A stretch of DNA of 64,000 bases from Microbispora hainanensis (GTDB lineage: Bacteria > Actinomycetota > Actinomycetes > Streptosporangiales > Streptosporangiaceae), in contig NZ_VIRM01000005.1 of the NCBI RefSeq assembly GCF_006874475.1, forward strand, positions 124,001 through 188,000, read 5' to 3'. This document shows positions 1 to 64,000 of this stretch, in pieces. Position 1 is the first letter of the stretch. Each line of letters starts with the position of its first letter. The position numbers and the translations under genes were made by a program. The notes beneath the pieces are model-generated. The model saw only the letters and a list, made by a program, of their open reading frames with translations, was not told the origin of the DNA and did no database searches.

Positions 1-3000
1 ACGTGCCCGCCACCGGGTTCCACAGGTAGACGCCGCCGTCGTTGCTCGCGGTCGCCAGCAGCGGACCGGCCGGGCTGAAGACGGCCGACACCAGCCGGTC
101 GGCCGTCCCCGTGAGCGAACGCAGGCGGCGGCCCGTGACCGGGTCCCACAGGCGTACGTAACCGTCGTTGCCGCAGGCGGCGAGCATGCCGCCGTCGGCG
201 GAGAAGCCGACCGAGGTGATGCGGCGGCCGTGGCCGCGCATCGTCTGGACGGCCTGCCCGGTGTGCGGGTCCCACAGGCGGGCGGTGCCGTCGTTGCTGG
301 AGGTCGCGAGCTGCCGCCCGTCGGGGCGGAACGCGAACGGCCACACCGAGCCCCGGTGCCCGGTCAGCTCGGCCCGCACCTGGCCCGTGCGGTGGTCCCA
401 TATTCGTACAACCCCGTTGCTGTCGCCGGTCGCCAGCAGCTCGCCAGTGGGGTCGAACAGGACCTGGTAGACGGCACCGCGGTGGCCGGGGAGGCTGCCG
501 GCGGACTCGCCCGTGGCCGGGTCCCACAGCCGTACGGCTCCCTCCGTGTCGCCGGAGGCGAGCAGCCGGCCCTCCGGGTGGAAGGCGAGGGAGTAGATCC
601 GGCCGGGGTGACCGGTCAGGTGGTGCACCGCGGCGCCGGTGCGGGGGTCCCAGACGCGCAGCACGCCCTGGCCGTCACCGGCGGCCAGCCGGGTGCCGTC
701 GGGGCTGAGGGCCAGGCGGTAGACGGCTCCGCTGTGGCCGTGCAGGTGGTGGCGCACCCGCCCGGTTGCGAGGTCCCACACGCGGATCGCCCCCGCGCTG
801 TCTCCGGTCGCCAGAAGTCCCGGCAGGAACACGGCGGTGTAGATCGGGGCGGTGTGACCCGGCAGCTCCCACACGAGCTCGCCGGACGCCCAGACCCGCA
901 TGACCCCGTCCGCGCCGCCGGCCGCGATCAGGTCGCCCGAGGTGACCACGGGCCACACGCCCTCGGGATGGCCGCGCAGGACGTGCGCCTGCTCGCCGGT
1001 GGCCGGGTCCCACACCCGCACGGTGCCGTCGCTCGCGCCGGTCACCAGCCCGGCCTCGCCGTAGGCGACCTTGTAGACGCGGCCCCGGTGGCCCTGCAGC
1101 GTGCGCAGGGCGGACCCGGTGACGCTGTCGCAGACCAGGACGCCGCCGTCCTCCCCGCCCAGGGCGACCACGCCCCCGCCCGGGTCGTAGGCGACCGGTT
1201 CGGGCAGGCGGCTGCTGTTGAAGTGATAGCCGTACGGCACGCCGACGACGGCGGGGGCCAGCTCGGCGCCGACCGTGCCGCCGTCCGTGCCGCCGTCCGT
1301 GCCGCCGTCCGTGCCGCCGTCCGTGCCGCCGTCCGTGCCGGGGACGGCGGGCGCGACGGCCGCGCCGCGCAGCTCGGGCGCTCCCCGGGGGACGCCGGTG
1401 ACGTCGATGAGCGCCGCACGGTCCCAGCGGCTGCCCTCGACGGCGACGTCCCGCAGGTCGGCGCGGGCGAACCGGGCCCGGGTGAGATCGGCGCCGCGCA
1501 GGTCGGCGCCCACCAGCACGGCCTCGTCCAGGCGCGCCCCCGCGAGCCGGGCGTTCCTGAGCACCGCGTGGGACAGGTCGGCCCCGACGAGCCGGGTGTC
1601 GGTGAGGTCGGCGCCGGTGAGGTCCACGCCCTGCAGCTCGCGATAGGACAGGTCCTCGCCGCTGAGCCGGGCTCCGCGCAGGTCGGTGGCGGCGGAGGTG
1701 CGCAGCCGGGTGGTCACCTTGATGGCGTTGGCCCGCGCGACGTCGTCGGCACCGGAGGAGGCGAGCGTGCGGGCGGCCCAGGCCTGCAGCCGCGAGGCGT
1801 CGGCCAGGTCGCACAGGAAGTCGACGGCGAGCGCCGACAACGGCCGCAGGCCGAGACCCGGCGCGTGGCCGCCGTCGAGCGACTCCGCCAGGTGCCGGGC
1901 CACCAGCCACTCCACCACCGAGGCGTGGATGAAGCCGAACAACCCCTCGTCCGTACGGACCAGCAGGCTGCCGGCTCCGACGGCGTGCACGGCCTGCTCG
2001 GGCGTCAGCCGCGAGATCCCCTGCCCTGCCGCGGCCGCGCCGCCGTCCGCGACGGCCGGTGCCACTGCCGGTCCGTACGGCACGCGGCCCTGCGCGTCGG
2101 TGGCCAGATCGGTGAGCGTGTCGGCGACCTCGGCCAGCTCCGCCGGGCGCAGGTAGGTCTCGCCGGTCTCCCACAGCCGCAGCGCGAGCGTGGTCGCGGC
2201 CCGCCACAGCTCCTCGCGGGTCAGCCCGCCGGGGGCCCCGGCGACGCCGCGCACGCGCTCCTCCTCGAAGGCCAGCCACGTGTCGAGGATCTCCTGGTAG
2301 AGACCGGCGGCGCTGATCGCCTCCCCGGCCTGGGCGACGGCGCGCAGCCGTTCCGCGGGCAGGTCGGCGATGAAGCTGAGCATGCGGGGGTTGTGCGCGA
2401 GGCCGAGCAGGTCGCCGATGCCGGTGAGCAGGGCCATGCGCTCGTCGGCCGCCTGCTGCGAGCCGTATCGGTTGACCAGGTAGGCGCGGATCTGCTCCTC
2501 GGTGAACTCCTCGATGCTGAGCACCCGCCGGTTGGGCAGCAGGCCGACCTTCTCCCCGAGGGCGGTCATCACCTGGCTGCGCGACTTGAAGTGCTGGGTG
2601 CGCCCGGCCACGAGGATCTTCGCCTTGTCCTCCGCCGCGCGCAGCAGGGTGTCGAGATGGTCGGCGGCCCGCTCGTACGTCACCCGGGTGACCAGCTCGT
2701 CGAAGCCGTCGAACAGCAGCACGATGCGGCCCTGGCGCAGCATGTAGTGGAACGCCTTGAGGTCGATCAGCTCCTCGCCGTGGTCGGCCAGGTGCGCCGC
2801 GACCAGCCCGGCGACCGAGTGCGCCTTGTCGAGGGCGCGCAGCTCGATCAGGATCGGCGTGAGGTGCGGCAGCTCGGCGGGGATGCGCCTGGCCACCTCG
2901 CGCAGCGAGAACGTCTTGCCCCGGCCGAAGTCGCCGAGCACGAGCACGAACCGCCCGTGGTCGGCCGCGAGCAGCCGCATCAGCTCGTCGGTCAGGTCGT

Positions 3001-4987
3001 CGCGCACCTCGCCGCCGGCGCGGTCGAGCTCCCTGAACCGCTGCGGCACGTACAGCTCGGGCGGATAGCGGCGGTCGCCGCGCAGCCTGGCCGTCTGCCC
3101 GGCCACGTAGGACGACAGGTCGAGCAGGCCCTGAAACTCGGTGAAGCTGCGCAGCCGCAGGCCGCGCCGCAATGCGTCGTCACGTAAGGCCCGCGAGGGC
3201 TGCGGCCCCTGGTAGACCAGCTCGGCGGCGTGCTCCAGCCCCGCCGCGTGGACGTGACCGAGGAACGCCTCGACCCGATCCTGGCTCAGCTCCCCGGCGT
3301 GCGCGCCGATCAGGACCTGGCGGACGAACCCGTCCTCGGGGTGGGTGACGAGCAGGCGCGGCGGTTCGCCTGCGACGCGGCGGATCTTGGCCCGCTCGAA
3401 ACGGGTCTCGCAGACCTCGGCGATCCGGTCGAGCAGCAGGTCGGCCGGACCGGCGGGCTCCTCCGGCTCCCGTGCCGGCGGCTCCGGGGCCGCCGCGGCG
3501 GGGGTCTGCGGCCGCCAGCCGCGCCAGCCGTACGGCAGGGCCTCGGGGTCGCCCAGGTCCGGCCTGTCCCTGGTCCACCGGCGCAGCCCCTGTGGCGTGA
3601 TCTGGAGCATCTGGTGACGGCCCGGGGCGAGCGCGGGCACGCACGGCAGCCCCTCCAGCTCCCAGACCTCCTCGGGCCCGCCGCGCCGGGCGTCGCGCCC
3701 GTGGACGAGCAGGTCGAGCCGGGAGCCGAGCAGCCGTTCCAGGGTGGCGGCGTCGCGCAGCCCGGGGCGCGGGGGATGGGCGACGACGCCGATCCGCAGC
3801 CAGCCCTCGAACGGCCGCAGCCGCTCGGCGAACCACGCCGCCTGGGCCTCGCCGACGAAGCCGTGGTCGTCCTCCTCGCGGTGGCTCATCGCGATAGTGG
3901 AGTTGATCCCGGCGACGACCGTGCGCAGCTCGGGCAGTTCGAACAGCGTCCACGGCTGGGCGCTGTCGAAGGCCGGGCCGTCGAGGCCCTGGTAGAGCTC
4001 GCCGAAGAGCGTGGAGAAGTGCCGCCACTTGGGCCAGTAGGGCGGCTGCGGGCGCACGTCGTCGGCCTCGCAGGTGGCGAAGTAGGCCCGGCAGGCCGCC
4101 TTGGTGACGTCGCGCGGCCCGGGGACGACCACCAGCCGCCCGGGTTCGAGCCCCAGCAGCACGCGGAGCCCGGTGAGGAACGCGAGGGCCTGCTCGCACT
4201 CCCGGATGCTGCCCGACTCGGTGAGGTCGCCGGTGACCATCAGCAGGTCGGGTTTGGGCACTCCGGCGTCGGCGAGGCGGGTCAGGTCGGCCCAGACGCT
4301 CGCCTGCAGCTCGCCCGCGTCGAGCGGCTCGTCGGCCTCGGCCAGGCCGCGCCCGAACCGGGGCCCGGCGACGTGCAGCACGGTCACCGAGGAGGCGCCG
4401 CCCGCGCGCTCGGCGGTGGGGAAGGCCGGCTCGGCCGCCGGGGCGCGCCGGGGCCGGGGCACCCGTACGGCGGGGGGCTCGGGCTCGGCGGCCGGATGGA
4501 GGGCATGCGTGCCCGGCCCCGCGGGGAACCGGGGCGGCTCGGCCGGCTTGGCCCGGCCGGCCAGCGCCTGCCCGATCCGGGTCAGCAGCAGCCGCCGCGC
4601 CTCGCCGGGGTCGGTCACGCCGAGGAGGTCCACCCACGTGATCGTGGACAGCAGGCCGTCGAGCGAGACGTCCTCCAGCCGCACCGTCACGAGCTTGTTG
4701 GACGGGTTGCCGGGATCGGCGCGCAGCGCCGCCTGCCATTCGAGCCTGCCGTAACGGGAACCCAGGTAGTTGCGGGTGAGCACGGCGACGACCAGGTCGG
4801 CCTCGCTGACCCCGCGGTCCATGAAGTCGATGAAGTTGGTGCCCGGCACGAAGTCCCACGCCTGCAGCATCGTGCGATAACCGGCGGCCTCGAGCTGCCA
4901 GGCGATCCACGTCGCCCACCGCTCGTCGGCGGGGGAGTAGCTGACGAAGATCTCGGTCCGCGCGTCCCCCCGCCCCGTGTGCGTCAT
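1..4987 (-). CDS. TIR-degenerate phosphoesterase-NACHT-pentapeptide-WD40 STAND protein (C-terminus cut by window edge)
   Basis: A single minus-strand frame stays open from an ATG at 4987 to the window edge, giving at least 1,662 residues. Residues 1-125 are a TIR domain (IFVSYSPADE; putative catalytic Glu83 in RLEW). Residues about 200-450 have the layout of a calcineurin-like phosphoesterase, but most metal ligands are replaced. About 540-640 is an unassigned spacer. NACHT follows, with Walker A GDFGRGKT at 685-692 and Walker B LLFDGFDE at about 757-764. Pentapeptide repeats (DLTGADL-type) span about 1100-1195. A Gly-Gly-Thr-Asp repeat linker lies at 1218-1239, then at least nine WD40 repeats (RVWD/RLWD). 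Known TIR-STAND proteins sense a ligand through C-terminal repeats, oligomerise through NACHT and deplete NAD; that role here is inference. The gene is divergent from the transporter at 5064. Confidence 0.9.
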   Translation of the reverse strand, partial: MTHTGRGDARTEIFVSYSPADERWATWIAWQLEAAGYRTMLQAWDFVPGTNFIDFMDRGVSEADLVVAVLTRNYLGSRYGRLEWQAALRADPGNPSNKLVTVRLEDVSLDGLLSTITWVDLLGVTDPGEARRLLLTRIGQALAGRAKPAEPPRFPAGPGTHALHPAAEPEPPAVRVPRPRRAPAAEPAFPTAERAGGASSVTVLHVAGPRFGRGLAEADEPLDAGELQASVWADLTRLADAGVPKPDLLMVTGDLTESGSIRECEQALAFLTGLRVLLGLEPGRLVVVPGPRDVTKAACRAYFATCEADDVRPQPPYWPKWRHFSTLFGELYQGLDGPAFDSAQPWTLFELPELRTVVAGINSTIAMSHREEDDHGFVGEAQAAWFAERLRPFEGWLRIGVVAHPPRPGLRDAATLERLLGSRLDLLVHGRDARRGGPEEVWELEGLPCVPALAPGRHQMLQITPQGLRRWTRDRPDLGDPEALPYGWRGWRPQTPAAAAPEPPAREPEEPAGPADLLLDRIAEVCETRFERAKIRRVAGEPPRLLVTHPEDGFVRQVLIGAHAGELSQDRVEAFLGHVHAAGLEHAAELVYQGPQPSRALRDDALRRGLRLRSFTEFQGLLDLSSYVAGQTARLRGDRRYPPELYVPQRFRELDRAGGEVRDDLTDELMRLLAADHGRFVLVLGDFGRGKTFSLREVARRIPAELPHLTPILIELRALDKAHSVAGLVAAHLADHGEELIDLKAFHYMLRQGRIVLLFDGFDELVTRVTYERAADHLDTLLRAAEDKAKILVAGRTQHFKSRSQVMTALGEKVGLLPNRRVLSIEEFTEEQIRAYLVNRYGSQQAADERMALLTGIGDLLGLAHNPRMLSFIADLPAERLRAVAQAGEAISAAGLYQEILDTWLAFEEERVRGVAGAPGGLTREELWRAATTLALRLWETGETYLRPAELAEVADTLTDLATDAQGRVPYGPAVAPAVADGGAAAAGQGISRLTPEQAVHAVGAGSLLVRTDEGLFGFIHASVVEWLVARHLAESLDGGHAPGLGLRPLSALAVDFLCDLADASRLQAWAARTLASSGADDVARANAIKVTTRLRTSAATDLRGARLSGEDLSYRELQGVDLTGADLTDTRLVGADLSHAVLRNARLAGARLDEAVLVGADLRGADLTRARFARADLRDVAVEGSRWDRAALIDVTGVPRGAPELRGAAVAPAVPGTDGGTDGGTDGGTDGGTDGGTVGAELAPAVVGVPYGYHFNSSRLPEPVAYDPGGGVVALGGEDGGVLVCDSVTGSALRTLQGHRGRVYKVAYGEAGLVTGASDGTVRVWDPATGEQAHVLRGHPEGVWPVVTSGDLIAAGGADGVMRVWASGELVWELPGHTAPIYTAVFLPGLLATGDSAGAIRVWDLATGRVRHHLHGHSGAVYRLALSPDGTRLAAGDGQGVLRVWDPRTGAAVHHLTGHPGRIYSLAFHPEGRLLASGDTEGAVRLWDPATGESAGSLPGHRGAVYQVLFDPTGELLATGDSNGVVRIWDHRTGQVRAELTGHRGSVWPFAFRPDGRQLATSSNDGTARLWDPHTGQAVQTMRGHGRRITSVGFSADGGMLAACGNDGYVRLWDPVTGRRLRSLTGTADRLVSAVFSPAGPLLATASNDGGVYLWNPVAGT
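1275..1340. repeat. 12-bp in-frame tandem repeat encoding a GGTD linker
   Basis: Five perfect copies of the 12-bp unit gtgccgccgtcc (1275-1334) are followed by a partial sixth. In the minus-strand STAND gene they encode repeated Gly-Gly-Thr-Asp between the pentapeptide repeats and the WD40 propeller. The period is a multiple of three, so copy-number change would alter linker length without a frameshift. Confidence 0.9.
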
Positions 4988-5063
4988 GGGCCCAGTATCC
5001 CCGCTGCCACCGTCGGTTTGGAGGGGTTCGATCATCCTGGGGCCGCCGATATAAGGTGTGCGC

Positions 5064-6254
5064 GTGGCGACCGGGCTGCGGCGATTGAGCGTTCTCGACT
5101 GGATCAGGTTCGGGCTGCTCGCGGCGGGCCTGGTCTTCGTGGCCACCGGCCTGCTGCCGGCCGAGGAGGCCAGGGCCAGCGTCGAACGCATCGCCCCTCT
5201 GCTGCTGTTCCTCGGCGCGGTGATCGTGCTGGCGGAGCTGACCAAGGAGGCGCAGGTCTTCGACGTCATCGCGACCCGCCTCGCGATCGTCGGCCGGGGG
5301 AGCTACGCCGCTCTCTTCTTCCTCTGCACGGCCTTCGCCTCGCTGGTCACGATCGTCTTGAACCTGGACACGACGGCCGTCCTGCTGACGCCGGTCATGC
5401 TGGCCCTGGCGCCGCGCGCGAAGATCGCGCCGCTGCCGCTGGTGATGACCACGGTCTGGCTGGCCAACACCGCGAGCCTGCTGCTGCCGGTCTCCAATCT
5501 CACGAACCTCCTCGCCATGAACCGGGTCGCGCTGACCACGCAGGAGTTCGCCGCGCGCATGTGGCTGCCCCAGGCCGCGTCGATCGCGGTGACGATGGCG
5601 TTCCTGTGGGCGTTCTACTGGCGGCGCGGCGAGCGGGGCGAGGACCGCTACGTGCCGCCGCCTCCGGTGCCGGTGGCCGACCGGGTGCTGTTCGGCGTCG
5701 CGGGGGTGGCGTGCCTGCTGTTCATCGCCGCGATCCTGGCCGGCGTGGAGATCGGCGTGGCGGCCCTCGTCGCGGCGGTCGGGGTGGTCGCCGCCTTCGC
5801 CTGGCGCGACCGGGCCAAGCTCGTGTGGGCGCTGATCCCCTGGCGGCTGCTCGTCTTCGTCACCGGGCTGTTCCTCGTGGTCCCGACGCTCAGCCGCCTC
5901 GGCCTGGCCGACGTGATGCGCGCGATCGTCGGCCTGGGCGGCGACGGGGACGGCGCCTACCGCGCGGCCGCCGCCGGGGCCGCGCTGTCCAACGTGCTCA
6001 ACAACCTCCCGGCGTACGTCGCGGGCGAGCAGGTGATCCCCGCGGCCAACCACACGCAGCTGCTGTCGCTGCTCGCCGGCACCAACCTGGGCCCGGTGAT
6101 CACGCCCTGGGGCTCGCTCGCGACGCTGCTGTGGTTCGAATGGTGCCGGCGCGGAGACGTGCGGGTGCCGCTGGCCAAGTTCGTCGCCACCGGCGCGGGA
6201 CTCGCCGTGATCGGCCTCGCCGCGACGGTGACCGTCCTGATCCTCACCGCCTGA
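5064..6254 (+). CDS. ArsB/NhaD-superfamily ion transporter
   Basis: The protein is about 396 residues with 10-11 predicted membrane segments. It has the ion-transporter superfamily pattern of repeated helical halves with conserved hairpins, for example VLNLDTTAVLLTPV in the first half and ALSNVLNNLPAY in the second, as in ArsB, NhaD and SLC13-type carriers. The substrate could be arsenite, a carboxylate or Na+/H+; no arsR or arsC lies nearby, so none is assigned. GTG at 5064 is preferred over the in-frame GTG at 5058 because AAGG at 5053-5056 sits 7 nt upstream of it and only 1 nt from 5058. It is transcribed away from the STAND gene with a 76-bp gap and ends 39 bp before the convergent hxlR-type gene. 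Confidence 0.85.
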   Translation: MATGLRRLSVLDWIRFGLLAAGLVFVATGLLPAEEARASVERIAPLLLFLGAVIVLAELTKEAQVFDVIATRLAIVGRGSYAALFFLCTAFASLVTIVLNLDTTAVLLTPVMLALAPRAKIAPLPLVMTTVWLANTASLLLPVSNLTNLLAMNRVALTTQEFAARMWLPQAASIAVTMAFLWAFYWRRGERGEDRYVPPPPVPVADRVLFGVAGVACLLFIAAILAGVEIGVAALVAAVGVVAAFAWRDRAKLVWALIPWRLLVFVTGLFLVVPTLSRLGLADVMRAIVGLGGDGDGAYRAAAAGAALSNVLNNLPAYVAGEQVIPAANHTQLLSLLAGTNLGPVITPWGSLATLLWFEWCRRGDVRVPLAKFVATGAGLAVIGLAATVTVLILTA

Positions 6255-6293
6255 GGCGTCACTGCGGCCGGGGCGGGTCCCGGCGCTCGCGGA

Positions 6294-6698
6294 TCACGCC
6301 CTCGGGCCGTCGTACTGTCGCCGTGCCCGTTCGACGTGCTCGAGGTTGGCCGCGCCCCACTCGGCGATCTGTGCGAAGAGGGGCGAGAGCGTGCGGCCGA
6401 GCTCGCTGATCTCGTATTCGACGCGTGGCGGCACCTCGGGATGGTAGGTGCGGACGACCAGGCCGTCGCGCTCCAGCTGGCGCAGGCGCTGGGTGAGCAC
6501 CTTGGGGGTGATGTTCTCGATGCGCCGCTCCAGCTCGACGAACCGCTGGCGTCCGAAGGCATGGAGCGACCAGAGGATGGGCGAGGTCCACCGGCTGAAC
6601 ACGATGTCGACGACCGGGGAGATCGGGCAGGCGAGTTCGGGGTCGGCCGCGGCATCGGCGCTGGCATCGGTCGCGGGCCGGCTCGTCTCGGTCGTCAT
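6294..6698 (-). CDS. HxlR-family winged-helix regulator, probably redox/electrophile sensing
   Basis: A 134-residue protein with the HxlR winged-helix core (ITPKVLTQRLRQLERDGLVVR). Cys24 in LACPI sits just before the helix-turn-helix, where YodB/HypR/QorR-type regulators carry their redox-active cysteine. ATG at 6698 is chosen because GAGGGG lies 8 nt upstream; an in-frame GTG at 6707 would add three residues but has no spaced Shine-Dalgarno. It is divergent from an NmrA-like oxidoreductase gene, a typical arrangement for QorR-qorA-like pairs. It probably represses itself and the neighbour through the repeats at 6716-6743. The inducer is not visible in the sequence. Confidence 0.88.
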   Translation of the reverse strand: MTTETSRPATDASADAAADPELACPISPVVDIVFSRWTSPILWSLHAFGRQRFVELERRIENITPKVLTQRLRQLERDGLVVRTYHPEVPPRVEYEISELGRTLSPLFAQIAEWGAANLEHVERARRQYDGPRA

Positions 6699-6715
6699 GG
6701 CTCGCACCCCTCTGA

Positions 6716-6743
6716 GGTAGTTACTTTCCTCTAGGTACCTACT
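6716..6743. promoter_or_regulatory. Candidate HxlR operator: two direct repeats
   Basis: GGTAGTTACT (6716-6725) and GGTACCTACT (6734-6743) match at 8 of 10 bases with an 18-bp period. The second copy overlaps a perfect palindrome TAGGTACCTA (6732-6741) and a -10-like TATACC (6743-6748) reading toward the oxidoreductase gene. Position between divergent genes and overlap with the promoter fit repression by the adjacent HxlR protein. Confidence 0.55.
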
Positions 6744-6807
6744 ATACCGACGGTGTTAGCGTCGGCCGTCATCGCGAGAAACCACAGAGAAGGACGCAGG
6801 AGTCACC

Positions 6808-7653
6808 ATGATCGTGGTTACGGGTGCGACCGGGAATGTCGGTCGTTCGCTGGTGCGCGCCTTGGCGGAGGCCGGGGAGCGGCTGACGGCGGTGTCGAGG
6901 GGGACGGCCCCGCTGGACCTGCCGAGGGGGATCAGGCACGTGCGGGCCGACCTGGCCGCGCCGGAGACCCTGCGGCCCGCCCTCGACGGTGCCGAGGCCC
7001 TGTTCCTGCACGACGGCGGCACGGGCGGCGTCGGGCTCGACCCGAGAGCCATCCTGGACGTGGCCGGAGCCGCCGGGGTCCGGCGGGTGGTGCTGCTCTC
7101 CTCGCAAGGCGTGGTGACCAGGCCGGAGTCGCAGTCGCACGGCGGTGTCATGCGGGCGGCCGAGGAAGCGGTGCGCGAGTCGGGCCTGGCCTGGACGATC
7201 CTGCGGCCCGGCGTCTTCGCGTCCAACGCCTATGCCTGGGCGGAGTCGGTGCGCGCCGAGCGGACGGTCGCCGCGCCGTTCGGCGACGTCGGGATCCCGG
7301 TGATCGACCCGGCGGACATCGCGGAGGTCGCGGCCGTGGCCCTGCGCGGGGACGAACACGTGGGTCACGCCTATGTGTTGAACGGGCCGGCGGCCGTCAC
7401 GCCCCGGCAGCAGGCCGAGGCGATCGGCGCGGCCCTCGGGGAGCCCGTGCGTTTCGTGGAGCTGACCCGGGCCGAGGCGCACGCGGTGATGGCCGCGTTC
7501 ATACCGGAACCGGCCGTGCAGACCTCGCTGGCCGTCCTCGGCGAGCCCAACGCGGCCGAACTACGGCTCAGCCCGGACGTCGAGCACGTGCTGGGCCGGG
7601 CGCCCCGCTCGTTCGCCGAGTGGGCCCACCGCAACGTCGATGCCTTCCGGTGA
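6808..7653 (+). CDS. NmrA-like NAD(P)-dependent oxidoreductase (atypical SDR; quinone-reductase type)
   Basis: A 281-residue Rossmann protein with the N-terminal nucleotide-binding loop VTGATGNVGRSL at residues 4-15. Its layout is that of atypical short-chain dehydrogenases of the NmrA/QOR2 group (RVVLLSSQGV strand, then LAWTILRPGVFASN). GCAGGAG at 6797-6803 is well placed before ATG 6808. It is divergently paired with an HxlR regulator, as are several quinone- or aldehyde-responsive reductases, so detoxification of electrophiles is the likely role, by inference. Just past the stop there is a short palindrome (ACCGTG-a-CACGGT, 7654-7666) of unknown use. Confidence 0.85.
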   Translation: MIVVTGATGNVGRSLVRALAEAGERLTAVSRGTAPLDLPRGIRHVRADLAAPETLRPALDGAEALFLHDGGTGGVGLDPRAILDVAGAAGVRRVVLLSSQGVVTRPESQSHGGVMRAAEEAVRESGLAWTILRPGVFASNAYAWAESVRAERTVAAPFGDVGIPVIDPADIAEVAAVALRGDEHVGHAYVLNGPAAVTPRQQAEAIGAALGEPVRFVELTRAEAHAVMAAFIPEPAVQTSLAVLGEPNAAELRLSPDVEHVLGRAPRSFAEWAHRNVDAFR

Positions 7654-7784
7654 ACCGTGACACGGTCGCCCCGGTGCTCCGGGCACGGGCGGCCGGCGGC
7701 TATGGGCGGTGCTGAGAACGACACGGCGAAAACTTGTCGGAATCCTCATTCGCCGCACGGAGGGTCTTGGTATGGGATCGATCC

Positions 7785-8396
7785 GTGACAGATGAACAGA
7801 GTCCGCATGTGCGGCGCTTTCCCGCGGCCGACATCGCCAGGGTGAGCGTCTTCGCCGCGTTGATCGCCGTGCTCGGCATGCCGGGCGCGCTGAACATCTT
7901 CGGCGACGCGGTGCCGATCACGTTGCAGACGCTCGGCGTCATGCTCGCCGGGGCGATCCTCGGCACGTGGCGGTCCGCCCTCGCCGTCGTGGTCCTGCTC
8001 GTGCTGGTCGCCGCGGGGCTGCCCCTGCTGGCGGGCGGACGCGGCGGGCTCGGCGTCTTCACCGGGCCCTCGGCCGGCTTCCTGATCGGCTGGCTTCCCG
8101 GCGCGGCCGTGACCGGTTGGATCGTCGAACGCGGCGGGCGCACGCCGTCCACGGTGCGGCTGGTGGCCGCCTGCCTGGCCGGCGGCGTCGGCGTGGTCTA
8201 CCTGTTCGGCATCCCCGTGCAGGCCCTGGTCACCGGGCTGTCCCTGGGCAAGACGGCGCTGCTCAGCGCCGCCTTCCTGCCCGGTGACCTGGCCAAGGCG
8301 GTGCTCGCCTCGATCGTGGCGCGGGGCACCCAGCGGGCCTATCCCGACGCGGTCCCCGCGGTGCACCGCGAGCGGCTGCGAGCGGGCGGGCGGTGA
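7785..8396 (+). CDS. bioY: Biotin ECF transporter S-component BioY
   Basis: A membrane protein of about 203 residues with six predicted helices and the BioY pattern: a substrate-binding region with GDAVPITLQTLGVMLAG near the N-terminus and GGRGGLGVFTGPSAGFLIGW in the middle. BioY captures biotin and docks on the EcfT/EcfA module, here BioN and BioM encoded four and three genes downstream. GTG at 7785 gives a normal-length N-terminus (MTDEQSPHVRR); an upstream TTG at 7734 would add 17 residues, and no Shine-Dalgarno clearly decides between them. It is the first gene of a tight five-gene operon. No BirA or BioQ box was recognised upstream. Confidence 0.9.
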   Translation: MTDEQSPHVRRFPAADIARVSVFAALIAVLGMPGALNIFGDAVPITLQTLGVMLAGAILGTWRSALAVVVLLVLVAAGLPLLAGGRGGLGVFTGPSAGFLIGWLPGAAVTGWIVERGGRTPSTVRLVAACLAGGVGVVYLFGIPVQALVTGLSLGKTALLSAAFLPGDLAKAVLASIVARGTQRAYPDAVPAVHRERLRAGGR

Positions 8397-8403
8397 CGCG
8401 CCC

Positions 8404-9780
8404 GTGCCGGTAGCCGCCCAGGTCCTGCGGCACGCCTCCGCCGACCCCGGCCGGATCGCGGTGTCCGGCCCCCGAGGCGACCTCGGCTACGCCGAACTCG
8501 CCGCCCGGGCCGGTCGTGCCGCCCGCGCCCTGGCCGACCAGGGCATCGGGCGCGGCGCGCTCGTCGCGGTCGCCCAGGCCGACCCGGTGGCCCTGCTCGT
8601 CGCCGTGCTCGCCGCCGACCTGGCGGGAGCCACGCCGCTGCTGTGCGACCCCGCCTGGAGCGAGGAACGGCGGGCGCAGGTCATGGCCGCGGTGCCGGTC
8701 GCCGCCCGCTTCGACGACCCGCTGCCGGAGGCGGACGGCCCGCCCGCGGAGCACCGCCCCGCGCCGGACGACCTCACCTGGGCCTGCTTCAGCTCCGGCA
8801 GCACCGGCAGGCCCCGCGCCGTGGTGCGCGGCCGGGCCTCGTGGACCGCGTCGTTCGCCCACCTGGACGCGCTGACCGGGATCGGCCCGGACGACGTCGT
8901 GCTGATCCCCGGCCCGCTGGTCTCCTCCCTGTACGGCTTCGCCGCCGTGCACACGCTTGCCGCGGGGGCGACGGCCGTGGTGCCCGGCCGATGGTCACCC
9001 GGCGGGCTGGCGGAGCAGGTGCGGCGGGCCACCGCGATTCACGTGGTGCCCCACCGCCTGCCTGCCGTACTGGACGCCCTGGAGGCGGCCGGAGGGCCGC
9101 TGCGTACCGCCGTGGTCGGCGGGGCCGCCCTCGACGTGGCCGCCAGGACCCGGGCGGCGGCGGCCGGAGTGCGTGTGGTGTCCTATTACGGCGCGACCGA
9201 GCTGTCGTTCGTCGCCGTGGACGCCGACGGCGCCGGGCTGCGGCCGTTCCCCGGCGTGGAGATCGACGTCAGGGTGCCGCCCGGACAGGCTCTGGGCGAG
9301 GTGTGGGTGCGCTCCCCGTGGCTCTGCGAGGGTTACCTGGCCGGTGCGACCGGCCCGCTGCGCAGCGACGACGGCGGCTGGATGACCGTCGGCGACCTGG
9401 CGGAGCCGCACCGGCCCGGTGAGGTCCTGCGGCTGCGCGGCCGGGGCGACGGCGCGATCCAGACCGGCGGCGCCACGGTGGTGCCTGAGGACGTCGAGGA
9501 GGTGCTGAGGAAGGTGCCGGGAGTGGACGACGTGGTCGTGGTCGGCACGCCGCACCCCTACCTCGGCGCCGTGGTCACCGCAGTCGTGGAGGGGGCCGCC
9601 GACGTGGCGAGGGACGCGCTGGAGGCGGCGGCGCGGGCCGAGCTCGACCCGGCGCAGCGGCCCCGGCGCTGGTATGCCGCGGCGTCCCTGCCCCGGACCC
9701 CTGCGGGCAAGCCGGCCCGCGGTCTCCTCGCCACCCGTCTGGCGGCCGGCGACGACCCCGGCCTGAGGCGGCTCACCTGA
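8404..9780 (+). CDS. AMP-forming acyl-CoA synthetase/ligase in the biotin-uptake operon
   Basis: A 458-residue ANL-superfamily adenylating enzyme. The phosphate-binding loop FSSGSTGRPRAV is at about 126-137, YYGATE (A5-type motif) is near 260, and TVGDLAE and GDGAIQTGG precede a C-terminal domain ending in RTPAGKPARGLL, which carries the catalytic Lys. It lacks a substantial N-terminal extension. GTG 8404 lies 7 bp after the bioY stop; the open frame continues upstream inside bioY but that part is not plausible. ANL enzymes make acyl-CoA via acyl-adenylate. With the following thiolase and the biotin transporter, the substrate may be a dicarboxylate or fatty acid feeding pimeloyl-CoA, which is inference. 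Confidence 0.85.
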   Translation: MPVAAQVLRHASADPGRIAVSGPRGDLGYAELAARAGRAARALADQGIGRGALVAVAQADPVALLVAVLAADLAGATPLLCDPAWSEERRAQVMAAVPVAARFDDPLPEADGPPAEHRPAPDDLTWACFSSGSTGRPRAVVRGRASWTASFAHLDALTGIGPDDVVLIPGPLVSSLYGFAAVHTLAAGATAVVPGRWSPGGLAEQVRRATAIHVVPHRLPAVLDALEAAGGPLRTAVVGGAALDVAARTRAAAAGVRVVSYYGATELSFVAVDADGAGLRPFPGVEIDVRVPPGQALGEVWVRSPWLCEGYLAGATGPLRSDDGGWMTVGDLAEPHRPGEVLRLRGRGDGAIQTGGATVVPEDVEEVLRKVPGVDDVVVVGTPHPYLGAVVTAVVEGAADVARDALEAAARAELDPAQRPRRWYAAASLPRTPAGKPARGLLATRLAAGDDPGLRRLT

Positions 9781-9794
9781 CATGGACGAGTGAC

Positions 9795-10940
9795 ATGGAT
9801 GAGCACGCGGTCGTCGTGGCGGCCCGCCGCACTCCCATCGGCACCGCCGGGCACGCGTTCCGGAGCCTGACGGCCGAGCGGCTCGCCGCGCCGGTCATCG
9901 AGGCGGTCGCCCGCGACGTGGCGCATCTCGGCGTCCCGGTGGACGACGTGGTGCTGGGCAACTGCACCGGGCCCGGAGGCAACCTCGCCCGGGTCTGCGC
10001 GCTGGCCGCGGGGACGGGGCACGAGGTGCCCGGCGTCACCGTCGACCGGCAGTGCGGCAGCGGGCTCGCCGCGATCCTGCTGGCCGCCCAGGCGGTGCGC
10101 TGCGGCGACGCGGACCTCGTCGTCGCCGGTGGCGTCGAGAGCGCCTCCACCGCGCCGCTGCGGGTTCGCCGGCGGGAGGGCGAGCCGGACGTGCCGTACG
10201 AGCGGGCGCCGTTCGCCCCGGAGGGGCACCCCGACCCGGACATGGGCCCGGCCGCCGAGGCGCTCGCCGCCGCGCGCGGCGTCACCAGGGAACGCCAGGA
10301 CGCGTACGCCTGCCGCAGCCACGCGCGGGCGCTGGCCGCGCGGGAGGCCGGCCGCTTCGCCCGCGAGATCGTCCCGATCGGCGGGCGCGCGGACGACCAG
10401 CGCCCGCGCGTGCTGCGGCCGGAGTCGCTGGCCCGGCTGCCCGCCGCGTTCGTGCCGGGCGGTACGGTGACGGCCGGCAACTCCTCCCCCGTGAGCGACG
10501 GTGCGGCGGCCGTCGCGGTCGTGCCCGAGCGGCTGCGCGCCGCGGCGGGCCTGCCCGGCCTGCGGCTGCTGGCGGGCGCCGTCGCCGGCTGCGACCCCGC
10601 GCTGCCCGGGTGGGGACCCGTGCCCGCCGTACGGCGGGTGCTGCGGCGAACCGGAACGGACCTGGAGAAGGTGGCGGCGGTGGAGATCGTGGAGGCGTTC
10701 GCGGCGCAGGTGCTCGCGGTCACCGACGCGCTCGGCCTCGATCCCCTGGGCGCCGACTCCGGGCGGGTGTGCGCCGACGGCGGCGCGCTCGCCCTCGGCC
10801 ACCCCTGGGGCGCGAGCGGAGCGGTGGTGGTGACCCGGTTGTTCAGCAGGCTTCTGGGAGCGCCGCCGGGGACCCTGGGCCTCGCGGCGGTCGCGGTCGG
10901 CGGCGGTCTCGGGATCGCCGCCCTGTTCGAGGTGGTGTGA
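9795..10940 (+). CDS. Thiolase-family protein with altered catalytic residues
   Basis: A 381-residue thiolase-fold protein. The nucleophile loop VDRQCGSGLAAI (Cys87) and the GHPWGASG histidine (His336) are intact. The usual NEAFA motif reads VEAFA (Val299 replaces Asn), and the C-terminal CxGGG motif reads AVGGG (Ala367 replaces the second catalytic Cys). Classical thiolases use that Cys as acid/base and that Asn in the oxyanion hole, so ordinary Claisen or thiolytic chemistry is doubtful. It starts 14 bp after the ligase and ends immediately before bioM, so it is co-transcribed with biotin-uptake genes. It could act as an acyl-CoA decarboxylase, hydrolase or modified synthase; the family is certain, the activity is not. 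Confidence 0.85.
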   Translation: MDEHAVVVAARRTPIGTAGHAFRSLTAERLAAPVIEAVARDVAHLGVPVDDVVLGNCTGPGGNLARVCALAAGTGHEVPGVTVDRQCGSGLAAILLAAQAVRCGDADLVVAGGVESASTAPLRVRRREGEPDVPYERAPFAPEGHPDPDMGPAAEALAAARGVTRERQDAYACRSHARALAAREAGRFAREIVPIGGRADDQRPRVLRPESLARLPAAFVPGGTVTAGNSSPVSDGAAAVAVVPERLRAAAGLPGLRLLAGAVAGCDPALPGWGPVPAVRRVLRRTGTDLEKVAAVEIVEAFAAQVLAVTDALGLDPLGADSGRVCADGGALALGHPWGASGAVVVTRLFSRLLGAPPGTLGLAAVAVGGGLGIAALFEVV

Positions 10941-11615
10941 GTGATCCGGCTGGAGGACGTCCATGTGCGGCTCGGGCAGCGCGAGGTGTTGCGCGGCGTC
11001 ACGGCCTCGCTGACCGAGCGCCGCGTGGGCGTGGTCGGGGCCAACGGCTCGGGCAAGAGCACGCTCGCCCGCCTCGTCAACGGCCTGGTCCTGCCGACCT
11101 CGGGCACGGTCACGGTGTCCGGGCTCGACACCCGCCGTCACGCGGCCCGGATCAGGCGCGGCGTGGGGTTCCTGTTCACCGACCCGGACGCCCAGATCGT
11201 GATGCCCACGGTTGCCGAGGACGTGGCCTTCTCGCTGCGCCGCAAGGGACTGCGGCGCGAGGAGGTCGAGCGCCGGGTGCGGGAGGTCCTGGAGAGGTAC
11301 GGCCTGGGGGAGCACGCCGACCACCCCGCGCATCACCTGTCCGGCGGCCAGAAGCAGCTGCTCGCCCTCTGCTCGGTGCTGGTGCTCGAACCGGAGATCC
11401 TGGTCATGGACGAGCCGACCACGCTGCTCGACCTGCGCCACTCCAGGCAGGTCGCCGCGCTGCTGCGGACGCTTCCGCAGCAGGTGGTCGTGGTGACCCA
11501 CGATCTTCCGCTGCTGGAGGACTTCGACCGCGTGCTCGTGATCGACGAGGGGCGGATCGTCGCCGACGCCGAGCCCGCCGCCGCGATCGCCCACTACAGG
11601 AAGATGATGGCGTGA
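10941..11615 (+). CDS. bioM: Biotin ECF transporter ATPase BioM
   Basis: A 224-residue ABC ATPase with Walker A GANGSGKST (about 35-43), signature LSGGQKQ (about 134-140), Walker B LVMDEPT and the switch His in VVVTHDLP. Length and the short C-terminus fit EcfA/BioM. GTG 10941 follows the thiolase stop directly, and GAGGTGG lies just upstream within the thiolase 3' end. The stop overlaps the bioN start by 4 bp (GTGA), which ties the stoichiometry of the two energy-coupling subunits. Confidence 0.9.
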   Translation: MIRLEDVHVRLGQREVLRGVTASLTERRVGVVGANGSGKSTLARLVNGLVLPTSGTVTVSGLDTRRHAARIRRGVGFLFTDPDAQIVMPTVAEDVAFSLRRKGLRREEVERRVREVLERYGLGEHADHPAHHLSGGQKQLLALCSVLVLEPEILVMDEPTTLLDLRHSRQVAALLRTLPQQVVVVTHDLPLLEDFDRVLVIDEGRIVADAEPAAAIAHYRKMMA

Positions 11616-12217
11616 GCGGGCTCACCGGCGCCTACGTGCCCGGCGATTCGCTCCTGCACCGGCTGCCCGCCGGGGTCAAGCTCGCCGGGCTCGCCGTGTC
11701 CTGCACCGCGCTCCTGCTGCTGCGCGGGCCCGCGGCGCTCGCGGGGGCCGCGGCCGTCGTCGTGCTGCTGTACGCCGTCTCCGGGGTCGGGCTCGCCGCC
11801 GCCTGGGCGCAGGTGCGGCCCGTCCGCTGGTTCGCCGTGGCCCTGTTCGGCGTGCAGCTGGTGTTCGCGGACCTGCCCACGGCGGCGTCCTCGACGCTGC
11901 GGGTCGTGCTCGCCGTCGCCCTGGCCGGGCTGGTCACGCTCACCACGCGCACCGGCGCCGTCATGGCCGCTCTGGAGCGCTGTCTCGCTCCCGCCAGGTT
12001 CGCCGGTCTCGATCCGTTCCGCCTGTCGCTGCTGCTGTCGCTCACGCTGCGGAGCGTGCCGGTGATCGCGGATCTGGTCACCCGGGTGCGGGAGGCCCAG
12101 CGCGCCAGAGGGGTCGAGCGGAGCCCGCGCGCCTTCGCCGTCCCGCTGGTGGTGGGCGCCCTGCGGCACGCCGACGCGCTGGGCGAGGCGCTCGCCGCAC
12201 GCGGTCTCGACGACTGA
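11612..12217 (+). CDS. bioN: Biotin ECF transporter transmembrane component BioN (EcfT)
   Basis: A protein of 201 residues with about five hydrophobic helices and the EcfT cytoplasmic coupling region: EAQRARGVE carries the Ala-Arg-Gly signature used to contact the ATPases, and a second AARG sits near the C-terminus. GTG 11612 overlaps the bioM TGA. Together with bioM and bioY it makes a complete dedicated biotin ECF transporter. It is the last gene of the operon and faces a convergent gene. Confidence 0.9.
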   Translation: MSGLTGAYVPGDSLLHRLPAGVKLAGLAVSCTALLLLRGPAALAGAAAVVVLLYAVSGVGLAAAWAQVRPVRWFAVALFGVQLVFADLPTAASSTLRVVLAVALAGLVTLTTRTGAVMAALERCLAPARFAGLDPFRLSLLLSLTLRSVPVIADLVTRVREAQRARGVERSPRAFAVPLVVGALRHADALGEALAARGLDD

Positions 12218-12234
12218 AGAGCCTCGACGGCTTT
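12218..12234 (+). terminator. Possible weak hairpin after bioN
   Basis: AGAGCC / TCGAC loop / GGCTTT begins immediately after the bioN stop and forms a 6-bp stem (one G-T pair) before a short pyrimidine run. It lies between convergent transcription units. The stem is short, so termination is only suggested. Confidence 0.3.
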
Positions 12235-12308
12235 CCTGCGTCGGTGGCGGGCCGGAGCGGGGTGGTGGCCGGTCAGAGCAGGGCGGCGGGCCAGACCGCT
12301 GCGGCAGG

Positions 12309-13151
12309 TCAGAGCGGCGGCAGGGCGGGCGCCAGGCGGCGGGCCTCGGCGACCAGGTCGAGCAGGTCCCCGACGAGGCGTGGCGGCGCGGCCACGAAGC
12401 TGCGGTCCTCGGCCGGGCCCTCGGCGGACGCCTCGAAAGGCCCGCCGTCGAGCCCAACGATCTCCACACCCGCCTCCCGCGCGATGAGAGCCCCGGCGGG
12501 CAGGTCGAGCCCCTCCGCGCGGTAGCCGATCATGCCGTCGATGTCGCCCCGCGCGAGCATGGCCCAGCACAGCAGCGGCGCCCAGAGCTGGAGCACCCGC
12601 CGGGCGCGGGCGTCCATCGTCATCTTCAGCGACCGCGCCGCCGGGTCCAGCCGGGAGACCCCGTGGCCCTGCGTCCAGGCCAGCACCGGCCCGTGCCGGA
12701 GGTCGCGCCGCGGCGGCCCGGTCAGCGGCCCCGCCGGCCCGTGGGCCCCCGCGCCGCTGACCGCCGACCAGGTGCGGCCGGAGAGCGGCTCGTGGACCAC
12801 CCCGAGCACCGGGCGGCCGTCCGCGCACAACGCCAGGCCCACGACGTACGCGGGAAGGCCGATCGCCACGTTGTTCGTGCCGTCGAGCGGATCCACCAGC
12901 CAGGTCCATCCGCCCTCCGGACGGTCACCGCCGTGGACGCCCGACTCCTCGGCCACGATCCGGTGGGAGGGGAACTCCGCCCGGATGCGGTCGAGGATCA
13001 GCTTCTCGGCAGCCACGTCGAGGTCGGTCACGACGTCGCCCGACCCGCCCTTGTCGTGGACGGCGACCGCTCCCGGCGCGCTCTCGCGCAGCACGGACCC
13101 GGCGGCCAGGGCGGCCTCGACGGCTACCCGCCTGGCGTGTTCGAGGTCCAC
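12309..13151 (-). CDS. Inositol monophosphatase-family phosphatase
   Basis: A 280-residue protein with the full metal-site set of the IMPase/CysQ/FBPase-like superfamily: VAEESG (Glu), WLVDPLDGTNN (Asp-Pro-Leu-Asp) and a C-terminal EGLDLPAGALIAREAG in place of the usual WDxAAG. The substrate could be inositol phosphate, 3'-phosphoadenosine nucleotide, NADP or histidinol phosphate. GTG 13151 is preceded by AGGAGG with 5-nt spacing and lies 28 bp inside the preceding cupin-like gene, indicating translational coupling. It is the last gene of a three-gene minus-strand cassette with a membrane protein and a cupin-like protein, which argues against a plain housekeeping inositol role. Confidence 0.85.
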   Translation of the reverse strand: MDLEHARRVAVEAALAAGSVLRESAPGAVAVHDKGGSGDVVTDLDVAAEKLILDRIRAEFPSHRIVAEESGVHGGDRPEGGWTWLVDPLDGTNNVAIGLPAYVVGLALCADGRPVLGVVHEPLSGRTWSAVSGAGAHGPAGPLTGPPRRDLRHGPVLAWTQGHGVSRLDPAARSLKMTMDARARRVLQLWAPLLCWAMLARGDIDGMIGYRAEGLDLPAGALIAREAGVEIVGLDGGPFEASAEGPAEDRSFVAAPPRLVGDLLDLVAEARRLAPALPPL

Positions 13152-13786
13152 AGGCTCCTCCTGGCCAGCTCGGCGGCACGTGCGGTCTCGGCGTCGTCGA
13201 GGCGTTCCCGGCCGACGTGGTGGAGCGGCGTGGCGAGCGGCCCGAGCGACAGGTCGTTCAGGCCCGGCCGGCCACGACCGAGCGCCACGGTGGCGGCCTC
13301 GCCGTCCTCGGGGATGACACTGCTGTGGAAGGCGCCCGCGACGAGCGTGTAGGTGTCCCCGGCGCCGAACAGCTCGGCGCGTCCCGGGGCGTACGCCACG
13401 GTCCTCGGGGTGGGGCGGATGACGTCGCCCGACGGGGTGCTGACGACCTCGAAGACGCGGTGGGTGGGGGACCGGTCGGTGTCGGTCACCACGGCGTGGA
13501 CGTTGCGCACCTGGCCGTACAGGACGTAACTGAGCAGGTCCCAGCTGTGGCTGTGGACCTGAGAGGTGGTGCTGCGGGCGCGCCGGGCGGCGGCGGTCCA
13601 CACGTGCACGCACGCCCCGAGCTCTCCCTCGCGGACCAGCGGCAGGCAGAGGAATCCCAGCGGATGCCGCACCCCGCGCATCCCCGAGCCGCGCGAGCCA
13701 CCCTCTGCGATCTCGCCGAGCACGCCGAGGGCCCACTCGCGGGCGCTCCCGCCGGCGAGCACGTCGAACACGTCCCCGTATCTCAT
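13124..13786 (-). CDS. Cupin-like protein of unknown function
   Basis: A 220-residue protein with a cupin-like arrangement: a His-rich strand HSHSWDLLSYVLYG near residues 83-96 and a later histidine in AGAFHSSV, with the usual small-residue turns between. This resembles metal-binding small-molecule dioxygenases or sugar-binding cupins, but no specific family was recognised. The ATG at 13786 overlaps the stop of the upstream membrane-protein gene (ATGA), and its own 3' end overlaps the phosphatase gene by 28 bp. The tight packing implies that the three products work together. Confidence 0.7.
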   Translation of the reverse strand: MRYGDVFDVLAGGSAREWALGVLGEIAEGGSRGSGMRGVRHPLGFLCLPLVREGELGACVHVWTAAARRARSTTSQVHSHSWDLLSYVLYGQVRNVHAVVTDTDRSPTHRVFEVVSTPSGDVIRPTPRTVAYAPGRAELFGAGDTYTLVAGAFHSSVIPEDGEAATVALGRGRPGLNDLSLGPLATPLHHVGRERLDDAETARAAELARRSLWTSNTPGG

Positions 13787-14820
13787 GGCGCGTACGGATC
13801 CTTGGCGCGCAGCGCCTTGCGGGTGACCTCGACCACGTCGCGGTCGGTGAACGACTTGGGCAGGGCGAGGTCGACGCGCTCGAACAGCCTGCGGACCTCC
13901 TCGACGGTCGGCTCGTCGCTCAGCGGCACCGACCGGTAGCGGTCGATCGCCACGCGCCGGGCCTGCTCGAAGCTCGTGCGCAGCTCGGTGCCGCAGCTCT
14001 CGTAGAAGAACGAGCCGCTGAAGGCGATGATGGCCCGGTTGGGGTCCTCGGACGTCATGATCAGGGCGCGGCCCGACATGTCCCAGCGGAAGGTCGTCAT
14101 GACCGGCGAGAGCCCCACCGCGATGTCGAGCAGGCCGTAGCGCTGGCGATACCAGAACGCGGCCAGGACGCTCGCGTACGACTCCTTCCTGGCCCGGTCG
14201 GTCGTCCACACCTCACCGGTGCCGTCGGGGCGGTCCGACAGCGACCTGCGGTAGTGCGCGTAGCTCTCGCACACCGCCTCGTCCGTCGGGTCGATGATCT
14301 CCAGGCGCACCGTGAGGTGCCGCTTCTCGCGCCGCGCGGCGGCCACGAACTCGGGCAGCGTGACCGCGCGCATATAGGTGCCGGTGCCGCCCTTGAACGT
14401 CCAGCGGTCGGTGCCCCGGCGGGCGTCCGCGTGCGCCTGCGCGATCTCGCGCTGACTGACCAGGACGCGGATGACCGACATGTCCTGCAGCGCCCTGCGG
14501 GTGCCCGCGACCAGGTCCTCCAGCTCGTCGAGGCGGTCGAGGCGCTCGGGCAGCCGCGCGAGGACGCCGGAGGTCGCGTGCATGGCCTCCTCGACGGGCT
14601 CCTGCCTGACGCGGTCGCGCAGCAGCGCGGTCGCGACGAGGGCCAGGACGACCAGAGTGGTGCCGCTGACGAGCTGCGTCTTCACCTCGTCGGAAATCAG
14701 GCGGTCGGGCAGCACGCCGAGCACACCCACCGCCACGGCCAGCACGAGGGCGATGGCCCCGTCGACGTTCTTGGCCGCCCAGGTGAGTGACCGGCCGACG
14801 GCACTCCGTAACCCCGCCAT
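13783..14820 (-). CDS. Membrane-anchored protein of unknown function
   Basis: A 345-residue protein. Two hydrophobic segments (about residues 20-38 and 50-67) are followed by a charged helical stretch (about 72-115) and a soluble cytosolic domain with WTFKGGTGTYMR (about 145-156), SYAHYRRSL and RAIIAFSGSFFYES. The soluble domain has the alternating hydrophobic/charged look of a compact alpha/beta enzyme or sensor, perhaps distantly phospholipase-D or nucleotide-binding-like. No family was identified with confidence. It heads the three-gene cassette and overlaps the next gene by ATGA. The 239-bp gap upstream to uvrB should hold both promoters. Confidence 0.75.
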   Translation of the reverse strand: MAGLRSAVGRSLTWAAKNVDGAIALVLAVAVGVLGVLPDRLISDEVKTQLVSGTTLVVLALVATALLRDRVRQEPVEEAMHATSGVLARLPERLDRLDELEDLVAGTRRALQDMSVIRVLVSQREIAQAHADARRGTDRWTFKGGTGTYMRAVTLPEFVAAARREKRHLTVRLEIIDPTDEAVCESYAHYRRSLSDRPDGTGEVWTTDRARKESYASVLAAFWYRQRYGLLDIAVGLSPVMTTFRWDMSGRALIMTSEDPNRAIIAFSGSFFYESCGTELRTSFEQARRVAIDRYRSVPLSDEPTVEEVRRLFERVDLALPKSFTDRDVVEVTRKALRAKDPYAP

Positions 14821-15059
14821 AGGTCAGCCCCGCCATCCCGTCAGTGTCGGCCCCGACTCGAATCGTAACGACAGGGTCATGGTCCGGCAAAGGGTCGGTC
14901 TGCCCGGGCGCGGCGGCGCGGAAGCGAGGGGCGGAGCGGGCGACGGGACCGGAATTGTCAGTCGGCACGCGTAGGTTATGGAGGTGAACCGGAGCGGGCC
15001 CGAGTGCTCTGTGCGGCCGCCCGCGCCGGTGGACGGGGCGAGTGAGGAGCTGAACGGCG

Positions 15060-17171
15060 ATGACATCCATGATGGACCTGAACCGGAAGGTCGCGCCCTT
15101 CCAGGTCGTCACCGACATGACGCCGTCCGGCGACCAGCCCACGGCGATCGCGGAGCTGGAGCGCCGCGTCAGGGCGGGTGAGAAGGACACGGTCCTGCTC
15201 GGCGCGACCGGCACCGGCAAGACCGCGACGGTGGCGTGGCTCATCGAGCGGGTGCAACGGCCGACGCTGGTCATGCAGCCGAACAAGACGCTGGCCGCCC
15301 AGTTCGCCAACGAGCTGCGCGAGATGCTGCCGAACAACGCGGTCGAATACTTCGTGTCCTACTACGACTACTACCAGCCCGAGGCGTACGTCCCGCAGAG
15401 CGACACCTACATCGAGAAGGACTCCTCGATCAACGAGGAGGTCGAGCGGCTGCGCCACTCGGCGACCTGGTCGCTGGTGTCGCGCCGCGACGTGGTGGTG
15501 GTCGCCTCCGTCTCCTGCATCTACGGCCTGGGCACGCCGCAGGAGTACGTCGACCGGATGGTCGGGCTCAAGGTCGGCCAGCAGATCGAGCGCGACCAGC
15601 TGCTGCGGCGGCTGGTCGACATGCAGTACACGCGCAACGACCTGTCCTTCACCCGGGGCACCTTCCGGGTGCGCGGCGACACCGTCGAGGTCATCCCGGT
15701 CTACCAGGAGCTGGCCGTCCGCATCGAGATGTTCGGCGACGAGATCGAGAAGCTGGCGACGCTGCACCCGCTCACCGGCGAGGTCGTCGGCGAGGACGAC
15801 GAGCTGCACATCTTCCCCGCCTCCCACTATGTGGCCGGTCCCGAGCGGATGGAGCGGGCCATCGCCGGCATCGAGGCCGAGCTGGTCGAGCGGCTCGCCG
15901 ACCTGGAGCGGCAGGGCAAGCTGCTGGAGGCCCAGCGGCTGCGCATGCGCACCACCTATGACATCGAGATGATGCGCCAGGTCGGCACCTGCGCCGGGAT
16001 CGAGAACTACTCGCGGCACATCGACGGCCGCGAGGCCGGCACCCCGCCGCACACGCTGCTCGACTTCTTCCCCGACGACTTCCTGCTCGTGCTGGACGAG
16101 TCGCACCAGACCGTCCCCCAGATCGGCGCGATGTACGAGGGTGACGCCTCGCGCAAGCGGACGCTGGTCGACCACGGGTTCCGCCTGCCGTCGGCCATGG
16201 ACAACCGCCCGCTCAAGTGGGAGGAGTTCCTGGAGCGCATCGGCCAGACCGTCTACCTCTCCGCCACTCCGGGGCCGTACGAGCTGGGCCGGAGCAAGGG
16301 CGATGTGGTGGAGCAGGTCATCCGCCCCACCGGCCTGGTCGACCCCGAGGTGATCATCAAGCCGACCAAGGGCCAGATCGACGACCTCATGGAGGAGATC
16401 CGGGCCCGCGCGGAGCGGGACGAGCGGGTCCTGGTCACGACCCTCACCAAGAAGATGGCCGAGGACCTCACCGACTACCTGCTCGACAACGGCATCCGGG
16501 TCCGCTACCTGCACAGCGAGGTCGACACGCTGCGCCGCATCGAACTGCTGCGCGAGCTGCGCATGGGCGAGTTCGACGTCCTGGTCGGCATCAACCTGCT
16601 GCGTGAGGGCCTCGACCTGCCCGAGGTGTCGCTGGTGTCGATCCTCGACGCCGACAAGGAGGGCTTCCTGCGCTCGGAGACCTCGCTCATCCAGACGATC
16701 GGCCGCGCGGCCCGCAACGTGTCCGGCCAGGTCCACATGTACGCCGACAAGATCACGCCGAGCATGGAACGGGCGATCGAGGAGACCAACCGGCGCCGGG
16801 CCAAGCAGATCGCCTACAACGAGGCGCACGGCATCGACCCGCAGCCGCTGCGCAAGAAGATCGCCGACATTCTGGACAGCCTCGTCCGCGAGGACGCCGA
16901 CACCGCGCAGCTTCTCGGCGGCGCCGGGCGGCAGCAGTCGCGCGGCAAGGCGCCGGTGCCGGGCCTCGCCTCCCGCGGCGCGGGCCAGCACGCGAAGGCG
17001 ATCGCGGGGGAGATGCCGCGCGCCCAGCTGGAGTCGCTGATCGAGTCGCTGACCGAGCAGATGCACACCGCCGCCGCCGACCTGCAGTTCGAGGTGGCGG
17101 CCCGGCTGCGCGACGAGATCAAGGAGCTCAAGCGGGAGGTCCGCGACATGCGCGAGGCCGGCGTGAAGTAA
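15060..17171 (+). CDS. uvrB: Excinuclease ABC subunit B
   Basis: A 703-residue UvrB, the damage-verification helicase of nucleotide excision repair, which accepts DNA from UvrA and recruits UvrC. Visible features are Walker A GATGTGKT (about 48-55), the beta-hairpin region [23 protein letters not shown], the [10 protein letters not shown] helicase motif, QTIGRAARN and a C-terminal UVR motif ([17 protein letters not shown]) that binds UvrC. GAGGAG at 15044-15049 precedes ATG 15060; in-frame ATGs at 15069 and 15072 are alternatives. No actinobacterial LexA box was recognised upstream. The gene is monocistronic in this window. Confidence 0.98.
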
Positions 17172-17201
17172 CGGCCCGGCGACCGCGCGATCATCCGCCC
17201 A

Positions 17202-17226
17202 GCGCCCCTCACCGCAGCGGGGGCGC
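17202..17226 (+). terminator. uvrB terminator-like hairpin
   Basis: GCGCCCC (17202-17208) and GGGGCGC (17220-17226) form a 7-bp GC stem with an 11-nt loop 30 bp after the uvrB stop. There is no U tract, as is common for high-GC actinobacterial terminators. Confidence 0.5.
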
Positions 17227-17401
17227 ATGACCGCGCCGTACTCGCCCGGGCACGTCGGCCCGAGGCGAGCCGCGGGGTTCAGCATGTAACCGCCGGGCCC
17301 GCGGCCGGCGCTGGTGATAAGGCAACCGGACGCCACCGTGCCGTCACCGCCTGGGCCCGCCGGCCCGGGCGAGGCGGCATCACCCGGTGCCCGGCCATGC
17401 G

Positions 17402-17422
17402 GCCGAATTTTTCCAATTCGGC
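17402..17422. promoter_or_regulatory. Perfect 8-bp inverted repeat in AT-rich DNA
   Basis: GCCGAATT (17402-17409), loop TTTCC, AATTCGGC (17415-17422). The low-GC composition is unlike its surroundings. It could be a regulator-binding site or a small hairpin upstream of the lipoprotein gene; its role is unknown. Confidence 0.45.
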
Positions 17423-17678
17423 GAATTCTGACAAATGATGCGCTAAAACCACTGATGGGCGAAGTATGGAAACCGGGCCGCGTTTCTGGTGTTCTTACTC
17501 CGGGGAAACGTCGCCGTGGATGTGGAAATGAGCGGGTGCAACGCCGGACGCGATTGACCTGGTCTGATGCCGGGAAGGCATTCGTCGGCGCGTGGATGAA
17601 CGTTCACGCGTCGTGGGGGCGGCTTGTTCGAGCGGCTCCCGCCGGGCGAATCCGTTTGTGGCATATCGGGGAAAACAA

Positions 17679-18218
17679 ATGCGTTCGACGACTTTCGCGT
17701 TCAGCTCCTACGCCTGCCTCGTGCTCACCGCCGGGTCGGTGACCGCTCTCCTCGCCGGTTGCGGCGAATTTCCGGCGCGATCGTACGCCGCGGTGCCGAT
17801 GCATCGGCCGGTCGCGTTCGCTCCGCTGTCGCCAAGCGCCTCCGCGACGCCCGCACCGTCGACGGCGCCCAGCCCGTCGGCGACGCCGAGCGACCTCGCC
17901 GGGTGCCGGGACGGCGACTGCGAGGTGCGGGTGCGCGAGGGAGACCGCATTCCGATCGACCCGAGCCTGGGCGTGGACCAGATCACCGTCGTGGGCCTGC
18001 GGGGAAACGCCGCCAGGGTCTCCTTCACCGGCACCTCCACGGTCGTCGACGGCCTGGACATCACCATCAGCCGGACCTGCGACAACGACAACTGCAGGGT
18101 CAGGGGAGCGGTGACGATCACCACGAGCAGGCCGGGCCGCATCGGCGACGTCGCCCTGCGGCTCGCGCAGGTGGCGGGTGACACCGCCGTGCTGGTTCTG
18201 GAGCCCGCCAGCCGGTAG
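17679..18218 (+). CDS. Secreted lipoprotein of unknown function
   Basis: A 179-residue protein with an N-terminal signal sequence and lipobox LLAG-Cys28, so it is predicted to be lipid-anchored outside the membrane. A Ser/Pro/Ala/Thr-rich linker (about 45-70) leads to a folded domain with CRDGDCEVRV and a second Cys pair (CDNDNC), likely two disulfides, and mostly beta-strand character. ATG 17679 has GGGGAAA upstream. It stands alone between a long regulatory-looking gap and an Rrf2 gene. No enzymatic motif was seen. Confidence 0.8.
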   Translation: MRSTTFAFSSYACLVLTAGSVTALLAGCGEFPARSYAAVPMHRPVAFAPLSPSASATPAPSTAPSPSATPSDLAGCRDGDCEVRVREGDRIPIDPSLGVDQITVVGLRGNAARVSFTGTSTVVDGLDITISRTCDNDNCRVRGAVTITTSRPGRIGDVALRLAQVAGDTAVLVLEPASR

Positions 18219-18228
18219 GACGACCGGC
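18211..18228 (+). terminator. Hairpin overlapping the lipoprotein stop
   Basis: GCCGGT (18211-18216), a 6-nt loop and ACCGGC (18223-18228) form a perfect stem that includes the TAG stop codon of the lipoprotein gene. It may terminate or stabilise the transcript. Confidence 0.4.
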
Positions 18229-18395
18229 ACCCACACCCCGGCTCCAAGGGCCGGCCGGAACCGGGATTTCTGGCCGCATCGTCGGCCGGGACGCCTTGCG
18301 AGGGCCCGCTCCACGAGCCCGATCGGCCCGCGCACGGTCCCGCGAACGGGTGGCTGCACCACTTCTGACCAGGCAAAATGTATGCCGATCAGAAT

Positions 18396-18416
18396 CCTGG
18401 ATGTGTAGTATCCAGG
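18396..18416. promoter_or_regulatory. Candidate autoregulatory operator of the Rrf2 gene
   Basis: CCTGGAT (18396-18402), 7-nt spacer, ATCCAGG (18410-18416): a perfect 7-bp inverted repeat ending one base before the first ATG (18418). A -10-like TAGTAT (18406-18411) lies within it. Dyad symmetry, length and placement fit an Rrf2 dimer blocking its own transcription. Confidence 0.6.
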
Positions 18417-18417
18417 T

Positions 18418-18900
18418 ATGCGGATGAGCGAAGGCGTCGAGTGGGCGATGCACTGTTGCCTGACGCTGGCATGGCTCGGCAACGAGGTGCCGGTTTCGAC
18501 GGCGAAGCTCGCCGCGGGGTTCGAGCTGCCACCCGCATATCTCAACAAGCAGCTTCAGGCGCTGGCCAAGGCGGGGATCATGACGTCCACTCCGGGGGCG
18601 AGGGGCGGGTTCCGGCTGGCGCGGCCCCTGGAGGAGATCTCGGTCATGGACGTCGTGACGGCGATCGAAGGGCCTGCCGAGGCGTTCCAGTGCACGGAGA
18701 TCCGGCGCCGCGGGGCCGGCGCGGCGAGGCCGGAGGCGCAGTTCCGCGTCCCGTGCGCGGTCTCGACCGCGATGCGCAAGGCCGAGATGGCGTGGCGGCG
18801 GATGCTGGCCGCGCAGACCCTGGCCGACGTGCAGGCCGCGGCGAACCGGCGTGCGCCGCAGGCGGGCGAGGTGATCCGGCGCTGGTATGAGCAGAACTGA
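18418..18900 (+). CDS. Rrf2-family transcriptional regulator
   Basis: A 160-residue Rrf2 protein: an N-terminal winged helix (VSTAKLAAGFELPPAYLNKQ, then wing PGARGGFRLARP) and a C-terminal dimerisation helix. Two cysteines (FQCTEI, RVPCAV) remain in the region where NsrR/IscR-type proteins hold an Fe-S cluster with three Cys. It therefore probably belongs to the cluster-free or two-Cys branch. The first ATG (18418) has no spaced Shine-Dalgarno; an in-frame ATG at 18424 has AGG 7 nt upstream and may be the real start. It is followed 51 bp later by a histidine kinase gene on the same strand. Confidence 0.88.
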   Translation: MRMSEGVEWAMHCCLTLAWLGNEVPVSTAKLAAGFELPPAYLNKQLQALAKAGIMTSTPGARGGFRLARPLEEISVMDVVTAIEGPAEAFQCTEIRRRGAGAARPEAQFRVPCAVSTAMRKAEMAWRRMLAAQTLADVQAAANRRAPQAGEVIRRWYEQN

Positions 18901-18951
18901 TCGTCCCGCGACGATGACCATCGCCGGAACCAGGGAGGGGGGTAACCGGAT

Positions 18952-20247
18952 GTGAACCCGCATTCCATAAAAGCCCGCTCCACGATCGCCGCGGCAGGGC
19001 TCCTGCTGCTCGCTCTGGTCGTGGGAGGCGTCGGCCTCGACCTGGCGATCCGCTACAGAGTGCAGAGCGAAGTCTTCTTCTCGGCCGAGCAGGTCGCCGC
19101 GCGATGGAGCGCGGCGGCGCGCAACGGCGCCGTGCCGCGTCCGATCCCCACCACCAGCGACATCACCCTCGTCCAGTTCGTGAACGCCCGCGGAGAAGTC
19201 GTCGACTCCAGCATGCAGGCCGCGGGCATGCGGCCGCTCAGCACGCTGCGGCCTCCAGCGGACGATCGTCTCCAGAAGCGCACGGAGTGTTCCGCGCAGG
19301 GCCGGTGCATCATGCTCATGGCCAATCGGGTCACCCCCGCGCCGGACTCGCCGGTCGTCTACGCCGGCACGGCCCAGCCGTCCCTTCTGGCCACGCACAA
19401 TCTGGAGTACGCCATCGCCGCGGGCGGCGTCCTGATCCTGGTTGCGGTGGCCTCGATGACATGGTGGGCGATGGGGCGGACCCTGCGCTCGGTCGAGCGG
19501 GAACGCCAGTTCGCCTCCACGACCTCCCATGAGCTCAGGACGCCGATCGCCGGTCTGCGGGCGCATTTGGAGGAGGCTCTCCTTTATCCCGACGACGTCG
19601 ACCCGCGCGACACCATCCAGGGAGCCTTGCGGGCCACCGGCCGGCTTGAGGCGATCGTCGACGATCTGTTGCTGCTGACCCGGCTGCACGGCGCGGCCGC
19701 GGCGGAGCCGGAGTTGATAGAGCTCGGCACGCTGGTGACGGAGGAGGTGTCGGCCCTGGCCCCCACGATGCCGGTGTGCGTTCTGGCGGACGGCGATGTG
19801 CGCGTCTGCGGCTCGCGGATCCGGCTGGCCCGCGTGATCGGCAACCTCCTGAGCAACGCGCAGCGGCATGCGGTCAGCGCTGTCACGGTGACGGTCGACT
19901 CCGTCGGCGACCAGGCTGTCGTGGCGATCACCGACGACGGGGCGGGCGTCCCCCCGGCGGATCGCGAGCGTGTCTTCGAACTTTTCGTTCGCCTGGACGA
20001 GGGGCGTCGCCTGGACTCCGGAGGCAGCGGTCTCGGCCTCGCCATCTCCCGTGACATCGCCCGCGCCCACAACGGCACATTGCAGATCGAGGACTCGCCG
20101 GTAGGCGCCCGTTTCGTGCTGACGCTGCCATTGGCGGGGACGGCGGGAGCCTCGGCGGACCCGGCCGCCGAGCCCGGGCAGACCGCCGCCAAGCCTCGGA
20201 GGAACACCTGGTTCGAGCGCCCGCCGTCCACCGGAACCCGCCCATGA
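18952..20247 (+). CDS. Orphan sensor histidine kinase
   Basis: A 431-residue membrane histidine kinase: TM1 at about 11-30, an extracytoplasmic sensor domain with a CSAQGRC Cys pair, and TM2 at about 155-175. It then passes almost directly to the phosphoacceptor helix SHELRTP (His193), with too little space for a full HAMP domain. Catalytic boxes follow: NLLSNAQRHA (N), DDGAGVP (G1) and GGSGLGLAI (G2). GTG 18952 has GGAGGGGGG upstream. No response regulator is adjacent, so its partner is elsewhere. The preceding Rrf2 gene may share its transcript. Confidence 0.85.
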   Translation: MNPHSIKARSTIAAAGLLLLALVVGGVGLDLAIRYRVQSEVFFSAEQVAARWSAAARNGAVPRPIPTTSDITLVQFVNARGEVVDSSMQAAGMRPLSTLRPPADDRLQKRTECSAQGRCIMLMANRVTPAPDSPVVYAGTAQPSLLATHNLEYAIAAGGVLILVAVASMTWWAMGRTLRSVERERQFASTTSHELRTPIAGLRAHLEEALLYPDDVDPRDTIQGALRATGRLEAIVDDLLLLTRLHGAAAAEPELIELGTLVTEEVSALAPTMPVCVLADGDVRVCGSRIRLARVIGNLLSNAQRHAVSAVTVTVDSVGDQAVVAITDDGAGVPPADRERVFELFVRLDEGRRLDSGGSGLGLAISRDIARAHNGTLQIEDSPVGARFVLTLPLAGTAGASADPAAEPGQTAAKPRRNTWFERPPSTGTRP

Positions 20248-20304
20248 GCGAAGCGGACCGGTCGTGCCGTGGACATGCGGGAGCGTCCCCCGAGGAAGGT
20301 GATC

Positions 20305-20760
20305 ATGCGAGCTGCGGTGGGCGACCCGCTGCGGCGGTGCCCGTCCTGCGGCTGCTGGGAGTACGGCGGTGCCCCCGATTGCCCGCGATGTGCGGGGCTG
20401 GTCGATGCCGTGTTCGACCGTCTCATCTGCGACCAGTGCAGCGGCCCGCTGGGCCGCCGGGCGGGGTGCCCGCGCTGCGACGTGGCACACGGCATGCGCT
20501 ATGTCGCCAGGGAGACCGACCGTCCCGGGGTGCCACCGGGGAACGAGCACGCGATCCGGGTGAACGTCTCGGTGGTGCGGCGTCCCGAGGGCATCCCCGC
20601 CCCCAAGATGCTCGGCAGGCGCCTGCTCCTGCCCGCCATGCTGGCCGGTTTCCTTCCCATGACTGAGCAGGCCCAGCGCCTGGGCGCGCTGGTGAAGCGC
20701 GGCGCCCGCGCGGAGGACGTCGCCATGGCGATCGACGAACTCGCCGCGGCGCCAGGCTGA
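20305..20760 (+). CDS. Zinc-ribbon protein of unknown function
   Basis: About 151 residues. The N-terminal half contains two Cys4 ribbons: CPSC...CPRC and CDQC...CPRC, predicted to bind two zinc ions. The C-terminal half is helical (QRLGALVKRGARAEDVAMA). ATG 20305 has GAGGAAGG just upstream; an earlier in-frame ATG at 20269 lacks a ribosome site. It follows the histidine kinase by 57 bp on the same strand. No function is assigned. Confidence 0.65.
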   Translation: MRAAVGDPLRRCPSCGCWEYGGAPDCPRCAGLVDAVFDRLICDQCSGPLGRRAGCPRCDVAHGMRYVARETDRPGVPPGNEHAIRVNVSVVRRPEGIPAPKMLGRRLLLPAMLAGFLPMTEQAQRLGALVKRGARAEDVAMAIDELAAAPG

Positions 20761-20931
20761 CGGCGTCTCCCGGCGTCAGGGGGGCGAGGCGGCCACACCG
20801 GCGCGCGGCCGTGCCCGCTCACACGCGCCGGTGTCGCAGGCCCGATTCGCGGGAGCAATCGGGGACACGGCGCCGGGGCCGTCCGTTGACGGGGAAGGCG
20901 GGATCGTCCCGCCGGCCGGAGGAGGTGGCTG

Positions 20932-21537
20932 ATGTTCGCGGCGCTCACCGGGCTCGGACTGTCGACCGCGGCCGGGCTCAACGCGTACATCCCGTTGCTG
21001 CTCGTCGGCGTGCTCGCGCGGGTCACCGACGCCGTGCGGCTGCCGGCCGAGTACGCCTGGCTGTCCGACACCTGGGTTCTCGCGATCATCGCCGTGCTCC
21101 TGGTCGCCGAGTTCGTCCTCGACAAGGTGCCCGTGGTCGACCACGTCAACGACATGATCCAGACGGCGGTGCGGCCCGCGTCGGGCGGGGTGGTCTTCAG
21201 CGCCACGGCGGCCGCGGCGGAGATCGACGATTCGGCGTGGATGGCGGAGCACCCGGCGGTCGGCTGGCTGCTGGGCATCGCCGTCGCATTGGTGGTGCAC
21301 CTGATCAAGGCTTCGACGCGGCCGGTGGTGAACGCCACCACGGTAGGCGTGGGCGCGCCGGTCGTCAGCGCGGCCGAGGACGTGGGCTCGCTCGGCATGA
21401 GCCTGATCGCGATCTTCCTGCCGGTCCTGGTGGTGGCGGCGCTGGCCGTGCTGGCGTTCGTGGCCTGGCGGCTCGTCCGCAGGGTGCGGCGCTATCGGAC
21501 CGCCCGCCGCGCCCGCGCCGCCGCGCCGCCCGGCTGA
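20932..21537 (+). CDS. DUF4126-type integral membrane protein
   Basis: A 201-residue protein with about five hydrophobic segments and the DUF4126 pattern: an N-terminal GLSTAAGLNAYIPLL, LLVAEFVLDKVPVVDHVND and a C-terminal basic tail. GGAGGAGG precedes ATG 20932. The function of the family is not established. It stands alone, with 171 bp of non-coding DNA before it, and faces the convergent Uma2-type gene. Confidence 0.8.
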   Translation: MFAALTGLGLSTAAGLNAYIPLLLVGVLARVTDAVRLPAEYAWLSDTWVLAIIAVLLVAEFVLDKVPVVDHVNDMIQTAVRPASGGVVFSATAAAAEIDDSAWMAEHPAVGWLLGIAVALVVHLIKASTRPVVNATTVGVGAPVVSAAEDVGSLGMSLIAIFLPVLVVAALAVLAFVAWRLVRRVRRYRTARRARAAAPPG

Positions 21538-21584
21538 CCGGGGGATGACGGCCCTCTCTCGCGGACGGCGCTGTTCAGCTCACG

Positions 21585-22163
21585 TCAGCCGATGAACGGG
21601 CTCAGGTCGAGGTCGATGTCCACGTCGAAGCCGGCGTAGGTCGCGAGGCGCTTGCGGTGGATCCCGGTCGGCACGTACGCCTTGACGCTCGGCTCCAGCT
21701 CGAACGTGTACGCGACCGCCTGCTCGTCCTCAGGCTCGATCCGCCAGAGGTACTTGATGCCGGCATTGGAATACTGGATCGGCTTCGTCACTCTGTCCCT
21801 GTCCGCCGATTCGGGCGACACCACCTCGACGACGAGATGGACGTTCTGCGGCTTGAAAGACGTCGTCTTAAGGTCGGGCAGCGCGCTGCGATCGACGATC
21901 ATGAGGTCGGGTTCCGGCCGCTGCCGCAGACCCAGGGTGACGCTCATCTCGCGCACGACGCACAGGCCCGGAGGAGGCGAGAGCTCTCTCTCCAAGAGCC
22001 TCAGGACGAACATATGGAACGCCGTCTGGGGAGACCTCATGACGAGGGACCCATCGATCAGCTCGATGTGTGCGGGGGCGTCAGGGGGAAGATGGTCGAG
22101 CATGTCGGCCGTCCAGCCGCCCGGCGGACCGGGATAGAACCAGTCGGGGAGAGCCGTGGTCAT
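21585..22163 (-). CDS. Uma2-family (DUF820) PD-(D/E)XK nuclease-like protein
   Basis: A 192-residue protein with the Uma2/DUF820 core: IELIDGSLVM, RPEPDLMIVD (Asp), VHLVVEVVSPES (Glu on the central strand) and KPIQYSNAGIKYLWRI. These match the restriction-endonuclease-like fold. The role of the family is unclear, although it is very abundant in actinobacteria and cyanobacteria. ATG 22163 has GGAGG with about 7-nt spacing. No methylase or toxin/antitoxin partner is next to it. Confidence 0.85.
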   Translation of the reverse strand: MTTALPDWFYPGPPGGWTADMLDHLPPDAPAHIELIDGSLVMRSPQTAFHMFVLRLLERELSPPPGLCVVREMSVTLGLRQRPEPDLMIVDRSALPDLKTTSFKPQNVHLVVEVVSPESADRDRVTKPIQYSNAGIKYLWRIEPEDEQAVAYTFELEPSVKAYVPTGIHRKRLATYAGFDVDIDLDLSPFIG

Positions 22164-22269
22164 CCCGTGTCCTCCTATCCCTTCATCGATTACTCGACAT
22201 GACAATCCTGCCACGATCAGTAGTCGTGGGCGACTCGTTCTAGGGAGGCGGGCGAGCGCCGGCGTTCGG

Positions 22270-22965
22270 CTACGCCGTACGCGACTCGTGCTCGGACCGG
22301 GTGCGGGGATCGGCGGGCAGGGGAGAGGTGAGGCGGGCGGCCGAGGGGCTGTGCCAGCCGAGGTCGGGGGAGTGCCGCCGTACGATCTTCGCGGGGACGC
22401 CGGCGATGACCGAGTGGTCGGGGAACTCCCCGCGCACCACGGCGCCGCCCGCGACCACCGACTGGCGGCCGATGCGTGTTCCCGGCAGGATGATCGCCCC
22501 GGTCCCGATCCACGATCCCGAGCCGATGGAGACGGGCTTGTTGCGCGGCCACTGCCGTCCGATGGGCGTCTCGGGGTCGTCGTACACGTGGTTCTGGTCG
22601 GTGATGTAGACGTAGGGGCCGGTGAAGACGTCGTCGCCGATGTCGATCGATTGGTGGCCCACGATGTGGCTGCCCCTGCCGATCGAGCAGCCCCGGCCGA
22701 TCCGCACGATCGAGCCGGGCCCGAGATCCACGCCCGGGCCCATGCCCGCCGAGATCGACACCCGCTCTCCGACGAGCGTGTGCGGGCCGATCTCGATCCA
22801 CTGCTCGCCGAAGATCGCGCCCTGGGGGAAGGACAGGCACACTCCCTCGCCCATGCTGCGGAACCGGTAGCCGCCCGGGGCGGCCGGGCTGATCGCCGCG
22901 GCCTCCCGCACGTAGGTCCATCCCCGATGGACCAGACGGCCGACGGCGCGCTTCACGAACGACAT
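22270..22965 (-). CDS. Left-handed beta-helix acyltransferase (WbbJ/CysE-like)
   Basis: A 231-residue protein with hexapeptide repeats (for example SIGRGSHIVG, SGSWIGTGAII) that form a left-handed beta helix. Catalytic-type ITDQNHVYDDP supplies the His of maltose/galactoside and sugar O-acetyltransferases, and the C-terminal GVPAKIVRR is typical. It probably acetylates a cell-envelope sugar, but the substrate is unknown. ATG 22965 gives a sensible N-terminus; the frame continues upstream across pyrG but that is an antisense shadow. It is divergent from pyrG across 156 bp. Confidence 0.85.
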   Translation of the reverse strand: MSFVKRAVGRLVHRGWTYVREAAAISPAAPGGYRFRSMGEGVCLSFPQGAIFGEQWIEIGPHTLVGERVSISAGMGPGVDLGPGSIVRIGRGCSIGRGSHIVGHQSIDIGDDVFTGPYVYITDQNHVYDDPETPIGRQWPRNKPVSIGSGSWIGTGAIILPGTRIGRQSVVAGGAVVRGEFPDHSVIAGVPAKIVRRHSPDLGWHSPSAARLTSPLPADPRTRSEHESRTA

Positions 22966-23013
22966 AACGCGACAAGTTACCGTGGGGTCGGCCTGTCCGC
23001 TATGGAGGGTTAG

Positions 23014-25418
<2,405 letters not shown>

Positions 25419-25434
25419 TCCCGTAGGAGACGTC

Positions 25435-26391
25435 CTGAGCGAGCCCGAGGCGGTGCTGTCCAGCTACCTCGCCCACCTGGCGGTGGAGCGGGGGCTGTCT
25501 GCCAACACGCTCGCCTCCTATCGGCGCGACCTGCGCCGATATGTCGAACATCTCCGGTCGCGCGGGCTCGAGACGTTCGCGCAGGTCGCCGAGTCGGACG
25601 TGGTCGCCTTCCTCGCCGCGCTGCGGGAGGGCGACGAGGACCACCCGGCGCTGGTCGCCAGCTCGGCGGCCCGCGCCGTGTCGGCCGTACGCGGGCTGCA
25701 CCGCTTCGCCCTGCGCGAGGGCGTGGCCGGCCACGACCCCGCCCACGAGGTGCGCCCGCCGCGGCAGCTCCGGCGGCTCCCGAAGGCGATCACCGTCGCG
25801 GAGGTCGAGCGCCTCATCGCCGCCTGCGGCCCGGAGGACTCGCCGCTGGCCCTGCGCAACCGCGCGCTGCTGGAGGTCCTGTACGGCACGGGCGCCCGAA
25901 TCTCCGAGGCCGTCGGGCTGGCGGTGGACGACGTGCCCACGGGGCCGGCCCGCGACGAGGAGCCCGGCCAGGACGGGGATCAGGACCAGGTGCGGCTGCG
26001 CGGCAAGGGCGGGCGCACCAGGATCGTGCCGCTCGGCCGCTTCGCCCGCAAGGCGCTCGACGCGTACCTGGTCAGGGCCAGGCCCCGGCTGGCGGCGCAC
26101 GGCCGGGGGACGCCCGCGCTGTTCCTCAACGCGCGGGGCGGGCGGCTCACGCGGCAGGGCGCCTGGGAGGTGCTGCAGGCGGCGGCGGAACGAGCCGGAC
26201 TTTCCGGCGTATCGCCGCACATGTTGCGCCATTCGTTCGCAACCCACCTCCTGGACGGTGGCGCCGACGTTAGGGTTGTGCAGGAGTTGCTCGGTCACGC
26301 CTCGGTGACCACCACGCAGGTGTACACCCTGGTGACGGTCGACAAGCTCCGGGAGGTCTACGCGGCGGCGCATCCCCGTGCGTTGCACTAG
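25435..26391 (+). CDS. xerD: Tyrosine recombinase XerD
   Basis: A XerC/D-type recombinase that resolves chromosome dimers at dif. The N-terminal SAM-like core-binding domain is followed by a catalytic domain with all six residues. Numbered from the GTG at 25453 these are Arg149 (GARISEAV), Lys185 (RGKGGRTR), His256/Arg259 (HMLRHSF), His282 (LLGHAS) and Tyr291. Between Arg and Lys is an acidic insertion (about 165-180, [14 protein letters not shown]) not usual in XerD. The start is uncertain: GTG 25453 has no Shine-Dalgarno, while an in-frame CTG at 25435 has TAGGAGA 5 nt upstream and gives [12 protein letters not shown]. It is adjacent to parA/scpAB, matching chromosome-segregation function. 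Confidence 0.9.
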
Positions 26392-26424
26392 AAAACCCAT
26401 CTCGGTGGCCTATGGCGCGCCGCC

Positions 26425-26453
26425 TTGCCGACCACGTGCCTACCCTTTAGATT
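26425..26453 (+). promoter_or_regulatory. Predicted sigma-70-type promoter for the parA-scpAB operon
   Basis: TTGCCG (26425-26430) and TAGATT (26448-26453) are separated by 17 bp, a good match to actinobacterial HrdB/SigA promoters. They lie in the 98-bp gap before the parA start at 26490. Confidence 0.6.
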
Positions 26454-26489
26454 CGATCAGGTTCGAGGGCCGTTAGGGAGGACCAACAG

Positions 26490-27377
26490 GTGACTGCGAC
26501 CACAGAGGGGACGTGGGTGGGGGCTCCCGGCGCGATCGGGCCTACCGGCCGTCCCCGTCCGGTGTTCCCCGAGCCGACCCCGCCGGAGTCGCACGGGCCC
26601 GCACGCATCGTCGCGATGGTGAACCAGAAGGGCGGCGTCGGCAAGACGACGACCACGATCAACCTGGGCGCCGCGCTCGCCGAGGTCGGTCAGCGGGTGC
26701 TGCTCGTCGACTTCGATCCGCAGGGCGCGCTGTCGGTCGGCCTGGGAATAGACCCCCGGCCGCTTGAGGCGACGGTCTACGACCTCATCATGGAGGAGCC
26801 CGACGTCACGGTCGAGGACGTGCTGCTCGACACCACCGTCGACGGCATGCAGCTCCTGCCGAGCAACATCTTCCTGTCCGGCGCGGAGATCCGGCTCGTC
26901 AACGAGGTGGCCAGGGAGTACGCGCTCCAGCGGGCGCTCGAGCCCCTGCTGCCGCACTACGACATCTGCCTGATCGACTGCCAGCCGTCCCTCGGTCTGC
27001 TGACGGTCAACGCGCTGACCTGCGCGCACAGCGTGATGATCCCGCTGGAGTGCGAGTTCTTCGCGCTACGCGGCGTGGCGCTGCTGATGGAGTCGATCGG
27101 CAAGGTCCAGGAGCGGCTCAACAAGAGCCTGGAGATCGACGGCCTGCTCGCCACGATGTACGACCCGAGGACGCTGCACGCCCGCGAGGTGCTGCAGACG
27201 ATCATGCAGGGCTTCGGCGACAAGGTGTTCCACACGGTCATCAACCGCACGGTGCGCTTCCCCGACGCCACGCTGGCGGGGGAGCCGATCACCCAGTTCG
27301 ACCCCGGCTCGATGGGCGCCACCGCCTATCGGGAGCTGGCCCGCGAGCTGCTGGCCAGGTGGCCCGCCCGCGTGTGA
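26490..27377 (+). CDS. ParA/Soj-family ATPase
   Basis: A 295-residue ParA-type ATPase with deviant Walker A KGGVGKTTT (47-55), VLLVDFDPQGALS and ICLIDCQPSLGLLT. A Pro-rich N-terminal tail (1-38) precedes the ATPase core. GTG 26490 has GGGAGGA 8 nt upstream. The gene sits directly ahead of scpA/scpB, the usual place of this second, non-oriC ParA paralogue in actinobacteria. A role with condensin loading or segregation is inferred. No parB is adjacent. Confidence 0.92.
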   Translation: MTATTEGTWVGAPGAIGPTGRPRPVFPEPTPPESHGPARIVAMVNQKGGVGKTTTTINLGAALAEVGQRVLLVDFDPQGALSVGLGIDPRPLEATVYDLIMEEPDVTVEDVLLDTTVDGMQLLPSNIFLSGAEIRLVNEVAREYALQRALEPLLPHYDICLIDCQPSLGLLTVNALTCAHSVMIPLECEFFALRGVALLMESIGKVQERLNKSLEIDGLLATMYDPRTLHAREVLQTIMQGFGDKVFHTVINRTVRFPDATLAGEPITQFDPGSMGATAYRELARELLARWPARV

Positions 27378-27392
27378 TCCCGCCGGGCCGCG

Positions 27393-27424
27393 CCGGTAGG
27401 GGACAACGGGCCGGTAGGGGACAA
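27393..27424. repeat. Two 14-bp direct repeats at the scpA start
   Basis: ccggtaggggacaa occurs at 27393-27406 and 27411-27424 (18-bp period). The second copy runs into the ATG of scpA and supplies the only G-rich ribosome-binding stretch. Confidence 0.75.
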
Positions 27425-28299
27425 TGGCAGGTGTGACCACCGGCCCGGAGACCGACCAGGGCAGCGAGGAGAGCGCCCCGAGCGGCTTCCAGGTGCACCT
27501 GGACGTCTTCGAGGGTCCGTTCGACCTGCTGCTCGGGCTGATCTCCAAGCACAAGCTGGACATCACCGAGGTGTCCCTGCACAAGGTCACCGACGAGTTC
27601 ATCGCGTACATCCGGTCGCGGGGCCCGGAGTGGGACCTCGACCAGACAAGCCATTTCCTGCTCGTCGCGGCGACCCTGCTCGACCTCAAGGCGGCCCGGC
27701 TGCTGCCCACCGGCGAGGTCGAAGACGAGGAGGACCTCGCCCTGCTGGAGGCCCGCGACCTGTTGTTCGCCCGGCTGCTGCAGTATCGGGCGTACAAGGA
27801 GGTCGCGAAGATCTTCGCCGGGCGGATGGCCGAGGAGGCGCTGCGCTTCCCGCGCGCGGTGCCGATGGAGAAGCGGTTCGCCGACCTGCTGCCGGAGCTC
27901 GTGCTCGGCATCGGGCCCGAGCAGCTCGCGAAGATCGCGGCGAGGGCCTTCACGCCGAAGGCGCCGCCGTCGGTGTCGGTCGCGCACATCTACCAACCGC
28001 TCGCCAGCGTACGGGAGCAAGCCGCTATCCTTGTCGAGCGGCTGAGGCGGCTCAACCGGGCGACCTTCCGGGCGCTGACCGCCGACTGCTCGGGGACGTT
28101 CGAGGTCGTCGCCCGCTTCCTGGCCGTCCTTGAGCTGTTCAGGGAGGCCGCGGTCTCCTTCGAGCAGGTCGAACCGCTCGGCGACCTGTACGTCACCTGG
28201 ACGGGAAGCGCGGAGGGCGACGTCACGGTCGGCGACGACTACGACGACAGCAGGCGTGAGGAACGGCCCGTCGAGACGGCGGACGCGCAGGACGAGTGA
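27424..28299 (+). CDS. scpA: Segregation and condensation protein A (kleisin)
   Basis: A 291-residue ScpA, the kleisin that bridges SMC heads. The N-terminal signature FEGPFDLLLGLISKHKLDI (about 29-47) and the C-terminal winged-helix region (FEVVARFLAVLELFREAAV) are conserved. ATG 27424 is only 3 nt from GGGG; an in-frame GTG at 27433 is an alternative. It lies in the parA-scpA-scpB-rluB operon. The acidic C-terminal tail is poorly conserved in the family. Confidence 0.95.
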   Translation: MAGVTTGPETDQGSEESAPSGFQVHLDVFEGPFDLLLGLISKHKLDITEVSLHKVTDEFIAYIRSRGPEWDLDQTSHFLLVAATLLDLKAARLLPTGEVEDEEDLALLEARDLLFARLLQYRAYKEVAKIFAGRMAEEALRFPRAVPMEKRFADLLPELVLGIGPEQLAKIAARAFTPKAPPSVSVAHIYQPLASVREQAAILVERLRRLNRATFRALTADCSGTFEVVARFLAVLELFREAAVSFEQVEPLGDLYVTWTGSAEGDVTVGDDYDDSRREERPVETADAQDE

Positions 28300-28439
28300 G
28301 GCCGGCCCACCCGGGCCGCACCTGACCGAGAACGCCGGACCGGCGGACTCCGGGCCCAGGGCCCGGACTGAGGGGCCCGGACTGCGGGCGCCGACGGACG
28401 GCGCGGCGGAGATGTGACCCGCACGACGAGCGAGGAGCG

Positions 28440-29135
28440 ATGGAAGCGAGCGACACCCCCGGCTCCGGCGACGATCTCTCCGGCTCCGCCGGCGACGTGA
28501 CCGCGCGGGACGACGGCGGGCTCGCGTCCTCCGGGCCGGGATCGCCTGATCCGGCCTCCGCAGCCCGGGAGCCGGATGCGGAGCCGCCGGCGGAGGGGCC
28601 CGCGCTCACCGCGGCGCTGGAGGCGATCTTGATGGTCGTGGACGAGCCGGTCGCCGAGGTCACCCTCGCGCAGGTGCTGGAACGGCCCACCGCCGAGATC
28701 ACGGCCGCCCTGCGCGCCCTGTCGAAGGAATACACGGCCGCCGGACGGGGTTTCGACCTTCGAGAGGTGGCCGGAGGCTGGCGCTTCTACACGCGGGCGG
28801 AGTGTGCCGCCCTGGTGGAGAGGTTCGTCAGGGACGGCCAGCAGGCGCGGCTGACGCAGGCCGCGCTGGAGACCCTCGCCGTGGTCGCCTATCGGCAGCC
28901 CGTAAGCCGGGCCAAGGTGGCGGCGGTGCGCGGCGTGAGCAGCGACGGCGTCATGCGGACGCTGGTCGCACGCGGCCTCGTGGAAGAGGCCGGAACCGAC
29001 CCGGAGAGCCAGGCAGTGCTCTACCGGACGACGAGTTACTTCCTGGAGAGACTGGGGCTGCGAAGCCTCGAGGAGCTTCCCGAGCTCGCCCCGTTCCTCC
29101 CGGACGACGTGGAAATTCTTGAGGAGCAGAAGTAG
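28440..29135 (+). CDS. scpB: Segregation and condensation protein B
   Basis: A 231-residue ScpB with tandem winged helices: ALEAILMVVDEPV (about 59-71), LTQAALETLAVVAYRQPVSR and VMRTLVARGLVEE. The N-terminal 55 residues are Ser/Gly/Pro/Glu-rich and disordered. It binds ScpA in the SMC complex. It is separated from scpA by 140 bp, and its TAG shares one base with the GTG of the next gene. The ribosome site GAGGAG is only 2 nt from ATG 28440, so the start may be slightly off. Confidence 0.94.
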   Translation: MEASDTPGSGDDLSGSAGDVTARDDGGLASSGPGSPDPASAAREPDAEPPAEGPALTAALEAILMVVDEPVAEVTLAQVLERPTAEITAALRALSKEYTAAGRGFDLREVAGGWRFYTRAECAALVERFVRDGQQARLTQAALETLAVVAYRQPVSRAKVAAVRGVSSDGVMRTLVARGLVEEAGTDPESQAVLYRTTSYFLERLGLRSLEELPELAPFLPDDVEILEEQK

Positions 29136-31027
29136 TGGACAACAGGCGTGGCACCCCGTCCGGTGAGGGACGCGGTCGGAGCCGGAACACCGGTCGGCAG
29201 GGCGCGAGCCCGCGTGGATCCCGCAGCGGGTCCGGCGGCGGCTTCCGTCCCCAGGGCGACCGGCGCGGAGGCTCCCGCGTTCCTGGTTCCCGGTCCGGGT
29301 ATGGGTTCGACTCCAGGCGTTCCCGGGACGACGACGCGCGTGGCGACCGGTACGGCGAGCGCCGGCCGGACGCCCGCGGCGACCGATACGACGACCGGCC
29401 CCGTGGCACGGGCCGCCGCGACGACGACCGGGGCACATTCCGGGCGGAGCGGGGCGGCTCGCGCGGCCGGTACGGCAAGCCCGAGGGCGGCCGCTTCGGC
29501 GACCGCGACCGTGACGGCGGGCGTGACCGTGACGGCGGACGCGAGCGCGGCTTCACCCGCGACGACGCCTCCGGCCGCGGCCGCGGGTTCAATCGTGAGC
29601 GCGGGTTCGACCGTGAGCGTGGTTTCGGCCGCGGCGACCGCGACGGCCGGGGCTTCGGCCGCGACGACCGTGAGCGCGGCTCCCGGGGCGGTTCGCCCAG
29701 CGAGCGGCCCGCGTTCCGCAGCGAGGGCACGGGTTCGCGCGGCCGGTACGGCAAGTCCGAGGGCGGCCGCGACCGCGAGGCCGTCAGGGGCGCCGGCCGC
29801 CCGTCCTTCGCCGAGCGAGGAGACAGGAACGGCGGCCGCGGCGACCGGCACGAGGCTCGTGGCGACCGTTATGAGGGCCGCGGTGACCGTTATGAGAGCC
29901 GTGGCGACCGGTTCGACGCCCGCGGTGATCGCGGCTGGAGCCGGAACGACAGGGACGACCGTCGCGACGACCGTGACCGCCGGGACCACGGTGACCGACG
30001 TGACGCCCGACGGGACGACCGCGGTGGGCGCAGCGGCGGCGGGCTGCGTGCGGCGCGCGGCGGCGGCCGGGCGCGAAGCGACGAGGTGCAGACGATCGGC
30101 CGCCTGGGCGGCCCGCGCGGGCGGTCCGGCTCGCGGGGCGCGGAGCGCGGGGCACCCTCCCGCGCCGGCCGCCCCTCGGGCGCCGGCCGGCCCGGCGTGA
30201 CGGGCCCGGTGGCCAACCCGTTCAAGACGTCCCGGCAGCCGCTGCGCGACCCGGACTTCTACGACGAGAACTACACCGACGAGCGCGACACCACGGAGGT
30301 GCCGGGCGGCGAGCGGCTGCAGAAGGTCCTCGCCCAGGCCGGGGTGGCCAGCAGGCGGGCCTGCGAGGAGATGATCGGCGACGGCCGGGTGACGGTGGAC
30401 GGCCAGACCGTGCGCCGCTTCGGCGCCCGTGTCGATCCCGCCAAGCAGGTCATCCGGGTCGACGGCAAGCGCATCCCGACGTCCTCGGAGACCGTCTACT
30501 ACGCGCTCAACAAGCCGATCGGCGTGGTGAGCACGATGGACGACCCGGAGGGCCGGCCGTGCCTGAACGACTACGTGCAGGACCTCGGGCCGCGGCTGTT
30601 CCACGTGGGGCGTCTCGACACCGAGACCGAGGGACTGCTGCTGCTGACCAACGACGGCGAGCTCGCCCATCGGCTGACCCACCCGAGCTACGGCGTGCAG
30701 AAGAAATACTGGGCGAAGGTGCCCGGCCCCATCCCGCGCGACCTGCACAGGGTGCTGCGCAAGGGCGTGGACCTGGAGGACGGCCTGGCGAAGGCCGACG
30801 AGTTCCGGGTGGTGCAGGAGCACGGCCAGCAGGCGCTGGTCGAGATCGTGCTGCACGAGGGCCGCAAGCACATCGTCCGGCGCATGCTGGAGGCGGTCGG
30901 CCACCGGGTGATCGACCTGGCCCGCATCGAGTTCGGCCCGGTGAAGCTCGGCAGGCTCAAGCCGGGGACCGTGCGCCAGCTCACCGTGCAGGAGATCGGT
31001 GAGCTGTACGCGGCGGTCGGCCTGTAG
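29135..31027 (+). CDS. rluB: 23S rRNA pseudouridine synthase (RluB type) with a long disordered N-terminus
   Basis: A 630-residue protein. Residues 1 to about 385 are low complexity, rich in Arg, Gly and Asp, with RGDRY and GGRD-type repeats. At the DNA level, a 21-bp imperfect repeat is visible around 29870-29935. The conserved part begins with an S4 RNA-binding domain (RLQKVLAQAGVASRRACEEM, about 392-411) and continues into an RsuA/RluB catalytic domain with Asp495 in GRLDTETEGL. It isomerises a uridine of 23S rRNA. The tail is several times longer than in E. coli RluB and probably adds RNA binding or condensation. It overlaps scpB by one base. Confidence 0.93.
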   Translation: MDNRRGTPSGEGRGRSRNTGRQGASPRGSRSGSGGGFRPQGDRRGGSRVPGSRSGYGFDSRRSRDDDARGDRYGERRPDARGDRYDDRPRGTGRRDDDRGTFRAERGGSRGRYGKPEGGRFGDRDRDGGRDRDGGRERGFTRDDASGRGRGFNRERGFDRERGFGRGDRDGRGFGRDDRERGSRGGSPSERPAFRSEGTGSRGRYGKSEGGRDREAVRGAGRPSFAERGDRNGGRGDRHEARGDRYEGRGDRYESRGDRFDARGDRGWSRNDRDDRRDDRDRRDHGDRRDARRDDRGGRSGGGLRAARGGGRARSDEVQTIGRLGGPRGRSGSRGAERGAPSRAGRPSGAGRPGVTGPVANPFKTSRQPLRDPDFYDENYTDERDTTEVPGGERLQKVLAQAGVASRRACEEMIGDGRVTVDGQTVRRFGARVDPAKQVIRVDGKRIPTSSETVYYALNKPIGVVSTMDDPEGRPCLNDYVQDLGPRLFHVGRLDTETEGLLLLTNDGELAHRLTHPSYGVQKKYWAKVPGPIPRDLHRVLRKGVDLEDGLAKADEFRVVQEHGQQALVEIVLHEGRKHIVRRMLEAVGHRVIDLARIEFGPVKLGRLKPGTVRQLTVQEIGELYAAVGL

Positions 31028-31140
31028 CCTTTCCGCGCGGCGGGCGAAAGCCACAAGCCGGGCAGAATTGGCTGAAGCACGTAGATGGGCTGGGCTCGTC
31101 TCCGCAGGAGACCGGCCCGGCCCAGCGAGAGGGGAACGAC

Positions 31141-31500
31141 ATGGTGCGGGCGATTCGCGGAGCCATCCAGGTCGACGGCAACGATCGTGACGCGATCCTC
31201 GCCGGGACGACCGAGTTGGTGACCGAGGTGATGGGGCGCAACAACCTCACGACCGACGACGTCATCAGCGTGATCTTCACGTGCACCCCCGACCTCACCG
31301 CCGAGTTCCCCGCGCTGGCCGCGCGCAAGCTCGGGTTCCACGACGTGCCCCTCATCTGCGCGACGGAGATCAACGTGCCCGGTGCGCTGCCGCGTGTCGT
31401 GCGCCTGATGGCCCACGTGCAGACCGACCGGCCCCGGCAGGAGATCCAGCACGTGTACCTGCGCGGTGCCGTGGCGCTGCGCGTGGACATCGCGCAGTGA
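31141..31500 (+). CDS. aroH: Chorismate mutase, AroH type
   Basis: A 119-residue monofunctional chorismate mutase of the AroH trimer family: MVRAIRGAIQVDGND, the active-site segment IFTCTPDLTAEFPA and C-terminal VYLRGAVALRVD. It converts chorismate to prephenate, the substrate of the dehydrogenase encoded next. A purine-rich GAGAGGGG precedes ATG 31141. It lies 113 bp after rluB. Confidence 0.95.
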   Translation: MVRAIRGAIQVDGNDRDAILAGTTELVTEVMGRNNLTTDDVISVIFTCTPDLTAEFPALAARKLGFHDVPLICATEINVPGALPRVVRLMAHVQTDRPRQEIQHVYLRGAVALRVDIAQ

Positions 31501-31660
31501 GCGTCCCCCTCTAGGCCTCGCCCATCGGGCGTCGCCCGGTAGACGTCGCCCCGACGGGACCACGCCGGGACGGCGGGGGCCGGTGAACCGCCACAATCCA
31601 CCCACGAGACATCCGTCGCCGGGACAGCGCATCCGGGACGGCGATGGCAGGAAGAGCACG

Positions 31661-32755
31661 ATGACTCCCATCGAGGACGCCGAGATCGGCAGTGTGGTCG
31701 TTGTCGGGACGGGCCTCATCGGCACGTCGATCGCACTGGCGCTGCGGCAGCGGGACGTGCGGGTCTTCCTGGCCGACCGGGACGCGGGAGCCGTACGGCT
31801 GGCGCGTGAGCTGGGCGCGGGGGAGGACTGGGCCGGCGAGCAGCGGGTGGATCTCGCGGTCGTCGCCGTGCCGCCCCAGTTCGTCGCGCAGCAACTGCTC
31901 GACCTGCAAAAGCGCGACAGCGCCCGCTTCTACACCGACGTGGCGAGCGTGAAGGTTCTCCCGCTGACCCAGGCCGCCCAGCTGGGCTGCGACCTGACGA
32001 CGTACGTCGCGGGGCATCCGCTGGCGGGCCGCGAGCGGTCCGGCCCGGCGGCGGCCCGCGCCGACCTGTTCCTCGGCCGTCCCTGGGCGTACTGCCCGAC
32101 GGACGAGGCGTCCCCGCAGGCGGTGGGCGCGGTGGAGCGGCTGATCTCGCTCTGCGGCGGCAACGCGGTGCGGGTGGACGCGACCGAGCACGACCGCGCC
32201 GTCGCGGTCGTCTCGCATGCCCCGCACGTGACGGCCGCCGCGGTGGCGGCCCGGCTGGCGGAGGCGTCGGAGACGGCCCTGGGGCTGTCGGGGCAGGGGG
32301 TGCGCGACGTGACCCGCATCGCCGCCAGCGACCCCGCCCTGTGGACCGGCATCCTCGCGGGCAACGCGCTGCCCGTCGCCGAGGTGCTGGAGGCGCTCGT
32401 GGACGACCTGAGCGCCGCCGCCCGTTCGCTTCGCGCGCTGGCGGGCGACGGCGTGGCCATGGGACAGGTCACCGATCTTCTGTCGCGCGGCGTGCGGGGG
32501 ACCGGCAGGATCCCCGGCAAGCACGGCGGCCCGGCGCGCACGTACGCGGTGGTCCAGGTGCTCATCGGCGACCGTCCCGGCGAACTGGCCCGCCTGGTGC
32601 AGGCCGCGGGGGAGACGGGCGTCAACATCGAGGACATCCGCCTGGAGCACGCCACCGGGCTGGAGCTCGGCGCGGCCGAGCTGTACGTCCAGCCGGAGGC
32701 GGCGCAGACGCTTACCGACGGCCTGCGCGAGCGCGGCTGGCAGCTGCCGAGCTGA
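31661..32755 (+). CDS. tyrA: Prephenate dehydrogenase
   Basis: A 364-residue TyrA that makes 4-hydroxyphenylpyruvate for tyrosine. It has an N-terminal NAD-binding GTGLIGTSIALAL (about 15-27), HPLAGRERSG and EHDRAVAVVSHAPH in the catalytic region, and a C-terminal ACT regulatory domain (VLIGDRPGELARLVQAAGE, about 294-312), which suggests feedback by tyrosine. ATG 31661 with AGGAAG is preferred; the frame is open further upstream without coding character. Its 3' end overlaps the convergent MFS gene by 44 bp. Confidence 0.94.
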   Translation: MTPIEDAEIGSVVVVGTGLIGTSIALALRQRDVRVFLADRDAGAVRLARELGAGEDWAGEQRVDLAVVAVPPQFVAQQLLDLQKRDSARFYTDVASVKVLPLTQAAQLGCDLTTYVAGHPLAGRERSGPAAARADLFLGRPWAYCPTDEASPQAVGAVERLISLCGGNAVRVDATEHDRAVAVVSHAPHVTAAAVAARLAEASETALGLSGQGVRDVTRIAASDPALWTGILAGNALPVAEVLEALVDDLSAAARSLRALAGDGVAMGQVTDLLSRGVRGTGRIPGKHGGPARTYAVVQVLIGDRPGELARLVQAAGETGVNIEDIRLEHATGLELGAAELYVQPEAAQTLTDGLRERGWQLPS

Positions 32756-34292
32756 CCCGGTCGTCCGGTCGGGCCGGTGACGTCCGGGCGGCCACCGTCT
32801 CCGGCCTCGGCGCGGGTTCCGGCCCAGGGGCGGGAGCGGGGGCCGTAGGGGGAGCGGGAGCGGTGTAGCGGCGCAGCTCGGGGATCGCCCAGGTGATCGC
32901 CGCCACGGTGATCACGGTGAGCAGCCCGCCCACGCAGATCACGAGGCGTGGGCCGTCCAGCATGCCGGCGGCGGCGTCGTGCAGGGGCACGCTGGTGGAG
33001 TCGTGCAGGTGCACGCTGGCGAAACCGTGCAGCAGGTTCGCGATCTGCGGTCCCCCGTTCAGCACGATGGTGAGCGCGCCCTGCACGCGCCCGCGTACGG
33101 CGTCGTCGGTGCGCGCCTGTGTGATCGTGGTGCGGAAGGCGCTCAGCACGCAGTTGACAGCGCCGCCGAGCGCGAGCGCCGCCAGCGCGATCCACAGCTC
33201 GGCGGCCAGGCCGACGAGCACGACGGTGATCCCCCAGGCGACGGCGGCGCCCGCCACGAGGGCGCCATGGCGCCGGGCACGGGTGAACGTGCCCGACAGC
33301 AGCCCGGCCACGACGACCCCGGCGGGGTAGGCCGCGTAGAGCAGTCCCGTCTCCGGGCCGCCCCCGGCCGCACCGCCGAAGACGTCACGGGCCAGCTCGG
33401 GGAACAGCGCCGACGGCATGCCGAAGACCATGGCCGCGAGGTCCACTGCCAGCACCGCCACGAGCAGCCGGTCGGCCGCCAGGTGGCGGAACCCGGCAAG
33501 CATCCGGGCGGCCGCGGAGGTGCCCCGCCCGCCGCTCACCGCGCCCGCCTTGCCCGCCCTGTCCCCGTTGCCTGCCGCGCCCGCCATGCTCCCCTTGCCC
33601 GCCACGGCCCCCTTGCCCGCCATGCCCGTCGCGGGAGGCGGCGGCAGCGGCGGCAGCATGACGACGGCCCACACCACGGCGAGCAGCGCGACGGCGTCGA
33701 ACAGGTACAGCGTGCCGAGCCCCACGACCGGGACCAGCACACCGGCGAGCATCGGCCCCACGACCGACCCGCCGTAGCGGACCAGCGAGCTGAGGCTGTT
33801 GGCCGCGGGCAGCAGCTCGGCCGGGACGAGACGGGGCACGACGGCCCCCGTCGTCGTCATCACCGTCCCGTACGTCAGCCCCTGGAAGGCCACCGCCACC
33901 AGCAGGACGGGGACGGAGCGGCCGCCCAGGACCGCGTGGAGCCACAGCGCCGTGTACGTCAGCGCCAGGCCGAGGTGGGCGGCCAGCAGGATCGTCCGCC
34001 GGTCCATCACGTCGGCGCGGGCGCCGCTCCACACCGCCGCCACGACCAGCGCGGCGAACGACACCCCAGCGGCGGCTCCCACGGCCGACGACGAGCCGGT
34101 GACCGTGAACAGTTGCGTCGGCACCGCGACCACGCTGAAGGATCCGCCCACGGCACAGATCACCGAGGCGGCCCACATCCGGCGGAACGCCGGGATCGCC
34201 AGCGGCCGCCAGTCGAGGCTGAACGCTCGGACGGAGGCCGGCCTGGAGGATCGGGTGACAGAACGGCGCTGCCGCACCGTCGTGGCGCTCAT
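32712..34292 (-). CDS. MFS transporter (MFS_3/enterobactin-exporter type)
   Basis: A 526-residue major-facilitator protein with 12 predicted helices: an N-terminal half with VMDRRTILLAAHLGLAL after TM2, GLTYGTVMTTTGAVVPRLVP, a central Gly/Ala/Lys-rich loop (about 228-255, GKGAVAGKGSMAG) and a long Pro/Ala-rich C-terminal tail. It resembles EntS-like or macrolide efflux MFS proteins. ATG 34292 overlaps the stop of the MerR-PP2C gene (ATGA), so the two are co-translated. This pair sits backward inside the conserved tyrA-cmk neighbourhood. Its export substrate is unknown and is presumably controlled by the partner regulator. Confidence 0.87.
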   Translation of the reverse strand: MSATTVRQRRSVTRSSRPASVRAFSLDWRPLAIPAFRRMWAASVICAVGGSFSVVAVPTQLFTVTGSSSAVGAAAGVSFAALVVAAVWSGARADVMDRRTILLAAHLGLALTYTALWLHAVLGGRSVPVLLVAVAFQGLTYGTVMTTTGAVVPRLVPAELLPAANSLSSLVRYGGSVVGPMLAGVLVPVVGLGTLYLFDAVALLAVVWAVVMLPPLPPPPATGMAGKGAVAGKGSMAGAAGNGDRAGKAGAVSGGRGTSAAARMLAGFRHLAADRLLVAVLAVDLAAMVFGMPSALFPELARDVFGGAAGGGPETGLLYAAYPAGVVVAGLLSGTFTRARRHGALVAGAAVAWGITVVLVGLAAELWIALAALALGGAVNCVLSAFRTTITQARTDDAVRGRVQGALTIVLNGGPQIANLLHGFASVHLHDSTSVPLHDAAAGMLDGPRLVICVGGLLTVITVAAITWAIPELRRYTAPAPPTAPAPAPGPEPAPRPETVAARTSPARPDDRVSSAAASRARAGRR

Positions 34293-35428
34293 CGCGCGGC
34301 GCCGGCCTGGCCGGTGGCCGTGGAGTCCTCCACCGCCGTCGGGCCGGCCGGGGTGCCGGCCATCACGTCCGCTACCACGCAGGCCACGTTGTCGGGGGCT
34401 CCGGCGGCGTACGCGCGGTCGATCAGCTCGTCGACGACCTGCTGCGGACCGCCGGCGCCGCCGAGCGTCTCGCGCAGCACGCGGGCCGGCACGACACCCG
34501 GCAGGCCGTCCGTGCAGAGCAGATAACGGTCGCCCGGGGCGGCCTCGCACATCGACAGGTCGGGCAGGGAGGACCCGGCGCCGGTCAGCGCGCGGACGAG
34601 AAGCGAGCGCCTCGGGTGGGAGACGGCCTCCTCCGGGGTGAGCCGGCCCTCGTCGATCAACAACTGCACGTACGAGTGGTCGCGGGTGATCTGGAACAGC
34701 CCTCCGCCGCGGAACAGGTATGCCCGGCTGTCGCCGATGTGCACCAGCGCCGGTCGCGACCCGGACCATACGAGCGCGGTCAGCGTGGTGACCGCCTCTC
34801 CCGAGGGCACCGAGCCGGCGATGTCCCGGATTGCCCGCTCGGCATCGCCGACGGCGTCGGCGAGCGCGCCGAGCAGGTCCTCGGCGGGCACCGGCAGGGT
34901 CAGCAGGCGCCTGAGCGCGTCGACGGCCGCCGCGCTCGCGCGGTCGCCGCCCTGGCCGCGCATCCCGTCGGCCACCGCCAGCAGTCGCTCGTCGGCGTAC
35001 GCGATGTCCTCGTTGCTCGTCCGCACCGGCCCCGGCTCCGACCGGGCGGCGTAACGGATCTCCAGCGTGGTTGTGGCGTCCTTCACGGCACTGCCCCTTC
35101 CCGACAGGTGGTCGACGAGGAAGGCGGCGAGCCGGCCCCGGGACCGGGTCTCGGCCGTGACCTGCCGCCAATAGGCGGCCACCTCCTCGGCCGCGTCCTG
35201 CGCGGGCAGGTCGCACACCTGCCGGATGCGCGCCAGCGGCATGCCGAGCCGCCGCAAGCGGGCGATCAGGCGGGCCCGCTCCAGCTGGGCCGGGTCGTAG
35301 TAGCGGTAACCCGACTCGCCGTCCACCGCGGCGGGCCGCAGCAGCCCGGCCTCGTCGTAGAGCCGCAACGCCTTGGGCGTCAGCCGGGCGGCCCGTGCGA
35401 ACGTCCCGATGGTCAGCAGCTCACGCAC
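34289..35428 (-). CDS. MerR-type regulator fused to a PP2C phosphatase domain
   Basis: About 379 residues. The N-terminus is a MerR helix-turn-helix (ELLTIGTFARAARLTPKALR, then LYDEAGLL and GYRYYDPAQL), followed by a linking helix (about 75-110). From about 120 onward is a PP2C domain: RTSNEDIAYAD, LAVADGMRG, LVHIGDSRAYLF, LLCTDGL and APDNVACVVADV retain the metal-binding Asp residues. The ligand-binding domain usual in MerR multidrug regulators is replaced by a Ser/Thr phosphatase. The start is taken as GTG 35428 behind GGAGGA; 35431 is possible. It overlaps the downstream MFS gene. It probably regulates that exporter, with phosphatase activity as input or output. Confidence 0.9.
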   Translation of the reverse strand: MRELLTIGTFARAARLTPKALRLYDEAGLLRPAAVDGESGYRYYDPAQLERARLIARLRRLGMPLARIRQVCDLPAQDAAEEVAAYWRQVTAETRSRGRLAAFLVDHLSGRGSAVKDATTTLEIRYAARSEPGPVRTSNEDIAYADERLLAVADGMRGQGGDRASAAAVDALRRLLTLPVPAEDLLGALADAVGDAERAIRDIAGSVPSGEAVTTLTALVWSGSRPALVHIGDSRAYLFRGGGLFQITRDHSYVQLLIDEGRLTPEEAVSHPRRSLLVRALTGAGSSLPDLSMCEAAPGDRYLLCTDGLPGVVPARVLRETLGGAGGPQQVVDELIDRAYAAGAPDNVACVVADVMAGTPAGPTAVEDSTATGQAGAAR

Positions 35429-35628
35429 CACTCCTCCTCGTCCCGGCCGTCGTGGCCGGTGCCGACGATGCTGCGGCTTCACCCAGGGGCAAGGTCAATC
35501 CGCGGAGGAAGCTACACGGGCACTGCGCCAACCGGCGCGGGGAGGCCCTGTCCCGCCGCCGATGCACGCTTTCCGGCGGTATCCCGGTAGCCTCGTGGGC
35601 GACAACTCGATGGGGAGAAGGAGAACCG

Positions 35629-36297
35629 GTGTCCGGTCTGGTCGTCGCCATGGACGGTCCCTCGGGGTCGGGCAAGTCGAGCGCCTCGCGGGGCGTCGCG
35701 CGGGCGCTGGGCCTGCGATACCTCGACACCGGGGCCATGTATCGCGCGGTCACCTGGTGGATGCTCCAGCAGGGCGTGAACCTGGAGGACGCCGCCGAGA
35801 TCGCCGCGAGGGCCGCCGAGCCCACGCTGGTGATGAGCACCGACCCCGACGCGCCGGGTGTCACCGTGGACGGCGTCGACGTCAACGGGCCGATCCGCGG
35901 CCCCGAGGTGACCGGCGCGGTGTCGGCCGTCAGCGCGGTCCCCGAGGTGCGGCGCCGGCTGGTGGCCCTGCAGCGGGAGATCATCGCCGATTCCCTGCCT
36001 GGTGGCGGGATCGTGGTCGAGGGCCGCGACATTGGCACCGTGGTCGCGCCGGACGCGCCCGTCAAGATCTACCTCACCGCGGACCCCGAGGCCCGCGCCC
36101 TGCGCCGTACGGCGGAGCTGGACGGCACGACGGTGGAGGCGCAGAAGGCCGCGATGGCCCGGCGCGACGCGCTCGACTCGACGCGCAAGGCCGATCCGCT
36201 GGCGAAGGCCGCGGACGCGGTGGAACTGGACACGACGGCGCTGGACCTGGACGAGGTGATCGCCGAGGTGCTCCGGCTCGTCAAGGAGCGGGTCTGA
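35629..36297 (+). CDS. cmk: Cytidylate kinase
   Basis: A 222-residue (d)CMP kinase: P-loop [36 protein letters not shown] and the lid RRTAELDG. It phosphorylates CMP/dCMP with ATP. GTG 35629 has AAGGAG upstream; the frame extends upstream without coding character. It directly precedes der, the usual actinobacterial order. Confidence 0.95.
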
Positions 36298-36457
36298 CGC
36301 CCGCCCGCCCCGCCTGACCCCTCCCGCGCCGCGTCCGCCGCGCCGGGGGGTGGGCCACGCGGTGCGGCGCACGAACGGAGCCCGGCCCCGGAAGCGGTCC
36401 GCCGGGAGGCCTCACGAGAGGCCGTGGAGAACGGGAAGAGCAGCGGTGAGGCAGGGT

Positions 36458-37876
36458 ATGGACGTGACGGGGGAGTACGACGAGGACGAGGGCGGCTGGA
36501 TCGAGGCCGAGCTCGCGGAGCTTTCCGGTGAGGAGACGGAGCGGGAGCCCGACGCGGGCCCGCTGCCGGTCGTCGCCGTGGTGGGGCGTCCCAACGTCGG
36601 CAAGTCGACGCTGGTCAACCGCATCATCGGCCGCCGTGAGGCGGTCGTGGAGGACGTGCCGGGCGTGACCCGCGACCGGGTCACCTACGAGGCGACCTGG
36701 CGGGGCCGCAGGTTCACGCTGGTCGACACCGGCGGCTGGGATCCCGACGCGACCGGCATGGCGCTGCGCATCGCCGAGCAGGCGCAGATCGCGGCCGAGC
36801 TGGCCGACGTGATCCTGTTCGTGGTGGACGCGAGCGTCGGCGTCACCGACTCCGACGAGGCCGTGGGCGCGGTGCTGCGCCGCTCGGGCAAGCCGGTCGT
36901 GCTGGCCGCCAACAAGGTCGACAACCAGCAGATGGAGCTGGAGGCGAGCGGGCTGTGGTCGCTCGGCCTGGGTGAGCCGCACCCCGTCTCCGCTTTGCAC
37001 GGGCGCGCCAGCGGAGACCTGCTCGACGTGGTGCTCGACGCGCTGCCCGAGACGCCGCCGCAGACGTTCGGCGAGCGGCGCGGCCCGCGCCGGGTCGCGC
37101 TGCTGGGCAAGCCCAACGTGGGCAAGTCGTCGCTGCTCAACAAGCTGGCCGGGGAGGAGCGGGTGCTGGTCGACCCGATGGCCGGCACCACCCGCGACCC
37201 CGTCGACGAGCTGGTCGAGCTGGGCGGCACGACGTACCGGTTCATCGACACGGCCGGCATCCGGCGGCGCGACCGCGAGCTGAAGGGCGCCGACTTCTAC
37301 GCGGCGATGCGCACGCGGGCCGCGCTGGAGCGGGCGGAGGTCGCGGTCGTGCTGATCGACGCCTCCGAGGTGCTGACCGAGCAGGACCTGCGGATCATCG
37401 GCCTCGTCATCGAGTCGGGCCGGGCGATGGTGGTCGCGTTCAACAAGTGGGACCTGGTCGACGAGGACCGGCGTTACTACCTGGAGAAGGAGATCGACCG
37501 GCAGCTCGTCCGCACGCCCTGGGCGCTGCGGGTGAACATCTCGGCGAAGACGGGCCGCCATGTCGAGAAGCTGGCCCCCGCCATCGAGCGGGCCCTGGAG
37601 TCGTGGGGCACGCGGGTGCCGACGGCCCGGCTCAACCAGTTCCTCACCGAGCTGCTGCAGGCCACCCCGCCGCCGGTGCGCGGCGGCCGGCAGCCGAAGA
37701 TCCTGTTCGCCACCCAGGCGTCCACGGAACCGCCGAAGTTCGTGCTGTTCACCTCGGCGTTCCTGGAGGAGACCTACCGCCGGTTCCTGGAGCGTCGCAT
37801 CCGCGAGGAGTTCGGCTTCGCGGGCTCGCCGATCGAAGTGACGATGAAGATCCGCGAGAAGCGCAAGAAGAAGTAA
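36458..37876 (+). CDS. der: Ribosome-assembly GTPase Der (EngA)
   Basis: A 472-residue double-GTPase needed for 50S assembly. Both G domains are complete: [14 protein letters not shown] and NKVD in the first, [14 protein letters not shown] and NKWD in the second. A C-terminal KH-like domain follows, ending KIREKRKKK. The acidic N-terminal extension ([13 protein letters not shown]) is common in actinobacteria. ATG 36458 is chosen; an in-frame GTG at 36446, preceded by GGAAGAG at 5 nt, is also credible. Confidence 0.96.
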
Positions 37877-37886
37877 CCCCCAGGCT

Positions 37887-37966
37887 GGTCTGCGGCTTCG
37901 GCACGCCTCCGGCCGGTCTGCGGCCTCGGCACGCCTTCGGCTGGTCCGCGGCCTCGGCCGTCGCCG
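37887..37966. repeat. 28-bp tandem repeat between der and tetR
   Basis: Three imperfect copies starting at 37887, 37915 and 37943 (unit begins ggtctgcggcctcggcacg). They fill the 101-bp convergent gap between der and the TetR gene and continue into Ala-codon-like gcc/gtc repeats. No dyad is obvious. Confidence 0.7.
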
Positions 37967-37977
37967 TGGCCGCAGCC

Positions 37978-38703
37978 TCAGTCGCCGCTTGAGTCGCTGC
38001 GGCCTCGGTCGCTGCCTGAGTCGCCGCTGTCGTCGTCGCCTGAGCTGTCGTCGTCGCCTGGGTTGTCCCGGCTGGCACCTGGGTTCTCTCCGCTGGCGCC
38101 CGGGTTCTCTCCGCTGGCGCTCTGTGTGGCGGCCGACAGCAGGGCGAGCGCCGCCTGGCGGGCCTGCTCGCCCGTGCCGGCCGCGCCGTGGTGCGCGGCG
38201 ACGACGGTGGCGCCCTCGACCAGCATGAGGAGCTGACGTCCCAGGAGGGGCGGGTCGGCGGCCCCGGCGCGCTCGGCGATGCCGGTCAGCAGATCGATGT
38301 AGCGGCCGAGGTGGCGCGTGGTGACGGCGCGCACGGTCTCGTCGTGATGCTGGGCCGCCGCGTTCACCATGGCGCAGCCGCGGAAGACCGGGTCCTCGAA
38401 CCATTCGCCCAGCGTGTCGAACACCGCGGCGAGCTGCGCGCGCGGGTCGTCCCCGGCCGCCGCGACGGCCTCGGCCAGCCAGCGGCTCACCCGGTCGCTG
38501 CGGGCCCGGAGCATGGCCTCCACGAGCCCGTCCTTCGTGCCGAAGTGCCGATAGAGCGTCTCCTTCGACACCCCGATGAGGGCGCACAGCTCGGCGACGC
38601 CGATGCCGTCGAGCCCGCGTTCGTACAGCACGGGGGTGGCCGCCTTGAGGATGGCGGCACGAGTGCGCTCCGGGTCGATCGTGGAGCCCTTGGGAACCGG
38701 CAT
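37978..38703 (-). CDS. TetR-family repressor
   Basis: A 241-residue TetR protein: helix-turn-helix AELCALIGVSKETLYRHFGT (about 38-57) and a C-terminal ligand domain containing VFRGCAMVNAA, as in AcrR/YcdC-like repressors. The last 45 residues are low complexity (GASGENPG repeated, then Ser/Gly/Asp). They arise from the repeat-rich DNA at the 3' end and are probably not part of the fold. ATG 38703 is 79 bp from the divergent MFS start; two matching operators lie between them. Confidence 0.9.
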   Translation of the reverse strand: MPVPKGSTIDPERTRAAILKAATPVLYERGLDGIGVAELCALIGVSKETLYRHFGTKDGLVEAMLRARSDRVSRWLAEAVAAAGDDPRAQLAAVFDTLGEWFEDPVFRGCAMVNAAAQHHDETVRAVTTRHLGRYIDLLTGIAERAGAADPPLLGRQLLMLVEGATVVAAHHGAAGTGEQARQAALALLSAATQSASGENPGASGENPGASRDNPGDDDSSGDDDSGDSGSDRGRSDSSGD

Positions 38704-38713
38704 ACCCCAGATG

Positions 38714-38769
38714 GTACCGACCGGTTCGATCCACTGCTACGCTCCGAGATCGTACCGATCGGTTCGATC
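38714..38769. promoter_or_regulatory. Paired TetR operators
   Basis: gtaccgaccggttcgatc (38714-38731) and gtaccgatcggttcgatc (38752-38769) match at 17 of 18 bases with a 38-bp period. The core of the second, ACCGATCGGT, is a perfect palindrome. They lie between the divergent tetR and MFS genes, as expected for self-regulated TetR control of efflux. Confidence 0.75.
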
Positions 38770-38782
38770 TCTGGGAGCCCTC

Positions 38783-40084
38783 ATGCCCGACCTCCTCGTC
38801 ATGGGCCCGCCGGCGCGCCGGCAGACGCGGCAGGCGGTGCTGCTGGCTCTCGGCACGGCGTCGGCCCTCGGGCTGGCGCGCTTCGCGTACGGGCTGCTCC
38901 TTCCGGCCATGCGGGACGAGCTGCACTGGTCCCTGGCCGAAGCCGGGGCGATGAGCACCGGCAACGGGCTCGGCTATCTGCTCGGCGCGCTGGTGACCGC
39001 GGTCGTCGTACGCCGTCTGGGCACGGCGGCCACCTTCCGGTGGGGCATGGTCCTCACCGCGCTGTCGCTGGCGGTCACCGCGACGAGCGACGCCTATCCG
39101 GTGCTGCTGGCGGCGCGAGCCGGGGCCGGGGCGGCGGGCGCGGCCGTGTTCATCACCGGAGGCGTCATCGCGTCGCGCCTCGCCGCCCGCGCGGGCTCCG
39201 GCACGCCCATCACCGTGTATTTCGCGGGCACCGGGCTGGGCATCGTGCTCGGCGGCCTCGGCATCCCGCCGCTGGGCGACCGTCTTCACCTGGCCTGGGC
39301 CGGCCTGGGCGTGGCCGCCGGGCTGGCGGCGCTGCTGAGCTGGGGCCCCGCCCGTGCGGGGGACGAGCCGGAGACGGACCGGAAGGCGCGGGCGGGCAAG
39401 GAGGCGCGGGCCGATCAGAAGGCGCGGGCCGGCCAGAAGGCGCAGGCGCGGGAGCCGCGGGCCGCCACCGCCGGGCAGGTCCACGTGCGGCCGCTGTGGG
39501 GGATCGCGCTGGCCTACCTGCTGTTCGCCACCGGTTACATCACCTACATCACCTTCCTGTCCGCCTACCTGGCCGACCGGCACGCGCCGCTCGGGCAGGT
39601 GGTGCTCACCTGGACGGCGCTCGGCCTGGCCGTAATAGCGGCGCCCGCGCTGTGGAGCCGTCCGACCGCCGCGTGGCCCGGCACCCGGGCCCTGGCCGTG
39701 CTGCTCGGCCTCCTGAGCAGTGGCGCGGCGCTGGCGATGGCGGCGCCCGCGCCACCGGTCGTCCTCGCCTCGGCGATCGTCTACGGGGCGACGTTCATGG
39801 GCGTGCCCGCCGCCGTCACCGCGCTCATCAAGGCGAACACGCCGTCCGCCGACTGGACGGCCACCCTGGCGGCGTTCACCACGATCTTCGCGGCCGGGCA
39901 GACCGCGGGGCCGTGGCTCGCCGGGCTCGTCGCCGACCACACCTCGACCGCCGCCACCCTGGCGTGGACCGCGATCCTGTGCGCCGCCGCGGCCGTGGTC
40001 GCGGCGTTCGCGGCCCCCTCCCGCCGGGCCGGAGCGGATCCGGCCGAGAAGACCCGCGACGCCGAAGCGTCCACGAGACAGTGA
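38783..40084 (+). CDS. YbfB/YjiJ-type MFS transporter
   Basis: A 433-residue MFS protein with 12 predicted helices and the YbfB/YjiJ signature ALGLARFAYGLLLPAMRDEL near the N-terminus. The central cytosolic loop has a Lys/Ala/Gln-rich repeat (KARAGKEARADQKARAGQ). GGGAG precedes ATG 38783. It is divergent from tetR with operators between, and is followed 8 bp later by a hydrolase gene. It is probably efflux of the compound sensed by the TetR protein, by inference. Confidence 0.88.
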   Translation: MPDLLVMGPPARRQTRQAVLLALGTASALGLARFAYGLLLPAMRDELHWSLAEAGAMSTGNGLGYLLGALVTAVVVRRLGTAATFRWGMVLTALSLAVTATSDAYPVLLAARAGAGAAGAAVFITGGVIASRLAARAGSGTPITVYFAGTGLGIVLGGLGIPPLGDRLHLAWAGLGVAAGLAALLSWGPARAGDEPETDRKARAGKEARADQKARAGQKAQAREPRAATAGQVHVRPLWGIALAYLLFATGYITYITFLSAYLADRHAPLGQVVLTWTALGLAVIAAPALWSRPTAAWPGTRALAVLLGLLSSGAALAMAAPAPPVVLASAIVYGATFMGVPAAVTALIKANTPSADWTATLAAFTTIFAAGQTAGPWLAGLVADHTSTAATLAWTAILCAAAAVVAAFAAPSRRAGADPAEKTRDAEASTRQ

Positions 40085-40092
40085 GGTTCACC

Positions 40093-40770
40093 ATGACCAC
40101 GTTCGTCCTGATCCCCGGCATGTGCCACGGCGGCTGGTGCTTCCAAGAGTTGTGCGAGGGGCTGCGCCGCCTCGGGCACCGGGCCTTGCCGCTGACGTTG
40201 ACCGGGCTCGCCGAACGCGCCCACCTGCTGGACGGCGCGGTCAACCTCGACACGCACATCCGGGACGTCACCGGCGTGCTGGAAGCCGAGGACGTCCGTG
40301 ACGCCGTGCTGGTCGGTCACAGCTACGGAGGCATGGTGATCACCGGGGTCGCCGACCGCCTGCCCGGCCGCGTCGCCGGTCTGGTCTATCTGGACGCGGT
40401 CGTGCCGGCGGACGGCGACTCCTGCTGGAGCCTGGTCTCCGGCCGGGAACGGCAGTGGTACGCCGATGTGGTGGAGACGGGCTTCGCGACGCGGCCGCTG
40501 CCGTTCTTCGACCCCCGGGCCACCCCTCACCCGATCGCCTCGCTGCTCCAGCCGCTCCGGCTGACCGGCGACCCGGCGCGCGTCGGCCGCCGGGTCTACG
40601 TGTACGCGGCGGGCTGGGAGGGCGCGTCCCCCTTCACGCCCACGTACGAGCGGCTGCGCGAGGATCCCGCGTGGACGACGTACGCGCTGGACGGCGGGCA
40701 CAACCTCATGCGCGACGCCCCGGAGGACCTGCTGGAGATCCTTGTCGGGGCGGCCGGGGCCCGGGGGTAG
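40093..40770 (+). CDS. Alpha/beta-hydrolase
   Basis: A 225-residue alpha/beta hydrolase of the short salicylate-esterase-like type: oxyanion loop LIPGMCHGGWCF, nucleophile GHSYGG (Ser at about 77), an Asp in LDAVVP and His in DGGHNLM. GTGAGG precedes ATG 40093. It is co-transcribed with the TetR-controlled MFS gene, so it may hydrolyse the exported compound or a related ester or lactone. Confidence 0.88.
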   Translation: MTTFVLIPGMCHGGWCFQELCEGLRRLGHRALPLTLTGLAERAHLLDGAVNLDTHIRDVTGVLEAEDVRDAVLVGHSYGGMVITGVADRLPGRVAGLVYLDAVVPADGDSCWSLVSGRERQWYADVVETGFATRPLPFFDPRATPHPIASLLQPLRLTGDPARVGRRVYVYAAGWEGASPFTPTYERLREDPAWTTYALDGGHNLMRDAPEDLLEILVGAAGARG

Positions 40771-40841
40771 GGAAAGCCCTACCCCCGGGACTGCCGTCCG
40801 CCGGATCGATCAGCGGCGGGCGAGTCAATAGCGTGGGGGAC

Positions 40842-42089
40842 ATGCGCCGACTTCTCTCCCGCCTCGGCGGCGACACGGTCTATATCCTCGTCGGGCTCCC
40901 CCTCGCGATCATCACGTTCTGCCTCACGGTCACCGGCCTTTCGGCCGGAGCCGGCCTGCTGGTGATCTGGCTGGGCGTGCCCGTCCTCGCCCTCACCCTC
41001 CTCATCGCCCGGGGCATGGGCGACGTCGAACGGCTCCGCATGCGCGCGGTGCTGGGCAGGGACGTGCCCCGGCCGCGCTATCCGTCGTCGCCGCCGGGAG
41101 CGGGGGTGCTCCGGAAGACGATCACCCCGCTCGCCGGGGGCCAGCCCTGGCTCGACGTGCTGCACGCGCTGCTGGCCTTCCCGGTCGCGATCGTGGCGTT
41201 CTGCGTGACCGTCGTGTGGTGGTCCGTGACGCTCACCGGGCTGACCTACCCGCTGTACGGATGGATCCTGTCGAACATCCCGGACAACCACGGGCTTCCC
41301 GAGCTGCTCGGGCTCGGCCGGGGCTACGTGGTGGACAGCGTCTTCTACCTGCTCCTGGGACTGGTCTTCGCGCTCACGCTCTATCCCGTCGTCCGTTCGT
41401 GCGCGCTGATCAAGGCGTCCCTGGGCCGGGCGCTGCTGACCGGCGTGGCCGAGCTGCAGGAGCGCATCGACGACCTCACCGAGGGCCGCCACGCCGCCGC
41501 CCACGCGGAGGCGGACGCGCTGCGCCGGCTGGAGCGCGACATCCACGACGGACCCCAGCAGCGCCTGGTCCACCTGGCCATGGAGCTGTCGCGGGCCCAG
41601 CGGGAGCTGCGCAGGGACACCACGGCCGCGCACGAGACGATCGGCAAGGCGATCAGCGCCACCCGGGAGACCTTGGACGAGCTGCGGGCGCTGTCGCGCG
41701 GCATCGCCCCGCCGATCCTGGCCGACCGCGGCCTCGCCCCGGCGCTCGCCGCCCTCGCCGGCCGCTGCACGGTGCCCGTGGAGCTGGACGTCCAGACGGC
41801 CGAGCGCTATACGGCGCTCATCGAGAACACCATCTATTTCGTGACCGCAGAGGCGCTCACGAACGTGGCCAAGCACAGCAGGGCGACGTCCTGCACGGTC
41901 GGGCTGACCAGGATCGGCGACGCGCTCATCCTCACGATCGGGGATGATGGGGTCGGCGGCGCACATGTCGCCAAGGGGCACGGCCTGTCCGGCCTGGCCG
42001 ACCGGCTGCGGGCCGTCGACGGCGAGCTGTCGGTGCGGTCGCCGGTGGGCGGGCCGACACTGATCACGGCGGAGGTTCCGTGCGCGTAG
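40842..42089 (+). CDS. NarL-type sensor histidine kinase
   Basis: A 415-residue kinase. The N-terminal putative-sensor domain has four hydrophobic segments in two similar halves. The HisKA_3 helix LERDIHDGPQQRLVHLAMEL carries phosphoacceptor His235, and the HATPase has DDGVGGA and GHGLSGLADR. ATG 40842 sits 3 nt after GGGGG; a GTG at 40833 is an alternative. It overlaps the response-regulator gene by 10 bp. The putative-sensor domain is typical of actinobacterial systems responding to membrane or envelope cues. Confidence 0.9.
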   Translation: MRRLLSRLGGDTVYILVGLPLAIITFCLTVTGLSAGAGLLVIWLGVPVLALTLLIARGMGDVERLRMRAVLGRDVPRPRYPSSPPGAGVLRKTITPLAGGQPWLDVLHALLAFPVAIVAFCVTVVWWSVTLTGLTYPLYGWILSNIPDNHGLPELLGLGRGYVVDSVFYLLLGLVFALTLYPVVRSCALIKASLGRALLTGVAELQERIDDLTEGRHAAAHAEADALRRLERDIHDGPQQRLVHLAMELSRAQRELRRDTTAAHETIGKAISATRETLDELRALSRGIAPPILADRGLAPALAALAGRCTVPVELDVQTAERYTALIENTIYFVTAEALTNVAKHSRATSCTVGLTRIGDALILTIGDDGVGGAHVAKGHGLSGLADRLRAVDGELSVRSPVGGPTLITAEVPCA

Positions 42090-42727
42090 TGGTGGCCGAC
42101 GACGCCGTCCTCATCCGGGAGGGGCTCGTCCGCCTGCTGGAGGAGTTCGGCTGCGCGGTCGTCGCGACCGTGGGCACGGGAGACGCCCTGGTCGAGGCCG
42201 TCGTGGCCCATCGGCCCGACGTGTCGGTGGTCGACGTGCGGATGCCGCCGACGTTCACCGACGAGGGCCTGCGCGCCGCCGTCGAGGTGCGGGAGAAGGT
42301 GCCCGGCGCGCCCGTGCTGATCCTGTCGCAGTACGTCGAGGTGTCGTACGCCGACGACCTGCTGGCCGACGCCCGGGGTGCGGTCGGCTACCTGCTGAAG
42401 GACCGCGTGGTCGACGTCGAGGAGTTCATGGACGGCCTGCGCCGGGTCGCCGCCGGGGGGACGGTCTTCGATCCCCAGGTCGTCGCCCAGCTGATGGTGC
42501 GGCGGCGCCGCGACGACCCGCTGGCCTCGCTGACACCGCGCGAGCGCGAGGTCCTGTCGCTGATGGCCGAGGGCAGGTCGAACCCCGCGATCGCCCGCCG
42601 CCTCGTCGTCACCGAGGGCGCGGTGGAAAAGCACATCCGCGGCATCTTCACCAAGCTCGGCCTGCACGCCGAGGACGGCGACCAGCACCGCCGCGTCCTC
42701 GCGGTGCTGGCCTACCTCCGCTCCTGA
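42080..42727 (+). CDS. NarL/LuxR-type response regulator
   Basis: A 215-residue response regulator: receiver with acidic pocket VVADDAV, phosphoacceptor Asp52 (VSVVDVRMP) and conserved Lys in LLKDRV, then a LuxR HTH (LTPREREVLSLMAEGRSNPA). GTG 42080 lies inside the kinase gene, so the two are translationally coupled. Its targets are not evident. Confidence 0.93.
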   Translation: MRVVVADDAVLIREGLVRLLEEFGCAVVATVGTGDALVEAVVAHRPDVSVVDVRMPPTFTDEGLRAAVEVREKVPGAPVLILSQYVEVSYADDLLADARGAVGYLLKDRVVDVEEFMDGLRRVAAGGTVFDPQVVAQLMVRRRRDDPLASLTPREREVLSLMAEGRSNPAIARRLVVTEGAVEKHIRGIFTKLGLHAEDGDQHRRVLAVLAYLRS

Positions 42728-42765
42728 CCACGCGCGCCGGGCCCGCCGGCCGCCGCCGATCTCGT

Positions 42766-42808
42766 CCCACGGAGCCGTCCGGGTTTCCGCCCGGAGGCGG
42801 CCCGTGGG
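42766..42808. terminator. Nested hairpin between convergent genes
   Basis: An outer stem CCCACGG (42766-42772)/CCGTGGG (42802-42808) encloses an inner stem TCCGGG (42778-42783)/CCCGGA (42790-42795) with a 6-nt loop. It lies between the response-regulator stop and the convergent cupin stop and could serve as a bidirectional terminator. Confidence 0.6.
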
Positions 42809-42848
42809 TTCGCCGTACGACCCGGCGTGCCCGCAGCGTACGGGCCGG

Positions 42849-43265
42849 TCAGAGGACCCAGGGCGGCACCATCCGGTCGGTCCCCTTGGGCGCGAGGTCG
42901 CAGGCGTCCGCGGCGGTCGTCCCGCCGGGGTTGTATACCTCGAAGCCGGCCGGTGCGGCCACGATCGCGCTGAAGCCTGACTCCGCGTCCGCGTGCACCC
43001 GGCGGCTCACGTCGGCGGGCATGACGACAGTGTCTCCGGCCTCCACGGCGATGGTCTGGCCGTCGATCTCGACGGTCGCGCCGCCGGTGAGGAAGGTCCA
43101 CACCTGCTCGCCGTCACTGGCGTGGTGGGGACCGGTGTTTCCGGCCGGCATGTCCACCCGCCAGACGGCCTGGGTGGCGCCTCCCTGGGTGGGCGAGGCG
43201 AGGGTGGTCATGACGCCGTTGGGAGTGGTGCTCCTGCGGCTGTCGGCGGAACGGATGAGGGGCAT
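42849..43265 (-). CDS. Small cupin protein (copy 1)
   Basis: A 138-residue single-domain cupin: GPHHASDGEQVWTFLTGGA (motif 1 with His-His-Glu) and GDTVVMPADVSRRVHA (motif 2). It is about 45 percent identical by eye to the next cupin (VMTTxASPTxGGAT and GDTVVMP shared), so the two are a tandem duplication. It may bind a metal and a small ligand. ATG 43265 starts MPLIRSADSRRS. It is presumably part of the MarR-controlled minus-strand unit. Confidence 0.85.
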   Translation of the reverse strand: MPLIRSADSRRSTTPNGVMTTLASPTQGGATQAVWRVDMPAGNTGPHHASDGEQVWTFLTGGATVEIDGQTIAVEAGDTVVMPADVSRRVHADAESGFSAIVAAPAGFEVYNPGGTTAADACDLAPKGTDRMVPPWVL

Positions 43266-43275
43266 GCGTGACTCC

Positions 43276-43330
43276 TTGGTGAGAGCGGGCGGGTTGGTGA
43301 GAGCGGGCCGGTTGGTGAGAGCGGGCGGGG
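43276..43330. repeat. 18-bp tandem repeat between the two cupin genes
   Basis: Three copies of ttggtgagagcgggc plus 3 variable bases start at 43276, 43294 and 43312. On the minus strand they lie in the 127-bp gap just upstream of cupin copy 1, where its ribosome-binding site should be. Confidence 0.75.
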
Positions 43331-43392
43331 TGCCGGACGGATCGCCGGGCGGTCCGCGGGGGAGAGGGGCGAGACAGGGGGATGGCCGGAGG

Positions 43393-43770
43393 TCAGGCGA
43401 CCCAGGGCGGCACGCCGTGCACGGTGCCGTCAGGGAGGATGGCCCGGGCCCCGGCGGGGGCGGTGACGACGGCGGTGAAGCCCTCGCCGGCGCCCGCTGT
43501 GACGCGCCGCGGGGTCGAGGGCGGCATGACCACGGTGTCGCCGGGCGCGACCGTGAACGTCTCGCCGCCGAGTTCGATGGTTGCGGTGCCGCCGAGGAAC
43601 GTCCACACCTGCTCGGCGTCGAAGTCGTGCAGGGGCCCGCTGGTCGCGGGGGTGGCCTCGACGCGCCACAAGGCCCTGGTGGCGCCGCCCAGGGTGGGCG
43701 AGGCGAAGGTGGTCATGACCCCGGCCGGGGTCTCGGATCTGCGGCTTTGGGCATGGCGGATGACAGACAT
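43393..43770 (-). CDS. Small cupin protein (copy 2)
   Basis: A 125-residue cupin, paralogous to the neighbour: GPLHDFDAEQVWTFLGG and GDTVVMPPSTPRRV. His and Glu of motif 1 remain, although only one His is kept where copy 1 has two. ATG 43770 has TTAGGAGA 7 nt upstream. It is divergent from the MarR gene across a 61-bp gap filled by palindromic sites. Confidence 0.85.
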   Translation of the reverse strand: MSVIRHAQSRRSETPAGVMTTFASPTLGGATRALWRVEATPATSGPLHDFDAEQVWTFLGGTATIELGGETFTVAPGDTVVMPPSTPRRVTAGAGEGFTAVVTAPAGARAILPDGTVHGVPPWVA

Positions 43771-43785
43771 CCGGGCGTCTCCTAA

Positions 43786-43830
43786 GATAGACAATGTCGT
43801 TGTCGGTAATAGTGAACCAGGTTGTCTATC
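43786..43830. promoter_or_regulatory. MarR operator region
   Basis: GATAGACAA (43786-43794) and TTGTCTATC (43822-43830) are a perfect 9-bp inverted repeat. Inside lies a third half-site, TTGTC (43800-43804), that pairs with the first as GACAA-N5-TTGTC. The cluster covers nearly all of the cupin/MarR intergenic region and ends 1 bp before the marR start. Confidence 0.7.
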
Positions 43831-43831
43831 T

Positions 43832-44299
43832 GTGTCAATCGACCCGCCCGGCTTCGAGCTGCCCCTGCGGCTCTTCCTGGGGTTTCGCGTTCTCATCGAC
43901 GAGCTGCACGCCGAGCTGGCCCGGCAGGGGCATCCGCACGCCCGGCCCATGCACGGCTTCGTCATGCAGGCGATCGGCCCGGAGGGCACGACTGCGGTGG
44001 AGCTGGGCCGCACGCTGGGCGTCAGCAAACAGGCGGCGGGCAAGACGATCGAGACGCTGGAGCGCATCGGCTACGTGGAGCGTGCCCGCGACCCCCGCGA
44101 CACGCGCCGCAAGATCGTACGGCTGACGGAGTCCGGGGTGGACGTGCTGGTGCGCTCGGCCCGCATCTTCGACGAGCTGCGGGCGCGCTGGGCCGCCGTC
44201 ATCGGCGAGGAACGGCTGAGGGAGCTGGAGGCCGACCTGCGCAAGGTGACGCCGCACGACGTCTTCCGTCTCGACGTCCCCGGCTGGTTCGGCCCCTGA
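43832..44299 (+). CDS. MarR-family regulator
   Basis: A 155-residue MarR protein with winged helix TAVELGRTLGVSKQAAGKTI, recognition and wing (ERARDPRDTRRKIVRLTESG) and flanking dimer helices. GTG 43832 gives a normal length. There is no Shine-Dalgarno, and the operator abuts the start, so the transcript may be leaderless. It probably represses itself and the divergent cupins. Confidence 0.87.
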   Translation: MSIDPPGFELPLRLFLGFRVLIDELHAELARQGHPHARPMHGFVMQAIGPEGTTAVELGRTLGVSKQAAGKTIETLERIGYVERARDPRDTRRKIVRLTESGVDVLVRSARIFDELRARWAAVIGEERLRELEADLRKVTPHDVFRLDVPGWFGP

Positions 44300-44377
44300 C
44301 CCGGTCCCCGCGCCGGAAGAGGTGTGGGATCAGGCGCGAGACGAGGCCCGGGAACAGGCTCGGGATGAGGTTGGGGG

Positions 44378-45958
44378 TCAGGTGCGGCGGCGTGGCAGGG
44401 CCAGGGAGACGGCCGCGCCGAGCACGCACAACCCGCATGTGATCAGGAAGATCTCGGTGTACTCCGCGTGCAGCGCCGCCTGGACCTTCGCCGTGTAGTC
44501 CGCGAGCCTGCGGGCGTACTCGGCCGCCTCCACCCCGAACGGCAGCGGCGTGTCCAGGTGGGCGGTGAGCGACTGGAACCGGTGGAAGCCCCAGGCCGAC
44601 AGCGCGGCCACGCCCAGCAGCATGCCCATCATCCTGGCCACCACGACCGCCGCCGACGCCACCCCGTGCTGCGCCGCGGGCACCAGGCGCAGCACCGCCG
44701 ACGAGACCGGGGCGATCACCACGCCGAGGCCGAGGCCGGCCACCACGAGGTCGACGTCCATCCGCGCGCCGGCCGAGGCCAGGTCGAGCGGCCACCGGGA
44801 GATCATCCAGTAGCCCACGGCGGCCACCGCCATCCCCGCCACGGCCACCGGGCGCTCGCCGAACCGCCGCACCAGGATCCCGCCGAGGAACGCCGCGACC
44901 GCCAGCGCGGCGAGGAACCGGGTGAGCACCAGTGCGCCGCCCACCGCGTCCCTGCCGAGCAGCGTCTGCGCGGCGAGTTGCACGTCGACCAGCGTGACCA
45001 GCAGCGCCGCCCCGGCCAGCAGGCTCGCCGCCAGCGTGGCGAGCAGCGGCCTCCTGGGGACGCCCGTCAGGTCGAGCAGGCGGACCGGCGAGCGGATCTC
45101 CCACAGCACGAACAGCACGGCCGCGACCGCTCCGGCGGCCACGCACGGCAGTCCCCACGGCGGCAGCACGGCCGTGTCGGGGGAGGGGTTGTAGAGCCCT
45201 GCGACCAGCAGGCCGAGAGCCAGCGCGAGCAGGACACCGCCGCCCGCGTCCACCTTCCCCGAGCCCGTCTCGCCCGTTCCCGCGCCTGCCTTGCCGGAGG
45301 ACGGGCCGTACGGCTCGCGCCCGCCGGGGACGGCCACCTGAACGGCAACGGCGGCCAGCAGCGCGAGCGGGATGTTGACCCAGAAGATGCCGCGCCATCC
45401 GGCGAGCGCGGCCAGACCCGCGCCGTACAGCGGGCCGAGCACGCTCCCGAGCTCCTGCGCCGCGCCGACCGCGCCGAGCGCCACCGCCCGGGTGCGCTCG
45501 TCCCACAGGTCGCCGATGAGGGCCATGGTGATCGGCAGCAGCGCGCCGCCCGCGACGCCCTGCAGCGTACGGCCCGCGACCAGCGCCGGGACGCCCGCCG
45601 CCAGAGCGGTGACCAGGGAACCGGCGGCGAACCCGGCCAGGCAGGCGTGGATCAGCACGCGCCTGCCAAACCGGTCGGACAGGCGGCCGAGCAGCGGCAT
45701 CGCCGCGACGTAGCCGAGCAGGAACCCGGTCACGACCGGAGTCGCCCGCTCCAGGTGGTTCAGCGGCACGCCGACGTCGGCGGCGACGTCCACGAGCACG
45801 GTGACGACGACGTACGCGTCGAGCGCGGCGAGCAGCACGGCGGCCCCGCCGACGCCCAGCGCGAGCCGACGTCGCCGCGCGACGGGCCCGGCAGCCCCGG
45901 CCGCCCCGGTCGCGCTGCCGGTGCTGCCGGTGCCGGTGGCGTCGGTGGCGCCGGTCAC
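44378..45958 (-). CDS. EmrB/QacA-type MFS exporter (P55-like)
   Basis: A 526-residue, 14-helix drug:H+ antiporter-2 protein: [20 protein letters not shown] in TM1 (family motif D1 variant), motif [26 protein letters not shown] and a long final loop before TM14 ([20 protein letters not shown]). GTG 45958 overlaps the stop of an LprG-type lipoprotein gene. Mycobacterial lprG-Rv1410c (P55) has the same order and partner families, and there the pair moves triacylated lipids to the outer envelope. A comparable lipid-export role is inferred. Confidence 0.9.
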
Positions 45959-46602
45959 GATGCGGGCGGGGCGATGGTCACGGGGGCGTCGTAGTCCCCC
46001 ATGGTCACGGCCACCGAGCCGCCGGTGAGCGGCAGGTCGAGCTTGAGCAGGCGGCTGGTGGCCTTGTCGAGCCAGAGTGTGCCGTTGACCCCCTGCTGCA
46101 CGCCGGGGACCAGCTTGGCCAGCACCTGCTGCGACAGCGCGGCCGTCACGCGATAGGCGGCGGCGTCGCCGATCTTCTCCTCCGCCTGCGTCCGGACGTC
46201 CTGCGCGGTGGACAGCAGGTCGGGTACGCCCGTCAGCACGGCGGAGGGGTCGTACAGCGCGACGAGCTGCTGCCGCGTCATCGTCTGGAAGCCGCCGGTC
46301 GGGCCCTTGAAGTAGACCTTGTCGCCGACGAGCACGAACTCGATCTCCTGCAGTCCGGCGATCTCGATCTGCAGGGTGCCCTTGGCGTCGCCCTCCCGGG
46401 TGAGGCTGCCCTCGGCATGCCGGACCGGTATGGCGGGCTTGTCCTTGGTCTCGATCATGAAGGCGACCGTCTTGACCGTGCGCATGGAGTCGGCCGAGCG
46501 CTTCAGCAGCGCGGGACCGTCAGGCAGGGCAGTCTCGCTCTTCGCGCTGCAGGCGGTCACGAGCAGCAGGCCGGCCACGACGAGCCCGAGGATTGTTCGC
46601 AC
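45955..46602 (-). CDS. LppX/LprAFG-family lipoprotein (LprG-like)
   Basis: A 215-residue lipoprotein: signal peptide, lipobox LVTA-Cys (about 15-19), then the LppX_LprAFG fold that holds lipid acyl chains ([38 protein letters not shown] and DGxLW-type [18 protein letters not shown]). GTG 46602 is the start. It overlaps the downstream MFS gene by 4 bp. It probably carries a lipid across the periplasm-like space together with the MFS protein. Confidence 0.88.
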
Positions 46603-46718
46603 AGCCGGATCGTAGCGACCAGCCGGGGCCGGCACGCGCTCCCGCGGGAAACCGTTTGGCCCGGCCTGTCGGGGGAAGTCGGGGCCGGTGCTAAACCCCG
46701 TGCCGTCCCACGGTCTCC

Positions 46719-47198
46719 TCACCGGGTGCCGCGGACCGCCTGGAGATGGTCGACGATCGGTGTGTAGATCTGGTCGAGCGTGGACACCTGCTCGGGGGTC
46801 ATCCGATCGATGAAGTGCCGCCGGACGCTCGCCACGTGGTCCGGAGCCACCCGCTGGATCGTCTCCCAGCCGTGGTCGGTCAGCACGGCGAACGTGCCGC
46901 GCCGGTCGTCCTCGCAGTTCTGCCGGACCACCAGGCCGGCGGCCTCCATCCGCGAGATCTGGTGGGACAGCCTGCTGCGGGACTGGATCGTCGCGTCGGC
47001 CAGCTCGCTCATGCGCATGCGGCGGCCGGGACTCTCCGAGAGGTTCACGAGGATCTCGTAGTCGTTCAGCGACAGCCCGGTGCCCTGCAGCTCCCGGTCG
47101 AGCTGGTGGAAGAGCAGGCGGTGGGCGGCCAGATGGGCCCGCCAGGCGCGCTGCTCCTGCGGGGTGAGCCAATGAGGGGCTTCCATGACGACCAGCAT
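46719..47198 (-). CDS. MarR-family regulator
   Basis: A 159-residue MarR protein: LSLNDYEILVNLSESPGRRM, HTH MSELADATIQSRSRLSHQIS and wing RQNCEDDRRGTFAVLTDHG. A Cys in the wing could be redox-sensitive. ATG 47198 is used; ATG 47186 (MEAPHWLTP) is an equally plausible start, and neither has a clear ribosome site. It is divergent from a cation diffusion facilitator gene with only 26 bp between, so one site could control both. Confidence 0.87.
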   Translation of the reverse strand: MLVVMEAPHWLTPQEQRAWRAHLAAHRLLFHQLDRELQGTGLSLNDYEILVNLSESPGRRMRMSELADATIQSRSRLSHQISRMEAAGLVVRQNCEDDRRGTFAVLTDHGWETIQRVAPDHVASVRRHFIDRMTPEQVSTLDQIYTPIVDHLQAVRGTR

Positions 47199-47224
47199 AA
47201 GATCACTTGCACGAATGGAGCGGA

Positions 47225-48166
47225 ATGGCCGACAGCGAGAACGGTGAGAGCCTCGGCACAGTCGTGGTCGCGGGCGCGGCCAACCTCGCCATCGCGCTGG
47301 CCAAGCTGGTCGCCGGCCTGATGAGCTCCTCCTCGGCGATGCTGTCGGAGGCGGCGCACTCCGCGGCAGACACGGCCACCGAGGTGGTGCTGTTCGCCGC
47401 GATCCGGCACGGCGAGCGCCCCGCCGACTCCCGCCATCCGTTCGGCCACGGCCGGGCCGCCTACCTGTGGGCGATCGTGGCGGCCTGCTTCACGCTGGTC
47501 GTGGGGGCCGGGTTCTCGCTCACGCACGGCTGGCACACCATCACCGCCGGGGAGAGCCTGGGCGACGTCGGCGTGTCGTACGTCGTGCTCGGGGCGTCCT
47601 TCGCGATCGAGTCGGTCTCCCTCTGGAAGGCGCTGCGGCAGCTTCGCGGCGAGGCGCGCCGCTGGCGGGTGAGCCCCGGGCGGCTGTTGCGGCGCACCTC
47701 CGACACCGTGCTCAAGGCCGTCGTGCTGGAGGACTCCGCCGCGCTGATCGGCATCGCCACGGCCGGCGTCGGCCTGCTGCTGTCGCAGCTCACCGGATCG
47801 GCCGTGTGGGACGGCGCCGCGTCGATCGTCATCGGGTTGCTGCTGCTCGGCGTGGCGCTGACCCTGATCAGGACCAACGCCTCGCTGCTCATCGGCCAGG
47901 CCGCGCCGCGCGGGCTGCAGGAGGAGATCCGCGGCGAGCTGGCCGCCCAGCCGGAGGTCGAGGCCGTCGTCGAGCTGGTCACCGTCATGATGGGGCCCGG
48001 CCAGGTCATGGTCGCGGCGAAGGTCGACTTCCGCGACGAGACGTCCGGGCAGCGGCTGGAGCTCGCCTCCGACCAGGTGGAGCGCCGGCTCACCGAGCGG
48101 TTCCCGGAGATCCGGCAGGTCTTCCTCGACCCCACCCCGGGACGGTCAGCCGCCAAGGAGGCGTAG
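47225..48166 (+). CDS. Cation diffusion facilitator
   Basis: A 313-residue CDF protein with six predicted helices. Metal site A residues are in SEAAHSAADT (TM2) and VLEDSAALIGI (TM5), and RHPFGHGRAAYLWAI follows TM2. The C-terminal cytosolic domain (VMVAAKVDF) has the ferredoxin-like fold. It exports Zn2+, Fe2+, Mn2+ or similar. ATG 47225 has GGAG 4 nt upstream. It overlaps the convergent PPTase gene by 21 bp. Confidence 0.9.
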   Translation: MADSENGESLGTVVVAGAANLAIALAKLVAGLMSSSSAMLSEAAHSAADTATEVVLFAAIRHGERPADSRHPFGHGRAAYLWAIVAACFTLVVGAGFSLTHGWHTITAGESLGDVGVSYVVLGASFAIESVSLWKALRQLRGEARRWRVSPGRLLRRTSDTVLKAVVLEDSAALIGIATAGVGLLLSQLTGSAVWDGAASIVIGLLLLGVALTLIRTNASLLIGQAAPRGLQEEIRGELAAQPEVEAVVELVTVMMGPGQVMVAAKVDFRDETSGQRLELASDQVERRLTERFPEIRQVFLDPTPGRSAAKEA

Positions 48167-48826
48167 CTTGGCGGGCTCGTCGGTGACCGCCGAGGCGATC
48201 ACCGTGCCGGCCGTCCACTCGATGAAGTGACGGCCCTGCCATTCCAGCGGGCCCGTCAGCCCGTCATCGAGCGGCAGGGCCGACAGGTCAGCCTCGCGCA
48301 GCCGGTCGAGCGTGAGCTCTCCCCGCTTGACCAGCGCCTCCTTGCGCACCCACTGCCGGATCAGCCCGCGGTTGTCGTCGCCGACCAGCTTCGCCTCCGC
48401 GGGGGTCAGCGCGAGCTCCACCAGCCTCTCGTCGGCCGGGCCGTACGTGGCGTGCTCGGCGTCCACGCCCACCCGCCCGAGCCCGGCGACCGCGCAGACA
48501 TAGCCCGACGTGTGCGCCAGGCTGATCGACACCTCGGGGGCCTCGGCCAGCCAGGGCCGTCCGTGGGCCTGCCCGCAGGTCTCGCAGCGCTGCGCCACGG
48601 TCAGCATGCAGGCGCGGGTGCCGAGCAGCTCCGCGGCGCAGTGCCGTACGAGCAGGTGGGCGGCGACGAAGTCGAGGCGGTCCCGCTTGCGGGTGAAGCG
48701 CTCGGCGCGCTCGCGCTCGGCCTCGGTGAGAGTGCCGGCGACCATGTCCAGCACGTCGGCGGTGTGGCCGGCCACGGCCAGTGGGGGGCGCACGAGGCCA
48801 CTGTAGGGGAGCGATGTGACGATCAC
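48146..48826 (-). CDS. 4'-phosphopantetheinyl transferase (Sfp type)
   Basis: A 226-residue Sfp/EntD-superfamily enzyme: RLDFVAAHLLVRHC, SLAHTSGYVCAVAG, the Mg-binding GVDAEH and WVRKEALVKRGE. It transfers phosphopantetheine from CoA to carrier proteins of polyketide, peptide or fatty-acid synthases. A Cys pair (CETCGQAHG) after the first half is also seen in actinobacterial members. GTG 48826 is inferred from length. No synthase is nearby, so it may serve distant clusters. Confidence 0.9.
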   Translation of the reverse strand: MIVTSLPYSGLVRPPLAVAGHTADVLDMVAGTLTEAERERAERFTRKRDRLDFVAAHLLVRHCAAELLGTRACMLTVAQRCETCGQAHGRPWLAEAPEVSISLAHTSGYVCAVAGLGRVGVDAEHATYGPADERLVELALTPAEAKLVGDDNRGLIRQWVRKEALVKRGELTLDRLREADLSALPLDDGLTGPLEWQGRHFIEWTAGTVIASAVTDEPAKLRLLGG

Positions 48827-49091
48827 GTGAACTGGGCCCCACCATCCCGGGTGCGCCGACCTGGCCGGGACGGGCCGCGGCCGGACGCGCGCGGCTCTGC
48901 TAGCGGCTCGTGCGGGAGTGACCCGCCCATCCGGAGGACCCGGCGCAGGGACGCGGTGTCCGCTGCCGCCCGATCTCCTGGGCGCCGCCCCGTGTCCGGA
49001 TAGCGGCATGCGTGACGATCAGTGCTTGTAGCATCACGCTCAGGGGCCGACTCCGAAGTCATCGAAACTTCCACCACTTCCACCCGGGGAC

Positions 49092-49610
49092 GTGACGTTG
49101 AACACACAGTCCGATTGCTCCACCGAGGTTCTGCTCCGCGATGTCGTACGGAAGGTCGTGGCCGACTGCGCGCCGGAGGAAACGGTCGTGGTCGAGGGGC
49201 TGCTGCGCTACAGCGACGCCGAGGTGCCGGCCCGGCTGCGCCGGCGCAGGCACGGGCGTGACCCGCTCGGCTTCGGACTCGACGACGTCGTTCCGCTGGT
49301 GACGCCACTGCTGTGGCTGACGCTGGAAAGCGCCCGGCAGAAGCTGACCGACGCGGCCGTGGACCAGGCGGCGCGCGGGTCGGTGTCACTGTGGCGGCGC
49401 ATCCGGCGCCGGAAGGCGGAGCCCGCGACCATCCCTCCGCTCACCCGCGAGCAGCAGGCGCTGGTGAAGCGGATGGTCCTCGACGCGGCCGCAGAGGCCG
49501 GGCTGTCGGAAAGCCGGGCCAAGCGGATCGCCGACGGCGTCGTCGCCGGCCTGGCGCTGGCCGAGCCCGGGGAGTTCCACGGTGATGCCGATGTGAGGGA
49601 GACGCGGTGA
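49092..49610 (+). CDS. Small cytosolic protein coupled to an M48 protease, function unknown
   Basis: About 172 residues, mostly helical, with no membrane segment or signal. A basic stretch RLRRRRHGRDPLGFG (about 49-63), WRRIRRRKAE and a C-terminal helix pair (REQQALVKRMVLDAAAEAGL) stand out. GTG 49092 is too close to GGGGA (1 nt); the in-frame TTG at 49098 has 7-nt spacing and may be used. It overlaps the protease gene by 4 bp (GTGA). A -10-like TAGCAT lies near 49026. It may regulate the protease or mark its substrates, which is inference. Confidence 0.75.
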   Translation: MTLNTQSDCSTEVLLRDVVRKVVADCAPEETVVVEGLLRYSDAEVPARLRRRRHGRDPLGFGLDDVVPLVTPLLWLTLESARQKLTDAAVDQAARGSVSLWRRIRRRKAEPATIPPLTREQQALVKRMVLDAAAEAGLSESRAKRIADGVVAGLALAEPGEFHGDADVRETR

Positions 49611-52600
49611 CCGCCGTCGAGCCTGGCCGGGCCAGGCTCGACGAACGGATACTCGGCGCCGGCACGAACTCCCGCTTCGCGCTTCTGCTGCTGCTGATCG
49701 TCACCGCCGGCGGTTACATGCCGATGTCGGTGCTGTCCGCGCTCCGCCTCGGCGGCTACGCGGACTGCGTGCTGGCGGCCGGCATCGACTACTCCGCGTA
49801 CACGCTGACGGCGGCGACCCGCCTGACGGGGCAGGCACTGGCGTTTTTCCCCTGCGCGGCCCGGCATGCACCACCCCCACCGGTGTGGCAGATCCTGGCC
49901 GGGCCCGCGGTGGTCGTCGCCACCACGGCGGCGGCCACACTCCTGCTGCCGCTGTGGAAGCAGCGTCGCGGCCGCTGCATCCGTCTGGATCGTGTTCCCG
50001 GCGGCACCGAGATCGCCGCGCGGGTCGAGGAACTGGCCGCGGGCCGCGTCGCGCGGGTGCCGGAACTGTTCATGGCGCCGGCAACGACCAGCAGGAGCGC
50101 CTCGGTGTTCGGCACCGACGGCCGCCCCCGGCTGCTCCTGAACGGCGGACTGGTCGCCTGCCGCACCGCCGACCCGCGGACGTTCGACGCCGTCGTCCTG
50201 CACGAGCTCGCCCACGTGGCCAACCGGGATCTCACGATCACCTACGCCACCGTCGCCCTGTGGCGGACGTTCATCGTGCTGATCGTCATCCCCTACCTGC
50301 TGTGGTGGTCGGGACTGTGGGCGATCGGCATCGCGACCGGCGTCGGATCGACGGTCGCCGCCTCGGTCACGCATTATCTGGCCGTTCCCGTGATCATCGC
50401 CGTCGTGGTCCACTTCGTCCGTGCGGACGTGCTGCGCAGCAGGGAGCTGTACGCCGACCTGACGGCCGGCCGCTGGGGTGCGCCGCTTGAGCACGTCTGG
50501 GCCGCGCCGGCCGCGCCGGTTGGGCCAAGTGCGTCGCCCGCGCCGCCCACGCCGCTCACGCCGCTCACATCGGCCGCGCCGGTCGAGCCAGGTGCGCCGC
50601 ACGTGCCTCCCGCGCCGGCTGAGCGCGGGCGTCTGCACCGGCTGGCGAGCGTCCTGCTGGACCAGGTGCGGACCCACCCGAGGCGGGAGATCCGCCGCGC
50701 CGCCCTCGACGATCCGGCACCGCTCTTCACGGTGAGTTCACCGTTGATGTTCCTGATCGGCGCCGGCGCCACACTGATGAACTTCCACCTGCTGGGGCAC
50801 GTCGAGCCGCGCGTCGCCGACCTGAGTGACTGGCTCGGGCAGGGCCTCGCCACCGTTCCGGCGGCCGTGGTCGCGGCGGCCGTCACGGCGGTGCTGTGGC
50901 GGGCGGTGGTCCGTGCCGCCGTGCTGGGCCGGCCGGCTCCCAGCGGAGTGCGGGCCGGGCTGTGGCTGGGCCTGGGGCTGATCTGCGGATCGCTGGTCAA
51001 CGGCCAGACCACCGGAGGGACGTGGCTGCCCGGCAGGGTGTGGGTGCTGACGCTGGTCGTGGCCGCCGCGGTCGCCGTGACGTGCTGGACCTCCCAGTGC
51101 GCGCGCCTCGCGGCCACATCCTGGCCGGGCCGGTCGCTGCGATGGCCGCTGGCGCTGTGCCTGATCTCAGGCTGGCTGATCCTCTCGGCGTGGTTCTGCT
51201 GGTGGAACTTCTACGGCGCGATGTACGCCGGCGGATTCTGGTACGACCCGGAGGGCCTGCGATGGAGCACCGCGAACTGGTTTCCCGGCGCGGGCACCGC
51301 GCGCCCGGACACGACCGCCGTCATGGCTCCGATGATCGCGGTGCTGCGATACGCGGCGTACCGGCCGCTGACCCCTGCCGCCGCGGTCGTGGCCTGGGTC
51401 ACGCCTTTCGCCCTGTGGGCCGCGGGCACCGTCCGACACGGACCCGGCCGGCTCCGCTCGCCGTACGCCGCCCTCGGAAGCCGCGAGGCGACGGACACCG
51501 TCGCTCCCGTGACACGGCCGGTGCCCGCGCTGCGACAGGCCGTCGCGCCCGCACTGGTGGGAGCGGTGATCGCGGCCGCCGGTGTCGCCGGAATCCAGGC
51601 ATGGCTGCACACCCTGCACGCCGCACCGGGACAACGCGGCGGCATGTACGCCTTCAGCTATGCGATCTGGTCACTGTGGGCGATCGCCGCCGGCACACTG
51701 GTCGCCGCCCTGATCGCGGCGGCCTCGGCCCGTTTCCGGCTGCCGGCCGCGCTCGTCGCCGCGGGGGCCGCCGCGATCCTGGGCCTGGCCGCCGCGACCG
51801 CGCTCATCTCCGTCGACGGATGCGTCCAGCCGCTGAGCGTCCTCAACAACAGCTGCGCCTGGCGTCCCGCCTGGCGGCAGCTGGAGGCCGGTAACACCTT
51901 CGGCCTCGTCGCGCACAGTGCGCTACTGCTGGCGCCGGTCGTCGCGGTGGCGGCCACGGCACTGGCGGCCCTGTGCCGCCTCGCCTGGTCGGCGATCCCG
52001 AACGCCCGCGTCCCGGCGTCCCAGCCGGTCGCGGCCACCGCCCGCGCCAGGCCGGGAAGACGCTACGCCACAGCGCTGCCGGCGGCCGGTCTGCCGTGTG
52101 CGGCTCTCGCGACCGCCGCCGTTCTGATGGCGGGCGACGCCGAGGCGCAGTTCTCGACGCAGGCGCAGCTCACCACGGTCGGTGCGCAGGCCACCTTTCA
52201 ACGGACGGCGGGCCTGCCGGTCCTGCCGGCCTCGCAGGACATGCGCAGGCGGCAGGTCATCGCCTGGTATCGGCTCGGCGGCCGATATCTCCTCGATCAC
52301 GCCCTCCGCATCGGCAAGTCCGTGACGGCAGTGCTCGACTCGGCCGAGCGTGACGATCTCCCGGAGGACACGGCCGATGTCATGGTCAGAATGCGACCGC
52401 TGTGCCAGGCCATGATCAACCTGGCGTCGCGGGAACCGGTCTACTTCCAGGTCCCCGACCCGATGGCACAGAAGTCCTGGCACCGGTTCGGGGAGGACAT
52501 CAGGAAGGCGGGGCCCGCGTGCGTCCGGGCCGTCGACCGCGCGGACGTCGACGCGTTCCGGGTGTCCGTGATCGGCCTCATGGCCGGGTCCATCAGTGCG

Positions 52601-52696
52601 ATGTCCACCTCGGCCATGATCGATTTGATCATCGGCGATTCCGCCGACCCCGTTTACAAGGGCGAGCCGGCGGAGCCGCCTCAGCCGCGTCTATGA
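49607..52696 (+). CDS. Very large multi-pass M48-type zinc metalloprotease
   Basis: A 1,029-residue membrane protein. The N-terminal quarter is M48-like: HELAH (His199, Glu200, His203) with a likely third ligand Glu280 in RELYADL, flanked by membrane helices. A Pro/Ala/Val linker (about 302-340) separates it from eight or more further helices, and a soluble domain (about 850-1029) ends the protein. HtpX and Ste24 proteins are 290-450 residues long, so more than half of this one is novel. GTG 49607 overlaps the preceding gene. It is probably an intramembrane or membrane-proximal protease with a sensor domain. Confidence 0.85.
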   Translation: MTAVEPGRARLDERILGAGTNSRFALLLLLIVTAGGYMPMSVLSALRLGGYADCVLAAGIDYSAYTLTAATRLTGQALAFFPCAARHAPPPPVWQILAGPAVVVATTAAATLLLPLWKQRRGRCIRLDRVPGGTEIAARVEELAAGRVARVPELFMAPATTSRSASVFGTDGRPRLLLNGGLVACRTADPRTFDAVVLHELAHVANRDLTITYATVALWRTFIVLIVIPYLLWWSGLWAIGIATGVGSTVAASVTHYLAVPVIIAVVVHFVRADVLRSRELYADLTAGRWGAPLEHVWAAPAAPVGPSASPAPPTPLTPLTSAAPVEPGAPHVPPAPAERGRLHRLASVLLDQVRTHPRREIRRAALDDPAPLFTVSSPLMFLIGAGATLMNFHLLGHVEPRVADLSDWLGQGLATVPAAVVAAAVTAVLWRAVVRAAVLGRPAPSGVRAGLWLGLGLICGSLVNGQTTGGTWLPGRVWVLTLVVAAAVAVTCWTSQCARLAATSWPGRSLRWPLALCLISGWLILSAWFCWWNFYGAMYAGGFWYDPEGLRWSTANWFPGAGTARPDTTAVMAPMIAVLRYAAYRPLTPAAAVVAWVTPFALWAAGTVRHGPGRLRSPYAALGSREATDTVAPVTRPVPALRQAVAPALVGAVIAAAGVAGIQAWLHTLHAAPGQRGGMYAFSYAIWSLWAIAAGTLVAALIAAASARFRLPAALVAAGAAAILGLAAATALISVDGCVQPLSVLNNSCAWRPAWRQLEAGNTFGLVAHSALLLAPVVAVAATALAALCRLAWSAIPNARVPASQPVAATARARPGRRYATALPAAGLPCAALATAAVLMAGDAEAQFSTQAQLTTVGAQATFQRTAGLPVLPASQDMRRRQVIAWYRLGGRYLLDHALRIGKSVTAVLDSAERDDLPEDTADVMVRMRPLCQAMINLASREPVYFQVPDPMAQKSWHRFGEDIRKAGPACVRAVDRADVDAFRVSVIGLMAGSISAMSTSAMIDLIIGDSADPVYKGEPAEPPQPRL

Positions 52697-52775
52697 GGTA
52701 CGGATCGGCGACACGCCTCCGACCGGCTTCCGGTCCGGGCGGCGGGCCCGGACCGGAAGCCCGGATCGGGGTCGC

Positions 52776-54170
52776 TCACCCGGCCAGGGCGGCCATCCAC
52801 GCCTCGATCTCGTCGGCGCGGCGGGGCAGCGCGGCCGACATCAGGCGGGCGCCGTCGGCCGTGATCACGAGGTCGTCCTCGATGCGGACGCCGATCCCGC
52901 GCAGCTCCGGCGGCAGCGTCAGGTCGTCGGGCTGGAGGTAGAGCCCCGGCTCCACGGTCAGCACCTGACCCTCCTCCAGCACGCCGTCCAGGTAGGTCTC
53001 CGCCCGCGCCCGGGCGCAGTCGTGCACGTCGAGGCCCAGCATGTGGCCGCTGCTGCACAGGGTGTAGCGCCGGTGCAGGCCCGCGTCGGCCTGCGATTTC
53101 GTCAGCAGGCCCCACTCGCGCAGCCCGTCGGAGATCACCCGCATGGCGGTCTCATGGAACTCGCGGAAGCGCGCCCCCGGCCGCAGCACCGCGATGGCGG
53201 CCGTCTGCGCCTCGTAGACCAGGTCGTAGACCTGCCGCTGCACAGGGCTGAACCGGCCCGACAGCGGCAGCGTGCGGGTGACGTCGGCCGTGTAGAGGTT
53301 GTCGCCCTCGACGCCGGCGTCCAGCAGCAGCATCTCGGCGGGGTCGAGCCGCCCGTCGTTGCGGATCCAGTGCAGCACGCAGGCGTGCGCTCCGGAGGCC
53401 ACGATCGACTGGTAGCCCACCGCGTTGCCCTCCAGCCGCGAGCGCAGGCCGAAGACGCCCTCGACGTACCGCTCGCCGCGCGGGTGCGCGAGGGCCGCGG
53501 GCAGCGCGCGCACGACGTCCTCGAACCCGCGCGCGGTCGCGTCCACCGCCTGCTGCAGCTCCGCGATCTCCCATTCGTCCTTGACCAGCCGCAGCTCCGA
53601 CAGGACCGCGGCCAGCTCGGCGTCGCGGTCGTCGCCGGAGGGGGAGACGAGCGCGTCTACGGAGGCGTCCACCCCGCGCAGCACGCGCGCGGGTCCATTC
53701 AGCGCGGCCGGCAGCGTGCCGATGTGCGCGCACTCGATCTGGTACGCCGCCTCGGCCTCCGCGAGGTCGAATCGGCGGCCCACCCAGAACTCGCCGTACC
53801 GCCGGTCGCGGTAGAACTCCTGCGACTCGGCACGGGACGGGCGGGGATGCAGGAACAGCCGCGCCTCACCGGAGGGCTCGATCACCAGGACGTCGTCCGG
53901 CTGCTGGCCGCCGGTCAGGTAGGCGAACGCGCTGTGCGTGCGGAACCGGTGGTCGTCGTCGTTGCTGCGGGCCCGCAGCGTGCCCGAGGGGATGACGAGC
54001 CGCTCGCCCGGCAGCCGTTCGGTGAGCCGTGCCCGCCGCTTGGCCGCGTACGCGGCGCCCGGCAGCGGCGCCACGTCCTCGTGCGTGTCGGCCCAGCCGT
54101 CGCGCATGAACTCCGCGAGCGCTTCTGAGATCGGGAGATCATGGCTCCCGGTGTTGAGTTTCTCGGCCAT
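52776..54170 (-). CDS. pepP: Xaa-Pro aminopeptidase (M24B)
   Basis: A 464-residue PepP-type creatinase-fold metalloprotease that removes N-terminal residues before proline. The N-terminal AMP_N domain (LPGERLVIPSGTLRAR) precedes a catalytic domain with dinuclear metal ligands: Asp in LLLDAGVEGDN, Asp in YTADVTRT, His in SGHMLGLDVHD, Glu in TVEPGLYL and Glu in GVRIEDD. ATG 54170 has GGGGG at about 6 nt. It faces the CBS gene divergently across 165 bp. Confidence 0.93.
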   Translation of the reverse strand: MAEKLNTGSHDLPISEALAEFMRDGWADTHEDVAPLPGAAYAAKRRARLTERLPGERLVIPSGTLRARSNDDDHRFRTHSAFAYLTGGQQPDDVLVIEPSGEARLFLHPRPSRAESQEFYRDRRYGEFWVGRRFDLAEAEAAYQIECAHIGTLPAALNGPARVLRGVDASVDALVSPSGDDRDAELAAVLSELRLVKDEWEIAELQQAVDATARGFEDVVRALPAALAHPRGERYVEGVFGLRSRLEGNAVGYQSIVASGAHACVLHWIRNDGRLDPAEMLLLDAGVEGDNLYTADVTRTLPLSGRFSPVQRQVYDLVYEAQTAAIAVLRPGARFREFHETAMRVISDGLREWGLLTKSQADAGLHRRYTLCSSGHMLGLDVHDCARARAETYLDGVLEEGQVLTVEPGLYLQPDDLTLPPELRGIGVRIEDDLVITADGARLMSAALPRRADEIEAWMAALAG

Positions 54171-54335
54171 CCTCTGCCCCCAGGGTGCGGTGATATTTCG
54201 CCATCGTAGGGGTGGAGGCCCTTGACGAGGTACGACGACCGCTGTTGCCTGGGGAAACAGGATTTCGCCGCTCCGGCCGGCCGGCGGGAGCGGAAGCGGG
54301 GACAGTCCCCCAGGTGCCCCTGAGAGGTGGTGTCG

Positions 54336-54764
54336 ATGCTCATCGGGACGATCTTGCAGAGCAAGGGAACAGGTGTGGCGACCGTTCCGCCGCACGCCAC
54401 GGTGTCGGAGCTTCTCGCCCGGCTGGCCGAGCTCAACATCGGCGCGGTCGTGGTTTCCGAGGACGGTCTGACCATCGCGGGCATCGTGTCGGAGCGCGAC
54501 GTCGTACGGCGGCTAAACGAGCACGGCGCCGCGCTGCTCACCATGCCCGTCTCGTCGATCATGACGGCGGAGGTGCGCACCTGCGGCCCGGACACCAACG
54601 TCGACGAGCTGCGCCGCACCATGACCAACCACCGGATCAGGCACGTGCCCGTCGTCCGCGACGGCCGTCTGGCCGGCATCGTCAGCATCGGCGACGTCGT
54701 CAAGACCTCGATCCAGGAGCTGGAGAGCGAGAAGGAGGCCCTGGTCGGCTACATCAACGGCTGA
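54336..54764 (+). CDS. CBS-domain pair protein
   Basis: A 142-residue stand-alone CBS pair: VPPHATVSELLARLAELNIG with DGLTIAGIVSERDVVR, then MTAEVRTCGPDTNVDELRR with DGRLAGIVSIGDVVK. It probably binds adenosine nucleotides and signals energy state. ATG 54336 has AGAGG 8 nt upstream; a GTG at 54327 would add three residues. It is upstream of, but not tightly linked to, the Smr gene. Confidence 0.9.
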   Translation: MLIGTILQSKGTGVATVPPHATVSELLARLAELNIGAVVVSEDGLTIAGIVSERDVVRRLNEHGAALLTMPVSSIMTAEVRTCGPDTNVDELRRTMTNHRIRHVPVVRDGRLAGIVSIGDVVKTSIQELESEKEALVGYING

Positions 54765-54889
54765 CCCGCCCCCGCCGGTGTGGGGCGCGGTGACCCGCCT
54801 CGCCCCGCGTCCCTGTCGCGCGCCCCGCGTTCCCCATTCGGCGTCCGCTTTCCGCGTCCCGCACCCGCATTCCGCGGCGGGCGGCGACT

Positions 54890-54895
54890 TAGACT
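54890..54895 (+). promoter_or_regulatory. -10 element of a leaderless transcript (Smr gene)
   Basis: TAGACT at 54890-54895 ends 7 nt before the GTG at 54903, the spacing expected when transcription starts at the first base of the start codon. No Shine-Dalgarno precedes this GTG. Confidence 0.6.
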
Positions 54896-54902
54896 CGCTT
54901 GC

Positions 54903-55157
54903 GTGAAGCTGAAGCTTGACCTCCACGACATCTACAACAAGGGCAGCGAGATCGACAAGGCGCTGCACGGCATCATCCAGGAGGCCGTACGCAAGAAGGC
55001 GACCCAGGTGGAGATCATCCCGGGCAAGGGGTCCGGCCAGCTCAAGAAGAAGGTGCTGCGCTTCCTGGAGCAGAAGGAGATCAAGGCGCTCTACCACCGG
55101 ATCGACAAGGATTCCAAGAACCACGGCCGCCTGTTCGTCTACTTCCAGTGGAAGTAG
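54903..55157 (+). CDS. Small MutS-related (Smr) domain protein
   Basis: An 84-residue stand-alone Smr domain: LDLHDI at the N-terminus, IIPGKGSGQLKKKV in the centre and a C-terminal FQWK. Smr domains of the MutS2 type nick or bind branched DNA or RNA; in stand-alone bacterial forms the role is not settled. GTG 54903 is leaderless by position. The gene ends next to an integrase relic on the other strand. Confidence 0.88.
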   Translation: MKLKLDLHDIYNKGSEIDKALHGIIQEAVRKKATQVEIIPGKGSGQLKKKVLRFLEQKEIKALYHRIDKDSKNHGRLFVYFQWK

Positions 55158-55188
55158 CGGCACCGGGCGTCGTCTAGCAGGGTGAACG

Positions 55189-55509
55189 TCATCTCGATCT
55201 TCCCGAGGGCACAACCAGGGCACTCGGCCCGGTCTGCTCTTGCGTGAAGAACGCGTCCATAGCCTTGCGCGCCCGGTCGGCTGCGTTCGGCGTCAGGCAG
55301 GTGTACGTCCGGAGCGTGAACCCAGGGTCAGAGTGACCGAGGTACTCAGCGACCGTGCGAATGTCGACCCCGGCACCGAGCCACGCCGACGCCGCAGTGC
55401 GCCGCAACACATGGCACACGTGGTCGCGGTGAGACTTTCGGCGCTCTCCCTTTTGCCGGCCCGCTGCCGCTTCGCGATCGGGTCGATGGCAGACGGGATG
55501 GACGGGCAA
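55189..55509 (-). pseudogene. Tyrosine integrase C-terminal fragment
   Basis: About 106 residues match only the C-terminal catalytic part of phage-type tyrosine integrases: HVLRRTAASAWLGAGVDIRT (with the HxLR arginine), EYLGHSDPGFT (His) and RTYTCL (nucleophile Tyr). The N-terminal domains and first catalytic Arg are missing, and upstream sequence loses similarity. It is a relic of an integrative element. No tRNA attachment site was recognised next to it. Confidence 0.7.
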
Positions 55510-55629
55510 GGTGCGGCGTGAACGCCTACCAAGGTCGCGATGAACGGCTGCGCCGAGGCACGACCTCGGCCGGCGTCTGGTTCGACCGGAGATCAGGCGC
55601 GCGATCCCGCGATCACCGGCAACCGCATT

Positions 55630-56115
55630 TCAGTGGTCGACCTCGCTCGATGGGCGCAGCGCGGTCAGGAGGCTTTCGAGCTGGCCCCATGCCCGCGCGC
55701 TGGCAATGTGATCGATGTAATCGCGGGACTCGACGATGAGCCCGTCGCGAATACGGAGAACGAAGACACAGGGCACGGTGAACGCCTCTCCTGTCTCCTC
55801 CACGTGCCCCTGGTAAGCGAATTCGGCGACGATCACCTCCGGATCAGCGGTGTCGTGGATGATGATGTTGACCGGCTTACGATTCAGTGTCCGGGCAAAC
55901 GGCGGCGGCGCGGTGAAGTGCTCGTGCAGTTCGCTGCGGCTCAGCAGCGGCGGCGCGTTGAGCGGGTGAAACGGGTGGGTGACATGGGTCTGTTCGGCAT
56001 AGAGGTCGGCCAGATTTTCGTACGGCCCTTCGCAGACCCCATTCACCAGGCGGAGAAACACGTCACGCGGGCTACTGCGGCCATCGCCGCCGTCTGGATC
56101 AACTCGGGAATCCAT
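55630..56115 (-). CDS. SnoaL-like (NTF2-fold) protein
   Basis: A 161-residue protein of the SnoaL/ketosteroid-isomerase-like fold: RDVFLRLVNGVCEGPYENLADLYA, then a curved sheet (VIVAEFAYQGH, FVLRIRDGLIVESRDYIDH). Members bind or isomerise small molecules, and many are of unknown role. ATG 56115 has GGTGAGG upstream. Open frame continues upstream without coding character. It is isolated. Confidence 0.8.
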   Translation of the reverse strand: MDSRVDPDGGDGRSSPRDVFLRLVNGVCEGPYENLADLYAEQTHVTHPFHPLNAPPLLSRSELHEHFTAPPPFARTLNRKPVNIIIHDTADPEVIVAEFAYQGHVEETGEAFTVPCVFVLRIRDGLIVESRDYIDHIASARAWGQLESLLTALRPSSEVDH

Positions 56116-56527
56116 GGGCCTCACCTTATCGATTTCCACCTTGACAGCTACCCACACCGGCACGCCGCCCGCCGCTGCTGGACTGGGGCAAGCACAATGA
56201 GGGCACACGGCATCATGATCAGCGGCGAAACGACGAGAACCACCGGGACGACCGTTGCAGGTCATCAAAATGGTTCTTAGGGTTGCCGCAGGTCAGAGCG
56301 GCGCTCAATCACTGTCACCCGAAGTAGAGGTGTCTTACGTCATGTGAACCACCTGGCGATCCGGCCGGGGACGCACCCGCAGCAGACGGCGTCCCTCAGA
56401 ACGCGGGCCGGAGGGGCCGGCCGGGGCTCGGCGGAAGATTTTCCCGGGCCGTGTCGATCCGGGGGCCGCTCGTTCGACGTAGGGGTGCGAGGGACGAGAC
56501 GCGGCCCCGCCGGAGAAGGAGAACAGG
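56116..56527. other. 412-bp stretch without a recognised gene
   Basis: It contains the upstream regions of the SnoaL-like gene and the DGPF-domain gene and no credible coding sequence. GGAGAAGGAGAA just before 56528 is the ribosome-binding site of the DGPF gene. No repeats or dyads stand out. Confidence 0.5.
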
Positions 56528-56926
56528 ATGCCGAGCTACATGCTGATCATGCGGGGCACCGACGAGTCGAACGCGGCCATGATGGCCGACATCGAGGAGA
56601 TGATGGCCAGGACCCGTCAGTTCATCGAGGAGATGGTCAAGGCCGGCGTTCTCCTCGCGGCGGAAGGGCTCGACGATCCGCGCCAGGGTGTCGTGGTCGA
56701 CTTCAGCGGCGAGGTCCCGGTGGTCACGGACGGGCCGTACGGAGAGACGAAGGAACTGTTCGGGGGCTACTTCCTGCTCGACGTCGCCTCGAAGCAGGAG
56801 GCGGTCGAGTGGGCCAAGCGGGTACCGGCGGTCACCGGTTCCAAGATCGAGGTCCGGCGGGTGGCCGGCGAAGACGAGATGCCGCAGGACACCGCGGGGG
56901 CCGCCGAGGGACGGGCCCGGATCTGA
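56528..56926 (+). CDS. DGPF/YCII-domain protein, partner of ECF42 sigma
   Basis: A 132-residue DGPF (DCGxxxx/YCII-like) protein: SYMLIMRG at the start and TDGPYGETKELFGGYFLLD in the middle, the motif that names the family (DGPY here). A long purine-rich ribosome site precedes ATG 56528. The TGA overlaps the ATG of the sigma-factor gene. ECF42 sigma factors are known to be encoded with, and to transcribe, DGPF genes. Confidence 0.92.
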   Translation: MPSYMLIMRGTDESNAAMMADIEEMMARTRQFIEEMVKAGVLLAAEGLDDPRQGVVVDFSGEVPVVTDGPYGETKELFGGYFLLDVASKQEAVEWAKRVPAVTGSKIEVRRVAGEDEMPQDTAGAAEGRARI

Positions 56927-58149
56927 TGGGTGCGGCCGACGTCGAGGCCGTCTGGCGGATCGAGTCGGCGCGGATCGTCGCCGCGCTGACCCGGTTCACC
57001 GGCGATTTCGGGCTGGCCGAGGACGCGGCCCAGGAGGCGGTGGCCGAGGCGCTGGTGTCGTGGCCGCTCGACCCTCCGGTCAATCCGGCCGGCTGGCTCA
57101 TGGCCACGGCGCGGCGGCGGGCTATCGACGCGATCCGCCGCCGGACCGCCCTCCAGGACCGGTATGCCCTGCTGGCGGCCGACCCGGCCGATCCGGCGGT
57201 CGGCGAAGAGGCCGACCCCGACAGGATCGACGACGACATCTTGGCGCTGATGTTCGTCAGCTGCCATCCGGTGCTCTCGCCCGAGGCCCGGGTGGCGCTG
57301 ACCCTGCGCGTGGTCGCCGGCCTGTCCAGCGAGGAGATCGCCCGCGCGTTCCTCGTGCCTGTCCCCACCGTGCAGGCCCGCATCACCCGGGGCAAGAAGA
57401 CGATCGCGGCGGCCGGAGTGCCGTTCGAGCTGCCGCCGGCCGACGAGCGCCGGGAGCGGCTGGGCGGCGTGCTCAGCGTCCTCTACGTGATCTTCACGGA
57501 GGGGTCGACGGCCACGTCCGGCGACCGGCTGATGCGGCCCGACCTCGCGTACGAGGCGATCCGGCTGGCCCGCACCCTGGCCGCGCTGCAGCCGGACGAG
57601 CCGGAGGTGCACGGCCTGCTGGCGCTGTGCGAGCTGACGGCGGCGCGCTTCCCGGCCCGGACCGGTCCGGACGGTTCGCCGATCCTGCTGGAGGACCAGG
57701 ACCGGCGGCGGTGGGACTATTCGGCGATCCACCGGGGGCTGGCCGCGCTGGCCAAGGCGTCGGCCCGGGGCCTCGGCCCCTACGGCCTGCAAGCCGCGAT
57801 CGCCGCCACCCACGCGTCGGCGCTCTCCACCGAGGAGACCGACTGGGACCGGATCGTGGTGCTCTACGAGGCGCTCGGCCGGGTCGCGCCCTCGCCGGTG
57901 GTCGAGCTCAACCGGGCCGTCGCCGTCGCCATGGCCTCGGGCCCGGCGCAGGCCCTGGCCATCGTGGACGAGCTGGTCGCCTCAGGCCGGCTCTCCGGGT
58001 CGCATCTGGTTCCGACCGTACGCGGGGAACTGCTGGCCCGCCTCGGCCGGCGACCGGAGGCGCGCACCGAGCTGGAGCTGGCGGCCCGGCTGTGCGCCAA
58101 CCAGCGCGAACGCTCGGTGCTGCTGCGCAAGGCGGCCGCGCTGGGCTGA
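56926..58149 (+). CDS. ECF42-family RNA polymerase sigma factor
   Basis: A 407-residue ECF sigma with sigma2 (TGDFGLAEDAAQEAVAEALVS, NPAGWLMATARRRAIDAIRR) and sigma4 (LRVVAGLSSEEIARAFLVPVP). A C-terminal SnoaL/TPR-like extension of about 220 residues ends AARLCANQRERSVLLRK. There is no anti-sigma gene; in this family the C-terminal region is required for activity, and DGPF proteins are the target. Start/stop overlap with the DGPF gene (TGATG) couples translation. Confidence 0.93.
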   Translation: MGAADVEAVWRIESARIVAALTRFTGDFGLAEDAAQEAVAEALVSWPLDPPVNPAGWLMATARRRAIDAIRRRTALQDRYALLAADPADPAVGEEADPDRIDDDILALMFVSCHPVLSPEARVALTLRVVAGLSSEEIARAFLVPVPTVQARITRGKKTIAAAGVPFELPPADERRERLGGVLSVLYVIFTEGSTATSGDRLMRPDLAYEAIRLARTLAALQPDEPEVHGLLALCELTAARFPARTGPDGSPILLEDQDRRRWDYSAIHRGLAALAKASARGLGPYGLQAAIAATHASALSTEETDWDRIVVLYEALGRVAPSPVVELNRAVAVAMASGPAQALAIVDELVASGRLSGSHLVPTVRGELLARLGRRPEARTELELAARLCANQRERSVLLRKAAALG

Positions 58150-58302
58150 TTTCTGGGCTGAGCTGATTTCTGGGCTGGGCTGACTTCTGCGCCGGGCCGA
58201 CTTCTCCGGCCCGACCGGCCGGGATCCGAACGCGGCCCGGATGCCCGTTCCGCCGGCTGGGCGCGCTACCGGCAGGCCGTGGCGATCGCTACGGTCGGCG
58301 GC

Positions 58303-58695
58303 ATGGGACTGCTGTTGGCATTGCGTCCTCCGCAGCCGCGTCCGAAGAGCCTGCGTCGCGCCACCCGGGCACAGCGGCGTGAGCGTCGCCGTGCGGAGGC
58401 CGAAGAGTGGATGACGGCAGAACGGCGGGGCTGGGTGCTGGACGTGGAGGTAGACGAGCTCCTGTCGCTGGTGGACAGCGCCGGAAGCAGCGGCCTGCTC
58501 GTTCTGGGAGGGCTCGACCCGTGGTCGGACACGGTTCTCGATCGACGCGACCTTCCGCAGCTTGAGGCGGACGTCGACCGTCTGGAGGCTGCCGTCGGCA
58601 CCGACGCGCAACGCGAGCTGGTGGCGGCCATACGGAAGCTGCTGACGTGCTGGCAGGCAGAGCCCGATCTGCTGTTGCACTGCTACGGGGACTGA
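58303..58695 (+). CDS. Hypothetical protein
   Basis: About 130 residues beginning MGLLLALRPPQPRPKSLRRA, a basic helical N-terminus (RAQRRERRRAEAEEWM) and an acidic helical C-terminal half (LPQLEADVDRLEAAVG). GC3 bias supports coding. ATG 58303 lacks a strong ribosome site; an upstream in-frame start at 58279 is possible. Not recognised. Confidence 0.5.
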   Translation: MGLLLALRPPQPRPKSLRRATRAQRRERRRAEAEEWMTAERRGWVLDVEVDELLSLVDSAGSSGLLVLGGLDPWSDTVLDRRDLPQLEADVDRLEAAVGTDAQRELVAAIRKLLTCWQAEPDLLLHCYGD

Positions 58696-58850
58696 CCGGA
58701 ACGCGCAGTGGACACACGATCCGGTCACCCCCTGCGTGGCCCGGCTTTCGGCAAGCCGTGCGATTGGCTGAGAGCCGTTTTGCCGTCAGCGGGGGTGGCC
58801 GGTGCGAGCATCGCGGAAGGCAGAAGCGATCAACGCGGCTCGGGGGAAGC

Positions 58851-59303
58851 ATGCTTCGAAAACTGATCGTGATGGTGGGCGTGGCCGTAGCGGTGTCGCC
58901 GGCGGCCGACGCCTGGGCAGGCCAGGGGCCTGCGGTTCCACCAGCCCGGACGGTCATCGCCACTCCGTCGGAAGGGCAGGCGGCCGGTGCGTGCAGCCCC
59001 GGATCGCCGTGTGCGGCGGTCAACTGTGGTCCGGGCCGCGTCTGCGTGCCCTCTCCCAAGCAGTGCTTCACCACGCCGTGCCCGCAGTACGACTGCGTGC
59101 CCGCGTCCTCGGTTCCCCGCGCGAATCACCGGCCTCCGTACGCCGGCTCACACTCTGGGTCACATCCTGGCCGGTGGCGGCCCCGCGACCCGGAGCAGCG
59201 ACCGGCCTACCCGCACGACCGGCGAACGGCGGACCGTTCAGAGAACCCGCCTGCAGGCACTCCGGCACGGAACATCGCACTGGCCGTCGACCTCCAGTCC
59301 TGA
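58851..59303 (+). CDS. Secreted Cys-rich protein
   Basis: A 150-residue protein with a signal peptide (MLRKLIVMVGVAVAV, cleavage after AWA). A short domain holds seven Cys in about 35 residues: ACSPGSPCAAVNCGPG then VCVPSPKQCFTTPCPQYDC. A Pro/His/Arg-rich disordered tail follows. GGGGGAAG precedes ATG 58851. The Cys spacing resembles small disulfide modules known from eukaryotes, but no named family is assigned. It lies in the gene-poor accessory stretch. Confidence 0.55.
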   Translation: MLRKLIVMVGVAVAVSPAADAWAGQGPAVPPARTVIATPSEGQAAGACSPGSPCAAVNCGPGRVCVPSPKQCFTTPCPQYDCVPASSVPRANHRPPYAGSHSGSHPGRWRPRDPEQRPAYPHDRRTADRSENPPAGTPARNIALAVDLQS

Positions 59304-59380
59304 ACCCGGGCTCGTTGGCCCCTGGCGGTCTTGTCGGAAATCGGCTGGCGCGGCCGGTGACAAGTCGCTCACTGCGGCGA

Positions 59381-59927
59381 TGCTGTCCACATGGGCGTGT
59401 TCGTTCGCCTGCGCCGCACTGAGCGCGCACGGCCTGGCGCCTCGCCGCTCCTGGCTGGGGGTGATGGGCGAGCGGTGGCGGGCACTGCGGGGTGCGCCCG
59501 GTTTGGTTGAGTACGCCGACGCGCTGACGCGGCTGAACCGAGCCATGAGCAGGGCGTCGATGACGGTCATGCACCTGCTGTCGGACCTGGACACGCTGAC
59601 GGCAGAGGCGGACAGGCCCGAAGCCCGAGGTTTCACCGACCGCGCGGCCGTCACGGGGCTGGCCGGGCTGCTGTCACACGAGCTCGCAAGGGTCGCCGCC
59701 CCGTCGAAGTCGCTCTGCTCACGGGTCCTGAGACGGAGCTGGTCACCTCCTGGTTGGCACCGGATTCCTGGCAACGGTGAGTCGGGCATTCGGGCCGCGA
59801 CAAGTACCTGATCAAAACGGGAGAGCGGCTTGGCACTCCGGTCGAGCTGTCTCTGGTCGGTGAGGAATGCCGTTTGTGCGACTTCAACGACGTTTCTGCA
59901 CGGTTGGTTGGGAACTCCGAGGGGTGA
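59381..59927 (+). pseudogene. Frameshifted remnant, unknown family
   Basis: From ATG 59381 a coding-like frame (LSTWACSFACAALSAHGL, LVEYADALTRLNRAMSRA, MHLLSDLDTLTAEAD) runs to about 59700. Coding character then jumps to the +2 frame (VEVALLTGPETELVTSW), meets TGA at 59778-59780 and resumes in that frame (KYLIKTGERLGTPVELSLVG) to TGA 59925-59927. This is best explained by a frameshift plus a nonsense mutation in one old gene. The family was not recognised. Confidence 0.4.
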
Positions 59928-59949
59928 GGGTCGGTCTCCGGTGAGAGTG

Positions 59950-60402
59950 CTACTCGGGTGAATCGCGGTCGGACTCATTAGGGAGACGAATACCGAAACG
60001 GACGCGCAGCACCTTTGCCAGGAGCTCGAGACCAGCGACGCCGGTGAGCACTACAACGATCGCTGCGCCCAAGCCGGTGTCTGCAGCGGTATCCAGTCCT
60101 GCCCACAGAAGGAGAGCGGTGATCAGCATACGGCTGCGGAATTGAGACCGGAGGAACCAGCGCAGGCAGAATATGCCCGGTTCGGCGGCCTGTCGGGCGA
60201 TCCATGTGATCCGGGAGTGCAGGCCAGCGTAGAGGATGCCGGCCGCGTAGACGGCCAAGGTCGTGGGCGGGAATCGAGTGGTGAGTCTGTGGAATTTCGA
60301 CGTCCGGCACGGGCACCCAGAAGATAGGGATGATGACCCCGCCTTCACTACGGCTGGCCTGACGTGGGAAAATCCGCCGGGTGGCTTCCCTCCACTCCGC
60401 AT
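59950..60402 (-). CDS. Hypothetical small membrane protein
   Basis: A minus-strand frame of about 150 codons, with the start uncertain. Hydrophobic segments include TTLAVYAAGILYAGL, MLITALLLWAGL and GLGAAIVVVLTGVAGLELLA, and the C-terminus is hydrophilic (RLPNESDRDSPE). GC3 is weaker than in the core genes. It could be a partial or decayed gene. Confidence 0.35.
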   Translation of the reverse strand: MRSGGKPPGGFSHVRPAVVKAGSSSLSSGCPCRTSKFHRLTTRFPPTTLAVYAAGILYAGLHSRITWIARQAAEPGIFCLRWFLRSQFRSRMLITALLLWAGLDTAADTGLGAAIVVVLTGVAGLELLAKVLRVRFGIRLPNESDRDSPE

Positions 60403-60631
60403 CACAGTGCGTGCTACGAAAGTAGCGCCGGGAGTACAGCGGTACGAATACCCGACACGTGCATAAGCCCCGGTGTTGCCTCTGCTACGTACGCAGCCGG
60501 GGCACAGCTTTGTGTGAGCAAGACTGCCACAGGTGCCTCGTTGCATGGTGAGCAATGCGTCATTTGCAGGCTCGTCGGCATGAATACGTCGCTACATGAG
60601 GGCCGGGAGACGTGAGCCAGGTCCCCGGGTT

Positions 60632-61111
60632 TCAGAGCCAGAAGGTGTCGTGGCGGAGGTAGAACTCCGCCTTCTCCTCTTCGCTCATGTCCGCGAGCGT
60701 GAGCAGCCCCTCGAAGTAGCCCTCCCGGGGTGCGCCGGGTGCGAAGTGCAGCAGCATCGACGCCGGCTCGCCCGACTCGTTCCGGAACGCGTGGGTGCCG
60801 CCCTCCGGAACGTGTACGAAGTCGCCAGGGCCGGTGTCGATCCAGCGCCGGCCGTCGTAGATCCGCACCGTGCCGGTGAGGATGTAGAACGACTCGGAGA
60901 TCGACCGGTGGAAATGCGCCGCCGGGCCGCTGGGCTTCGGTCCCATATCCCAGCGGTAGAGCCCGAACTGTCCATTGGTCGTCGCACCGGTCGCCAGATA
61001 GTGCACCGTCGTTCCGCTCGGGTAGTCGAGCTCGGGCGTGGCGTCCGGGCGCCGGTACGTCGCCGTCGGCTCGCCCGTGTCACCGTGGTAGGCCGGTGGG
61101 GGATAGGTCAC
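60632..61111 (-). CDS. Cupin-domain protein
   Basis: A 159-residue cupin: AAHFHRSISESFYILTGTVR (His-x-His and Glu of motif 1) and GDFVHVPEGGTHAFRNES (motif 2). Such proteins bind a divalent metal and act as dioxygenases, isomerases or binding proteins. GTG 61111 has GAGGAAAGG about 8 nt upstream. It stands alone, with about 280 bp of DNA without a clear gene upstream (61112-61389). Confidence 0.85.
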   Translation of the reverse strand: MTYPPPAYHGDTGEPTATYRRPDATPELDYPSGTTVHYLATGATTNGQFGLYRWDMGPKPSGPAAHFHRSISESFYILTGTVRIYDGRRWIDTGPGDFVHVPEGGTHAFRNESGEPASMLLHFAPGAPREGYFEGLLTLADMSEEEKAEFYLRHDTFWL

Positions 61112-61389
61112 TGGTCGTCCTTTCCTCGGGTGCGAGCCGTTCGGCCTCCGGATTGCGGAGTGCGCCGCCGAAGGCCGATCGTCGTCGCTCGCAGGTTCCT
61201 ACCCGGAGTCGCCGGGAGCGCACAGCAGCACTCGCCGGTCGAAGCCGACAGTACGCCCACCGCCCGCCGAGGTGTAGGTGATGCCCGCATTGCCGCAGGA
61301 GCTGGATGAGATCCGGAGCGACCAACTCGCCGCCGCTGTGCCCGCGCCCGCCGTACGCGGGGCCGTTGACGCACTCGCCGCGCCTTTCG

Positions 61390-61800
61390 TCAGGCGCCGA
61401 GCACCGAGGCGAGAGCAGTCAGCGCCTCGGCGGCGTCGTCGCCGGTGGCGCGCAGGGTCACGCTCTGCCCGCTCGTGGCGCCCAGGCCCATCAGCGACAG
61501 CACGCTGCGCACGTCGACCGTGCGGGAGCCGTACGAGAGGGTGAGGGCCGAGGTGAAGGCGGCGGCGGTCTGGGCGAGCGCGCTCGCGGGGCGGGCGTGC
61601 AGGTCCTCGCTCAGGACGATCGTGCGCTCGTCCGCGCCCACCTCGGAAGGCACGGCCGCAGGAGCCGCCCCAGCAGGGGGCGCCCCAACAGCAGTCGCTC
61701 CGGCGGGTTTCGCCACAGCAGGGGGCGTCGCGAGCGGAGGGCTCGCCTCAGCGGGGGCCGCTCCCGCGGGGTTTGCCGTGGGGTCAGAGCTTACGGACAT
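61390..61800 (-). CDS. HPr-family phosphocarrier with a long N-terminal linker
   Basis: A 136-residue protein. The C-terminal 80 residues are HPr-like: active-site His in LSEDLHARPASAL and RSVLSLMGLGATSGQ around the usual Ser46 helix. The first 55 residues are Ala/Pro-rich (PAGAAPAEASPPLATPPA), like an interdomain linker that lost its partner. ATG 61800 lies 17 bp inside dhaM. In many actinobacteria the HPr module is fused to DhaM; here it is separate. It presumably passes phosphate from enzyme I to the EIIA-like protein next to it. Confidence 0.88.
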   Translation of the reverse strand: MSVSSDPTANPAGAAPAEASPPLATPPAVAKPAGATAVGAPPAGAAPAAVPSEVGADERTIVLSEDLHARPASALAQTAAAFTSALTLSYGSRTVDVRSVLSLMGLGATSGQSVTLRATGDDAAEALTALASVLGA

Positions 61801-62158
61801 GCCACGCCTCCTCGGCCGCCGCCAGCACACCGTCCAGCGAGGCGCCGCCGCCCGCCGCGACGACCGCGGAGATGGCGCCCTCCACGAACGGCACGTCGGC
61901 GATCACGACGTCATCCGGGGTCTGCAGCAACTTGGCGGTGAGCACCGAGCTGCCGAGGTCGGGGATGAGCACGACCCCGTCCCCCCGGTCCACCTCCTTT
62001 ATTGCGGCGGTCACGAGATCGGGGCTGGTGCCGAGGCCGCCGTCCTCGGTGCCTCCCGCCGCCGCCAGCGGCACGTGCGCGCCGCCGATCTGCCTTGCCA
62101 GCGCGGCCACTTCCGTGGCCAGGCCGTTGCTGTGTGAAATAAGTACGATGCCAACCAT
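61784..62158 (-). CDS. dhaM: DhaM, PTS-dependent dihydroxyacetone kinase phosphotransferase subunit (EIIA domain only)
   Basis: A 124-residue EIIA-mannose-type protein: active His in VLISHSNGLATEV and DLGSSVLTAKLL. DhaM phosphorylates ADP bound to DhaL, which in turn phosphorylates dihydroxyacetone held by DhaK. Only the EIIA domain is encoded; the HPr follows as a separate overlapping gene. It is divergent from the IclR regulator. Confidence 0.9.
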   Translation of the reverse strand: MVGIVLISHSNGLATEVAALARQIGGAHVPLAAAGGTEDGGLGTSPDLVTAAIKEVDRGDGVVLIPDLGSSVLTAKLLQTPDDVVIADVPFVEGAISAVVAAGGGASLDGVLAAAEEAWHVRKL

Positions 62159-62177
62159 TCGTTATTCCTGAAGATCG

Positions 62178-62192
62178 TTCGGCATAATCGAA
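62178..62192. promoter_or_regulatory. Candidate IclR operator and promoter
   Basis: TTCGGCATAATCGAA is a dyad (TTCG-N7-CGAA) in the 36-bp gap between dhaM and the IclR gene. It contains CATAAT, a -10-like box 6 nt before GTG 62195, so the regulator could sit on its own leaderless promoter. Confidence 0.55.
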
Positions 62193-62194
62193 AA

Positions 62195-62968
62195 GTGATC
62201 CAGTCGGTGGAGCGCGCCGCGCTCATCCTGAAGGTCCTCGGGTCAGGCACCCCCCGGCTCGGGGTCACCGAGATCGCCGAGCGGGTGGGCCTGGCCAAGC
62301 CGACCGTGCACGGGCTGCTGCGCACGCTCGCCGCCTGCGAGCTGGTCGTGCAGGACCCCGACACCGGCAAGTACGCGCTCGGGCCCGCCGTGCTGCAACT
62401 CGGCAACGCTTATCTGGAGGGGTCGGAACTGCGGGCCAGGAGCCTGCTGTGGGCCGACTCCCTGGCCCAGCGCGTCAACGAGGCGGTCTGGGTCGGCACA
62501 CTGTCGGGGAGCCGGGTGATCGTGCTCCACCACGTGTTCCGGCCCGACGACGTCGTGCAGATCCTGGAGGTCGGCGCGGCGATTCCCTGGCACGCGTGCG
62601 CGCTCGGCCACGCCATCGCCGCCCACGACCCGCGCCGGGACGAGCTGCTGTCGGGCGACCTCGCCCCGCTGACCGGGCTCACCAGGACCGTCCGCGACGA
62701 CCTTGAGCGGGTGCTCGCGGAGGTGCGCCGCCGGGGGTACGCGGTCGAGGACCAGGAGGCGGCGCTGGGAGACGCGGGCGTCGCCGCGCCCGTCTTCTCC
62801 CGGGACGGCTCGGTGGCCGGCGCCGTCGCCGTTGTCGGGCCGGTCGAGCGGGTGCTGGACCCGGCGCGGCGGGAGGAGATCGCGCTGGCCGTGCGCGAGA
62901 CCGCACGGGCGCTCTCGCGCGACCTCGGCGCGCCCCGCTCCGCCGTGCCCGGCGGCCCGCTCGTCTGA
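62195..62968 (+). CDS. IclR-family regulator of the Dha locus
   Basis: A 257-residue IclR protein: N-terminal winged helix (LGVTEIAERVGLAKPTVHGL) and an effector domain (GAAIPWHACALGHAIAA). GTG 62195 has no ribosome site, and a -10 box is 6 nt upstream, suggesting a leaderless mRNA. It lies between dhaM and dhaL, which are on the other strand, and is divergent from dhaM. It is probably a glycerol/dihydroxyacetone-responsive repressor or activator of the locus. Confidence 0.9.
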   Translation: MIQSVERAALILKVLGSGTPRLGVTEIAERVGLAKPTVHGLLRTLAACELVVQDPDTGKYALGPAVLQLGNAYLEGSELRARSLLWADSLAQRVNEAVWVGTLSGSRVIVLHHVFRPDDVVQILEVGAAIPWHACALGHAIAAHDPRRDELLSGDLAPLTGLTRTVRDDLERVLAEVRRRGYAVEDQEAALGDAGVAAPVFSRDGSVAGAVAVVGPVERVLDPARREEIALAVRETARALSRDLGAPRSAVPGGPLV

Positions 62969-63048
62969 GTGGTCCGCGTCCACCCGGCCTGCGTCCACCC
63001 GGCCTGGGCGCCTCACGACCCGGCAGGCCGACTGGTCCGCGTCCACCG

Positions 63049-63093
63049 GGTCCACGTGCGCCCGGTCCACGTGCACTCGGTCCACGTGCGCCC
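63049..63093. repeat. 15-bp tandem repeat with CACGTG cores
   Basis: Three copies of ggtccacgtgcgccc (one with substitutions) start at 63049, 63064 and 63079 in the gap between the convergent IclR and dhaL genes. Each contains the palindrome CACGTG. Confidence 0.7.
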
Positions 63094-63162
63094 GGTTCCG
63101 GGCGCCGGACGGGCCGGCCGGCGCCGGGACCCGGCTCGTCGCGGCCCGGCCGCGGCTCGCGA

Positions 63163-63789
63163 TCATCGGGAGGCGGCCGCCTTCAGCGCACCGAACAGCA
63201 GAGCCGTCGAGGCGGCGCCGGGATCCTCGTGCCCGACGCTGCGCGGTCCCAGGTAGCTGGCCCGTCCCTTGCGCGCCTGCAACGGGACCGTCGCCCGGGC
63301 GCCCTGCTCGGCCGCGGCGGCGGCCGCCTCCAGCGCCTCCTCCGGCTTCAGTCCGTCCCGTACGGCCTGGGCCAGCGCCTTGGCGGCCGGGGCGAGGGCG
63401 TCGACCATGGTCTTGTCGCCCTCGGCCGCCGCGCCGAGGCGCTGCACGCCGGACAGGGCCGCGTTCAGGCCCGTGCTCAGCTCGGCCGGCGAGATCTCCG
63501 CGGCCTCGCCGAACGCCTTGCCCATCTCCCGGAAGGCGGTGCCGTACAGAGGGCCCGAGGCCCCGCCCACCTTGCGGATGAGCGTGGAGCCGACGAGGAC
63601 GAGGAGCGCGCCCGGGGTCTGCGGGGAGGCGCCGGCCAGCGCCTCCTGCGCGGCGGTGAACCCGCGGTCGAGGTTGGCGCCGTGGTCGGCGTCGCCGATC
63701 GCGGCGTCCAGTTGGGTGAGGTGGTCGCGCTGTGCCCGTACGGCGGCGGCGATCTCCTCGATCCAGGCGGCGAAGAACTGCGTGTTCAC
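63163..63789 (-). CDS. dhaL: Dihydroxyacetone kinase ADP-binding subunit DhaL
   Basis: A 208-residue DhaL, with the Mg-ADP-binding Asp cluster in LDAAIGDADHGANLDRG (about 28-44), KVGGASGPLYGTAF and GDKTMVDALAP. The C-terminus GPRSVGHEDPGA is typical. It transfers phosphate from DhaM to dihydroxyacetone on DhaK. GTG 63789 lies 28 bp after the dhaK stop. Confidence 0.94.
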   Translation of the reverse strand: MNTQFFAAWIEEIAAAVRAQRDHLTQLDAAIGDADHGANLDRGFTAAQEALAGASPQTPGALLVLVGSTLIRKVGGASGPLYGTAFREMGKAFGEAAEISPAELSTGLNAALSGVQRLGAAAEGDKTMVDALAPAAKALAQAVRDGLKPEEALEAAAAAAEQGARATVPLQARKGRASYLGPRSVGHEDPGAASTALLFGALKAAASR

Positions 63790-63817
63790 GAGCGGACTCC
63801 AGAGGTTCGGATGGCGG

Positions 63818-64000
63818 TCAGCGGCCCCAGCGCAATGCCGGTGTCTCCACCGGCGCGTCCCAGAGCCGGGTGAGCTCGCCGGTCAGCGAGCACGTCGTCA
63901 CCGAGAAGCCTTGCATGTCGAGGCTGGTCACGTAGTTGCCGACCAGGCTGCGTACGGCCGTGGCGCCCTTCTCCCGCAGGTAGGCCTCCACCTCGGCGAA
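63818..64000 (-). CDS. dhaK: Dihydroxyacetone kinase substrate-binding subunit DhaK (C-terminal part)
   Basis: The frame is open to the window edge and encodes the last 60 residues of DhaK: a segment ending GNYVTSLDMQGFSVTTCSLT and then LTRLWDAPVETPALRWG. DhaK holds dihydroxyacetone as a hemiaminal on a His that lies outside this window. It starts the minus-strand dhaK-dhaL unit. Confidence 0.93.
   Translation of the reverse strand, partial: FAEVEAYLREKGATAVRSLVGNYVTSLDMQGFSVTTCSLTGELTRLWDAPVETPALRWGR

Follow-up and report, generated by a model that had tools for sequence, protein, structure and literature searches.

The window analysed here, a 64,000-nt stretch of the 8.7-Mb draft genome of Microbispora hainanensis (G000:C197:124001-188000), opens with most of a gene encoding a 1,932-aa STAND protein (P0001) in which a TIR domain is followed by a phosphoesterase-like domain, an NA-iREase3 domain, a NACHT NTPase, pentapeptide repeats, 15 WD motifs and a conserved C-terminal tail. 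Our preferred reading, to which we assign a probability of roughly 0.6, is that this protein is a TIR-effector STAND (NLR-like) switch that is fixed in the core genome and would monitor an invariant cue.

The reading frame begins with an ATG at window position 4987 on the minus strand and stays open through window base 1. It runs 812 bases past the window edge, stop included, in contiguous DNA of the same genome (L009; G000:C197:123189-124000, with the stop at C197:123189-123191). The earlier note had described one open frame on a single chain and proposed to recover its C-terminus from a neighbouring contig; the frame is indeed continuous, but its end was recovered from the same contig. The stop-to-stop frame starts at 5302; we placed the translation start at 4987 because the alignments of relatives begin there and because a conserved ATACTG stretch lies just upstream. 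In an alignment of 29 of the 77 extracted intergenic stretches, 11 of them from Microbispora/Planotetraspora and 18 from Nonomuraea, this ATACTG core is conserved just before the start, preceded by G or A, and a second conserved stretch precedes the start of the divergent permease gene. If ATACTG is a -10 element, the consensus suggests that the mRNA would be leaderless, with a transcript start at or near the ATG. Two plus-strand frames of more than 1,000 aa lie opposite the gene (window 2-3187 and 3230-6409) and most probably reflect shadow frames in high-GC coding sequence.

Table 1. Features of the TIR-STAND locus (window positions unless a genome is named).
Feature	Position	Strand	Evidence
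TIR-STAND gene within the window (residues 1-1662 of 1932)	1..4987	-	ORF and contiguous DNA
WD40, in-window part (whole region, residues 1256-1866)	1..1222	-	15 WD motifs
GTDG linker between pentapeptide and WD40 (12-bp tandem repeat, 6.2 copies, 98% matches)	1267..1340	-	
Pentapeptide repeats (about residues 1100-1190)	1418..1690	-	Pentapeptide E 2e-21
NACHT NTPase (residues 679-841)	2465..2953	-	PF05729 42.7 bits
NA-iREase3, NACHT-associated inactive restriction-endonuclease fold (residues 516-624)	3116..3442	-	E 2.2e-38
Pseudo-metallophosphoesterase (residues 198-480)	3548..4396	-	ligand positions lost
TIR domain, TIR_2 (residues 13-132)	4592..4951	-	E 1.3e-32
Glu83 codon, putative TIR catalytic Glu (SRYGRLEW)	4739..4741	-	alignment column
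GATACT, resembling a -10 box, 6 nt upstream of the STAND ATG	4994..4999	-	aligned intergenic stretches
Divergent ArsB/CitMHS-type permease, constant neighbour	5058..6254	+	CitMHS E 1.9e-33, ArsB E 1.4e-22
Adjoining TIR frame pairs	G005:C19:93045-94036, G011:C12:634511-635529, G014:C210:28761-29758		

Domain searches found each of the five parts that the earlier note had named on this frame (TIR, phosphoesterase-like, NACHT, pentapeptide and WD40), together with a sixth, NA-iREase3, that it had overlooked; the TIR_2, NA-iREase3 and WD40 scores were taken among the best 25 of 70 families. The NACHT domain is intact, as had been claimed: its score clears the PF05729 cut-off of 26.7 bits, and its Walker A (GDFGRGKT from residue 685) and Walker B (LLFDGFDEL from residue 757) motifs are retained as GK(T) and DGFDE, respectively, in all 76 complete rows of our alignment. 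The putative catalytic Glu of the TIR domain also stood up to comparison. Glu83, which we equate with the Glu of the plant SxWCLxEL motif, is present in 76/76 complete rows, and its column holds E in all 81 rows that reach it in the 85-row alignment. Foldseek matches of the predicted TIR structure included MyD88, SARM1, SPARTA and AbTir; conserved TIR motifs do not prove NADase activity. At the other end of the protein, 13 WD40 stretches were scored by domain search and 15 WD motifs by pattern, which probably form two seven-bladed propellers, and the preceding GTDG linker differs from one relative to another, with gaps making up 38% of residues 1196-1255. The overall arrangement is thus that of STAND/NACHT proteins, with the effector N-terminal, the NTPase central and the repeat sensor C-terminal. 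Elsewhere in three Microbispora genomes, a TIR frame of ~165 aa directly adjoins a frame of 1,163-1,197 aa with a second TIR match (Table 1).

The phosphoesterase-like domain is present, as the earlier note had it, but is dead by motif. Its fold, which we liken to that of class III cyclic-nucleotide phosphodiesterases (Rv0805-like), is retained, whereas the metal-binding residues of the motifs that we take to be DxH, GNHD and GHxH are not: D is replaced by G208, H by R210 and N by P291, GHxH is lost, and D254 and H404 are kept. The ligands at positions 208, 210 and 291 (D, H and N) are kept in none of the 76 complete rows and the GHxH site is without consensus across the clade, while G208, R210 and H404 occur in 76, 74 and 76 of the 76 rows. 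Together with purifying selection on the domain (dN/dS 0.07-0.17), this retention would suit a pseudo-phosphoesterase that has turned into a nucleotide-binding sensor and is not a spacer. Such a role, compatible with the other readings, nevertheless appears improbable to us, since the nine former catalytic positions taken together scored 0.754, no higher than columns drawn at random from the domain (0.736, with 41% of draws as high), and 7.6% of random draws were as high as G208 and R210 alone. This column conservation test for a retained ligand pocket was not significant, which weakens the idea. Most simply, the dead phosphoesterase and the iREase would be structural or regulatory spacers, left over from an ancestral protein that combined two enzymes.

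Distant relatives carry intact phosphoesterase motifs both with and without a TIR domain. In our first alignment, the phosphoesterase was dead in 84 of 85 rows and the sole live row was the TIR-less L025; the idea drawn from it, that a TIR domain goes with a dead phosphoesterase, was ruled out by three TIR proteins with intact phosphoesterase motifs in genome G085 of the class sample. This genome encodes several copies (L161, L168, L170 and L171) that share with the window protein the order TIR-phosphoesterase-iREase-NACHT (read in L161, L170 and L171, whereas masked bases break up L168) and the TIR Glu. They differ from it in that the phosphoesterase motifs are intact in L161, L168 and L170 and partly decayed in L171, and in that several copies occur in one genome; they represent the same class but another family. 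Live TIR and live phosphoesterase motifs thus do occur on one chain, and the window clade probably derives from such a state.

A TIR-less paralogue with intact phosphoesterase motifs was found in Microbispora genome G014 (L132 8583-13757, on G014:C213). From the phosphoesterase to the C-terminal tail it has the same domain order as the window protein (phosphoesterase, iREase, NACHT, pentapeptide, WD40), with 37% identity over residues 190-1932; unlike the window protein, it was seen in only one of 15 Microbispora genomes. No permease match was found in its 19-kb stretch. L132 is a candidate DS-8/DS-9-like antiphage protein, and any match to its phosphoesterase-iREase part was found in 7 of the 79 genomes of the class sample, including our own genome and G001. 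The natural series of TIR with a live phosphoesterase, TIR with a dead one and phosphoesterase alone shows that the receptor can shed one effector or the other and keep its remaining parts.

Relatives of the window protein were collected by a scan of genome contigs with residues 198-640, and the best 80 (L030-L109) of the 120 encoded were kept. The earlier note had called the five-part order uncommon; within this clade it is not rare, since 75 of these best 80 of 120 are complete and align along the full length. The complete relatives are 1,853-1,982 aa long (trimmed to about residue 1), and the kept set belongs mostly to Microbispora, Planotetraspora, Sphaerisporangium, Streptosporangium, Nonomuraea, Actinomadura and Herbidospora, with three from Streptomyces. 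The nearest Microbispora matches reach 98% identity over residues 198-640. The TIR and NACHT domains are the most conserved, with a mean majority of 0.86 for TIR and 0.88 for NACHT; the other parts lie at 0.74-0.82. Nei-Gojobori comparisons of the window gene with those of seven Microbispora gave dN/dS values below 0.3 in the TIR (0.09-0.25), phosphoesterase, iREase, NACHT (0.06-0.21), pentapeptide and WD40 (0.10-0.29) domains, and higher values in three linkers (up to 0.92) and in the stretch after NACHT (up to 0.37).

The repeat number of the WD40 region is near-constant: none of 76 rows is short of a repeat-sized block, and the region is 612-636 aa long in all of them except L080 (660 aa), which perhaps carries one extra repeat. 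Among the six species compared, the best match of a WD40 repeat was the orthologous repeat in 12-15 of 15 cases, and the mean identity among the window protein's own repeats is 0.32. The window gene thus shows neither the near-identical tandem repeats nor the variable copy number of diversifying WD40 receptors, and a 126-bp WD40 DNA repeat array was not found in it. Such an array is present in G085, where the 126-bp repeats of L200 6573-12166 (the same gene as L161, with an assembly gap) are 90-92% identical; those of L201 1-4990 (the same gene as L171) are 73-76% identical. Judged from these comparisons, the putative sensor is non-diversifying between species and the gene is under purifying selection.

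Flank searches placed the gene in the order polA, rpsA, (GNAT), coaE, STAND on the opposite strand, permease and uvrB. Among 80 loci, coaE was found in 63, uvrB in 41 (matches below 70% identity were left uncounted) and the permease in 77, and gene orientation was the same in every neighbourhood pattern seen. Eight loci have the permease but no coaE, rpsA or uvrB in the examined flanks (L098, L099, L102, L104, L105, L106, L108 and L109; five from Herbidospora, one from Acrocarpospora and two from Streptomyces); since these flanks are short, we infer relocation there. The other coaE-less loci are L032, which retains TetR and hydrolase neighbours, L107, and loci with less than 2 kb of downstream DNA. 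A FastTree phylogeny of residues 1-1080 required 11 changes, as few as 12 genus labels allow (4 of 76 rows have no genus label, and Actinomadura alone needs two changes), which indicates that the gene is vertically inherited, following the genus phylogeny. As a single control, we used L005, a NACHT-hit gene of the same genome that scored 24.6 bits, under the Pfam cut-off; it occurs in 9 of 15 genomes, and its identity to the 8 other copies is 46-83%. The STAND gene occurs in 12 of 15, with 84-97% identity to the 11 other copies over residues 1-640.

Neither defence neighbours nor mobile carriage, the marks of a mobile defence island, were found. The earlier note had proposed to look for homologues beside known defence genes; the nine flanking proteins gave no PADLOC match. 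No match to the STAND protein was detected in phage records, and the 31 stretches of viral contigs with peptide-pattern matches encode no relative. Plasmid records matched in 17 of 72,556 cases, and one of them covers the query: NZ_LT559118.1 from Nonomuraea gerenzanensis, filed as a plasmid, whose size of 11.85 Mb points to a chromosome. Its genomic setting is unlike that of a mobile defence gene. The classification as a TIR/STAND protein given in the earlier note is supported, and its step to an antiphage or conflict protein stays a hypothesis; of the patterns that the note itself set against its claim, failure to find TIR or NACHT was not seen, and isolated, well-conserved and vertically inherited homologues are largely what we observed.

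These data bear on whether the protein is a true antiphage abortive-infection NLR, chromosomally stable, whose WD40 and pentapeptide repeats sense an invariant phage feature. Avs proteins, which recognise conserved phage proteins, provide a parallel; models of antiphage proteins hit the TIR-less paralogue with scores under their cut-offs (DS9_1 9.7e-28, DS8 4.1e-12, EruA 4.4e-12), and the several related G085 copies, one with near-identical WD40 DNA repeats, form a conflict-like pattern. However, the lack of PADLOC matches in the flanks and of phage, viral or clear plasmid carriage, as well as the fixed sensor and surroundings, argue against this reading, which we hold as possible but somewhat less than even. 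Vertical descent and a frozen sensor would also fit a non-immune regulator. A signalling protein with a developmental or housekeeping function in filamentous actinomycetes, and with no immune role, would likewise be expected to show vertical descent, purifying selection and core surroundings, but we consider it unlikely because a full match occurs in only 12 of the 61 genomes of an order sample, three losses are seen in Microbispora, and domains of this kind are described for conflict systems in the available text of PMC7159879 and PMC8195603.

The constant neighbour of the gene is the permease, which is present and divergent at every locus for which upstream DNA is available (77 of 77), across a gap of about 40-389 bp in 76 loci and 1,262 bp in L083; the three permease-less loci (L047, L097 and L107) end without upstream DNA. 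Among 15 Microbispora genomes, our own included, the STAND gene is present in 12 and an intact permease orthologue in 13. In the order sample, a full STAND match is present in 12 genomes, split into two pieces in two of these, and absent from 49, and a permease of at least 60% identity occurs in 14, namely the same 12 plus G069 and G031. Accordingly, a STAND gene without the permease was seen in 0/12 STAND-bearing genomes of either set; five genomes belong to both sets as Microbispora counted already, and the counts are raw, uncorrected for shared ancestry. The STAND gene is dispensable, since 3 of 15 Microbispora and 49 of 61 order-sample genomes are without a full match.

The losses within Microbispora are of three kinds. 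In G002, bases 9131-16296 of L009 are missing and both sides align, so that both genes and short intergenic stretches are gone; in G006, the STAND gene is absent and permease fragments lie beside coaE; in G012, the STAND gene alone is lost (about L009 9121-14995), and the promoter stretch and permease are intact. The last locus (L131 9042-10470, G012:C249) offers a ready-made comparison strain. In G069 and G031, the permease adjoins coaE on the same strand without a STAND gene, which suggests that the permease may predate the STAND gene there. The idea of a strict dependence on the permease is weakened by these three permease-only genomes.

It is nonetheless conceivable that the STAND protein is a guard of the permease or a regulator paired with it as one unit, sensing the permease, its cargo or the stress that it relieves. 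The invariable pairing, its presence in the eight loci where coaE, rpsA and uvrB were not seen in the flanks, the joint deletion in G002, and the loss of the STAND gene with permease fragments in G006 are in favour of such a unit. Against it, G012 keeps the permease after losing the STAND gene alone, the adjacency may come from one insertion, given the permease beside coaE in G069 and G031, and the supporting counts carry the limits noted above for short flanks and shared ancestry. We regard this possibility as doubtful. Among the matches listed from open-licence PMC literature, no title or abstract start concerned this protein or its fixed permease pairing.

Under our preferred reading of a core-genome TIR-STAND switch, the pentapeptide/WD40 half would sense a cue, NACHT would bind nucleotide and presumably oligomerise, and the clustered TIR domains would hydrolyse NAD+ or make a TIR product, an action that may end in dormancy or death. 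That the WD40 repeats show no amplification or diversification from species to species makes an invariant cue likely. Candidates are a molecule or process of the host, which may be linked to the divergent permease, and a phage feature unable to vary. We infer these steps from family knowledge, while the domain order, motifs, dead phosphoesterase, surroundings, descent and non-diversifying sensor are read in the sequence. A bolder version, to which we give rather long odds, is that an NLR-type TIR receptor has been domesticated as a core-genome guard that forms a two-gene unit with the permease and keeps watch on a self process that does not vary, namely the permease or its cargo, with the dead phosphodiesterase as a part of the receptor. 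If true, this would be a bacterial guard-type innate immune receptor inherited like a housekeeping gene, in a field where bacterial STAND/TIR proteins have mostly been studied as mobile antiphage weapons. With its non-diversifying sensor, dead second enzyme and constant permease neighbour, the clade near rpsA, coaE and uvrB offers a tractable system in which to ask if NLR-like proteins of bacteria are able to monitor the host's own processes.

Comparison with PADLOC-DB gave four partial matches, all in the TIR part (bSEFIR at 39 bits, two Aga and SAVED_TIR), and the DS8 model did not match the window protein at E<=0.01. According to the available text of PMC13092281, DS-8 is a validated metallophosphatase-NACHT antiphage protein whose phosphatase catalytic residues are needed for defence; the window protein has lost these residues, begins with a TIR domain and also contains iREase, pentapeptide and WD40 parts. 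The window protein therefore cannot work by DS-8 chemistry. It shares the effector-NACHT-sensor layout of the bNACHT antiphage proteins; the four described in the accessible part of PMC12169576 have nuclease or undiscerned effectors and NCH1 or SNaCT C-termini, instead of TIR and pentapeptide/WD40. The TIR domain is 40, 32 and 35% identical to three plasmid records annotated fxsT; in FxSxx-type systems, as far as the text of PMC7159879 extends, TIR is found on an AP-ATPase, whereas here it is found on a NACHT protein with WD40. The component domains are already known as classes, and the available portions of PMC8195603 and PMC7159879 treat calcineurin and TIR effectors of STAND and related conflict proteins in this way.
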